Of a stretch of 41,997 bases of DNA, positions 1-41,997 are shown piece after piece. The notes below the pieces were generated by a model. That model was not told where the DNA came from. It saw nothing but the letters and a program-made list of their open reading frames with translations, and searched no databases. Made by a program: the position numbers and the translations under genes. Source of the DNA: an uncultured Pelagibacteraceae bacterium (GTDB taxonomy: Bacteria; Pseudomonadota; Alphaproteobacteria; Pelagibacterales; Pelagibacteraceae); contig CACPCL010000007.1 in NCBI GenBank assembly GCA_902632445.1, forward strand, positions 1 to 41,997, read 5' to 3'. The stretch's first letter is position 1. Each line of letters opens with the position of its first letter.

Positions 1-1008
1 AACGGCGGTTTAGAAGCCGGATTTACTGATCAAGATTATAAAAACGCCGGAGCAATAATTTGTGATGATGCTAAAGATATTTTTAAAGATGCAGAAATAA
101 TTGTTAAAGTTAAAGAACCTCAAATGAGTGAAGTAAAAATGATAAGAGAAGATCAAATTATATATACTTATCTTCACTTAGCAGCAACTAGAGAACTTAC
201 AGAGGGATTAATTAAATCTAAATCAATTTGTATAGCATATGAGACAGTTACAGATGACAAGGGTAGATTGCCATTATTAGCCCCTATGAGTGCTGTAGCT
301 GGAAGGATGTCAATACAAGCTGGAGCACATTCTTTAGAAAAAAATCAAAAAGGAAGGGGTCTTTTATTAGGTGGGGCTCCAGGGGTAGAACCAGCGAATG
401 TTGTTATTTTAGGTGGTGGAGTAGTTGGAGAAAACGCTGCAATAATAGCTACCGGTATGCGAGGAAAAGTTTATGTTGTAGATAAATCTAAAGAGAGACT
501 GAAAGAATTACACGAAATGTTTGGTGATAAAATTATACCTGCAGAAAGTCAAAAAACAGATTTAAAAAAACTAGTTTCAGAATGCGATTTGTTAATCGGA
601 GGAGTTTTAATCCCAGGAGCTGAAGCCCCTAAATTGGTTACTAAAGAGATGATTAAGTCTATGAAAAAAGGATCAGTAGTGGTTGACGTTGCGATAGATC
701 AAGGAGGATGTATAGAAACGAGTAAACCAACCACACATGCAGATCCTACATACGTTGTTGATAATGTTGTACATTATTGTGTTGCTAACATGCCGGGTGG
801 GGTACCAAGAACTTCAACAATGGCCCTGAATAAAGCAACTTTACCCTTATTGATAAAATTAGCTGATCAAGGTTATAAAAAAACTCTTTTAGAGAATAAA
901 AATTTTTTAGCTGGTTTGAATGTTTACAAGGGACATATAACTTATAAAGGTGTGTCAGACGCTTTCAATCTAAAATATACACCAGCCTTTGATCTTTTAA
1001 ATAATTAA
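1..1008 (+). CDS. ald: alanine dehydrogenase, 5' truncated by window edge
   Basis: NAD-dependent alanine dehydrogenase, interconverting L-alanine with pyruvate and ammonium in the cytoplasm. The frame is open from base 1, so the gene begins before the window. About 335 residues are visible of a family length near 370, and the ATG at 124 is internal. Visible marks are the VKVKEP segment with the substrate lysine, YTYLHLAA with the catalytic histidine, AGRMSIQAG, a Rossmann glycine loop (LGGGVVGENAA) and VDVAIDQGG with the catalytic aspartate. The next gene starts 1 base after the stop, so the two are probably cotranscribed. Saccharopine-dehydrogenase-like relatives share the fold, but the motifs fit Ald closely. 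Confidence 0.95.
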   Translation, partial: NGGLEAGFTDQDYKNAGAIICDDAKDIFKDAEIIVKVKEPQMSEVKMIREDQIIYTYLHLAATRELTEGLIKSKSICIAYETVTDDKGRLPLLAPMSAVAGRMSIQAGAHSLEKNQKGRGLLLGGAPGVEPANVVILGGGVVGENAAIIATGMRGKVYVVDKSKERLKELHEMFGDKIIPAESQKTDLKKLVSECDLLIGGVLIPGAEAPKLVTKEMIKSMKKGSVVVDVAIDQGGCIETSKPTTHADPTYVVDNVVHYCVANMPGGVPRTSTMALNKATLPLLIKLADQGYKKTLLENKNFLAGLNVYKGHITYKGVSDAFNLKYTPAFDLLNN

Positions 1009-1009
1009 A

Positions 1010-3442
1010 ATGAACTCTTTGCCGCGAGAAGCCAAAGTAGTTGTTATTGGCGGTGGAATAGCAGGATGCTCAACAGCCTACCATTTAGCAAAAAAAGGTT
1101 GGGACACGGTATTAATAGAAAGAGATGTACTAACATCTGGTACAACATGGCATGCAGCAGGTATGGTTACACAATTAGGAACCACTCCTCAAATTACAAA
1201 TATAAGAAAAAATTCAGTAAGGTTTTATAAAGAGTTAAATAAAATAACAGGTTTAGATACAAGTTTTAGACAAACTGGCACAATAAATATAGCAACCACT
1301 AAACAAAGATATCAAGAATTTTTAAGACAAAAAACAATGTCTAAATTATTTGATTTAGATATAGACCTCATTGACAAAAAAGCTTTTAAAAAATTATATC
1401 CAATTGGAAAATCAAATGATGTATATGGAGGGTTATACATTCCTGAGGATGGTCAAGTAAATCCAGAAATTTTGACGAAAACCATCTCTATAGCTGCAAA
1501 AAAAAAAGGCACTAAAATAATTGAAAAATGTAAGTTGGAAAAAATTTTAATAAGAAACAATCAAATTCGAGGAGTAAAGACTAATCACGGAGTCATTAAT
1601 TGTGAATACATTGTTTTATGTGCTGGAATGTGGTCAAGACAAATCGGAGAGGCAGCTGGTGTAAGTATACCTTTATATCCAAATGAGCATTTTTATATGA
1701 TTACAGAAAAATTTCAAAATTTACCTAAAATTTTACCAACATTTAGAGATCCTGATACTTATCTGTATATTAGAGAGTATGAGAGAAAATTAATGATAGG
1801 GATCTTTGAGCCAAAAGCTAAAAATGCATTTAAAAAAACTGGTTTAGTGCCCAACAATTTTTCTTTTGGTGAATTTAAAGTAAATAAATCTTACGCAAAT
1901 ATGCTTGAAAAATTAGCATTAAAGAGAATACCTAATATACAAAATTTAAAAATTGAAAGATATTTTTCAGGCCCAGAGTCATTTACGCCTGATAGCAATT
2001 TTTTATTAGGTGAAACCTCTGAGATAAAGAATTTTTATGTTTGTTGTGGTTTTAATAGTATTGGTATTGGATCAGGAGGGGGCGCTGGTAAGGCTATTGC
2101 AGAATGGATGGAACAAGGCCATACAAATAAAGATTTATTTAGTCTAGACATAAAAAGATTTGAAAAATTTAATTCATCTTTGAAATTTATACAAAAAAGA
2201 ACAACTGAAACTTTAGGAAATTTATTTAAGATGCATTGGCCTTATAAACAATTAGAAACTTCCAGAAATGTAAAATTATTACCTTATCATAAAAAATTAA
2301 AAAAGTTTGGCGCCTGTTTTGGACAACATGCTGGGTACGAAAGGCCAATGTGGTTTTCAAAAAAACAAAAACCTATTTACAAATATAGTTTTGGTCATCA
2401 AAACTGGTATGAGGCAGCCAAAAAAGAGTGTTTGAATACAAGAAAAAATTTAAGTTTTTTCGATTTAACCCCATTTGTTAAATTTGATATTTGCGGAAAG
2501 AATGCCCACGATCAATTACAGTACTTGTGTTCAAATTCAATTAAAAATATAGCAGGCAGAACAACATATACACAAATGTTGAATCCTTCTGGAGGCATAG
2601 AAGCAGATGTTACTATTTCTTGTATTAAGGAAAATTTTTTTAGAGTAGTTTGTCCTGCCGCAGCCCGTAATCATAATAAGTCGCATATACTGAAAAATAT
2701 AAAGAAAGAAATTGTCTTTAGAGATGTGACTGATAATTTTTCTTGTATTGGAATTTTTGGACCCAATAGTAGAGTTTTTTTAACAAAAGTTTTTGGAAAT
2801 TATTTTAAAAAAGAAGAATTTCCTTTTGCCAGAGGAAAGTTTATAAGTTTTTTTGATACTAAAATATGGTTTCAAAGACTTTCTTTTGTTGGAGAACTTG
2901 GATGGGAGCTTTATATTCCAATAAAAAAAACTAACAAAATTTTTGATTTTATTGTAAAAAAAGGTAAAGAATTTGATTTAAGATTTGCAGGAATGCACGC
3001 GTTAGATATTTTGAGATTAGAGAAAAAATTCTTACATTGGGGTCATGACATAACTTCAGAAAACAATCCTTTAGAGGCAGGCCTATCCTTTGCAGTAAAT
3101 TTAGAGAAAGCAGAAGATTTTATAGGTAAAAAAGCTATTGAAAAAATCTCAAAGCGTCCCTTAAAAAAAAAATTAGAATTATTTTCAATCAAGAAAAGAA
3201 ATTTAAAACCAGGTAATCCTTTAATGCTTCATGATGAACCTATTTATTTAAAGAATAATATTGTGGGAAGTACTACTAGTGCAAATTTCTCTTTTTGCTA
3301 TAATAAAAATATCTGTTTAGCTTATGTAAATAGTGAAACTACTAAAGAAAAATTGAGTATAGAAGTAGAAGGAAAAAAATACAGACTTGAACATGAGGAA
3401 AAACCCCTGCACGATGCTAATACAACACTAATGAGAAATTAA
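1010..3442 (+). CDS. dimethylglycine/sarcosine dehydrogenase-family flavoprotein with GcvT-like folate domain
   Basis: 810-residue, two-part enzyme expected to oxidise N-methyl groups of dimethylglycine or sarcosine and pass the one-carbon unit to tetrahydrofolate. The N-terminal DAO domain (about 1-370) starts with the FAD loop VVVIGGGIAGCSTAYHLA. It is followed by SGTTWHAAG, whose histidine carries covalent FAD in the DMGDH/SarDH family. The C-terminal half (about 430-800) is GcvT/aminomethyltransferase-like, with a GELGWELYIP segment and a C-terminal barrel. It lies 1 base after ald. The exact substrate cannot be read from sequence. Glycine betaine breakdown is plausible because betaine-type ABC transporter genes lie at 36593-38404, but that link is inference. 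Confidence 0.85.
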   Translation: MNSLPREAKVVVIGGGIAGCSTAYHLAKKGWDTVLIERDVLTSGTTWHAAGMVTQLGTTPQITNIRKNSVRFYKELNKITGLDTSFRQTGTINIATTKQRYQEFLRQKTMSKLFDLDIDLIDKKAFKKLYPIGKSNDVYGGLYIPEDGQVNPEILTKTISIAAKKKGTKIIEKCKLEKILIRNNQIRGVKTNHGVINCEYIVLCAGMWSRQIGEAAGVSIPLYPNEHFYMITEKFQNLPKILPTFRDPDTYLYIREYERKLMIGIFEPKAKNAFKKTGLVPNNFSFGEFKVNKSYANMLEKLALKRIPNIQNLKIERYFSGPESFTPDSNFLLGETSEIKNFYVCCGFNSIGIGSGGGAGKAIAEWMEQGHTNKDLFSLDIKRFEKFNSSLKFIQKRTTETLGNLFKMHWPYKQLETSRNVKLLPYHKKLKKFGACFGQHAGYERPMWFSKKQKPIYKYSFGHQNWYEAAKKECLNTRKNLSFFDLTPFVKFDICGKNAHDQLQYLCSNSIKNIAGRTTYTQMLNPSGGIEADVTISCIKENFFRVVCPAAARNHNKSHILKNIKKEIVFRDVTDNFSCIGIFGPNSRVFLTKVFGNYFKKEEFPFARGKFISFFDTKIWFQRLSFVGELGWELYIPIKKTNKIFDFIVKKGKEFDLRFAGMHALDILRLEKKFLHWGHDITSENNPLEAGLSFAVNLEKAEDFIGKKAIEKISKRPLKKKLELFSIKKRNLKPGNPLMLHDEPIYLKNNIVGSTTSANFSFCYNKNICLAYVNSETTKEKLSIEVEGKKYRLEHEEKPLHDANTTLMRN

Positions 3443-3529
3443 TTCATTTTGGGTCGAATATATTCATCCTAACCCATTATGCACAACTCGGTTATATGAT
3501 TTTTTTATTCTTTTTGCTTTAATGGTTAT

Positions 3530-3718
3530 ATGAGTTCTTACACTAAGCACGATAGTCAAAACAAAATCCACACTTTGGACGCACAAAGTAAAGTTAAATT
3601 AACAGATCTCTTATCTAGAATTAACGAAGAAAAAAAAATAGAGAGAAAAAGAAATTTAGCATTAAGCGCAGCTGCAGTTTCAGCAGTAACAGTATTTGGA
3701 ATAATATTAACCCTTTAA
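3530..3718 (+). CDS. small tail-anchored hypothetical protein (62 aa)
   Basis: No function recognised. The first 43 residues are polar and charged, ending in a strongly basic stretch (EEKKIERKRN). Residues of about 44-62 form one hydrophobic helix (LALSAAAVSAVTVFGIILTL) that runs to the C terminus, giving a tail-anchored topology with the charged part probably cytoplasmic. It stands alone, 87 bases after the flavoprotein gene and 81 bases before the methyltransferase gene, and has no strong Shine-Dalgarno sequence. The protein-like composition, with a clean basic-then-hydrophobic organisation, argues for a real gene rather than a chance frame. It needs homologues to be certain. Confidence 0.6.
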   Translation: MSSYTKHDSQNKIHTLDAQSKVKLTDLLSRINEEKKIERKRNLALSAAAVSAVTVFGIILTL

Positions 3719-3799
3719 TTCTCCGAAATACTCTCTTTTTTAAGTATTTAATCATTAATTTCAATTTAACACCATAAGAAGCATTGGTATAAAGTTAAA

Positions 3800-5017
3800 A
3801 TGAAAATTACAAAATGTAGAATTTGTAAAAAAAAAAATCTTAAAAAATTATTTTCTCTAGGAAATTTATGTTTCACCGGAAAATTTCCATCCAAAAATCA
3901 AAAAATTAAAAAAGGACCAATTGATTTAGTTTTATGTAAAAATTGTGAACTGGTTCAATTGGGACATAATTTTGATTTGAATTATTTATATGGACCAGAC
4001 TATGGTTATAGAACAGGTATAAATAAAACCATGCTTAACCATGTAAGTAGTGTTGTAAAAAATGTTTCAAAAATTGCAAAATTAAAAAAAAAAGACCATG
4101 TTCTCGATATTGCTAGTAATGACGGGTCATTACTAAAATCTTATAAAAAAGGAATAATTACTTTTGGTATAGATCCTATTTTAAACAAATATAAAGATCA
4201 GTATCAAAATATAAATTATTCAGTTTCAGATTTTTTTTCAGCTAAGAATGTGATGAACAAAACAAAAAAAAAATTTAAAATTATCACAGCATTATCTGTT
4301 TTTTATGACAGCGTAAGTCCTAATAATTTTTTAAAAGATATTAAAAAATTACTATCAAAAGAGGGTATATTTTTATTAGAATTTGCTGATCTAGCATCAA
4401 TAATAAAATACAAGATGTTCGATACTATTTGTCACGAACATCTTGAATACTACAGTAGTAAAGTAATTTTAAATCTTTGTAAAAAAAATAAACTAAGGGT
4501 TTTCGATATAAAAAAAAACGACATTAATGGATCAAGTAAACAATATTATGTATGTCATGATAATTCAAAAAAGAAAAATAATGAAAATATTATTAAAAAT
4601 GAATTAATTAGTGAAAATAAATTAAAACTTTCTGAAGTAAAAACTTTTAAACAGTTTTTTAAAGAAATAAATCAATCAAAGAGTGAGCTAAATATTTTAA
4701 TAAAAAAAATTAACAAACAAGGAAAAAAAATTCATTGTTATGGGGCATCAACTAAAGGAAATGTACTTTTACAATATTACAAGATAAATAATAAAATAAT
4801 TAATTTTGCAGCAGAAAGAAATAAAAATAAATATGATTTATTCACTCCAGGCTCTAATATAAAAATCATATCTGAAGTTTTATCACGTTTTTATAAGCCT
4901 GATTATTATTTGGTTCTTCCATGGCATTTTAAAAATGAGATTTTGAAGAGAGAAAAAAATATTAGAAAAAAGGGGGTAAAATTTATTTTTCCTCTACCAA
5001 ATTTAAAAATTGAGTAA
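3800..5017 (+). CDS. SAM-dependent sugar C-methyltransferase (NovU/TylC3-type architecture)
   Basis: 405 residues with the three-part layout of sugar C-methyltransferases. An N-terminal cysteine-rich zinc-binding segment (CRICKKKN near residue 6, then LCKNCELVQLG near 50) is followed by a class I SAM-binding Rossmann domain (VLDIASNDGSLLKSYKKG near 100). The C-terminal domain carries HCYGASTKGNVLLQYY near 310, as in the Methyltransf_14 family. These enzymes methylate a ring carbon of a nucleotide-linked deoxy-ketosugar. It is the first gene of the glycan block and converges on gmd with a 2-base gap. A role on a deoxysugar made from the GDP-mannose or dTDP-glucose branch is inferred. The substrate is unknown. 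Confidence 0.85.
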   Translation: MKITKCRICKKKNLKKLFSLGNLCFTGKFPSKNQKIKKGPIDLVLCKNCELVQLGHNFDLNYLYGPDYGYRTGINKTMLNHVSSVVKNVSKIAKLKKKDHVLDIASNDGSLLKSYKKGIITFGIDPILNKYKDQYQNINYSVSDFFSAKNVMNKTKKKFKIITALSVFYDSVSPNNFLKDIKKLLSKEGIFLLEFADLASIIKYKMFDTICHEHLEYYSSKVILNLCKKNKLRVFDIKKNDINGSSKQYYVCHDNSKKKNNENIIKNELISENKLKLSEVKTFKQFFKEINQSKSELNILIKKINKQGKKIHCYGASTKGNVLLQYYKINNKIINFAAERNKNKYDLFTPGSNIKIISEVLSRFYKPDYYLVLPWHFKNEILKREKNIRKKGVKFIFPLPNLKIE

Positions 5018-5019
5018 AA

Positions 5020-6003
5020 TCAATATCCTTCTTTTTGCACAAACTCTAAATCCGATTTAACCATGTCTTGCACAAGTTCTTTAAAATTATACTTTGGTTT
5101 CCATTTGAGTTCTTTTTTTGCTTTTCTGCAATCGCCTAGCAAAGTTCTTACTTCTGAAGGTCTATAAAGTTTTTTTTCAATTTTAACATATTTTTTATAG
5201 TCTAAGTCGACAATTTCAAATGCTAGTTTTGCAAAATCTCTTACTGAATATTGTTTACCTGTACTTATGACATAATCGATTGGTTTTCTTTGGTTAAGCA
5301 TCAGCCACATCGCTTCCACATAATCTTTTGCATGTCCCCAATCTCTTTTTGCATCCATGTTTCCAAGTCTTAAATCTTTTTGCAATCCAAATTTAATTCT
5401 TGCCACAGCATGAGTAATTTTTCTTGTAACAAATTCAAAACCTCGTCTAGGAGACTCGTGATTAAAAAGAATACCATTACAACAAAACATATTATAGGCT
5501 TCTCTATAATTTCTTGTTAAATCATACCCAGCAACTTTCGATATTCCGTATACTGATCTTGGATGAAAAGGTGTTTTTTCTGATTGTGGCACTTCTTTAA
5601 CTTTACCAAACATTTCTGAGGAGCCTGCAAAGTAAAATTTCGTTCTAGGTGAAAATTCTTTTAAAGCAGAGAGAATATAATGTGTTCCATTAATATTGGT
5701 ATTTAAGGTTGAAAACTCATCTTTAAAAGAGTAATCAACATAGCTTTGTGCACCTAAATGATAAACTTCATCAGGCTTAAGTTTTTGTATCAATTTAACT
5801 AAACTGGCGTAACTTTCAAGAGAAGCAGCGTGCAGATTTATTTTATCTAAAATTCCTCTTAATCTCCAAAGTCTATGATTTCCATCTTCTAAAGCTACTC
5901 TTCTAACTAAACCATGAACCTTATATTTCTTTTTTAATAAAAATTCTGATAAATAAGATCCGTCTTGACCTGTTATACCAGTGATTAAAGCTTTTTTACT
6001 CAT
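5020..6003 (-). CDS. gmd: GDP-mannose 4,6-dehydratase
   Basis: Short-chain dehydratase that converts GDP-D-mannose to GDP-4-keto-6-deoxymannose, the entry to GDP-fucose, GDP-rhamnose or GDP-perosamine type sugars. 327 residues, near the usual length. The NADP loop is ITGITGQDGSYL (7-18), followed by the GMD-typical basic GLVRR. Catalytic residues are in GSSEMFG (Ser128/129, Glu130) and YGISK (Tyr152, Lys156). No fcl/GMER reductase or perosamine aminotransferase is in this window, so the final sugar is unknown. The C-methyltransferase that converges on it could act on the keto product. The phosphohexomutase at 28233 could feed it through mannose-1-phosphate. Confidence 0.93.
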   Translation of the reverse strand: MSKKALITGITGQDGSYLSEFLLKKKYKVHGLVRRVALEDGNHRLWRLRGILDKINLHAASLESYASLVKLIQKLKPDEVYHLGAQSYVDYSFKDEFSTLNTNINGTHYILSALKEFSPRTKFYFAGSSEMFGKVKEVPQSEKTPFHPRSVYGISKVAGYDLTRNYREAYNMFCCNGILFNHESPRRGFEFVTRKITHAVARIKFGLQKDLRLGNMDAKRDWGHAKDYVEAMWLMLNQRKPIDYVISTGKQYSVRDFAKLAFEIVDLDYKKYVKIEKKLYRPSEVRTLLGDCRKAKKELKWKPKYNFKELVQDMVKSDLEFVQKEGY

Positions 6004-6146
6004 TATATAATATTCACTATCGATAAATTAAATTTAAACGTTTTTAAAATTGACTATACTATTAATAAGAAAAAACAACTACTTTTTATTTTGTGTTGAA
6101 TATTTAAACATATATGTAGGTAAAAATATTAAAATCTTTAAATTTT

Positions 6147-7058
6147 ATGAAAAATCTCTTTTGGAAGTTATTTGACAAAAAAAAATATCAGAATTTAAAA
6201 CATATAAACAAAAAAAAAAAAATTTTGGATTTCTATGATACTAAAATAAAAGACGTAATTATTAGAAACATGGAAGTTATAAAGAAAAAAAAAGAATTAA
6301 ATTTAGTTCACTCAGGACATTTAGGTGACTTGATTTATTCTTTTTCAGTAGTCAAAGAAATAGCCAATACTCATAAATGTAATTTTTATGTAAGAACAAA
6401 TAAAAAAATGTCTACGCCTTATCCAAATCACCCTTCAGGAAATATTTTTTTAGATGAGAGAATAGTAAATTTATTGCTTCCGTTATTGAATAATCAGAGC
6501 TTTATTAATAAGTGTGGTATTTATCAAAATGAAGAAATTGATATAGATTTAGATTTTTTTAGAGAAGTTCCCATTGATATAAGATTTCATTCTACAAGAT
6601 GGTACATGCATTTAACTGGCGTACAACCAGACATGAATTTACCCTATGTAGAGTCTAATGATCATAAATCAATTAAAGATTATATCGTAGTTATGAGATC
6701 ACCGAGGTATAGAAATATTTTTATAAATTATAATTTTTTAAATAATATAAAAGATAAAATTATTTGTATTGGTTTAAAACAAGAATATGAGGATTTAAAA
6801 AAAAGCATCAATCATCTTGAATTTCATGATTGTAAAGATTTTTTTGAATTATCTCAAATTATCAAATCGTCAAGATTATTTATTGGTAATGAATGTTTTG
6901 CCTACTCTATTGCTGAAGGACTGAAGGTCCCTAGGCTTCTTGAGGCATGCCCAGATTTTCCGGTTGTTTTTCCAACAGGAAATAAAGGATATGACTTTTA
7001 CCATCAAGTTCATTTTGAAAAATTATTTAAAAAATTATATGAGGAAACAAAAGAATAA
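6147..7058 (+). CDS. GT9-like glycosyltransferase (GT-B fold), hypothetical
   Basis: 303 residues. After a Lys-rich N-terminal segment comes VHSGHLGDLIYSFSVVKEIA (about 54-73), which resembles the GDxxxxxPxxxxL entrance of GT9 heptosyltransferases. Near residue 247 the C-terminal half contains LFIGNECFAYSIAEGLKVP, the counterpart of the GT9 nucleotide-sugar loop (iGnDsGpaHlAaalg.P), but with CFAYS instead of SGPAH. I therefore call it a divergent GT-B transferase, not a heptosyltransferase. The start is the first ATG after a 143-base divergent gap from gmd. A run of 13 A (6210-6222) falls in codons 22-26. The TTG start of the next gene is 3 bases downstream. Confidence 0.6.
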   Translation: MKNLFWKLFDKKKYQNLKHINKKKKILDFYDTKIKDVIIRNMEVIKKKKELNLVHSGHLGDLIYSFSVVKEIANTHKCNFYVRTNKKMSTPYPNHPSGNIFLDERIVNLLLPLLNNQSFINKCGIYQNEEIDIDLDFFREVPIDIRFHSTRWYMHLTGVQPDMNLPYVESNDHKSIKDYIVVMRSPRYRNIFINYNFLNNIKDKIICIGLKQEYEDLKKSINHLEFHDCKDFFELSQIIKSSRLFIGNECFAYSIAEGLKVPRLLEACPDFPVVFPTGNKGYDFYHQVHFEKLFKKLYEETKE

Positions 7059-7061
7059 TTT

Positions 7062-8171
7062 TTGAAAATAATGCCCCTACATATAATCAGAAAAAGATTA
7101 CAAAATATCTATAAAAAAATTGTTTATTCAATATTTAAAATTTTTTATGGCAACATCGACGGTGTAATCACACTTAGAGATGGTGAAGAAATTAAAAAAG
7201 TTTCTATAGATAATAAAATAGAATACTCAATATATATTTGTAATAAAAGTAGAATATACACTGATACTATTACAGACACTGCTTTTATAATAAATAATAA
7301 AATTGTTAAAGGAGCATCTTTTCAATTTAGAAATACAAAAAACACCGATATATCCGAGAATATAGTTTTTCATAAAGGAACACCAAAAATAAAAAAAAAT
7401 TTAAATGGCACAGTTTTCTCTTTACTAACAGGCGGTGCTGGGAATGCAAACTATTGGCATTGGTTATTTGATGTTTTGCCAAGGTTAAATATTTTAAAAA
7501 AAAAAATTGATTTAAGTGAAATAGATTATTTTCTTTTTCCAGATTTAAAGGAGAAATTTCAAAAAGAGACGTTAGATATTTTAAAGGTTCCTTATAAAAA
7601 AAGAATATCAAGCATAAATTTTAGACATATAGAAACTAATAGAAGCATAGCTACTGATCATCCTTATGTAATAAAAAATGATCCGTCAAATGAGATTCAA
7701 AATTTACCTTATTGGATTTTGAAATTTTTAAGAGATAAATTTTTGATGAATAAAAAATCTAATAATCTCCCTGTTAAGTTTTATATTGATAGAAGAGATT
7801 CAAAATCTAATCATAGACATTTAAGAAAAATTATTAATGAAGAAGAAATCAAAAAATTTTTAAAAAACGAGGGTTTTTCTATAATATGTTTAAGTGATTA
7901 TAGTTTTGAGGATCAAGTAAGTTTATTTAGTAATGCTGAAAAAATTGTTGGATTACATGGAGCAGGCTTTGCTAATTTAACATTTTGTAATCCAGAAACT
8001 TTTGCACTTGAACTCAAACCTACGTCTGCAGGAAACGTTATTAGAAATCTGGCCAGAAAAATAGATTTAAATTATCAGGATATTTCTATTGATCCTTTAG
8101 AAAACTCAAACAATAATCAGCAAGGATTAATAAAAATTCCATTGAATTTGTTAGAAAAAAAAATAAGTTGA
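7062..8171 (+). CDS. GT61 family glycosyltransferase (DUF563)
   Basis: 369 residues with the GT61/DUF563 hallmarks: GGAGNANYWHWLFDVLPRL (about 123-141), the NYWHWLFD signature; FYIDRRDS near 231; and IVGLHGAGFANLTFCNPET (about 297-315), the signature histidine-glycine loop. These enzymes transfer pentose or hexosamine units in cell-surface polysaccharides. I take TTG at 7062 as the start because it keeps close coupling to the preceding gene. ATG at 7071 is an equally possible start that loses three residues. The tRNA-Met gene starts 17 bases after the stop, so transcription probably continues into it. Donor and acceptor sugars are unknown. Confidence 0.8.
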   Translation: MKIMPLHIIRKRLQNIYKKIVYSIFKIFYGNIDGVITLRDGEEIKKVSIDNKIEYSIYICNKSRIYTDTITDTAFIINNKIVKGASFQFRNTKNTDISENIVFHKGTPKIKKNLNGTVFSLLTGGAGNANYWHWLFDVLPRLNILKKKIDLSEIDYFLFPDLKEKFQKETLDILKVPYKKRISSINFRHIETNRSIATDHPYVIKNDPSNEIQNLPYWILKFLRDKFLMNKKSNNLPVKFYIDRRDSKSNHRHLRKIINEEEIKKFLKNEGFSIICLSDYSFEDQVSLFSNAEKIVGLHGAGFANLTFCNPETFALELKPTSAGNVIRNLARKIDLNYQDISIDPLENSNNNQQGLIKIPLNLLEKKIS

Positions 8172-8188
8172 TATATAATTTATTTTTT

Positions 8189-8265
8189 GGCGAGGTAGCT
8201 CAGTTGGTTAGAGCACAGGACTCATAAGCCTGGGGTCGGCGGTTCGAATCCGCCCCTCGCTACCA
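8189..8265 (+). tRNA. tRNA-Met (elongator, CAT anticodon)
   Basis: Complete 77-base cloverleaf with encoded CCA. It has a 7-bp acceptor stem (GGCGAGG against CCTCGCT, with a G-T first pair), D arm GCTC...GAGC, anticodon loop CTCATAA with CAT at 8223-8225, and T arm GGCGG-TTCGAAT-CCGCC. The D arm and loop match the E. coli elongator tRNA-Met pattern. The full first acceptor pair region and lack of the initiator GGG/CCC anticodon stem exclude fMet. The stem lacks C4-G69/C5-G68, which argues against lysidine-type tRNA-Ile2. The anticodon stem CAGGA/GCCTG has an A31-G39 mismatch next to the loop, where an A-T pair is expected. Confidence 0.93.
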
Positions 8266-8272
8266 ATATAAT

Positions 8273-9097
8273 ATGAACACAACTTCAATTTTTTGTTTAA
8301 CCTTAAACCCAGAGCATGAAGAAAAAATTAAAAATCTATCTTATATTCCCGTTGGTTTAGGGATAAAAAAATTTTCAAAAAATTGTTTTACAGATAAAAG
8401 TGGATTAAATATTGCTGAAAAAAATCCCTTTTATGGAGAATATACTTTCCATTATTGGATTTGGAAAAATTTTATCAACAAAATTGAGTCTAGGTGGGTT
8501 GGATTTTGTCAATATAGAAAATTTTTTTTAACAGAGGACATTGAGAACAAAGACCTCAAATTTGAAAATTTAAAAAAAAATATATTACAAAGTGATTATC
8601 TTACTAATAATAATGATTTTGATTGTATATTGGGAAAAAAATTTTCAGTAGAAAACTACAAAATATCAAAAATCGTAAAGCATCATTTATTTGATTTTTT
8701 AAAAAACCCTAAATTATTTATTGATAAGAAAAAAAGAAATCTTAAATTACATTTTGACTTATTTCATGGAAAAGGAAATATTGATTTAGCAATAGATCTT
8801 TTAGATGAAAAAAATAAAGAAGATTTTAAAAATTTTATTTATAATAAAACATCATTCAATCCACATAATATGTTCGTCTGTAAAACTAAAATTTTAAATG
8901 ATTATTATAATGTAGTTTTTCCGTGGCTTGAAAAATGTGAAAAAAAGTTTGGGTTTAACAAATTAAAAGGATATGGATTACAGAGGATTTATGGTTTTTT
9001 AGCTGAAAGGTTTTTATCTTATTGGTTCAACAAAAATTACAAAGTAAGAGAACTACCAATTATTGTTAAAGATTTACAGGATTATAAAAATTTATAA
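8273..9097 (+). CDS. DUF4422 family putative glycosyltransferase
   Basis: 274 residues matching the DUF4422 pattern found in capsule and LPS gene clusters. An N-terminal low-complexity segment leads to NPFYGEYTFHYWIWKNF (about 51-67) and then WVGFCQYRKFF, the usual GxxT.LYWIWKN...vGlcHYRRyF signature. The C-terminal part contains NPHNMFVCKTKILNDYY and GFLAERFLSYWF, also typical. The enzyme is expected to add a sugar in the cytoplasm. The start is 7 bases after the CCA of tRNA-Met with no room for a Shine-Dalgarno sequence, so once the tRNA is excised the mRNA would be almost leaderless. Its 3' end overlaps convergent rfbC by 16 bases. Confidence 0.75.
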   Translation: MNTTSIFCLTLNPEHEEKIKNLSYIPVGLGIKKFSKNCFTDKSGLNIAEKNPFYGEYTFHYWIWKNFINKIESRWVGFCQYRKFFLTEDIENKDLKFENLKKNILQSDYLTNNNDFDCILGKKFSVENYKISKIVKHHLFDFLKNPKLFIDKKKRNLKLHFDLFHGKGNIDLAIDLLDEKNKEDFKNFIYNKTSFNPHNMFVCKTKILNDYYNVVFPWLEKCEKKFGFNKLKGYGLQRIYGFLAERFLSYWFNKNYKVRELPIIVKDLQDYKNL

Positions 9098-9615
9098 GTT
9101 TTAGAAAAAATTTTTAGTGAAGGTAACTTTCTATCTTTCTTCGAAATCTTAATTTTCTTTACAGGCCATTTGATTTTCAAATTTTTGTCCATAACATTTA
9201 AACCACTTTCAAATTTTGGTTTGTAAAAATTTGATAATTTATAATAAATAATATTAATTTTTTCATAACTGAAATATGCGTGAGCAAATCCCTCAGGAAT
9301 ATAGAGTCCTAAACAATTTTTGTCAGATAAAATGATTTTGAAAACTTTTCCAAAAGTTTTTGAGTTTTTTCTCAAATCTATTACACAATCCAAAATTTTT
9401 CCTTTAACCACATTTACATATTTTGCTTGTTGATATTTGTACTGAAAATGAAATCCACGTAAAGTATTTGCCTTTGAAGTAGTACAATATTCAAATACAA
9501 ATTTCTTTTTCAAAACCTTCTTATTAAATGTTTCACGTAAATTACCTCTACTATCAGAATTATTTTTCTGTTTAATAATTAATAAATCTTTTATTTTAGT
9601 TTTGATAATTTTCAC
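9082..9615 (-). CDS. rfbC: dTDP-4-dehydrorhamnose 3,5-epimerase
   Basis: RmlC-type cupin epimerase, third step of dTDP-L-rhamnose synthesis. 177 residues, usual length. LRGFHFQ carries the catalytic His56 and neighbouring Arg53, VIDLR holds Asp80 that pairs with the histidine, and the catalytic-tyrosine region is NFYKPKFESGLN with Tyr131. The start codon overlaps the stop of the rfbD-like gene by 4 bases, so rfbB, rfbA, the rfbD-like gene and rfbC form one tight minus-strand operon. The gene is extremely Lys and Asn rich, like its neighbours. The catalytic residues are intact, so the epimerase activity is well supported. Confidence 0.92.
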   Translation of the reverse strand: MKIIKTKIKDLLIIKQKNNSDSRGNLRETFNKKVLKKKFVFEYCTTSKANTLRGFHFQYKYQQAKYVNVVKGKILDCVIDLRKNSKTFGKVFKIILSDKNCLGLYIPEGFAHAYFSYEKINIIYYKLSNFYKPKFESGLNVMDKNLKIKWPVKKIKISKKDRKLPSLKIFSKTYKFL

Positions 9616-10313
9616 GAATTTATAATTTTATTTAGTTTTTTAAGGCTCATATGTATATTTGATGGAAGTTCTCCTTTAGAAAAACTTTTTTTTACTTTTT
9701 TATTATCTTGCTTCGCAAATTTGTAAATAGTTTGAGATTTACCACCAATATTAATTATACCTTTTTTGAGAATTACTTTTAATAAAAGTTTTGCGAATTG
9801 ATCATGAAATATAAAATTTGTTTTTACATTTACAAATGCAGATTTGTGTGTAAAAGGCCTTTCTGTCATACACGCTCGTATAATCAAAGAATTTTTGTAT
9901 AAATGAACTGCCGACTCAGCACCTAACTTAGACCACCCGTAATTATTCCACGGTAATAATGGATCTTTCTCACTATAGTTACCTTTCTTTCCTGGATAGA
10001 CATAGCTTGAAGATAAATAAATTAACTTTAGTTTATAATGATTACAAACTTTAACTAGATTACATGTTCCGATGATATTTAAATCAATGCTGTTATTTAT
10101 TTTTTTTTCATGAATAGACATTGGCCTAGATAGCCCTGCAAGATGTAAAACAATATTTGGCTTAAATGATTTTATGTTTTTTTCGATTGATTTCATGGAT
10201 AAAATATTCAGTTGGTTTTTATTTCTATAAATGAAATTATAATTACTTTTAGTTTGTTTGAGGACTTGGGCAAATCTTCCATCTCCTCCAGTAACAATTA
10301 TTTTTTTTGACAT
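9612..10313 (-). CDS. short SDR, dTDP-4-dehydrorhamnose reductase-like
   Basis: 233-residue extended-SDR protein in the operon position of rfbD. The NAD(P) loop is VTGGDGRFAQVL (7-18), SSSYVYPG gives the active-site serine (101-103), and YGWSK gives Tyr125 and Lys129. This resembles RmlD, which reduces dTDP-6-deoxy-L-lyxo-4-hexulose to dTDP-L-rhamnose. It is some 50-60 residues shorter than usual RmlD (about 290), with the substrate-binding C-terminal part reduced. The product could instead be another 6-deoxyhexose, or the protein could act on a related intermediate. Operon position between rfbA and rfbC supports the RmlD assignment. It overlaps rfbC by 4 bases. Confidence 0.75.
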   Translation of the reverse strand: MSKKIIVTGGDGRFAQVLKQTKSNYNFIYRNKNQLNILSMKSIEKNIKSFKPNIVLHLAGLSRPMSIHEKKINNSIDLNIIGTCNLVKVCNHYKLKLIYLSSSYVYPGKKGNYSEKDPLLPWNNYGWSKLGAESAVHLYKNSLIIRACMTERPFTHKSAFVNVKTNFIFHDQFAKLLLKVILKKGIINIGGKSQTIYKFAKQDNKKVKKSFSKGELPSNIHMSLKKLNKIINS

Positions 10314-10320
10314 ATTATTG

Positions 10321-11184
10321 TTATAATTTTTTTAAATAATTGGAATAAACACAAGAGCCATAAAAATTAATTGACTCTTTTATATCTTTTTTATCAATCC
10401 AGTTATATTTAAAAGCTATTTCCTCTAAACAAGCAATCTTTAAACCTTGTCGATTTTCAAGAGCTGAAACAAATGAAGAGGTATTATAAAAATCTTCAAT
10501 TGAGCCAGTGTCTAGCCAGGCAGCTCCCCTGCCTAAAAATTCAGATTTTAATTTATTTTTCTTTTTATATTTATTCAATAAATCAATTATTTCAAGCTCG
10601 CCTCTTTTTGAAGGCTTTAAAGATTTACTATAATCAATTACTTTATTATCAAAAAAATATAGACCAGTTATTGCGAAATTAGATTTAGATTTTTTTGGTT
10701 TTTCTTTTATAGATTTTATTTTATTTCTGTTATTCATCTCAGCGACACCATATAACTCAGGTCTTTTAACTGGATGAACAAGAATTTTGCAACCTGTATT
10801 GAGTTGAATACATTTTTTTAATTTACTAGTTAAGCTCTGACCATAAAAAAAATTATCGCCTAAAATTAATGCAACTTTATCTCTTCCAATAAATTTTTCT
10901 CCCAAAATAAAAGCATCAGGAAGACCTACAGGTTTTTTTTGTTCTATATAAGTAATTTTTACTCCAAACCTTTTTCCATCTTGCAGTAATTTTCTAAATT
11001 GAATTAACTGACCTTTATTGACTATAATTAATATTTCTCTAATGCCAGCTAACATCAATATTGATAATGGATAATAAATCAAAGGTTTATCATAAATTGG
11101 TAGTAACTGTTTATTAACTGCTTTAGTAAGCGGGCTCATTCTAGTTCCATAACCACCAGCTAATATAATTCCTTTTTTAATCAT
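10321..11184 (-). CDS. rfbA: glucose-1-phosphate thymidylyltransferase
   Basis: RmlA: makes dTDP-glucose from dTTP and glucose-1-phosphate, the first step of dTDP-rhamnose synthesis. 287 residues, full family length. The nucleotide-binding signature runs from residue 9 (AGGYGTRMSPLT) to the conserved KQLLPIYDKP (25-34), with the metal-binding LGDNFFYG at Asp110 and a GAAWLDTGS segment near 220. It overlaps rfbB by 4 bases, with rfbB upstream, and the next gene starts 7 bases after its stop. Feedback regulation by dTDP-rhamnose is typical of the family. Glucose-1-phosphate could come from the phosphohexomutase at 28233. Confidence 0.96.
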   Translation of the reverse strand: MIKKGIILAGGYGTRMSPLTKAVNKQLLPIYDKPLIYYPLSILMLAGIREILIIVNKGQLIQFRKLLQDGKRFGVKITYIEQKKPVGLPDAFILGEKFIGRDKVALILGDNFFYGQSLTSKLKKCIQLNTGCKILVHPVKRPELYGVAEMNNRNKIKSIKEKPKKSKSNFAITGLYFFDNKVIDYSKSLKPSKRGELEIIDLLNKYKKKNKLKSEFLGRGAAWLDTGSIEDFYNTSSFVSALENRQGLKIACLEEIAFKYNWIDKKDIKESINFYGSCVYSNYLKKL

Positions 11185-12206
11185 TTTTTTAACCCCAACC
11201 TTTTAAAAAATTTTTTTTTAGAGAAATAATTAAAAAAATTGTAATTATAAAGATACCAATCAAAAGTTTCTTTTAGCCCTCTTTCAAAGTTTTTAGCTGG
11301 ACGCCATTTGAGCTTTTTTCTGATTTTATTACTATTGATAGCATACCTAAAATCATGACCTGGCCTATCCTTCACAAATTTTATTGTCACTTTTTTTCCG
11401 ATTAAAATTTTATTTTTATTTACAATCTTTAATAAAAGTTTGGTTAAATTAAGATTACTAATATTATTTCCTGAACCAATGTTATAATTTTCGGCATTTT
11501 TACCTTTTTTATAAATTGTGAATAAACCGTTGCAATGATCTTCGACATGTATCCACTCTCTCGTATTTTTACCTTTCCCGTAAATAGGTAAAGGAGAATT
11601 ATTTAAAATATTAAAAATTAATGTTGGTATGAATTTTTCAGGAAATTGTCCTGGTCCATAGTTGTTGCAACAATTAGATATCATTGCATCTATTCCATAA
11701 GTCCTAGCATAAGATTTTATTAAATGATCTGCACTTGCCTTACTTGCAGAATAAGGTGAACTTGGTTGATATGGACTATTTTCTGTTGATTTATCTTTTC
11801 CTAAAATATCTCCATAAACTTCATCTGTGGAAACGTGAATAAGTTTAATCTTTTTTTTTAATTTTTTTTTATAATTTCTAATTTGCTCCAAAATATTAAA
11901 AGTCCCTAGAATATTTGAATTAATAAAATCTTTTGGAGCCTCTATTGATCTATCTACATGAGTTTCAGCTGCGAGGTTAAAAATAGCATCGGGTTTGAAT
12001 TTAATTAAAATTTTAAAAATTTTAGAGCTGTTAATATCGAGTTTGTAAAATCTATATTTTTTTCTATTAATATTTTTCAATAAATAGTTTGCCTTCACAT
12101 ATTTATTATTGTCAATATTAATAACAAAATAGTTTTTTTTAAGTAAAAAATTTACAAGGTTACTTCCAATAAATCCATTTCCACCAGTAACAATTACTTT
12201 CTTCAT
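11181..12206 (-). CDS. rfbB: dTDP-glucose 4,6-dehydratase
   Basis: RmlB: converts dTDP-glucose to dTDP-4-keto-6-deoxyglucose using bound NAD. 341 residues. The Rossmann loop is VTGGNGFIGSNL (6-17), FNLAAETHVDRSI is near 76-88, the catalytic STDEVYG gives Thr127, Asp128 and Glu129, and YSASK gives Tyr152 and Lys156. Substrate-pocket segment NNYGPGQFPEKFIP is also present. It is the first gene of the minus-strand rfb operon and is divergent from a GT2 gene across 80 bases, which must hold both promoters. The product can feed both the rhamnose branch and other deoxysugars. Confidence 0.95.
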   Translation of the reverse strand: MKKVIVTGGNGFIGSNLVNFLLKKNYFVINIDNNKYVKANYLLKNINRKKYRFYKLDINSSKIFKILIKFKPDAIFNLAAETHVDRSIEAPKDFINSNILGTFNILEQIRNYKKKLKKKIKLIHVSTDEVYGDILGKDKSTENSPYQPSSPYSASKASADHLIKSYARTYGIDAMISNCCNNYGPGQFPEKFIPTLIFNILNNSPLPIYGKGKNTREWIHVEDHCNGLFTIYKKGKNAENYNIGSGNNISNLNLTKLLLKIVNKNKILIGKKVTIKFVKDRPGHDFRYAINSNKIRKKLKWRPAKNFERGLKETFDWYLYNYNFFNYFSKKKFFKRLGLKK

Positions 12207-12286
12207 TAAAATTTAAATTTGAAAGACATTATTTAATATATAATGTAATAAGATAGTTATTTGTTTAAATCAATATTTTAATAAAT

Positions 12287-13138
12287 ATGGACCACAATAA
12301 AATTACAATAATCATAAATACATTCAAAAGTGAAGATAAAATTAATGAATGCTTGAAAACAATAGAATCAAAATACAAAGTAATAATAGTCGAAAATTCA
12401 AATAATAAGAATTTTAAAAATGAATTAGAAAAAAATTACCAAAACGTAGAGTGTATATTAGCAGGAAAAAATCTTGGTTATGCTAAAGGGAATAATTTAG
12501 GTCTATCGAAGGTAAAAAGTGAATTTGCTTTAATTCTTAATCCTGACACTACTTTAGGAAATAAAACAATTGAAAATTTCTTTATATCTGCCAAAAAACT
12601 TAAAGATTTTTCTATTATTGGCCCTGCCAAACAAGATGAGTTTAGCAATAAAGATTTAGAAAACGGCAATGAGCAGTTGTTTGAGGTTGATTACTTAAAA
12701 GGATTTGCAATGTTTTTCAAGCTTGATGAATTTAATGAAATAGGTTTTTTTGATGAAAATTTTTTTATTTATCTTGAAGAAATAGATTTATGTAAAAGAT
12801 TAAAAAAAAAGAAAAAAAAAATATATTTAGATAGAAAATTAATCATTAACCATCTAGGAGGGAGATCACATAATACTTCAATAGATCTTGAAATGGAACT
12901 TTCTAGAAATTGGCATTGGATGTGGTCTACTTTTTATTTCAATAAAAAACATTTTGGATATTTATTTGCTTTATTTAAAGTAAGTAGAAAATTTTTTTCT
13001 TCATTAATTAAATTAATTTTTTATACAATATTTTTTAATCAGACGAAAAAGAAAATTTATTATCACCGTTTTTCTGGTTTGTTCAATTCAATAATAGGAA
13101 AAAAATCTTGGTATAGACCAAAAATAATATCTGATTGA
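12287..13138 (+). CDS. GT2 glycosyltransferase, rhamnosyltransferase-like (WbbL type)
   Basis: GT-A fold glycosyltransferase of 283 residues. ITIIINTFKSEDKINECL forms the first strand, GKNLGYAKGNNLG (about 65-77) is the WbbL-type loop, ALILNPDTTL carries the metal-binding N-P-D in place of DxD, and GFFDENFFIYLEEIDLCKR (about 158-176) is the acceptor motif with catalytic acidic residues. This set is typical of rhamnosyltransferases such as WbbL and RfbF. The gene is divergent from the dTDP-rhamnose operon, which fits dTDP-L-rhamnose as donor. Specificity is inferred. Residues 230-260 are hydrophobic and basic and may associate with the membrane. A long A-rich tract lies at about 12804-12820. 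Confidence 0.85.
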   Translation: MDHNKITIIINTFKSEDKINECLKTIESKYKVIIVENSNNKNFKNELEKNYQNVECILAGKNLGYAKGNNLGLSKVKSEFALILNPDTTLGNKTIENFFISAKKLKDFSIIGPAKQDEFSNKDLENGNEQLFEVDYLKGFAMFFKLDEFNEIGFFDENFFIYLEEIDLCKRLKKKKKKIYLDRKLIINHLGGRSHNTSIDLEMELSRNWHWMWSTFYFNKKHFGYLFALFKVSRKFFSSLIKLIFYTIFFNQTKKKIYYHRFSGLFNSIIGKKSWYRPKIISD

Positions 13139-13168
13139 TAAAATTTTAATTTTATATATAAAACTTTT

Positions 13169-14185
13169 ATGCAATCTAGAAGTAAAAAAGTCTTGGTTAC
13201 TGGAGTAGCTGGTTTTTTGGGATCCCACTTAGCTGAAAAACTTGTAGCCTTAGGTCATAAAGTAATTGGAATTGATAATATGCTTGGGGGTTACGAAGAT
13301 AATGTTCCTGAGAAAATAGAATTTCATAATATAGATTGTTGTGATTTTGAGAAAATAAAGGGTATTATGAGTGGAGTTGATGTTGTGTATCATTGTGCAG
13401 CAACAGCTCATGAAGGACTCTCAGTTTTTTCCCCTTTTGAAATCACAAAAAACAATTATTTGGCCTCTGTATCAATTTTTTCAGCTGCAGTAAATTCTAA
13501 AGTTAAAAGAATAATTTTTTGCTCTTCTATGGCAAGATATGGAGATCAAAAGGCTCCTTTTACTGAAACGATGAAACCAAAACCTGTTGATCCTTATGCA
13601 ATTTCAAAAGTTGCATCAGAGGAAGTTCTAAAGAATCTTTGTGAATTAAATGGTATAGAATGGGTAATTGCTATCCCTCATAATATTATTGGGCCGAGAC
13701 AAAAATACGACGACCCTTTTAGAAATGTAGTGTCAATAATGATTAATAGAATGCTGCAAGGTAAAGCACCTATAATTTATGGAGATGGAAAGCAAACCAG
13801 ATGTTTTTCCTACATTGACGATTGTTTGAGTTGTCTAATTCCTATGCTTGATCAAAAAAATTTAAACAAAGAGATTATAAATATTGGACCTGATGAAGAA
13901 TTTGTTACTATAAATAAAATAGCTGAAATTTGCTCTAATCTGACAGGAGTTAATTTAAAACCCATTCATAAAAAAGACCGACCAAAAGAAGTCAAGCACG
14001 CCACATGTTCAGCAGATAAAGCAAGAAATTTATTAAATTACAAAACAAAAGTGCCTTTAAGAGAGGGAATTCAAAAAACTTTTGAATATATTAAAGCAAG
14101 AGGAATCAGACCATTTGATTATAATATAAACATTGAAATCAACAATGAGTTAACTCCTTCGACTTGGAAAAATAAAGAAATTTAA
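13169..14185 (+). CDS. NAD-dependent sugar epimerase/dehydratase (extended SDR)
   Basis: 338-residue extended SDR of the UDP-glucose 4-epimerase/WbpP group. TGVAGFLGSHLAEKL (11-25) is the NAD loop, CSSMARYGD has Ser119/120, YAISK gives Tyr143 and Lys147, and HNIIGPRQKYDDPFRNVV is the substrate pocket. The last motif and the Ser-Ser-x-x-x-Tyr-Gly pattern are found in C4 epimerases of UDP-hexoses and in sugar dehydratases, so the exact reaction is open. It starts 30 bases after the GT2 stop and is likely cotranscribed. Its codon use and amino acid composition are less Lys/Asn-extreme than the glycan genes before it. It overlaps apt by 4 bases at the 3' end and marks the edge of the glycan block. 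Confidence 0.8.
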   Translation: MQSRSKKVLVTGVAGFLGSHLAEKLVALGHKVIGIDNMLGGYEDNVPEKIEFHNIDCCDFEKIKGIMSGVDVVYHCAATAHEGLSVFSPFEITKNNYLASVSIFSAAVNSKVKRIIFCSSMARYGDQKAPFTETMKPKPVDPYAISKVASEEVLKNLCELNGIEWVIAIPHNIIGPRQKYDDPFRNVVSIMINRMLQGKAPIIYGDGKQTRCFSYIDDCLSCLIPMLDQKNLNKEIINIGPDEEFVTINKIAEICSNLTGVNLKPIHKKDRPKEVKHATCSADKARNLLNYKTKVPLREGIQKTFEYIKARGIRPFDYNINIEINNELTPSTWKNKEI

Positions 14186-14709
14186 TGACCAGGGAACTCG
14201 ATTAAACTTTCGGTTAAGTATCCTTTATCTTTTAACATCTTGTTTCCAGGTAAATCGAAAAGATTAATTACAAATATGAAACCCGCTACTTTGCCTCCAG
14301 AGATTTCAACTAGTTTAGCCGCAGCTTCTGCTGTTCCACCAGTTGCTATAAGATCATCGATAATCAAAATTTTTTCACCTTTTTTTATTGAGTCCTTGTG
14401 CACTTCAATTGTAGCTTTTCCATACTCCAGTTCGAAATCAACCGAGTGAGTTTCTGCAGGAAGTTTATTTTTTTTTCTTAATAAAATAAAAGGTTTTTCT
14501 AATTTATAAGAAATTGTAGAAGCAAAAACAAACCCTCTAGACTCTATCGCTGCAACTTTTTCGAAATCAAATTTTTTTGATAACTCAATTATTCTATCAT
14601 TTGTAAACTTAAAAGCCTCAGCATTTTTAATTAAAGTGGTTATATCTCTAAAAAGAATACCTTTTTTTGGATAGTCTGGAATAGATCTAATATGTTTTTT
14701 TAAATCCAT
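14182..14709 (-). CDS. apt: adenine phosphoribosyltransferase
   Basis: Salvages adenine with PRPP to AMP. 175 residues, full length. The N-terminal segment IRSIPDYPKKGILFRDITTL (7-26) is the adenine-binding loop of bacterial Apt, AIESRGFVFAS (54-64) is conserved, and the PRPP motif ILIIDDLIATGGT is at 114-126. It is divergent from mtnP across 43 bases. MtnP releases free adenine from methylthioadenosine, so head-to-head placement allows shared control of adenine release and recapture. The 3' end overlaps the sugar epimerase gene by 4 bases. Confidence 0.96.
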   Translation of the reverse strand: MDLKKHIRSIPDYPKKGILFRDITTLIKNAEAFKFTNDRIIELSKKFDFEKVAAIESRGFVFASTISYKLEKPFILLRKKNKLPAETHSVDFELEYGKATIEVHKDSIKKGEKILIIDDLIATGGTAEAAAKLVEISGGKVAGFIFVINLFDLPGNKMLKDKGYLTESLIEFPGH

Positions 14710-14752
14710 AATTTACTTCAAGTTCTAGCAAAAAAGGATTAATAATTAAATA

Positions 14753-15631
14753 ATGAAAAAAAGAAAACTTGGGATAATTGGCGGAAGCGGCCTTTATAAA
14801 ATGGAAGGTTTTGAAAAAACTAAATGGAAAAAAGTACCTACACCTTGGGGAAAACCATCAGATGAAGTTTTAATTGCAAGTTTTGAAAAAGAAGAAATTT
14901 GTTTCATACCAAGACACTCTAGAGGACACAAAATAAGTCCAACAAATATCAATTTTAGAGCTAATATTGATGCATTTAAGCAATTGGGTGTCACTGACAT
15001 TATTTCAGTATCAGCAGTTGGTTCATTAAAAGAAGATTTAGAACCAGGAAAGTTTGTAATAGTTGATCAATTTATTGATAGAACTTTTTCAAGAACAAAA
15101 ACTTTTTTTGATGAAGAAATCGTAGCCCATGTTTCAATGGCAAAACCAACTAGTGCTGGACTTTCAAATTGTTGTGGAGCTGCATTGAAAAAATTGAATA
15201 TCGCTCATCAAGTTGGAGGCACCTATGTTGTTATGGAAGGACCTCAATTTTCCACACTAGCAGAGTCAAATTTATATAGGACTTGGGGAGCAGATGTAAT
15301 CGGCATGACCAATATGCCAGAGGCTAAATTAGCACGAGAGGCAGAAATCAGATATTCTACTGTTGCTATGGTGACCGACTACGATTGTTGGCACCCAGAT
15401 CATGACGAGGTTGATGTAAGTATGGTAATCCAAACTTTGATGAAAAATGCAGCTAACGCTCAAAATATGATTAAAGAAATTATAAAGACTTTTAAAGATT
15501 ATTCGGTTGAAAAAGATCCTGCTAATGATTGTTTAGATGTTGCAATCATAACAGACCCAAAATTGAGAACAAAAAAAACAATAAAAAAATTAAAGAATAT
15601 TGCTGGAAGAGTTTTAAATAAAAAAAAATAA
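14753..15631 (+). CDS. mtnP: S-methyl-5'-thioadenosine phosphorylase
   Basis: Phosphorolytic cleavage of MTA to adenine and 5-methylthioribose-1-phosphate. 292 residues of the trimeric PNP/MTAP family. Marks are GIIGGSGLYKMEGF (8-21, phosphate loop), RHSRGHKISPTNINFRAN (about 54-71), VVMEGPQFSTLAES (about 160-173) and GMTNMPEAKLAREAEI, the MTAP-type purine and ribose site. Purine nucleoside phosphorylases are relatives, but the TNMPEAKLARE segment and the mtnA neighbour support MTA as substrate. It is the first gene of a six-gene plus-strand run with very short gaps (mtnP, tautomerase, mtnA, aldolase, speDE, amidase). Confidence 0.93.
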   Translation: MKKRKLGIIGGSGLYKMEGFEKTKWKKVPTPWGKPSDEVLIASFEKEEICFIPRHSRGHKISPTNINFRANIDAFKQLGVTDIISVSAVGSLKEDLEPGKFVIVDQFIDRTFSRTKTFFDEEIVAHVSMAKPTSAGLSNCCGAALKKLNIAHQVGGTYVVMEGPQFSTLAESNLYRTWGADVIGMTNMPEAKLAREAEIRYSTVAMVTDYDCWHPDHDEVDVSMVIQTLMKNAANAQNMIKEIIKTFKDYSVEKDPANDCLDVAIITDPKLRTKKTIKKLKNIAGRVLNKKK

Positions 15632-15635
15632 TTTA

Positions 15636-16082
15636 ATGCCAACATATACTGTAAAATGTTCAAATTTTAATCTCTCTCATAAGCAAAAAAATTCATTGGC
15701 TAATGATATTTCAAATACTCATAGCAAATTTACAGGTGCAAATACTTTCTTTGCCCAAGTAATATTTCAAAAAAATGAAAAAAATTCTCATTTCATGGGA
15801 GGTAAATTAGTAAAGACCAAAGAAATTTTTTTAAATGGACAAATAAGATCTGGACGTACTGCAAAAGTAAAAAAACAATTAATTTTAGGGTTAAGAAAAA
15901 TTTTAATTAAAAATACTAACTTAAGAAAAGAAAATGTTTGGGTGTATTTGGAAGATTTGTTGCCAGATCAAATGATTGAGTATGGAGAAGTTTTACCTAA
16001 ATCAGGGCAAGAAAAACAATGGTTTAACTCTTTAAATCCAAGTTTGAGAGAAAGATTGAGAAAAATGGAAAAAAGAAAATGA
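15636..16082 (+). CDS. cis-CaaD-type tautomerase superfamily protein
   Basis: 148 residues in the plus-strand MTA operon. With Met removed, numbering from Pro1 gives Pro1, His28, Arg70, Arg73, Tyr103 and Glu114. These are exactly the six catalytic residues described for cis-3-chloroacrylic acid dehalogenase (cis-CaaD, 149 residues), which hydrates 3-haloacrylates to malonate semialdehyde. Surrounding motifs also align (ITDAH/ISNTH region, GxxRxGR, WVYxxxxPxQMxEYG, EWF/QWF). The real substrate is unknown, since cis-CaaD homologues of unknown role are widespread and a halogenated substrate need not apply. It starts 4 bases after mtnP and overlaps mtnA by 4 bases, so it probably works on an MTA-related or sulfur-containing intermediate. 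That link is inferred. Confidence 0.8.
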   Translation: MPTYTVKCSNFNLSHKQKNSLANDISNTHSKFTGANTFFAQVIFQKNEKNSHFMGGKLVKTKEIFLNGQIRSGRTAKVKKQLILGLRKILIKNTNLRKENVWVYLEDLLPDQMIEYGEVLPKSGQEKQWFNSLNPSLRERLRKMEKRK

Positions 16083-17149
16083 AAATAGAAGGGAAGTCTT
16101 ACAAAACAATTTGGTTTGAGAATAATTTAGTAAAAATTATTGATCAAACAAAACTACCTCATAAGTTTGTAATTAAAGACTTAAAAACAGTAAAAGACTC
16201 AATAAATGCAATTAAAACGATGGAGGTAAGAGGTGCCCCACTAATTGGCGCAACAGCTGCCTATGGTTTGGTTTTATCAATAATTGAGAATAATGATTTG
16301 TCTTTTATAAAAAAATCTAGTGAAGAATTAATTGCCTCTAGACCTACTGCGATCAATCTTAAGTGGGCAGTTGATAGAATGATGAAAAAATTAAATGGTA
16401 TTAATGAGAAAGATATTTTGAAAATAGCTTTAAATGAAGCAAAGGCTATAAAAGAAGAGGATGAAGGATTTTGTAAAAATATCGGTTTGAATGGTCTAAA
16501 AATTATTGAGGAAATTTCAAACAAAAAAAAAGACACAGTCAATATATTAACTCACTGTAATGCAGGATGGTTAGCCACAATAGATTGGGGAACTGCTACC
16601 TCACCAATTTATCACGCACATCAAAAAGGGATTAAAGTTCATGTCTGGGTTGATGAAACTAGACCTAGAAATCAAGGAGCTAACTTAACATCTTATGAAT
16701 TAAATGAAGAGGGAATTTCAAATACTGTAATCACTGATAATGCAGGTGGAATTTTAATGCAAAGAGGACAAGTTGATATGTGCATTGTTGGAACAGATAG
16801 AACTTTATCCAATGGTGATGTGTGTAATAAAATTGGAACATATTTAAAAGCGTTATCTGCAAAAGATAATAATGTTCCTTTTTACGTTGCTTTACCTAGT
16901 TCAACTATAGACTGGAGTATAAAAGATCATAAACAAATTCCCATAGAAGAGCGAAATTCCGAAGAATTGTCCCATGTCGAAGGTGTTGATGAAAATAACC
17001 AGATTAAAAAAGTAAGGATTTACCCAAAAAAAAGTAAATCACTAAATTTAGCCTTTGATGTAACACCGGCTAAACTAGTAACTGGTTTAATAACCGAAAA
17101 AGGTGTTTGTGAGGCATCAGAAAAAGGGCTGAAAGGTTTATTTAAGTGA
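16079..17149 (+). CDS. mtnA: methylthioribose-1-phosphate isomerase
   Basis: Isomerises 5-methylthioribose-1-phosphate to 5-methylthioribulose-1-phosphate. 356 residues, typical. Conserved features are EVRGAPLIGATAAYG (49-63), THCNAGWLAT with the catalytic Cys160, and VGTDRTLSNGDV with the catalytic Asp240. Both key residues sit at the B. subtilis MtnA numbering. The related eIF2B-alpha family lacks this Cys/Asp pair. The start ATG overlaps the tautomerase stop (ATGA), and the GTG start of the aldolase overlaps its stop (GTGA), so translational coupling is likely. Confidence 0.95.
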   Translation: MKIEGKSYKTIWFENNLVKIIDQTKLPHKFVIKDLKTVKDSINAIKTMEVRGAPLIGATAAYGLVLSIIENNDLSFIKKSSEELIASRPTAINLKWAVDRMMKKLNGINEKDILKIALNEAKAIKEEDEGFCKNIGLNGLKIIEEISNKKKDTVNILTHCNAGWLATIDWGTATSPIYHAHQKGIKVHVWVDETRPRNQGANLTSYELNEEGISNTVITDNAGGILMQRGQVDMCIVGTDRTLSNGDVCNKIGTYLKALSAKDNNVPFYVALPSSTIDWSIKDHKQIPIEERNSEELSHVEGVDENNQIKKVRIYPKKSKSLNLAFDVTPAKLVTGLITEKGVCEASEKGLKGLFK

Positions 17150-17790
17150 GTGAATTAAAAGCTGAAGTAATAAAATATTCAAAAAAATTAAATATAACCA
17201 ATTTGTCTGCCTTAAGATCTGGAAATATCTCTGCAAGAGCTAAAGAGAAAGGGGTTGAAGGATTTTATATTACTCCATCGGGGAGAAAATATTCTTCTTT
17301 AAAAACAAAAGACATCGTCTTTGTCTCGCTTAAAGGTGTTTATGATAAAAAAAAGGGTAAACCTTCTTCTGAGTGGAGATTCCATCAAGATATTTATGTG
17401 AATAAAAAGGAGGCTAAAGCAATAGTGCATGCTCACTCTACTTGTGCTACTGCTGTTTCCACTCATCAAAAAAGTATTCCAGCATTTCACTACATGGTTG
17501 CAGTAGCTGGTGGAGAAGACATTAAATGCAGTAAATATGCAACTTTTGGAACGAAAAATCTTTCAAGAAATATTATTAAAGCTTTAAAAAATAGAAAAGC
17601 ATGTTTGATTGCCAATCACGGTCAGGTTGCTTTCGGAGAAAATTTAGAAAAGACTTTTGAGCTTGCTCAGGAGATCGAAAATATTTGCCATCAATATATA
17701 AATGCCCTAAGAATTGGAATACCTAAGATTCTTTCAAAAAAAGAAATGAAAATTGTCTTAGGAAAATTTAAAAATTATAAAAAAAGGTAA
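17146..17790 (+). CDS. class II aldolase, probable methylthioribulose-1-phosphate aldolase
   Basis: 214-residue FucA-type class II aldolase, with GTG start overlapping the mtnA stop. Zinc ligands His95, His97 (VHAHS) and His158 (NHG) and the catalytic Glu76 (PSSEW) match E. coli FucA (His92, His94, His155, Glu73) shifted by three. GNIS and TPSG phosphate loops are present, and AFHYMVAVAGG is a family mark. Placed directly after mtnA, it fits the Ald2 enzyme of the DHAP shunt, which splits methylthioribulose-1-phosphate to DHAP and 2-(methylthio)acetaldehyde. The alternative is MtnB dehydratase of the universal salvage pathway, a homologue. The fuculose-phosphate-aldolase-like motifs and the absence of mtnC/mtnD here favour Ald2, but biochemistry would decide. 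Confidence 0.75.
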   Translation: MSELKAEVIKYSKKLNITNLSALRSGNISARAKEKGVEGFYITPSGRKYSSLKTKDIVFVSLKGVYDKKKGKPSSEWRFHQDIYVNKKEAKAIVHAHSTCATAVSTHQKSIPAFHYMVAVAGGEDIKCSKYATFGTKNLSRNIIKALKNRKACLIANHGQVAFGENLEKTFELAQEIENICHQYINALRIGIPKILSKKEMKIVLGKFKNYKKR

Positions 17791-17795
17791 TTTTT

Positions 17796-18836
17796 ATGAT
17801 TAAAGTTGGTGAGCACATTACCATTGATTTTCTTGGTGTTAAAAAAAACTATTCTCCTGAATTTTACGAAAAGGTTATTTACAAAATTGCAAAAGCTGCA
17901 AAAGTTGAAATACTAAACGTGGCATCGCATAAATTTGAACCTCAAGGCTTTACTTTAGTTGCTTTATTGGCAGAAAGTCATTTTAGTTTTCATACCTTCC
18001 CTGAAAAAGGAGTGATAAGCTTTGATTTTTTTACTTGCGGAAAAGTTAATCCTAAAGTTGCTTTAAAAATTTTAAGAAAAGAGATAGATCATAAAAGAGT
18101 TGTAACTAATGCTTTTGATAGAAGTAGTGTTGGTCTATACGATGATATTTATAGCTCTCCAGGTCAAAAGAAATTTTATGTCGTCAAAGATGTTTTAGAA
18201 AAATTTACTTCTAAAGTTGGTCAATTCGTAGAAATTATGGATCTTGATGAGTTTGGGCACGCATTATTTATAGACCATGAAATTCAAGTCGCAGAAAAAG
18301 ATGAAAAAATCTATAGCTCAAATTTTTTTAAATCTAGTTATGATTTAAGTAAAAAGAATAATAATGTTGCGATAATAGGTGGAGGAGATGGGGGTGTGGC
18401 CAGAGCTTGTTTAGAAAATAATTCAAATTACATTGATTGGTTTGAGTTAGATCCTGAAATCGTCGACGTTTGTTACCGACATTTACCAAAAGTTTGTTCT
18501 AAAGTTAAAAAAAGCAACAAGATAAAAACTTTTTGGGGTGATGCTTTTAAAAGCATAAAGGAAATCGAGGACTCTAAGTATGATAAGATATTTGTTGATT
18601 TGAATGATGATCAATATTGTATTGATCTTGCCAAAAAAAATATGAAAGGATTAAAAAGGATTCTTAAAAAAGGGGGAGTTGTAACCGCTCAAGTCGGAAG
18701 CCATGATAAAAAACCTAAGCAGGTTGACAACTGGTGTAAGGTATTAGAAAAAAGCTTTGGAAATGTAAAACTAACAGGCACATATGTTCCAAGTTTTGAC
18801 TGTAATTGGAATTTCGCTTCATCTATAATGAAGTAA
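17796..18836 (+). CDS. speDE: fused S-adenosylmethionine decarboxylase-spermidine synthase
   Basis: 346-residue fusion of two consecutive polyamine enzymes. Residues 1-125 are a prokaryotic SpeD proenzyme: the cleavage site is Glu60-Ser61 in LLAESHFSFHTFPE, with His66 and Cys81 in FFTCG. These equal Ser63, His68 and Cys83 of the T. maritima enzyme, so self-processing to a pyruvoyl enzyme is expected. From about 129 the chain is SpeE-like: EFGHALFIDHEIQVAEKDE, the aminopropyl-donor site GGGDGG (195-200) and VDLNDD (267-272), a variant of the usual IVDSSDP catalytic loop. Product: spermidine or a related triamine, with MTA as by-product, which the preceding genes degrade. It lies 5 bases after the aldolase stop. 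ATG at 17796 is preceded by an AAAGG-like site. Confidence 0.92.
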   Translation: MIKVGEHITIDFLGVKKNYSPEFYEKVIYKIAKAAKVEILNVASHKFEPQGFTLVALLAESHFSFHTFPEKGVISFDFFTCGKVNPKVALKILRKEIDHKRVVTNAFDRSSVGLYDDIYSSPGQKKFYVVKDVLEKFTSKVGQFVEIMDLDEFGHALFIDHEIQVAEKDEKIYSSNFFKSSYDLSKKNNNVAIIGGGDGGVARACLENNSNYIDWFELDPEIVDVCYRHLPKVCSKVKKSNKIKTFWGDAFKSIKEIEDSKYDKIFVDLNDDQYCIDLAKKNMKGLKRILKKGGVVTAQVGSHDKKPKQVDNWCKVLEKSFGNVKLTGTYVPSFDCNWNFASSIMK

Positions 18837-19633
18837 TGTTTCGTGTTTCTTGTATTCAATTAAAATCAAACAATAATATTCATTATAATCTAAACAAGAC
18901 CAAACAACTTATAATTAAAGCAGTAAAACAAAAAACAGATTTTATAATAACTCCCGAAGTCTCATCTCATTTCTCCCTAAATAAAAAAGAATTACTGAAA
19001 GTTTGTACATCTATGGAAAAGGATATTTATCTTAACGGAATTAAGAAGCTTGCAAAAAAATACAAAAAGTGGATTTTGATTGGATCTTTGATAATTAAAA
19101 TTTCAAAAAATAAGTTGGTAAATCGGTCAGTCCTTTTGGACAAGAATGGAAAAATAAGAACTTATTATGACAAAATTCACATGTACGACGTAGTTTTGAG
19201 TAAAAAAGAAAGATATTTTGAGTCAAAAAGTTTTTCTGCAGGGAAAAATCTAAAAACATTTAAATTACCATGGGGAAAAATTGGATTAAGCATCTGCTAT
19301 GATTTAAGATTTCCAAATCTTTATAGAAAATTATCAAAAGCTGGGTCTTTGTTTTTAACTGTTCCCTCTGCATTTACCGAGACCACGGGAAAAAAACACT
19401 GGCATTCTTTACTTAAAGCAAGAGCAATTGAAAACTTTTGTTATATTTTTGCACCAGCTCAAGGTGGTAAACATTATAACGGGAGAAAAACTTTCGGTCA
19501 TTCTTTAATTGTTTCACCTGATGGTGAAATTTTGAAAGAACTTAGAAAGTCGGAAGGCGTTATCACAGCAAAAGTTAATCCAACAATTTCAAAAAAACTC
19601 AGAAAAATTATACCTAGTTTAAAGGGAGAGTAA
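18836..19633 (+). CDS. nitrilase-family amidase (Nit/omega-amidase type)
   Basis: Carbon-nitrogen hydrolase of 265 residues. I choose ATG at 18836, which overlaps the speDE stop by one base (TAATG), because VSCIQLKSN is the standard start of the domain. An upstream ATG at 18806 would add ten unlikely residues inside speDE. Catalytic triad: Glu41 (TPE), Lys113 (YDKIHMYD) and Cys154 (SICYDLRFP). The CYDLRFP context fits Nit1/Nit2-type enzymes (omega-amidase or deaminated-glutathione amidase) better than N-carbamoylputrescine amidase (CWDQW). In MTA salvage the homologue MtnU hydrolyses 2-oxoglutaramate from the glutamine-dependent KMTB transaminase. That role is a possibility here, not shown. 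Confidence 0.85.
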   Translation: MFRVSCIQLKSNNNIHYNLNKTKQLIIKAVKQKTDFIITPEVSSHFSLNKKELLKVCTSMEKDIYLNGIKKLAKKYKKWILIGSLIIKISKNKLVNRSVLLDKNGKIRTYYDKIHMYDVVLSKKERYFESKSFSAGKNLKTFKLPWGKIGLSICYDLRFPNLYRKLSKAGSLFLTVPSAFTETTGKKHWHSLLKARAIENFCYIFAPAQGGKHYNGRKTFGHSLIVSPDGEILKELRKSEGVITAKVNPTISKKLRKIIPSLKGE

Positions 19634-20029
19634 TTATTCGTAAGATTTTACCTCTTTTATATTTGATCCTAGAGTATTATTAATTGCTAACTTAATTTTT
19701 GCTCTTTCATCATTCGACTTGTAAACCTTACGAGCTAACTCAATGAAATTGTCATCAAATAATTTATTTTTTTCAGCTAATCTTTTTCCATCCTCAATCT
19801 CCCAAAGTTTTAAATTAATTCTTTTTAAATCATCTTTAAAAACTAAAATTTTGCTTTGATCAGGAATATATTTGTTCATAGTTGCTTCAAGAGAAACAAG
19901 TTCTTTCTCAACCTCAACTAATTTTTCTTTATTGGAGATCTTATCTTTCTTAATTTCTAGTATTGTTATCTTATCAATTAATTCACCAGCTGAAATTTCT
20001 GCCAATATTTTGTCCATTTTGATACTCAT
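19634..20029 (-). CDS. DUF6165 family protein
   Basis: 131 residues with the DUF6165 pattern: EISAGELIDKITILEIKKDKI (10-30), then Glu/Lys-rich helices (about 35-100) and a LARKVYKSNDERAKIKLAIN C-terminal segment with the usual ND(E/K)RA motif. Function unknown. It is all-alpha and probably cytoplasmic, with coiled-coil tendency. Members are often near glycan genes, which fits the divergent GT9 gene starting 46 bases away. It converges on the nitrilase gene with no gap. Confidence 0.8.
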   Translation of the reverse strand: MSIKMDKILAEISAGELIDKITILEIKKDKISNKEKLVEVEKELVSLEATMNKYIPDQSKILVFKDDLKRINLKLWEIEDGKRLAEKNKLFDDNFIELARKVYKSNDERAKIKLAINNTLGSNIKEVKSYE

Positions 20030-20075
20030 ATTAATATTTGACTATAGTATTCATTAAATATACTCGGAAATAATA

Positions 20076-21008
20076 ATGTCAAATATATTAATTATAAAAC
20101 ATGGATCATTAGGTGATTTAATCCAAGCAAATGGCGCAATTAAAGATATAAAAAAATTTTATCAGAATAGAAAAGTTTTTTTATTAACTTCACAGCCCTA
20201 TGCAATTTTTATGTCCGAATGTCCTTATGTTGATGGGGTCATAATTGATAAAAGATTACCAAGATGGAACATATTTTATTTAAATAATCTTAAAAATAAA
20301 TTAAAAAAATACAATTTTTCAAAAGTATTTGATTTACAAAATTCAAGTAGAACAAAATTTTACAGAAGATTCATAATTAAGGACGTAGAGTGGTCTTCAT
20401 CTGAAACTTCTTTAGAACCAGGTCAAAAAAAGAGAGAATTTGATAAAGAACCTGTTTTAGATCGTATGGAGGTACAGTTAACAAAAAGTGGGATCGAAAC
20501 TAATTATATAAAAAATATCGACTTGAGCTGGGCTATTGGAGATGTTTCTAGACTTATAAAACAATATGCTAATGACGAATATATTTTATTGTTTCCATTT
20601 TGCTCCAGAAAACTTCCTCATAAAAAGTGGCCATATTTTAAAGAATTAATTATAAAATTAAAGCAAGTGTTTAAAAACAAATATCCAATCTTAATTGTAC
20701 CAGGCCCCTATGAAATAGAGGAGGCTAACGAATTAAACGCTAAAGTAGTTTTAGATGGTAAAGATCCGGTAAATATTAAAACTTTAATTAGTTTAATTTA
20801 TAAAGCAAAATTTATAGTTTCAAATGATACTGGCCCAGCCCACATAGCTTCTCATTTAGATAAAAACGGAATAGTATTATTTGGCAGTCACACTACAGCC
20901 AAAAAAGTTAGCATAGAAAATTATAGTTTTAAAGCAATCAGTGTTGAAAATTTAAAAGATCTAGATGTTGAAAGTATTATTAAATTAATAAAGTCTAAAT
21001 TAAATTAA
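20076..21008 (+). CDS. GT9 family glycosyltransferase (heptosyltransferase-like)
   Basis: 310-residue GT-B enzyme. ILIIKHGSLGDLIQANGAIKDI (4-25) is the GT9 entrance motif, LLFPFCSRKLPHKKWP (about 170-186) matches the conserved (P)xxxxxxKxWP segment, and VSNDTGPAHIASHL (about 249-262) is the donor loop. The family transfers heptose or related sugars to lipid A-linked core. Here there is no waaC/F context, so donor and acceptor are open. Coding ends 14 bases into the convergent GT4 gene. Confidence 0.85.
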   Translation: MSNILIIKHGSLGDLIQANGAIKDIKKFYQNRKVFLLTSQPYAIFMSECPYVDGVIIDKRLPRWNIFYLNNLKNKLKKYNFSKVFDLQNSSRTKFYRRFIIKDVEWSSSETSLEPGQKKREFDKEPVLDRMEVQLTKSGIETNYIKNIDLSWAIGDVSRLIKQYANDEYILLFPFCSRKLPHKKWPYFKELIIKLKQVFKNKYPILIVPGPYEIEEANELNAKVVLDGKDPVNIKTLISLIYKAKFIVSNDTGPAHIASHLDKNGIVLFGSHTTAKKVSIENYSFKAISVENLKDLDVESIIKLIKSKLN

Positions 21009-22080
21009 TATATTTTTTGATTATTTTTTCCCAGGAAAATTCTTTAGAAAACTGATAAGCGTTTTTTCCAAGTTCTTTATATTTTTCATCAGATAAAATT
21101 TTTAATAATGTTTCGTAAATAGCATTTAGATCATTCCCATTGCATAGATATCCCGTTATTCCACTTTTTATCGCATCTCCTTCGCCACCATAAATTCCAC
21201 CTATTGAAGGTTTAGCATAAGATGCTGCTTCAATGTAACTTATACCAAATCCCTCAACTGATTTTTTATAAACTACAGACGGCATTACAAAAACGTCTGA
21301 TTGCTCTAACAATCCTACTTTTTCCTGCTCAGTAGAATTAAAAATTAATTCGACATTTTTTTCTAATTTGAGTTCCATTTTCAACTTCTCAAGATTTTTC
21401 TTTTCTTCTCCGTCACCGATTGATACATATTTTAAATTTGGAAACTTTGGTAAAAGGTTTTTTATTGTCATTAAAATATTTTGATGGCTTTTTCGACTAT
21501 CTAGTCTAGATATAGTAATTAATTTTGGCGAAGAATTACCAAAAATATTTTTTGAGAATTCTTTAGATTTTTCACTGACTGTAATTGGATAATTACATCC
21601 TGGATTGATAACGGTTATATCTTTAACACCTAATTTTAAACCTAATTCTTTAGTAAATTTTGAATTTGCAATAACAAAGTCTGCTTTTTGTAGAGCTTTT
21701 AAAACTCTTTTATTTAAAGAAGATCCAAAAGGGTGATTTATTTCTTTAGAATGAATTAAACAGAAAGTTTTTGTTTTCTTAAGAGTTTCTAAATCAATAT
21801 TTTCAATACTTTTCCAATGATCAAAGAAGCATGCTCTTATTTGATTTTGTTTTATAAAGTCTTTTACTAAATTAGCTTTTCTATACTTTCTGAAAATCTT
21901 AAAGCCTGAAACTCGCTCAATTCTTAATTTAGAATTTTGATCATAACTTTTTGCATTATCATGATTATCAGCAAAAACCTTTACAGGTCCATGATTTAAT
22001 AGCGCGTTAGATAAACCTTCCATTAAGTTTTGCATTCCACCAAGTTCAGGAGGAAAATTTCTAGCAGAAACTAAAAACAT
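20995..22080 (-). CDS. GT4 family glycosyltransferase
   Basis: 361-residue retaining GT-B enzyme. It has ARNFPPELGGMQNLMEGLSNAL (7-28), the GT4 acceptor-side glycine motif, VINPGCNYPI near 152, LITISRLDSRKSHQNIL (about 178-194) at the domain join, and the E-x7-E catalytic/nucleotide loop EGFGISYIEA (about 276-285). The donor is unknown. It shares one base of its start codon with the redoxin stop (TAATG), so the two are probably cotranscribed from the redoxin side. It is probably a soluble or peripheral membrane enzyme adding a hexose to a lipid-linked oligosaccharide. Confidence 0.85.
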   Translation of the reverse strand: MFLVSARNFPPELGGMQNLMEGLSNALLNHGPVKVFADNHDNAKSYDQNSKLRIERVSGFKIFRKYRKANLVKDFIKQNQIRACFFDHWKSIENIDLETLKKTKTFCLIHSKEINHPFGSSLNKRVLKALQKADFVIANSKFTKELGLKLGVKDITVINPGCNYPITVSEKSKEFSKNIFGNSSPKLITISRLDSRKSHQNILMTIKNLLPKFPNLKYVSIGDGEEKKNLEKLKMELKLEKNVELIFNSTEQEKVGLLEQSDVFVMPSVVYKKSVEGFGISYIEAASYAKPSIGGIYGGEGDAIKSGITGYLCNGNDLNAIYETLLKILSDEKYKELGKNAYQFSKEFSWEKIIKKYINLI

Positions 22081-22637
22081 TAATTAAACCACTTTATATT
22101 GCATCCCATACTAGGAATTTGTTCTTTTGGACCCACTTGAGTTTCAGAAATCATTTTCATTGCTACTTTTAGATCACTATCACCATCTGAAGTTGGTTTT
22201 AAATCTTTGAGTTCTTTGAATCTCCCTCGATACTGAAGTTCTAAATCTTTATTATAGCCAAAGAAATCAGGTGTACAAACAGCTCCATATTTTTTTGCGA
22301 TGTCTTGCGTTTCATCAATCAAATAATCTATTTCACCAAAATTATTTGCCTTAGCAAACTTGATCATGTTATCAAATGAATCTTCTGGATAATTTTTAGT
22401 ATCATTCGACATGATAGCAACAGAATTAACCCCATTTTTTTTTAGTTGATTACAGTCTTTTGCTAAATCTCTTATAATTGCTTTTACGTAAGGGCAGTGA
22501 TTACAAATGAACATTATGAGTGTTGCTTTTTCACCTTTTATGTCATTTAAAGAAATTATTTTATTTTCTATCGATTTTAGTTTGAAATTCTCAGCTTTTT
22601 TTCCATAATCGCAAACTGGTGTCTTTGTTAAAGCCAT
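22080..22637 (-). CDS. redoxin/AhpC-TSA thioredoxin-fold protein
   Basis: 185-residue thioredoxin-fold protein. FICNHCPYVKAII (about 43-55) contains a C-x-x-C active site (CNHC followed by P), the hallmark of a family of thiol-redox proteins that resemble AhpC/TSA peroxiredoxins. MSNDTKNYPEDSFDNM and YGAVCTPDFFGYN (about 112-124, with Thr before the cis-Pro) complete the fold. There is no signal peptide, so it is cytoplasmic. Exact partner unknown. It is upstream of the GT4 gene with a 1-base overlap and divergent from the gamma-CA gene across 41 bases. Confidence 0.8.
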   Translation of the reverse strand: MALTKTPVCDYGKKAENFKLKSIENKIISLNDIKGEKATLIMFICNHCPYVKAIIRDLAKDCNQLKKNGVNSVAIMSNDTKNYPEDSFDNMIKFAKANNFGEIDYLIDETQDIAKKYGAVCTPDFFGYNKDLELQYRGRFKELKDLKPTSDGDSDLKVAMKMISETQVGPKEQIPSMGCNIKWFN

Positions 22638-22678
22638 AATATATTATAAGATAATTAATAACACATTACAGCAAATTT

Positions 22679-23182
22679 ATGATTTACGATGTTGACGGTC
22701 ACACTCCAAAAATTGATCCTAACAGCTGGGTGGCATCCAATGCTGTTATTATTGGCAGAGTGGAATTGAAAAAGAATTCTAATATTTGGTTTAATGCTAC
22801 TTTAAGAGGTGATTTAGAACCAATTATTATAGGCGAAGGTTCTAATATTCAAGACGGCAGCGTAATACATACCGATCCAGGATGCCCAACAATAGTTGGT
22901 AAAGGAGTTACGGTAGGCCATATGGTTATGCTTCACGGTTGTGAAATTTCAGATGATTGTATCATAGGAATAGGGTCAACTATTTTAAACAAAGCCAAGA
23001 TTGGAAAAAATTGTATCATCGGAGCAAACTCATTAGTGACAGAAAATAAAGTTATTCCAGACGGATCGCTTGTCCTAGGCAGCCCTGGAAAAGTAGTTAG
23101 ACAAGTTACAGATGAAGAAATAAAACATATTAAAGAAAATGCTAGAGACTATATTGAAAATATTAAAAAATATAAGAAATAG
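22679..23182 (+). CDS. gamma-carbonic-anhydrase-like hexapeptide protein
   Basis: 167-residue left-handed beta-helix protein built from hexapeptide repeats. VIHTDPGCPTIVGKGVTVGH and MVMLHGCEI contain three histidines at the positions of the zinc ligands of Cam/CamH-type gamma carbonic anhydrases, and VVRQVTDEEIKHIKENARDY is the C-terminal helix. Whether it is active is uncertain, since many YrdA/CaiE-like members are not proven anhydrases. Trimeric and probably cytoplasmic, with Zn or Fe at subunit interfaces. Convergent neighbour 1 base away. Confidence 0.88.
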   Translation: MIYDVDGHTPKIDPNSWVASNAVIIGRVELKKNSNIWFNATLRGDLEPIIIGEGSNIQDGSVIHTDPGCPTIVGKGVTVGHMVMLHGCEISDDCIIGIGSTILNKAKIGKNCIIGANSLVTENKVIPDGSLVLGSPGKVVRQVTDEEIKHIKENARDYIENIKKYKK

Positions 23183-23183
23183 G

Positions 23184-23792
23184 TTAAGGGACTAACCAAG
23201 TAAATTTTTTAGTATTATTTAAATCAATTAAAGCTCTTCGATGACCTTTAGCTGCTAAATAAAGCCACTCAATACTTTTAATTGTACATTTAATCACACA
23301 AAAATTTTTATAACCTGCTTCGCTCTCCTCTTTAGTAAAATCAAAATTATCAAATTTATTATCTAAACCTGATGTTGGTTTTTCAGACTCTGTTCCAGGT
23401 CCATTAGTAACCAAGTAGCATTTTCTACTAATATGACCTGTTTTCTCCCAAGACTCTTTTGTGATAGCATTATTGTAATTTACTTCGCACTCAGCCTTAA
23501 TTCTTAGCTGTATTTTCTCCTCTTTACCATAAAATAGAATTGAGCATTTAGGATTTTTTTTTATTTTCTCAATTTTTGAAGATCTAATATCACTATGATA
23601 CTGTATAAAATTATTTTGTTGATCTGCTTTTCTAAGAACAACAACTCTTCCATCTAGATCTTCATCATTTCCACAGATAAAAACTGGAGTTCTAAATTCA
23701 GAGGATCTATCCTTGACTGCTTTTGATAACAAATCCCAAATTTTCTTTTCAATCTCGTTTGAATTTTCGTAGTAGCTTACTGTTTCTGACAC
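23184..23792 (-). CDS. pyridoxamine-5'-phosphate-oxidase-like FMN-binding protein
   Basis: 202 residues, GTG start. Family features: RVVVLRKADQQNNFIQYHSD (about 49-68), where the FMN-binding strand carries Arg and His, then SSKIEKIKKNPKCSILFYG, and a C-terminal W/RR pattern (IEWLYLAAKGHRRALI). It resembles Pyridox_oxase_2 (Alr4036-type) proteins more than PdxH, which has extra active-site motifs. Function is not established; it likely binds FMN in a split-barrel dimer. It is 2 bases downstream of the dehydrogenase at 23795 and likely cotranscribed with it. Confidence 0.78.
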   Translation of the reverse strand: MSETVSYYENSNEIEKKIWDLLSKAVKDRSSEFRTPVFICGNDEDLDGRVVVLRKADQQNNFIQYHSDIRSSKIEKIKKNPKCSILFYGKEEKIQLRIKAECEVNYNNAITKESWEKTGHISRKCYLVTNGPGTESEKPTSGLDNKFDNFDFTKEESEAGYKNFCVIKCTIKSIEWLYLAAKGHRRALIDLNNTKKFTWLVP

Positions 23793-23794
23793 AA

Positions 23795-24664
23795 TTATTT
23801 TCTAAATCTTTTAATTAAACTTGAAGTGTCCCATCTTTGACCGCCCAATTTTTGCACTTCGGCATAATATTCATCAATTATTTTTGTAATTGGCAAGGGA
23901 GAGTTATTTTTCTTGGCTTCATCCATAGCTATTTTTAAATCTTTTCTCATCCAATCAACAGCAAAACCATAATCAAATTTATCTTCAATCATTGTTTTAT
24001 GTCTGTTTTCCATTTGCCAAGACTGTGCTGCACCTTTTGAAATTACCTCAATAACATCATGCATATTTAATCCTGCATTCATTCCAAAATTTATTGCCTC
24101 TGATAACCCTTGCACTAAGCCCGCAATACAAATTTGATTTACCATTTTAGTTAACTGGCCACTTCCAGATGGGCCTAATAATTTTATTTTCTTACTATAA
24201 CAATCAATAACTGGCTCAGCTTTTTTAAATGGTGCTTCATCTCCTCCAACCATTACAGTTAAAATTCCACCTTCGGCTCCAGCTTGTCCACCCGAAATAG
24301 GAGCATCTAAGAAATCAAAACCTTTTGCTTTTGCTTCTTTATATAACTCCCTAGCAATATTTGCAGAGGCAGTAGTATTATCTATATAGATTGAACCTTT
24401 TTTTGCAGTTTTAAACAATCCTTTATCGCCTAAAGTAACTTCTCTTAAATCATTATCGTTTCCAACACATGTAAAAATAAAGTCACTATCTTTAGCTGCA
24501 TCCATAGGAGTATCTGCAACATTACCTTTATATTCTTTTATCCATTTTTCAGCTTTAGCTTTAGTACGATTATAAACGGTTACATTGTGACCAGCTTTTG
24601 ATATATAACCTGCCATAGGATAACCCATGACCCCTAAACCTATGAAAGCAACTTTACAACTCAT
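23795..24664 (-). CDS. 3-hydroxyisobutyrate dehydrogenase-family oxidoreductase
   Basis: 289 residues of the beta-hydroxyacid dehydrogenase family. VAFIGLGVMGYPMAGYISKAG (5-25) is the NAD(P) loop, DAPISGGQAGAEGG (about 119-132) is the substrate motif, and GSGQLTKMVNQICIAG (about 166-181) contains the catalytic lysine. Candidate roles are 3-hydroxyisobutyrate dehydrogenase (valine degradation), tartronate semialdehyde reductase or glyoxylate reductase. No neighbour decides between these. The start codon is 2 bases from that of the divergent MFS gene, an unusually tight arrangement. Confidence 0.88.
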   Translation of the reverse strand: MSCKVAFIGLGVMGYPMAGYISKAGHNVTVYNRTKAKAEKWIKEYKGNVADTPMDAAKDSDFIFTCVGNDNDLREVTLGDKGLFKTAKKGSIYIDNTTASANIARELYKEAKAKGFDFLDAPISGGQAGAEGGILTVMVGGDEAPFKKAEPVIDCYSKKIKLLGPSGSGQLTKMVNQICIAGLVQGLSEAINFGMNAGLNMHDVIEVISKGAAQSWQMENRHKTMIEDKFDYGFAVDWMRKDLKIAMDEAKKNNSPLPITKIIDEYYAEVQKLGGQRWDTSSLIKRFRK

Positions 24665-24666
24665 AA

Positions 24667-25881
24667 ATGATTAACTTCTCAATAAATAAAAAAGTAATAT
24701 TCTTTGGATTTATATTTACATTTTTTTCAAGTTTTGGACAGAGCTTTTTTTTGGGATTGTTTAACGCACCAATTAGAAATGAATTAGGTATTACTCACGG
24801 ACAATTTGGAAATATTTACGCTACTGCTACAATTTTTTCTAGTCTTTTACTTATATGGGTAGGAAAGAAAATTGATGAATATCAAATAATTTATTATTCT
24901 TTTTTTGTAATTTTTTTATTATTTTTTTCGTCTTTATTTTTTTCTTTTATCAATAGTGTTATTTTCTTATCCATTGCGATATTTTTAATGAGATTTTCTG
25001 GTCAAGGTTTAATGAGCCATACTTCTACGACTACAATCTCAAGATTCTTTGAAAGGTCTAGAGGCAAAGCTCTAAGTACAATATGGTTTGGATTGTCATC
25101 TGCAGAATTCATTTTACCAGTGTTTATAACGTATTTATTTGTTCTTTATTCTTGGAGATCAGTATGGCAGGGAATTGCAATTATCATAATTATATTTTTA
25201 CCTTTAGTTGTTTTGAATACAATAAAAAAAATCAAGTTAAACTCTAGAGAAAAAAATTTTTATTACAAAAAAAGTTTCAAAATTAAAAGTTGGAAAAGAC
25301 TAGAGGTTATAAAAGATTATAGATTTTATATTGTTTCACTTAATATGCTTGCTATGCCTTGGATAGCTACTGGAATATTTGTTTACCAATCGTTTATTTC
25401 AGAGTCTAAAATGTGGGATATTTATACTATACCAAAAGCGTTTATGGTTTATTCATTAGCTTCAATTATAACTTTATTTTTCTCAGGATTTTTAGTTGAT
25501 AAATATAGTAGTAGAAAACTAATTCCTTTAATGAACATACCACTTCTAATTTCTATGTTTATATTATTTAATTATCAACATGAAATGTCTGCTTTTATTT
25601 TTTTAGGTTTTGTAGGAATTTCGAATGGTCTAGCCAACGTTCTTGGATCATCGACTTGGGCCGAAATATATGGTGTAAAATTTATAGGATCAATTAAAGC
25701 ACTAACCACAGCTTTTATGGTATTTTCAACTGCTTTTGGAACGGCTATTTTTGGCATAATGATTGATAATGGCTTTTCTATTGAAAATATTGCTTTTGTT
25801 TCAGGCATATATATTGTTGTTTCTTTAGCTCTTTTAATATCCATAAGAAACAAACTTGAACCTATAAGACTTAAAAAATAA
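24667..25881 (+). CDS. MFS transporter
   Basis: 404 residues with about twelve hydrophobic helices, beginning at residue 10 with FFGFIFTFFSSFGQSFFLG. The loop between TM2 and TM3 has VGKKIDEY, a divergent form of the MFS A motif. SRFFERSRGKALS (about 124-136) is a further conserved region, with a second half beginning around 215. The substrate is unknown. Oxalate/formate-like carriers and monocarboxylate transporters share the N-terminal GQSFFLG...TYAT pattern. The gene starts 2 bases from the start of the divergent dehydrogenase, so the promoter must lie inside that gene. rpoZ follows 38 bases downstream. Confidence 0.85.
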   Translation: MINFSINKKVIFFGFIFTFFSSFGQSFFLGLFNAPIRNELGITHGQFGNIYATATIFSSLLLIWVGKKIDEYQIIYYSFFVIFLLFFSSLFFSFINSVIFLSIAIFLMRFSGQGLMSHTSTTTISRFFERSRGKALSTIWFGLSSAEFILPVFITYLFVLYSWRSVWQGIAIIIIIFLPLVVLNTIKKIKLNSREKNFYYKKSFKIKSWKRLEVIKDYRFYIVSLNMLAMPWIATGIFVYQSFISESKMWDIYTIPKAFMVYSLASIITLFFSGFLVDKYSSRKLIPLMNIPLLISMFILFNYQHEMSAFIFLGFVGISNGLANVLGSSTWAEIYGVKFIGSIKALTTAFMVFSTAFGTAIFGIMIDNGFSIENIAFVSGIYIVVSLALLISIRNKLEPIRLKK

Positions 25882-25919
25882 TTGATTTCCTAGGATTATT
25901 TGAATATACACTTTTCATC

Positions 25920-26417
25920 ATGGCTAGAATAACAGTAGAAGACTGCTTAGAAAAAGTAGATAACCAATACGATCTAGTTTTATTAGCTAAAGAGAGAACA
26001 GTGCAATTGAATGCTGGTGCTCCAATGCAAGTAGAAGAAGATAATGACAAACGCACCATCATCTCGTTAAGAGAAATTGGTGATGGAAAAATTGACATTA
26101 AAGAAGTTGAAGCAAGCGCTATTAAGAGACTTCGAAAAGAACCTGATGAATTAGAGGAACAAGAAGAGACCGAAGAAGAAACTAATGATGATTTTGAGAA
26201 CTTGTATAAAGGTCAAGTTTCTAAAAGCGGTGTTGCAATTTTACCTTCGAAAAGAACAAGGAGAATTCCCGAAGTAAAAAAACCTAGTTTAGCAGATGAG
26301 GCTTTGTCAGAGTTAAAAGCTGAACAACCAGAAATAAAAGAAGAAAATCTAGACACAGAAGCACCTCTTGAGTTAAGTGAAGAGGCACCCTTAGAAGAAG
26401 AAAACAAAACAGAATAA
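25920..26417 (+). CDS. rpoZ: RNA polymerase omega subunit
   Basis: 165 residues. The N-terminal 70 residues are the omega core: MARITVEDCLEKVDNQYDLVLLAKERTVQL and a KRTIISLREI segment, as in RpoZ, which promotes beta-prime folding and RNAP assembly. The rest, about 90 residues, is an unusual acidic tail (EELEEQEETEEETNDD and later Glu-rich blocks), making the protein nearly twice the 91 residues of E. coli omega. Extended acidic tails are known in alphaproteobacteria. dus begins 2 bases after its stop. The start follows a clean ATG. Confidence 0.95.
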   Translation: MARITVEDCLEKVDNQYDLVLLAKERTVQLNAGAPMQVEEDNDKRTIISLREIGDGKIDIKEVEASAIKRLRKEPDELEEQEETEEETNDDFENLYKGQVSKSGVAILPSKRTRRIPEVKKPSLADEALSELKAEQPEIKEENLDTEAPLELSEEAPLEEENKTE

Positions 26418-26419
26418 TA

Positions 26420-27403
26420 ATGAATAAAACTGTTTCAGTTGCACCAATGATGGATTGCACTGATAAGCACGAAATTTACTTTCTAAGTCTTATTAGTAAA
26501 AATATTCATCTATATACTGAGATGATTGTAGCAAATGCAATTTTAAGAGGTGATAGAAATAAGCTACTATCATTTAAAAAAATACCAAATCCTGTGACAC
26601 TTCAAGTAGGTGGATCAAACCCAAATGAACTAGCGGAAGCTTGTAAAATTTCAGAAGATTATGGTTATAAAGAAATTAATTTGAATTTAGGTTGCCCTAG
26701 TAAAAAAGTTCAAAAAAATAAATTTGGCGCATGTTTAATGCAAGAACCAGAACTAGTAGCGCGATGCATTGAAGCAATGGCTAAAGCAACTAAATTACCA
26801 ATAACTATTAAAACAAGGATTGGTTACAATGAAGTTGAAAATTTTGAATTTTTAAAATCATTTATTCAAACAACAAAAGATGCAGGCTCTCAAAAATTTA
26901 TTATTCATGCCAGAAAAGCATTATTAAAAAAATTAAGTCCTAAAGAAAATCTAAATATTCCACCATTAAAATATGAATTTGTTTATAGGCTTAAAGATCA
27001 CTTTAAAAATGATGAAGTTATAATTAATGGAGGTGTTAAATCAACTAATGAAATTAAAGATCATTTAAAAAAAGTTGATGGTGTAATGATTGGTAGAGCT
27101 ATTTATCAATCTCCATATTTTCTAGCAGATATAGAAAAAGAAATATTTGGTAACGAAAAAATACCAACAAGATCCGAGGTCATGGAGAATTTAATTCCTT
27201 ATATTCAAGAGGAAACTTCAAAAGGAACTCAATTAAATCATATTATGAGACATACTGTTGGTTTATTTCATGGACAAAATGGTTCAAAAGTTTGGAAACA
27301 ATATCTTTCAAAAAATATGTGTATTAGAGACGCAGATCTTCAAAAAGTAAATCACATTATGGATCAGGTGAAAAAGACCAGTCCTGTATCGCTAGAAAGA
27401 TAA
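26420..27403 (+). CDS. dusA: tRNA-dihydrouridine synthase (DusA-type)
   Basis: Flavin-dependent reduction of specific uridines in tRNA D-loops. 327 residues. VAPMMDCTDKHEIYFL (7-22) is the first strand, INLNLGCPSKKVQKNKFGACLM (about 89-110) holds the catalytic Cys in FGACLM and the CPS motif, and IKTRIGYNE and MIGRAIYQSP follow. The RTxxxY-type arrangement and the length fit DusA, which modifies U20. DusB and DusC relatives differ in the C-terminal domain. It lies in a plus-strand set with rpoZ and the TauE/SafE gene. Confidence 0.9.
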   Translation: MNKTVSVAPMMDCTDKHEIYFLSLISKNIHLYTEMIVANAILRGDRNKLLSFKKIPNPVTLQVGGSNPNELAEACKISEDYGYKEINLNLGCPSKKVQKNKFGACLMQEPELVARCIEAMAKATKLPITIKTRIGYNEVENFEFLKSFIQTTKDAGSQKFIIHARKALLKKLSPKENLNIPPLKYEFVYRLKDHFKNDEVIINGGVKSTNEIKDHLKKVDGVMIGRAIYQSPYFLADIEKEIFGNEKIPTRSEVMENLIPYIQEETSKGTQLNHIMRHTVGLFHGQNGSKVWKQYLSKNMCIRDADLQKVNHIMDQVKKTSPVSLER

Positions 27404-27405
27404 TT

Positions 27406-28236
27406 TTGGATATTCTTTCACAATCAGAAATTATCTATCTAATCTTTATTATGATAATAACCGCTGTTCCAGCTGGTTTTGCAGCTGGATTGTTTGGAAT
27501 TGGTGGCGGTTTAATCACAGTTCCAATTTTATTTTATATTTTTAGCACATCAGGAATAGAACCTAATTATTTAATGCACCTAGCAGTTGGAACTTCATTT
27601 GGAATTATAATTCCAACTTCTATAGTTTCAGTAATGACACATCATCAACATAAAGCAGTAGATTTTAATATTGTAAAAGGTTATGGATTTTTTGTAGCTA
27701 CGGGAGTGATATTAGGAACAATTCTAGCGGCAAGTTTAAAAACGAAGCCTTTAATTTTGTTTTTTACAATTGTTGTATACATTTTAGCTTTTTATTTACT
27801 TTTTCTTAAAGAGAAAGAGGAAAATTTAGATGTTAAAATGAGTTTTCCAGCTAGGATAATCGCAGGAATAGTAAGTGGATTTATATCAGCGCCAATGGGT
27901 ATAGGAGGAGCAGTTATGAATGTCCCTATACTAAAATTTTTTGGTTACCCAATCAATAAAGCAATAGGGAGTGCAGCTGCGATAGGCTTTATAATTGCAT
28001 TGTTTGGTGCTGTAGGTTTTTTAATATCCGGTTCATATCTAAATGCTAAATTACCTATGAGCATTGGCTTTTTAAATATTCCAGCTTTTCTTATATTTTT
28101 TCCAATAACAGCCTTTATGGCTAGGCTAGGCGCTAAAGCTAGTCATCGAATTAATAAAAAGAAAATGACAAAATATTTTGGTTTATTTTTAGTTGTTATA
28201 GGAACTAGATTTCTTTACGAATATTTTAATCTTTAA
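27406..28236 (+). CDS. TauE/SafE family sulfite/organosulfonate exporter-like membrane protein
   Basis: 276 residues with about eight transmembrane helices in two halves, each containing the TauE/SafE GxGG motif: AGLFGIGGGLITVPIL (about 26-41) and APMGIGGAVMNVPIL (about 163-177). These proteins export or import sulfite, sulfoacetate or other anions. The substrate here is unknown. I use TTG at 27406, 2 bases after dus; the next in-frame ATG, at codon 16, would cut into the first helix. The 3' end overlaps the phosphohexomutase by 4 bases. Confidence 0.85.
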   Translation: MDILSQSEIIYLIFIMIITAVPAGFAAGLFGIGGGLITVPILFYIFSTSGIEPNYLMHLAVGTSFGIIIPTSIVSVMTHHQHKAVDFNIVKGYGFFVATGVILGTILAASLKTKPLILFFTIVVYILAFYLLFLKEKEENLDVKMSFPARIIAGIVSGFISAPMGIGGAVMNVPILKFFGYPINKAIGSAAAIGFIIALFGAVGFLISGSYLNAKLPMSIGFLNIPAFLIFFPITAFMARLGAKASHRINKKKMTKYFGLFLVVIGTRFLYEYFNL

Positions 28237-29675
28237 ATTTTTTGATCGTATTCTCCAATCTTTCCAGTCTTTTGTAATAAATTATCAATAAATTCAAAAA
28301 TTTTCTTTTTACGGATATTTGATGATGGACTTTCTGTCACTACAACTAAGGAAGGTTTATTCGATGAAGCTCTAATTAAACCCCAAGAGCCATCTTTCAA
28401 AGAAAATCTTACACCATTAACAGTTAAAACTTCAGAAATTAATTGGCCATCGATTTTAGTATTTTCTTTTTGGAGTTTTTGCACTTCTTTTACCATATCA
28501 TCAACAACTTTGTACTTTTCCTCATCTTTACAAAATGGAGCCATGGTAGGAGTTTGAAATGTATTAGGCAATTCTTCCATTAATTCACTCATTTTTTTGT
28601 TTTGATCATTCAATAAGTGACAAACTTGTAATGCAGAATTAATTCCATCATCATATCCATATCCTAATGGTTTATTGAAAAAGAAATGTCCACTTTTCTC
28701 AAAACCGGCTATCGCTTTTTCAATATTAACTTTTCTTTTGATATGTGAATGACCTGTTTTCCAATAAATGGTTTTACATTTATTTTTGTTTAGAATCTTA
28801 TCTTTTGAATAAAGGCCAGTCGATTTCACATCTACAACAAATTTGGAATTTTTATATTTAGGCGCTAAATTTCTAGCAATTAATAAACCTATCTTATCTG
28901 AGAAAATTTCATTTCCTTTTTCATCAATTACTCCACATCTATCACCGTCTCCGTCAAATCCAAAACCAATATCGGCATTATTATCTTTTACAGCGTTAGC
29001 AATTGTATGAAGCATTTTTAAATCTTCTGGATTTGGATTGTATTTTGGAAACGACCAGTCAAGCTCGCAATCTAATTCAATTACCTCGCAACCAACTGCT
29101 CTTAAAATCTCAGGGGCAAAAACTCCTGCTGTACCATTTCCACATGCAACAACCGCTTTAATTTTTTTATTAATTTTATTTTTATTAATTAAATCATTAA
29201 TATATATTTTTTTAAAGTTATCTATCTTTTTAAGATTGCCGTTGCCAGTTTTGAATTTATGATTTAACGTAATCTCTTTTAATTCAGTCATTTCTTCAGG
29301 AGCGTGGGTTAATCCTTTTTTAATACCCATTTTTACCCCAGTCCATCCATTTTCGTTATGACTAGCAGTTACCATTGCAATCGCATCTGAATTTAAATTA
29401 AACTGAGCGAAGTAAACCATTGGAGAAAGAGATAAACCAACATCTTCAACATTACATCCTGTTGATATTAAACCTTGAGTTAAGGCTTTTTTAATTTTTT
29501 CACTGTAAGATCTATAATCGTGACCAACTATTACTCTTGGATTATTTTTTTTTGTATGTCCTATTATTTGAGTTCCAAGACCTTTTCCTAAATTAGTGAT
29601 TCCCTCTAAATCTATGTCTTTTTCAAAGATCCACCTTGCATCGTACTCTCTAAAACCATTTGGATTGATTTTCAT
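28233..29675 (-). CDS. phosphomannomutase/phosphoglucomutase
   Basis: Alpha-phosphohexomutase of 480 residues. The phosphoserine loop is AMVTASHNENGW (catalytic Ser in TASHN), the metal loop is GFGFDGDGDRCGV, the sugar-binding loop is GFEKSGHFFF, and the C-terminal phosphate loop is GVRFSLKDGSWGLIRASSNKP. GFEKSGH and the sequence overall suit a dual PMM/PGM such as AlgC/ManB. It interconverts hexose 6-phosphates with mannose-1-P or glucose-1-P, the precursors used by the glycan genes (gmd and rfbA). Its start is 186 bases from nrdA, in a large divergent gap. Confidence 0.88.
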   Translation of the reverse strand: MKINPNGFREYDARWIFEKDIDLEGITNLGKGLGTQIIGHTKKNNPRVIVGHDYRSYSEKIKKALTQGLISTGCNVEDVGLSLSPMVYFAQFNLNSDAIAMVTASHNENGWTGVKMGIKKGLTHAPEEMTELKEITLNHKFKTGNGNLKKIDNFKKIYINDLINKNKINKKIKAVVACGNGTAGVFAPEILRAVGCEVIELDCELDWSFPKYNPNPEDLKMLHTIANAVKDNNADIGFGFDGDGDRCGVIDEKGNEIFSDKIGLLIARNLAPKYKNSKFVVDVKSTGLYSKDKILNKNKCKTIYWKTGHSHIKRKVNIEKAIAGFEKSGHFFFNKPLGYGYDDGINSALQVCHLLNDQNKKMSELMEELPNTFQTPTMAPFCKDEEKYKVVDDMVKEVQKLQKENTKIDGQLISEVLTVNGVRFSLKDGSWGLIRASSNKPSLVVVTESPSSNIRKKKIFEFIDNLLQKTGKIGEYDQKI

Positions 29676-29780
29676 TAGCTATAAATACTAGAGAATATAG
29701 GCATTTGTTATTAAATGTTTATTAACAAAACTTTCCACTTGCAAAATTTATAAGATGTTCATATAATGTTCTATTGATTT

Positions 29781-29827
29781 CAGCGTTATATAGTATATTA
29801 ACGTATATGCAACACAACATGTAGTTG
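29781..29827 (+). promoter_or_regulatory. candidate paired NrdR boxes upstream of nrdA
   Basis: Two sites resembling the 16-bp NrdR consensus ACACWATATATWGTGT: 29781-29796 (about 10 of 16 positions, with a TATATAGT core) and 29812-29827 (about 12 of 16, starting ACACAACATGTAG). Their starts are 31 bp apart, the helical spacing known for tandem NrdR boxes. They lie 35-81 bases before the nrdA ATG. Each site alone is weak in AT-rich DNA. The spacing and the location upstream of nrdAB are what make the call. No nrdR gene is in this window. Confidence 0.55.
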
Positions 29828-29861
29828 TTTTGTTAATAAATCAAGTAAAAACAAGGAAATT

Positions 29862-31811
29862 ATGAATAAAAGCGTATCATTGGCAATAGAGAAAGCTGTC
29901 GACTCTTTAAGCCAAAAAAACCAAAACGAACTAAAAAATAACGGACCTAAAAAACCAGATCTATTCTCACTTTCTGGAGAAACAGAACTGTTCCAAAATG
30001 AGAAAGGTATAACAATAAAAATTGATAGATTGAGAGACGAAAATTTAACTGATTTTGGAAAAGCAACTTTAACAGACAGATATTTAGGCCAAAACGAAAG
30101 TTTTCAAGATTTATTTGCGAGGGTCGCAAGTGTTTACGCCGATGACAATCTTCATGCCCAAAGAATTTACAATTACATAAGCAATCTTTGGTTTATGCCA
30201 GCGACACCAGTTTTATCCAATGGCGGAACTGAAAGAGGCTTACCAATTTCTTGTTTTTTAAATGAGGCTAGTGATAGTTTAGAAGGAATTACAAATCTTT
30301 GGGAGGAAAATGTTTGGCTTGCTGCAAGGGGTGGAGGAATTGGTAGTTACTGGGGCAATCTAAGATCAATAGGAGAAAAAATCGGAAAAGTTGGAAAGAC
30401 TTCAGGAATTATTCCTTTCATTAAAGTTATGGACTCTCTTACTTTAGCAATCAGCCAAGGCTCTTTAAGAAGGGGATCGGCAGCTTGTTATTTACAAATA
30501 GACCATCCAGAAATTGAGGAGTTTATTGAAATGCGAAGACCTACTGGCGGTGATGTAAATAGAAGATCTTTAAATCTACATCACGGAGTTTTGGTCACCG
30601 ATGAATTTATGAGAGCAGTTGAAACTGGAGATCAATGGGCATTGAGGAGTCCTTACGATGGATCTGTTCAGCAAACTATACCAGCTAGAAATTTATGGAT
30701 AAGATTGTTGACAGCTAGAATTGAAACTGGTGAACCTTATATCGTATATATAGATACAGTTAATAGACAAATTCCCCAACATCATAAACTTGCAGGACTA
30801 AAAGTTAAAACTTCTAACCTTTGTAGTGAAATTACATTGCCAACAGGAATAGACAATGAAGGAAACCAAAGAACAGCTGTTTGTTGTCTATCGTCGTTAA
30901 ATTTAGATACTTATGATCAATGGAAAGATGAACCACAATTTGTTGAGGATGTTATGAGATTCTTGGACAACGTAATGACTGATTTTATCAAAAGAGCCCC
31001 TGATGAATTTGCTCACGCAAAATATTCAGCCATGAGAGAAAGAAGTGTTGGTCTCGGTGTTATGGGACTTCACTCATATTTTCAACAAAAAAATATTCCT
31101 TTTGGATCTGTTATGAGTAAAGTTTGGAATAAAAAAATATTTCAAAATATTCAGGAGAAAGTTGATGAGGCATCAAAAACTTTAGCTGAAGAAAGAGGCT
31201 CTTGTCCTGACGCAGCAGAATATGGAATGAAAGAAAGATTTTCAAATAAAACTGCAATAGCTCCTACGGCTTCTATATCAATCATTTGTGGTGGGTCTTC
31301 ACCAGGAATAGAGCCTATTGCTGCTAATAGTTACACTCATAAAACGCTTTCAGGTTCGTTTAATGTTAGAAATAAATACCTAAAAAAGATACTTCAAAAA
31401 TATAAAAAGGATACAGACGAAATCTGGTCAAGCATTACTACTAATCAAGGATCTGTATCTCATTTAAATTTTTTAACAGCGAATGAAAAAGATACTTTTA
31501 AAACTGCTTTTGAAATCGATCAAAGATGGATCGTTGAGTTAGGTGCAGATAGAACTCCGCACATATCTCAAGCACAGTCAGTAAATATCTTTGTTCCTGC
31601 AGATATTCATAAGAAAGAACTTCACGATATTCATTTTCAAGCATGGAAAAAAGGTTTGAAAAGCCTTTATTACTGTAGATCCAAATCAATCCAGAGAGCT
31701 GAAAATGTGAATAATGGATCTTCAACAGATGTGACAAAAAATGTTTACTCTGGAAAACAAGAATCAAATAATGAAAGCAATAACTATGAGGAGTGTTTAT
31801 CATGTCAGTAG
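29862..31811 (+). CDS. nrdA: class I ribonucleotide reductase large subunit
   Basis: Alpha subunit of aerobic RNR, reducing ribonucleoside diphosphates. 649 residues against 761 in E. coli NrdA. The radical-site and redox cysteines are present: PISCFL (about 130), TSNLCSEI with the thiyl Cys and catalytic Glu, and AVCCLSSLNL. The C-terminal tail EECLSCQ supplies the shuttle cysteines as C-x-x-C. The N-terminal ATP cone is missing: the sequence starts directly at about residue 65 with the helical domain (ATLTDRYLGQN). The ATG follows AAGGA at a usable spacing. nrdB follows with a 10-base overlap. Confidence 0.94.
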   Translation: MNKSVSLAIEKAVDSLSQKNQNELKNNGPKKPDLFSLSGETELFQNEKGITIKIDRLRDENLTDFGKATLTDRYLGQNESFQDLFARVASVYADDNLHAQRIYNYISNLWFMPATPVLSNGGTERGLPISCFLNEASDSLEGITNLWEENVWLAARGGGIGSYWGNLRSIGEKIGKVGKTSGIIPFIKVMDSLTLAISQGSLRRGSAACYLQIDHPEIEEFIEMRRPTGGDVNRRSLNLHHGVLVTDEFMRAVETGDQWALRSPYDGSVQQTIPARNLWIRLLTARIETGEPYIVYIDTVNRQIPQHHKLAGLKVKTSNLCSEITLPTGIDNEGNQRTAVCCLSSLNLDTYDQWKDEPQFVEDVMRFLDNVMTDFIKRAPDEFAHAKYSAMRERSVGLGVMGLHSYFQQKNIPFGSVMSKVWNKKIFQNIQEKVDEASKTLAEERGSCPDAAEYGMKERFSNKTAIAPTASISIICGGSSPGIEPIAANSYTHKTLSGSFNVRNKYLKKILQKYKKDTDEIWSSITTNQGSVSHLNFLTANEKDTFKTAFEIDQRWIVELGADRTPHISQAQSVNIFVPADIHKKELHDIHFQAWKKGLKSLYYCRSKSIQRAENVNNGSSTDVTKNVYSGKQESNNESNNYEECLSCQ

Positions 31812-32809
31812 CAGAAAAAACTAAACCAACAATTATTCAGCCTAATAAAATGGGCTTATTAGTAGAAAACCCAGTTTACAAACCCTTTAGATATCCATGG
31901 TGTTATGACGCTTGGTTAACCCAACAACGAATTCATTGGTTACCAGAAGAAGTGCCACTTGGAGATGATGTGAGAGATTGGCAAAAAAATCTTTCAGTAG
32001 AAGAGAAAAATCTTTTAACTCACATATTTAGATTTTTCACTCAAGCGGATGTTGAAGTAAACAACTGTTATTTAAGACATTACACAACCGTTTTTAAACC
32101 AACAGAAGTTTTAATGATGATGACTGCTTTTGCTGCAATGGAAACAGTTCATATCGCTGCTTATTCTCATCTGTTAGATACTATTGGAATGCCTGAAACA
32201 GAGTACTCAGCATTCTTACAGTACAAAGAAATGAAAGATAAATACGACTACATGCAAGGCTTTGATGTTAAATCTAAACACAACATAGCAATGACGATGG
32301 CCGTATTCTCTGCATTCACAGAAGGTTTACAATTGTTTGCAAGTTTCGCAATTTTATTAAATTTCCCTAGATTTAATAAAATGAAAGGTATGGGCCAAAT
32401 AGTAACTTGGTCAGTAAGAGATGAAACTCTGCACTGTAATTCTATGATTAGACTCTTCAGAGATTTTATTAAAGAAGAGCCACAGATTTGGAACGACAAA
32501 TTAAAAAATGAAATCTATGAAGCATGTAAAACAATTGTTCATCATGAAGATGCATTTATTGATTTAGCTTTTCAAATGGGTCCAATGCAAGGTTTGACAG
32601 CCGATGAGGTCAAACAATATATTAGATTTATTGGCAATAGAAGATTAGAGCAATTAGGTTTAAATCCTATTTACGATGTTAAGAAAAATCCATTAAAGTG
32701 GTTGGACACTATGCTTAACGGAGTAGAGCACATGAACTTTTTTGAAGGTAGAGCTACAGAATATTCTAAGGCTTCTACAAAAGGAACATGGGGCGAGGTA
32801 TTTGCTTAA
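31802..32809 (+). CDS. nrdB: class I ribonucleotide reductase small subunit
   Basis: Beta subunit of RNR, with a ferritin-like fold that generates the radical. I select ATG at 31802, which is preceded by AGGAG at 31789-31793 with an 8-base spacer. A GTG at 31793 would place codons inside the ribosome binding site. 335 residues. Metal ligands are visible: Asp83, Glu114, His117, Glu174, Glu208 and His211. Tyr121 sits at Glu+7, the position of the E. coli radical tyrosine Y122, so this is a tyrosyl-radical type. No N-terminal ATP cone is present. The start overlaps the end of nrdA. Confidence 0.94.
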   Translation: MSVAEKTKPTIIQPNKMGLLVENPVYKPFRYPWCYDAWLTQQRIHWLPEEVPLGDDVRDWQKNLSVEEKNLLTHIFRFFTQADVEVNNCYLRHYTTVFKPTEVLMMMTAFAAMETVHIAAYSHLLDTIGMPETEYSAFLQYKEMKDKYDYMQGFDVKSKHNIAMTMAVFSAFTEGLQLFASFAILLNFPRFNKMKGMGQIVTWSVRDETLHCNSMIRLFRDFIKEEPQIWNDKLKNEIYEACKTIVHHEDAFIDLAFQMGPMQGLTADEVKQYIRFIGNRRLEQLGLNPIYDVKKNPLKWLDTMLNGVEHMNFFEGRATEYSKASTKGTWGEVFA

Positions 32810-32812
32810 TAT

Positions 32813-33460
32813 TTGCAATTAAAATACAAAAGCTATTGGAGAAAATCTGGCTTAAAAGGAAAATGGGGAAACATTTTTCTTGAAAGACTTTCGAAGCATA
32901 ATCCTAAAAATGTTTTAGAGATAGGTGTTTTTTGTGGTGTAACTGCAAAAAATACCTGCGAATTTTTATATAAATCAAATGGAAACAATTTCAATTATAT
33001 TGGAATTGATTTATTTGGCGGTCATCAAAGTGAAATAAAAGATGAAATCGAACCAACTTTTTTAAAAGATCAGAAGTTTTCAAATCCATTAAAAAATCTA
33101 TATTATAATTTTATTATAAAAGAAAATTTAAATTCAATTGAAAGCGTCAGTAAATTTCTAAAGAGTTATAAAGATAATATCAGATTAATCGCAGGCGATA
33201 CTAATAAAGTGTTAAAAGAAATAGATCTTAAAAGTATAGATTTTACTTTTTTAGATGGAGGTCACAGCTATCAAACAGTAATAAATGATCTTACTATTCT
33301 ATATCAAAGTATGAAAGGTCAAAAAAAAATTATTCTTTGTGATGATTATGGAAAAGAAAGCTTTATCCCAGAAGTAGAAAAAGCCATAAATGATTTTGTT
33401 AAACAAAATAATTTAAATCTAAATTTAATAGAGAACAGGTTTGCAGAAATAATTACTTAA
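32813..33460 (+). CDS. class I SAM-dependent methyltransferase (Methyltransf_24-like)
   Basis: 215 residues. VLEIGVFCGVTAKNTCEFL (about 31-49) is a Rossmann SAM-binding loop with acidic Glu ahead of the glycine turn, IGIDLFGGH follows, FTFLDGGHSYQTVINDL (about 143-159) is the active-site strand, and ILCDDYG ends the core. Such proteins act on small molecules or surface sugars; the substrate is unknown. The TTG start at 32813 lies 3 bases after nrdB and would be cotranscribed with it. It converges on znuA with a 2-base gap. Confidence 0.7.
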   Translation: MQLKYKSYWRKSGLKGKWGNIFLERLSKHNPKNVLEIGVFCGVTAKNTCEFLYKSNGNNFNYIGIDLFGGHQSEIKDEIEPTFLKDQKFSNPLKNLYYNFIIKENLNSIESVSKFLKSYKDNIRLIAGDTNKVLKEIDLKSIDFTFLDGGHSYQTVINDLTILYQSMKGQKKIILCDDYGKESFIPEVEKAINDFVKQNNLNLNLIENRFAEIIT

Positions 33461-33462
33461 GA

Positions 33463-34437
33463 CTAACAACCTTTAAAAGATGCATACATGCTCTGTAACA
33501 GTTCTGTGTACATACCTTTGCCTTTACCTAGTGTTGCGCCAAGAGGATCTAAAACACCAGTTTTGATTTTAGTATCTTTTGCAATTGATTTTATAATTGC
33601 TGGATTGAATTGAGGTTCCGAAAAAAGACAATTAACTTTTTCATGTTCGATTAATTCTCTTATTTCAGACAATTGCTCTGCTCCTGGTAAAACATCTGGA
33701 TTTACTGTTAAAGCACCTAAAACTTTTATACCAAACCTATTTTCAAAATATTGATAAGCATCATGAAAAACTACAAATCTCAGATTTCCTTTAAGATCTT
33801 TTTTAATATTTTTAGTTAAATTATCTAATTCAGACTGAGCTTTTTTAGAGTTAGCTTTATATTTTGAGCTGTTTTCAGGATCTAATTTTACCAATTGCTT
33901 TTCGATTTCTTTAACAATTACCTTAGCATTCATTGGATCCAGCCAAACATGTGGATCGTGTTCTCCGTGAGCATGTCCTTCATGTTCGTGATCATCATGT
34001 TTTGCTTTTTTATGTCCGTGATCATCATGTTTCTCCTCTTTATGACCGTGTCCGTGATCCTCATGACCTTCAAATTTATTTTTTTCTCTAAATTTAAGTT
34101 TTTTAATCCCACTCAAATCCATTATTTCAATATTTATTGCTTTTTTAGCAATTGTATTTAATGGTTTTTCTAAGAAAGCTTCTAAATCCTCACCAACCCA
34201 AATAATTAGATCGGCGTTTTCAATCATTTTCGCATGAGAGGGTTTTAAACTAAATCCATGCGGAGAATTATAACCATCAACAATTACATCAGGTTTTCCA
34301 ACACCATCCATGACGTAACTTACCAAAGAATGTATTGGCTTAATTGATGTAACAACTTTCACTTCAGCTTTAGACGTCGAAATAGTTGTAAAAAGGACAA
34401 TGAATACAGATAAAATTAATTTAAGTATTTTTATCAT
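33463..34437 (-). CDS. znuA: zinc ABC transporter substrate-binding protein
   Basis: Periplasmic Zn-binding protein of 324 residues. A Sec signal peptide (about 1-24, ending TSKA) precedes EVKVVTSIKPIHSLVSYV, the cluster A-1 entrance. Ligands His60 (SPHG) and His163 (DPHVWLDP) are visible. A histidine-rich loop at 124-160 carries 13 His, as in ZnuA, where it gathers zinc. Asp/His near the C terminus complete the site. It is divergent from znuCB-zur, with two palindromes typical of Zur between them. Confidence 0.95.
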   Translation of the reverse strand: MIKILKLILSVFIVLFTTISTSKAEVKVVTSIKPIHSLVSYVMDGVGKPDVIVDGYNSPHGFSLKPSHAKMIENADLIIWVGEDLEAFLEKPLNTIAKKAINIEIMDLSGIKKLKFREKNKFEGHEDHGHGHKEEKHDDHGHKKAKHDDHEHEGHAHGEHDPHVWLDPMNAKVIVKEIEKQLVKLDPENSSKYKANSKKAQSELDNLTKNIKKDLKGNLRFVVFHDAYQYFENRFGIKVLGALTVNPDVLPGAEQLSEIRELIEHEKVNCLFSEPQFNPAIIKSIAKDTKIKTGVLDPLGATLGKGKGMYTELLQSMYASFKGC

Positions 34438-34441
34438 AATA

Positions 34442-34456
34442 TGTTATAATATAACA
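34442..34456. promoter_or_regulatory. Zur operator box 1 (znuA-znuC intergenic)
   Basis: 15-bp near-perfect palindrome of the form TGTTATAATATAACA; only the central base breaks symmetry. It matches the Zur consensus core (GTTATA-N-TATAAC). It lies between the divergent starts of znuA (34437) and znuC (34499), and it overlaps a TATAAT-like -10 (34445-34450) for the znuC side. Zn-Zur binding would thus block RNA polymerase. Confidence 0.9.
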
Positions 34457-34459
34457 AAG

Positions 34460-34474
34460 TGTTACAATATAACA
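34460..34474. promoter_or_regulatory. Zur operator box 2 (znuA-znuC intergenic)
   Basis: Second copy, TGTTACAATATAACA, one mismatch from box 1, with an 18-bp start-to-start spacing. The close, nearly two-helical-turn spacing suggests cooperative binding of Zur dimers that together would cover both divergent promoters. Only the 61 bases between znuA and znuC are available for these sites. Confidence 0.88.
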
Positions 34475-34498
34475 TTTATAATTGCAAGGATTAATATT

Positions 34499-35251
34499 GT
34501 GAATAAATTGAATTTAGAGACTTTAATTAAAGTAGAAAATGTAGGTCTATTTAAAAACGATAAATGGTTAGTAAAGGGAGTTTCCTTGGAAGTAAAAAAG
34601 GGAGAAATCGTTACATTAATTGGACCTAATGGATCAGGAAAAACAACAACGGCGAAAATTGCTCTTGGTATTTATAAGAACATTGAGGGAAAAGTTAAAA
34701 AATTTACTAAAAAAATTGGCTATGTCCCTCAAAAAATCTCTATAGATTGGACATTACCTTTAAGAGTAATTGATTTTATGTTGCTTACACAAAATCTAAG
34801 CAGCGAAGAAACAATAAATGCTTTGAAATTGACCGGAGTAGAACATCTTAAAAATAATAATTTAAGTAATTTATCTGGAGGTGAATTTCAAAGAGTTTTA
34901 ATTGCAAGGGCTATAGCAAAAAATCCTGACCTTTTAGTGTTGGATGAACCAGTTCAAGGTGTAGATTTTAAAGGTGAAATCTCCCTTTACGAATTAATAA
35001 AAGAAATCTCAGAAAAGGTTAATTGCGGAATTTTATTAATATCTCATGACTTACATGTTGTTATGTCTTCTACAGATTATGTAGTTTGTCTCAATGGCCA
35101 TGTTTGTTGCTCTGGAACACCTCAATCTGTAGCTAACAACGATAAATATCAAGAATTGTTTGGAGACCGTGCTTCAACAGTTTTATCTGTGTATGAACAC
35201 AAACATGATCACACTCACTCACCAGATGGAACAATAAAAAGGAAACAATAG
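34499..35251 (+). CDS. znuC: zinc ABC transporter ATP-binding protein
   Basis: ATPase of the Zn importer. I choose GTG at 34499: AAGGA at 34485-34490 supports it, it keeps the operator region intergenic, and the upstream ATG at 34400 would run antisense through the znuA start and the Zur boxes. 250 residues. Walker A is GPNGSGKTT (42-50), the signature LSGGE is near residue 140, and Walker B LLVLDEP is near 160. The C-terminal tail is His-rich (YEHKHDHTHS), an extra Zn-binding feature. It abuts znuB with no gap. Confidence 0.94.
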   Translation: MNKLNLETLIKVENVGLFKNDKWLVKGVSLEVKKGEIVTLIGPNGSGKTTTAKIALGIYKNIEGKVKKFTKKIGYVPQKISIDWTLPLRVIDFMLLTQNLSSEETINALKLTGVEHLKNNNLSNLSGGEFQRVLIARAIAKNPDLLVLDEPVQGVDFKGEISLYELIKEISEKVNCGILLISHDLHVVMSSTDYVVCLNGHVCCSGTPQSVANNDKYQELFGDRASTVLSVYEHKHDHTHSPDGTIKRKQ

Positions 35252-36055
35252 ATGTTTGATGATTTTTTTATAAGGGCTTTGATTGCTGGAATTGGAATTG
35301 CATTAGTTACTGGCCCCCTTGGATGTTTTATAATTTGGAGAAGATTATCTTTTTTTGGCGATACGTTATCTCATTCTGCACTTCTTGGAGTAACTATTGC
35401 TTTCTTTTTTGAATTAAATATAGCTTTTTCAGTTTTTTTAATTTCATCAGCAATCGCACTGATACTTTTAAAACTCCAAAAAACTACAAAACTACCTGGC
35501 GATGCATTATTAGGTTTATTAGCACATTCATCTCTAGCAGTTGGTTTAGTTGTAATTGGTTTTCTTACCACGATCCGATTTGATATAATGGGACTATTAT
35601 TTGGCGACATCTTAGCTGTAAATGAAATAGATCTATTGATAATTTGGATCGGTGGAGCACTAATTTTATTAATATTGAAATTTATTTGGAAACCTCTGTT
35701 TGCCTCAACAGTTAATCATGAACTTGCTGAAGCCGAAGGAATGAAGCCTGATAAAGTGAATGCAATCTTTACAGTTTTATTAGCAGCGATAATTGCAATA
35801 TCAATTAAAATTGTAGGACTTCTGTTGATAACAGGAATGTTAATTATGCCAGCTGCAATGGCAAGAAACGTTTCTAACAATCCCACACAGATGGTTAAGT
35901 TATCAATACTAGGGGGTTTGTTATCAGTAATAATTGGTTTGTTTTCATCATTACAAATTAATACCCCTTCAGGGCCTTCGATAATTACTGCAGCGTTAGT
36001 TTTATTTTGTCTTACACTTATTAAGATCAAAAATTATTCTGAATTGAAAAAATGA
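35252..36055 (+). CDS. znuB: zinc ABC transporter permease
   Basis: 267-residue membrane permease of the ABC-3 (Mn/Zn) family, with about eight helices. WRRLSFFGDTLSHSALLGV (about 29-47) is a conserved periplasmic/TM segment, GDALLGLLAHSSLAVGLV follows, and the loop EGMKPDKVNAIFTVLLA (about 161-177) is where ZnuC docks. It starts directly after the znuC stop. zur follows 23 bases downstream, probably the same operon. Confidence 0.95.
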   Translation: MFDDFFIRALIAGIGIALVTGPLGCFIIWRRLSFFGDTLSHSALLGVTIAFFFELNIAFSVFLISSAIALILLKLQKTTKLPGDALLGLLAHSSLAVGLVVIGFLTTIRFDIMGLLFGDILAVNEIDLLIIWIGGALILLILKFIWKPLFASTVNHELAEAEGMKPDKVNAIFTVLLAAIIAISIKIVGLLLITGMLIMPAAMARNVSNNPTQMVKLSILGGLLSVIIGLFSSLQINTPSGPSIITAALVLFCLTLIKIKNYSELKK

Positions 36056-36078
36056 TATTAAATTGTTAATTTATATTT

Positions 36079-36483
36079 ATGGCACAAGCACAAACACTTT
36101 CTAGAAATCAACAAATTGTTTTAGATATTATTGAAAAAGCAAAGAGCCCTTTAAAAGCTTATTCAATACTTTTTAATGTACAAAAAAAAGGAATAAACGC
36201 CCCACAGCAAATTTATCGAGCTTTAGATAAGTTAATTGAAATGGGTAAAATACATAAAATAGAAAGTAAAAATGCTTTTGTAGCATGTAGAAGTTCAGAT
36301 TGTGAAATTTCAAAAGCAACTGCGTTTTCAATTTGTGAAAGCTGTGAAATGGTTGATGAAATTAGTGATACAAAGCTTTCAAAGTATTTATCAAATTTCA
36401 GCGATAAAAAAGGAACTAAGTTTAAAAGATTTAATTTAGAATTTTTTGGATTATGCAAAAAATGCAAAATAGAAACAAAATAA
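36079..36483 (+). CDS. zur: Fur-family zinc uptake regulator
   Basis: 134-residue Fur superfamily repressor. The N-terminal winged helix runs from about residue 8 (RNQQIVLDIIEKAKSPLKAYSI), with DNA-recognition helix NAPQQIYRALDKLIEMG at about 36-52. The C-terminal half has two C-x2-C structural zinc sites (CESC and CKKC) joined by a His-poor sensor region. Gene position after znuCB and the paired Zur boxes 5' of znuC make Zur the best identity over Fur or PerR. As the last gene of the operon it would regulate its own expression. Confidence 0.92.
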   Translation: MAQAQTLSRNQQIVLDIIEKAKSPLKAYSILFNVQKKGINAPQQIYRALDKLIEMGKIHKIESKNAFVACRSSDCEISKATAFSICESCEMVDEISDTKLSKYLSNFSDKKGTKFKRFNLEFFGLCKKCKIETK

Positions 36484-36592
36484 GCTAATCTGGGACATTC
36501 TTAAGCATATCTTCCATAATTCACTTTTTAGTTGAATAACGGTTACATTAATTTCTTATCCATGTTAAAATTTTGAAAATTTAGGAGGAGAA

Positions 36593-37534
36593 ATGAAATA
36601 TTTTAAACATTTAGTATCAATAATTGCAGCTCTTACTATTAGTAGTGCTGTTAACGCTAACGAGATCAAAATGGGTAGGGCAGACTGGGATACAGGTTAT
36701 TTCCAGGCTGAGATCTACAAACAAGCATTAGAAAAAATGGGCTACAAAGTTTCTGGTCCCCAAACTATGAAACCTCAAGTATTTTATGTTGCTGCTACAA
36801 CAGGCGATGTAGATCTATGGGTTAACGGATGGTTCGGAACTCACGATGGGTACATTTCTGAGTCTAAAGGCAAAGTAAAAGCTGTTGGTCACGTAATGAA
36901 AAAAGGTGGATTACAAGGTTATTTAATAGATAAAAAATCGGCTGATAAATTTGGTATCAAAACGGTTATGGATATTAAAAAACATGCTAAAAACTGGGAC
37001 TCTAATGGAGATGGAAAAGCAGATATGGTTGCTTGTCCTCCAGGCTGGGGATGTGAAAAAGTTATACAAAAGCACTTTGACGAACTTGGTTTAGGTGAGT
37101 TCATAAATCCTGTAAAAGCAGATTACTCAGCATCAATGGCTGACGTTATTTCTAAATACAAAAATGGTAAATCAGTATTATTTTATACTTGGACACCTAA
37201 CTGGACAGTTGGAACATTAAAACTTGGTAAGGATGTTGTTTGGATTGAAGTTCCATACAGTGGTTCGAAACCTTCAAAAGTTGCTAATGCAACGAAATCA
37301 AAAGTTAATTTAGGTTTTGGAGCAGACGATATTAGACCAGCAGCTAACGTAGATTTTCTAAAAGCAAATCCTAAAGTTGAAAAGATGTTGAAGAAAGCAT
37401 CAATTCCACTAGCAGATATTGCCGCTCAAAATCTTAAAATGAACAAAGGTGAGAAGAGCGAAAAAGCAATTAAGAAGCACGCTAACGACTGGATTAAAGC
37501 AAATCAAAGTACTTTTGATAGCTGGATTAAGTAA
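36593..37534 (+). CDS. proX: glycine betaine/proline ABC transporter substrate-binding protein
   Basis: Periplasmic binding protein, 313 residues. The signal peptide (about 1-22) is followed by ANEIKMGRADWDTGY. WVNGWFGTHDGY and CPPGWGCEKVIQ are the ligand-box segments of ProX, where Trp and aromatic residues cage the quaternary ammonium, and DSNGDGKADM matches the DxDGDGKA loop. A strong ribosome binding site, TAGGAGGAG, lies directly ahead of the ATG, suggesting high expression. It begins the proXW pair, 109 bases after zur. The ligand (glycine betaine, proline betaine or DMSP-like) cannot be read. Confidence 0.92.
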   Translation: MKYFKHLVSIIAALTISSAVNANEIKMGRADWDTGYFQAEIYKQALEKMGYKVSGPQTMKPQVFYVAATTGDVDLWVNGWFGTHDGYISESKGKVKAVGHVMKKGGLQGYLIDKKSADKFGIKTVMDIKKHAKNWDSNGDGKADMVACPPGWGCEKVIQKHFDELGLGEFINPVKADYSASMADVISKYKNGKSVLFYTWTPNWTVGTLKLGKDVVWIEVPYSGSKPSKVANATKSKVNLGFGADDIRPAANVDFLKANPKVEKMLKKASIPLADIAAQNLKMNKGEKSEKAIKKHANDWIKANQSTFDSWIK

Positions 37535-37552
37535 GGGTTAGGGTTAATTTTA

Positions 37553-38404
37553 ATGAACTTAAAATTAGCCCCCTCAGATTACGATATATACATTCCATTA
37601 GGAGAATGGATAGAAGGAAATATTAAAGAGTGGCTTTTTGAACAAAGGCCACTCTTTAAAAAAATTTCAGCCCCAATAGATACGGTTTTAAATGGATTTG
37701 AGTCTATTTTGAATTTTATACCTTTTCCAATTGTACTTCTTTTATTTGTATTTTTAGCTTATAAAACAAATGGATTTAAATTTGCATTATTTTCTCTTTT
37801 TAGTTTACTTTTTATTGACCTCGTAGACCTATGGTCAGAAAGTATGACTACACTTGCAATGATTTTCACAGCTGTTTTATTTTGTATGTTAATAGGAATT
37901 CCTCTTGGCATCATTGCTTCAAGAAGTAATACCTTTGAGATTATTTTACGTCCTATACTCGATATAATGCAAACAATACCAAGTTTCGTTTATTTAATTC
38001 CTGTGGTTATGCTTTTCGGTGTTGGTTTAACTCCTGGAGTAGTAGCTACAATCATATTTGCCTTACCACCAATTATTAGATTAACAAATTTGGGTATTAG
38101 ACAAGTTGGAAAAGGTTTTAAAGAAGCAGGATCAAGCTTAGGATTAACCAAATTTTTAATACTTATTAAAATTGAAATTCCTTTGTCTTTAAAAACCATT
38201 ATGGCAGGAGTTAATCAAACATTGATGCTTGCATTATCGATGGTAGTTATTGCAGCTCTTATAGGCGCTGGAGGTCTAGGTTTAACTGTATATATCGCCT
38301 TAGGAAGACTTGATGTAGGTTCTGCGGTTATCGGTGGAACAGGTATCGTAATTCTAGCAATTATTTTAGATAGAATTACACAAAAAATTATTAAATCACG
38401 TTAA
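37553..38404 (+). CDS. proW: glycine betaine ABC transporter permease
   Basis: 283-residue permease. The N-terminal soluble part (about 1-50: YIPLGEWIEGNIKEWLFEQ) is followed by six or so helices. The EAA loop KEAGSSLGLTKFLILIKIEIPLSL (about 189-212) is the ATPase contact. The pattern matches ProW/OpuAB. proX lies 18 bases upstream. The ATPase ProV is not adjacent: the next gene is convergent and of another function. The last 9 bases overlap the homocysteine methyltransferase gene. Confidence 0.92.
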   Translation: MNLKLAPSDYDIYIPLGEWIEGNIKEWLFEQRPLFKKISAPIDTVLNGFESILNFIPFPIVLLLFVFLAYKTNGFKFALFSLFSLLFIDLVDLWSESMTTLAMIFTAVLFCMLIGIPLGIIASRSNTFEIILRPILDIMQTIPSFVYLIPVVMLFGVGLTPGVVATIIFALPPIIRLTNLGIRQVGKGFKEAGSSLGLTKFLILIKIEIPLSLKTIMAGVNQTLMLALSMVVIAALIGAGGLGLTVYIALGRLDVGSAVIGGTGIVILAIILDRITQKIIKSR

Positions 38405-39244
38405 AGACTTCAATTTTTCGATATGTTTTGGAGTGATTTCACAACAGCCTCCAATAATTTTTGCTCCCTTGTTCTTTAATTTTTTACAGATTTCAAAGAA
38501 CTTCTTAGGGGTTAGATCTTTTCTTTTTCCAAGTTGAACTTTAGGATTATTCGAGTCAGGTTTCCATCCTGGCGGAATGTGCTCAAAAGCGTTGATTTTA
38601 AATCCAAATGGAACTTTAAGTTTTTTTGCGTCTTTCATCACTTCATTTAAATCCTCAAATGACACACAAGAAGCCATAATCCCAATAGGTTTATATTTTT
38701 GGACTTTCTTTGCCACAGTTATAAATTTTTCACCCGATGGTAACAAACCTTTACTCCTAATGTGTATACCTACTATAAAATTTTTTTTGTATTCTTTAAT
38801 TGCGCTTAATCCTAATGAACACTCTTTCCAACTACTCATTACATCTAAGTAAAAAAAATCTACAAATGGATTAAGGTATTTTGCCTGGGATCTAAAACTT
38901 TCTTTTATAAAGTTAAGATCTTTTCCAAGATCAGCAAAATAAGTGAAGTTTTGAGGTGGTAGACTTCCAGCAATCAGAACTTTTTTTTTAGACATGGCCA
39001 CGGCTTTTTTGGCCAATTTTCCTGCTAAAACGTTCAGATTTTTATATTCTTTTACCAAACCATTCTCGATCAACCTTCTTTTTCTACTACCAAAGCTATT
39101 AGTTACTATAATTTCTGCTCCAGCTTTTATAAAATCTAAATGAGTTTTGATAACCGTTTTATGGTATTTCTTTTTATATAAAGCTGAAGCTCCCCAAAGA
39201 GTTCCGTGAGGTTTTACTCCACGGTTAAGCAGCTCCTGGCCCAT
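38396..39244 (-). CDS. homocysteine S-methyltransferase family protein
   Basis: Zinc-dependent methyltransferase of the MmuM/BHMT (PF02574) type, 282 residues from the ATG used. Cys193 (MASC), Cys267 and Cys268 (GGCC) are the family zinc ligands. The conserved N-terminal motif ILDGGMGQEL is only half encoded from this ATG: the ILDGG part is in frame immediately upstream. The true start is therefore probably upstream at a non-standard codon (ATT at 39265-39263 or CTG at 39289-39287), with an in-frame stop at 39298-39296. It makes methionine from homocysteine using S-methylmethionine, betaine or another donor. It ends the prpB-prpC-small protein gene run. Confidence 0.85.
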   Translation of the reverse strand: MGQELLNRGVKPHGTLWGASALYKKKYHKTVIKTHLDFIKAGAEIIVTNSFGSRKRRLIENGLVKEYKNLNVLAGKLAKKAVAMSKKKVLIAGSLPPQNFTYFADLGKDLNFIKESFRSQAKYLNPFVDFFYLDVMSSWKECSLGLSAIKEYKKNFIVGIHIRSKGLLPSGEKFITVAKKVQKYKPIGIMASCVSFEDLNEVMKDAKKLKVPFGFKINAFEHIPPGWKPDSNNPKVQLGKRKDLTPKKFFEICKKLKNKGAKIIGGCCEITPKHIEKLKSLT

Positions 39245-39281
39245 ACCTCCATCTAAAATTCTAATCTTTTGAAAAAAATGA

Positions 39282-39467
39282 TTATCCAGAAACTTCTAAA
39301 CCAAAAAATGTTGATAAAAAAATTATAATTGCAAAAATTGCAAACCACATAATCCACTGACTTGCTACTTTAACCAAAGACCCCTTATCAATTCCTTTCC
39401 AAGGCATAAAAGTATATGTAGCTAATGTCACTAGGATTAAAAATAAAAGTAAATTAGTTAAAGTCAT
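39282..39467 (-). CDS. small membrane protein (61 aa), conserved-looking
   Basis: Two hydrophobic helices (about 4-20 and 36-55) joined by the short, basic loop PWKGIDKGSLVKVASQW. Function unknown. It is most likely a real gene: its start directly abuts the prpC stop (no gap) and its stop is 37 bases before the following ATG, in a tight operon where every other gap is 0 bases. It may be a small inner-membrane protein of the SAR11 kind seen next to metabolic genes. It has no recognisable family motif. Confidence 0.65.
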   Translation of the reverse strand: MTLTNLLLFLILVTLATYTFMPWKGIDKGSLVKVASQWIMWFAIFAIIIFLSTFFGLEVSG

Positions 39468-40592
39468 CTATCTTTGGTTTAATAACATTACTTCTCTTAC
39501 TTCAGCACCTCTGTATTTGGACAAAGGTCTAATAAGTTTGTTTGAAGCATGTTGCTCCATAATATGTGCTGACCATCCAGTAATTCGTGACATAACAAAG
39601 ATTGGAGTATAAAAGTCTATATCGATGCCCATCATATAATAAGTTGGACCACAAGGAAAATCTACATTTGGATGGATATTTTTTCGGTCAATCATTATTT
39701 TTTCTAAAATTTCATAAATTCTTGTATATTTTTCTTTTTTTAAAAGTTTCGCTACTTTAAACATATAGTGTTTCATCGTTGGAACCCTTGAGTCTCCTGT
39801 TCTATAAACTCTGTGACCAAAACCCATTACAACTTTCTTTTTATCTAATGCATTTTCAATCCAAGCTTTAGCTTTCTCAGGTCTGCCTATTTCTTTCATC
39901 ATATGCATTACAGCCTCATTTGCTCCACCGTGTAACGGACCTTTTAAAGATGCTATCGCGCCGGTAATCGCACCATGTAAATCAGACAGGCTAGAAGTAA
40001 TTGTTCTTGCGGTAAAAGTTGAAACATTAAAACTATGTTCAGCATATAAAATTAATGAGATATCAAACGCCCTCACTATTTCTTTATCCGGCACTTTATT
40101 AAACATCATTTTAAAAAAATTTTCTGAAAAAGATAAATTTTTACTTGGAGAAATTATGCTTTTACCTTTCCTCGCTCTAAAATATGCAGCAACTGCAGTA
40201 GGTGTCTTTGCAAAAATTCTCATCGCTTTTCTCATATTTGCTTTTGGAGAATTATCTTTTGTATCTTTATCTTCTAATGCCATTAAACTAACACATGTTC
40301 TTATCACATCCATAGGATGTGCGTTCTTTGGCATCTTCTTGATATCGTTTAATATTTGTTTTGAAAGTTTTCTTTCAGATCTTTCTTGTTTTATAAATCT
40401 TTTAAGCTGATTTTTATTTGGGAGCTCACCATTAAGAACAAGATATGCAACTTCTTCAAAATCACATTTATCACAAAGTTCTTGTACCGTATAACCCCTA
40501 TAGGTAAGTGCACTTAATTCTGGCACCACATGAGATATAGTTGTTTCATCAACGACTATTCCTAATAATCCTTTTTTAATTTCTTCACTCAT
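39468..40592 (-). CDS. prpC: 2-methylcitrate synthase
   Basis: Citrate-synthase fold, 374 residues, the short PrpC/type I length. Active-site regions: SLKGPLHGGANEAVMHMMKEIG (about 202-223) with a catalytic His, GFGHRVYRTGDSR (about 254-266) with the second His and Arg, and VDFPCGPTYYMMGID with the catalytic Asp. Condenses propionyl-CoA with oxaloacetate in the 2-methylcitrate cycle. A plain citrate synthase is not excluded by sequence alone, but pairing with prpB supports PrpC. It starts 0 bases after the prpB stop. Confidence 0.9.
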   Translation of the reverse strand: MSEEIKKGLLGIVVDETTISHVVPELSALTYRGYTVQELCDKCDFEEVAYLVLNGELPNKNQLKRFIKQERSERKLSKQILNDIKKMPKNAHPMDVIRTCVSLMALEDKDTKDNSPKANMRKAMRIFAKTPTAVAAYFRARKGKSIISPSKNLSFSENFFKMMFNKVPDKEIVRAFDISLILYAEHSFNVSTFTARTITSSLSDLHGAITGAIASLKGPLHGGANEAVMHMMKEIGRPEKAKAWIENALDKKKVVMGFGHRVYRTGDSRVPTMKHYMFKVAKLLKKEKYTRIYEILEKIMIDRKNIHPNVDFPCGPTYYMMGIDIDFYTPIFVMSRITGWSAHIMEQHASNKLIRPLSKYRGAEVREVMLLNQR

Positions 40593-41489
40593 TTATTCAT
40601 GTCCCTCTGTAGAAAAATCAGTTATTTTCTTATCTGGCGTATTGTATTTCTCATATTCTACTAACTCGTACAACCTTTTTCTAGTCTGCATTTTGTCAAT
40701 AACATTGTTTTGATGGCCATCATTAAATATTGATTTTAAACCCATTTCTACATTTTGCATTGCTAGTCTTTGGGTACTTACAGGATAAATAACAATGTTG
40801 TAACCTAAACTTTCTAATTGTTTTTTTTCTAACAATTTAGATTTTCCAAATTCAGTCATATTAGCAAGCAAATAACCTTTAGCTACTTTTCTAACTTTTT
40901 CAAATTCAGTCTCATCTTTCATAGCTTCAGGAAAAATCATATCAGCCCCAGCATCTTCGTAAGCTTTTATTCTATCCAACGTTTTATCTAAACCCTCAAC
41001 AGAATTGGCATCTGTTCTTGCAATTATTAAAAAGTTTTGATCTTTTCTAGCATTAACCGACTCTTTAATTTTTTTAACCATTTCGTCTTTGGTTACTAAT
41101 TCTTTATTATCCAGGTGCCCACATCTTTTTTCAGATATTTGATCTTCTAAATGACATCCAGCTAAACCTTTGCTTTCAAAAACTTGAATTGTTTTTGTAC
41201 AATTTCCAAAACCTGTATCAATATCAACTATTGTAGGAAGATCAGTTACTCTAGCTATTTGTCCACTTCGATAACTTACTTGGTCTAATGTTGTTAAACC
41301 AATATCAGGCAAACCAAGATCATTAGACATAACTCCACCTGAAACATAAACTCCTTCAAAACCAATTTCAGCAATCAGTTTTGCGCACAAAGGATTGTAT
41401 GCCCCTGGAAATCTTAATAATTTTTTTGATTTTAAAGCTTTAACTAAATATAATCTTTTTTCTGAAATTGTTTTTTTAGTAAAATGCAT
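40593..41489 (-). CDS. prpB: methylisocitrate lyase
   Basis: PEP mutase/isocitrate-lyase superfamily, 298 residues. LRFPGAYNPLCAKLIAEIGFEGVYVSGG (about 25-52) is the first strand region, VDIDTGFGN is the metal loop, and SEKRCGHLD (about 119-127) has the catalytic Cys of the KRCGH motif. It cleaves 2-methylisocitrate to succinate and pyruvate, the last step of propionate oxidation. First gene of the minus-strand run prpB, prpC, small protein, homocysteine methyltransferase. prpD is not in this window. Confidence 0.95.
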   Translation of the reverse strand: MHFTKKTISEKRLYLVKALKSKKLLRFPGAYNPLCAKLIAEIGFEGVYVSGGVMSNDLGLPDIGLTTLDQVSYRSGQIARVTDLPTIVDIDTGFGNCTKTIQVFESKGLAGCHLEDQISEKRCGHLDNKELVTKDEMVKKIKESVNARKDQNFLIIARTDANSVEGLDKTLDRIKAYEDAGADMIFPEAMKDETEFEKVRKVAKGYLLANMTEFGKSKLLEKKQLESLGYNIVIYPVSTQRLAMQNVEMGLKSIFNDGHQNNVIDKMQTRKRLYELVEYEKYNTPDKKITDFSTEGHE

Positions 41490-41530
41490 TCGAGCTGATT
41501 TATATTAGAGCAGAATGCAAAAATCAAAGA

Positions 41531-41997
41531 CTATTTCAGCAATATAAACAAACCAGTTAATACTAATAAAACTGCGAGTAAATATTCAATAATCTTTTTT
41601 AATTTTATATTTGTTACAAATTTTCTTAAACCACTTCCAAAAAGTGCCCATAGACTAATTGTTGGGAAACAAATTACTGCAGCTGTAATTGTAACAAATG
41701 CGACTCCAATAAAAATATTTTCTTCTGTTGGAAAAAAACCTGATGCAACTGTAACAGCAATGGACCAAGCTTTAGGATTTATAAACTGAAATAACGAAGC
41801 TTCATAGAATCTTAGCGGTCTTCCAGTTTCCTTTTGAACTAAACTAAATGAGCCGATCATTTTCCACCCAAGGTAAACCAAATATATAAAACATAAAATT
41901 TTCATATAAAATTGAACTTGAGGATATAATAAAAATAAATTTGCTAAACCAAAGCAAGTTAAACCTATTTGCATTATATGGCCTAAAGGAATACCAA
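41531..41997 (-). CDS. LysE-family amino-acid exporter, truncated at window edge
   Basis: Part of a LysE/RhtB-type translocator. The frame stays open to the last base of the window (visible upstream residues GIPLGHI before the first ATG at 41974), so the N terminus is missing and the ATG is internal. About 155 residues are visible, with hydrophobic helices (LTCFGLANLFLL, ILCFIYLVYLGWKMIG, IFIGVAFVTITAAVICF and a C-terminal LLAVLLVLTGLFILL), and the LysE motif FINPKAWSIAVTVASGF. The exported substrate is unknown. Confidence 0.82.
   Translation of the reverse strand, partial: GIPLGHIMQIGLTCFGLANLFLLYPQVQFYMKILCFIYLVYLGWKMIGSFSLVQKETGRPLRFYEASLFQFINPKAWSIAVTVASGFFPTEENIFIGVAFVTITAAVICFPTISLWALFGSGLRKFVTNIKLKKIIEYLLAVLLVLTGLFILLK

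Follow-up and report, generated by a model that had tools for sequence, protein, structure and literature searches.

A probable CTG start codon for an MmuM-like homocysteine S-methyltransferase in a Pelagibacteraceae prp operon

Introduction

According to a figure quoted in PMC11983097, CTG is the annotated start codon of 20 of nearly 85,000 genes in model bacterial genomes, or 0.024% (the same percentage is given in PMC11497404), and a second-hand figure puts CUG initiation in E. coli at 0.86% of that from AUG (PMC11497404). A case described in PMC11983097 is the rep gene of the FIB replicon of F-like plasmids, which has its own RBS and a CTG start that is backed by N-terminal analysis and by mutation of CTG to CTC. 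Where genes overlap, a ribosome may terminate and reinitiate on the same transcript; the abstract of PMC6728339 names ATGA and TGATG overlaps as sites of such termination-reinitiation. In SAR11 bacteria, homocysteine S-methyltransferase genes are known from a different setting: in Ca. P. ubique the SAM-V riboswitch reportedly hides the ribosome-binding site of its genes, mmuM among them (PMC5069961), and SAR11_0750 (mmuM, HTCC1062) is tabulated with a SAM-V riboswitch (PMC2704228). The start codon of the Pelagibacter homocysteine methyltransferase is not treated in the available portions of PMC12478193, PMC3160333, PMC5069961 and PMC2704228, and no report of CTG starts in SAR11, or of a CTG start of this methyltransferase, was recognised in the open-licence literature searched.

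Reading frame and identity of the enzyme

The window (the whole stretch of DNA analysed, 41,997 nucleotides), which belongs to a SAR11 (Pelagibacteraceae) genome, carries on its minus strand a methyltransferase gene, the open frame of which extends from 39295 to 38399, between a TAG at 39298-39296 and a TGA at 38398-38396. The features at issue are the following:

38396..39289, minus strand: homocysteine S-methyltransferase gene (mmuM-like), from the proposed CTG start to the TGA stop, 297 aa, delimited by PF02574, the start-column alignment and an AlphaFold model
39287..39289, minus strand: proposed start codon CTG
39296..39298, minus strand: in-frame TAG, which bars any start farther upstream
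39263..39265, minus strand: ATT, rejected start candidate
39257..39259, minus strand: ATT, rejected start candidate
39242..39244, minus strand: first in-frame ATG, inside the DGGMGQEL motif, rejected as start on the basis of sequence, alignment and AlphaFold model

Beginning with the upstream stop, the codons of the minus strand read TAG AAG TTT CTG (39289-39287) GAT AAT CAT TTT TTT CAA AAG ATT (39265-39263) AGA ATT (39259-39257) TTA GAT GGA GGT ATG (39244-39242) GGC CAG GAG CTG. The first-pass annotation had stated that no ATG, GTG or TTG lies between the upstream stop and the ATG at 39244, that this ATG falls inside a conserved motif and that the Asp of the motif is conserved. All three statements were borne out: the coordinates and codon lists are correct throughout, the ATG is embedded in DGGMGQEL, and D13, G14 and G15, which all precede it, are invariant in an alignment of 39 sequences. 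A full-length protein cannot be produced from any ATG, GTG or TTG of the window frame. At its other end, the gene overlaps tail-to-tail by 9 nt (38396-38404) with a gene for a ProW-like transporter permease on the opposite strand.

The deduced protein matches PF02574 with 169.5 bits (cut-off 22) over positions 2-281 of the 283 of the Pfam model. In the alignment of 39 sequences, C208, C282 and C283 are likewise invariant; these cysteines are taken to be the three zinc ligands, and the DGG motif is presumed to be characteristic of homocysteine S-methyltransferase. All NCBIfam equivalog models that the protein matches score under their cut-offs, including those for betaine-homocysteine methyltransferase (NF005718, 73.9 bits, cut-off 338) and MmuM (NF007020, 88.3 bits, cut-off 215), and because of the latter score the enzyme is named mmuM-like only. 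An AlphaFold model computed from the CTG has a mean pLDDT of 92.8 and is similar to E. coli MmuM (5dmm) over the whole-length fold (TMt 0.82) at 22% identity; structure comparison also matches it to BHMT and to the homocysteine domain of MetH. Judged by sequence and predicted fold, the gene product is an MmuM-like homocysteine S-methyltransferase of ordinary type, a name that does not fix the methyl donor.

The start column among homologous frames

Homologues are found in 146 of the 297 genomes of the family sample (Pelagibacteraceae) and in 72 of the 169 genomes of the genus, within which the gene seems to be often gained or lost. The nearest named hit, from an uncultured Pelagibacteraceae, is 96% identical. 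In one related genome the homologue (G331:C3:13214-14078) is interrupted by several in-frame stops and seems to have decayed. With the genus restricted to genomes of 90% completeness or more and 5% contamination or less, the gene is present in 7 of 14. The 40 stretches fetched are a subset of the family matches. Counting frames as distinct when they differ within the 60 nt before and the 500 nt after the motif, the 205 loci reduce to 105 DNA-distinct frames, two of which (L026 and L069) are truncated at the start, leaving 103 for the comparison of start codons. Eight of the 205 loci have no frame that fits the motif pattern and were dropped: in L083, L085 and L096 the N-terminus is missing, and L169, L185, L201, L202 and L203 are motif variants that, by inspection, have an ATG 12-14 codons ahead of the motif Asp. 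Codons are numbered back from the Asp of DGGMGQEL, which places the window CTG at -12; the 46 nearest sequences include that of the window, and the phylogeny stems from a quick tree method.

The codon at -12 in the 103 Pelagibacteraceae frames is CTG (48), ATG (27), TTG (8), GTG (2), TTA (9), TCA (1), ATT (6), ATA (1) or GAT (1), counts that do not represent independent events, as many of the frames are closely related. NTG thus occupies this column in 85 of the 103 frames, 37 of them with ATG, GTG or TTG, and the remaining 18 have either GTG at -14 (10 frames, with TTA or TCA at -12) or ATG at -13 (8 frames, with ATT, ATA or GAT at -12); an NTG somewhere between -14 and -12 is common to all 103. 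A column that varies only in the first base of NTG is the pattern expected of a start codon. In 17 of the 27 frames with ATG at -12, this ATG is the sole ATG, GTG or TTG ahead of the motif. In the half of the tree that includes the window there are frames with ATG (L168, L170 and L171, 55-60% identical), GTG (L089 and L090) and TTG (L166 and L167). As a side observation, the start has apparently moved in the frames with GTG at -14, namely L062, L068, L071, L074, L078, L087, L091, L094, L133 and L134.

An alignment of homologues had been proposed in the first-pass annotation as a check, and in it the ATG, GTG and TTG starts of relatives fall at the column of the window CTG. For the window, the contention of a start other than ATG, GTG or TTG is supported, given that 101 of the 103 homologous frames carry such a codon upstream of the motif ATG and that the sequence leading up to this ATG encodes conserved protein. 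The options listed at that stage fared differently: CTG 39289 aligns with the ATG, GTG and TTG starts of the relatives, whereas the preference for ATT is not supported.

An independent marker of the start is provided by the SAM-V riboswitch (RF01826): in nine of 20 loci scanned, picked from the 205, its end is followed after 3-10 nt by the aligned ATG (L136, L137, L178, L180, L184, L190, L192, L197 and L198). GAGG is located at or just past the end of SAM-V in seven of the nine and is weaker in L184 and L190; this placement fixes the aligned ATG as start in those loci independently. Taken together, the counts of NTG, the sole ATG in 17 of 27 frames and the placement of SAM-V indicate that the N-terminus of the family is at the -12 column. 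The SAM-V carriers share approximately 50% identity with the window protein (49-51% in the case of the six, out of nine, that were aligned) and occupy a separate branch of the quick tree together with most other ATG frames, so that both may be paralogues of the window gene. Upstream of the methyltransferase in the window, SAM-V is absent (Rfam on 36000-41997), which points to a difference in control between the related genes; the one sub-threshold match in this region, to a small nucleolar RNA family, was judged to be due to chance.

In-frame stops ahead of the CTG

Only two of the 103 frames, those of the window and of L128 (73% identical), have no ATG, GTG or TTG ahead of the motif, and both carry an in-frame stop at -15, three codons before the CTG: TAG in the window and TAA in L128. 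The two are positioned in separate branches of the quick tree, in which L128 pairs with L086 (SH-aLRT 95). In the 46 nearest sequences, TTG occurs at -15 in 42 and at -17 in 44, both positions lying within an overlapping small ORF, and the relatives might accordingly start at one of these codons; the TAG of the window would then have cut off that start, leaving a newly damaged gene or reflecting an assembly error. Very little credence can be given to this reading: over the remainder of its frame the window gene is undamaged and shares 96% identity with the nearest relatives, -15 is TTA, TCG or TTC in three other nearest sequences, all of which keep the TTG at -17, and the ATG starts of other lineages are found at -12 or -13 and in no case at -15 or -17. 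Moreover, the window differs from most near relatives at -15 by three bases, by which the small ORF changes from GGA ATT to GGT TTA (Gly-Ile to Gly-Leu); this replacement, coherent when read as codons of the small ORF, is unlike a single-base error. The stops in the window and L128 and the TTA, TCG or TTC in the three others argue that the TTG at -15 is dispensable, while the NTG at -12 is retained. Since the upstream TTGs could be the true start of the near relatives, a CTG start is compelled by the sequence solely in the window and in L128; the relatives with upstream TTGs would presumably use it as well.

The protein segment ahead of the motif

Across the frames, -8 is F or Y in 101 of 104, with the synonyms TTT/TTC and TAT/TAC, -7 is F in 103 of 104 and -3 is R or K in 104 of 105; R-I-L at -3 to -1 is conserved family-wide with synonymous variation, the column of ATT 39259 holding 101 I and 4 V in 105 frames (ATT, ATA, ATC, GTA or GTT). 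In the close clade, positions -10, -9, -6 and -5 often change their amino acid, so that the case for protein constraint depends on FF and RIL alone. When the protein is modelled with AlphaFold from the CTG, it has a helical turn at residues 5-7 and the first strand at residues 10-12, with Asp13 next.

ATT starts occur in bacteria, infC and pcnB being examples, and initiation at ATT 39265 or ATT 39259 would be in frame and close to the motif; at the column of ATT 39265, three relatives (L177, L189 and L191) have TTG, alongside ATG at the CTG column. This reading is nevertheless hardly credible. Of the 46 nearest sequences, only that of the window has ATT at the 39265 column and 38 have ACA; a protein starting at this codon would, in the model, begin just one residue ahead of strand 1; ATT 39259 encodes the conserved Ile, and a start at this codon would cut into strand 1. 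Either start would drop the conserved aromatic pair FF, and both codons are without an SD (+1.0 kcal/mol for ATT 39265 and -0.2 kcal/mol for ATT 39259). A base error that turned an ATG into ATT, mentioned in the first-pass annotation, is not suggested by the relatives, in which no frame has ATG at either ATT position.

Equally hard to credit is a start at ATG 39244 behind GGAGGT, which would yield a shortened enzyme of 282 aa. This hexamer pairs strongly with the anti-SD (-9.9 kcal/mol, beating 99% of random sites), but it is separated from the ATG by one base, a spacing too short for a working SD, and it encodes the invariant Gly-Gly; because some relatives have GGG GGT, GGC GGT or GGT GGT instead, the stretch is maintained for its codons and not for SD function. 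According to the model, the protein would also lose the helical turn, strand 1 and the invariant Asp.

SD strength was rejected as a general test of starts. Before the CTG there is no convincing SD (-2.2 kcal/mol, a value that 39% of random sites match), which counts against this start, but in 45 ORFs of the window (mechanical first-start calls, uncurated and including the methyltransferase at ATG 39244) an SD signal is absent on average, with -1.4 kcal/mol compared to -1.3 kcal/mol for random sites, which renders the test uninformative.

Operon context and proposed mechanism

The methyltransferase is the last gene in the order prpB-prpC-61-aa ORF-methyltransferase, with spacings of 0, 0 and -8 nt:

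40593..41489, minus strand: methylisocitrate lyase (prpB-like), TIGR02317 375.7 bits, cut-off 354.4; its stop directly abuts prpC
39468..40592, minus strand: 2-methylcitrate synthase/citrate synthase (prpC-like), NF010636 589.8 bits, cut-off 479; its stop directly abuts the 61-aa ORF
39282..39467, minus strand: 61-aa ORF without family name, stop TAA at 39284-39282, 8-nt overlap with the CTG start (CTGGATAA)

The small ORF is conserved in 46 sequences of equal length, including that of the window, to which they are at least 83% identical. Neither Pfam nor NCBIfam yields a family for it at E 0.001; its hydrophobic sequence suggests that it is probably a small membrane protein. Of the 46 near sequences, 42 have prpC directly adjoining the small ORF and two have a gap of 2 nt between them; in the other two the end of prpC was unmatched by the search pattern. 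In L073, the usual TAA of the small ORF is TTA, making that ORF one codon longer.

Of the 46 sequences that carry the 61-aa ORF, 41 have CTG and five have TTG at -12. The T of the CTG is invariant in 46 of 46, whereas 12 of 12 fourfold sites examined in the small ORF vary. This invariant wobble T was set aside as evidence for a start, being indecisive within the close clade because an internal Leu codon fits too.

The overlap of stop and start at 39289-39282 (8 nt) has the position expected of a translationally coupled pair. As the CTG overlaps the stop of the small ORF in a tight operon, termination-reinitiation is likely and is the simplest mechanism. In the best explanation of the locus, which the comparative evidence makes highly probable, an ordinary MmuM-like homocysteine S-methyltransferase is translated from CTG 39289-39287, most likely by reinitiation after the small ORF. 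A ribosome that has finished the small ORF would restart at the overlapping CUG, and the initiator tRNA would read this codon as fMet, giving a product M-DNHFFQKIRILDGGMGQEL... Since E. coli initiates only weakly at CUG, a low output is expected, and reinitiation at this codon would make the enzyme a low-output gene of the prp operon.

Discussion

That 48 of 103 frames have CTG in the start column, and that stops in two of them, on separate branches, leave no canonical alternative, suggests that gene finders restricted to ATG, GTG and TTG misplace such starts in SAR11. At the same time, a single start site offers a natural series of ATG, GTG, TTG and CTG. A more far-reaching reading is that the enzyme was placed under the prp operon instead of SAM-V, that its start shifted among ATG, GTG, TTG and CTG at one site until the clade kept CTG as a deliberately weak, reinitiation-driven start, and that initiation at CUG in overlapping genes may be commoner in SAR11 than the annotation suggests. 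This scenario is considered unlikely; its odds are lowered by the placement of the SAM-V carriers in a branch of their own, as possible paralogues, which gives no direction of change.

As far as sequence comparison can tell, the locus represents a new comparative case, spanning one SAR11 clade, of the known but very rare bacterial CTG start. It resembles the FIB rep gene in that the CTG start was overlooked by annotation in favour of a downstream canonical codon; it differs in that the evidence is comparative and in that the start overlaps an upstream stop. With the termination-reinitiation pairs of PMC6728339 it shares the overlap of stop and start on one transcript, here extending over 8 nt and involving CTG. 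SAR11_0750, the SAR11 mmuM tabulated in PMC2704228, likewise encodes a homocysteine S-methyltransferase; in contrast to it, the window gene has no SAM-V, follows a 61-aa ORF within a prp operon and carries the proposed CTG start.
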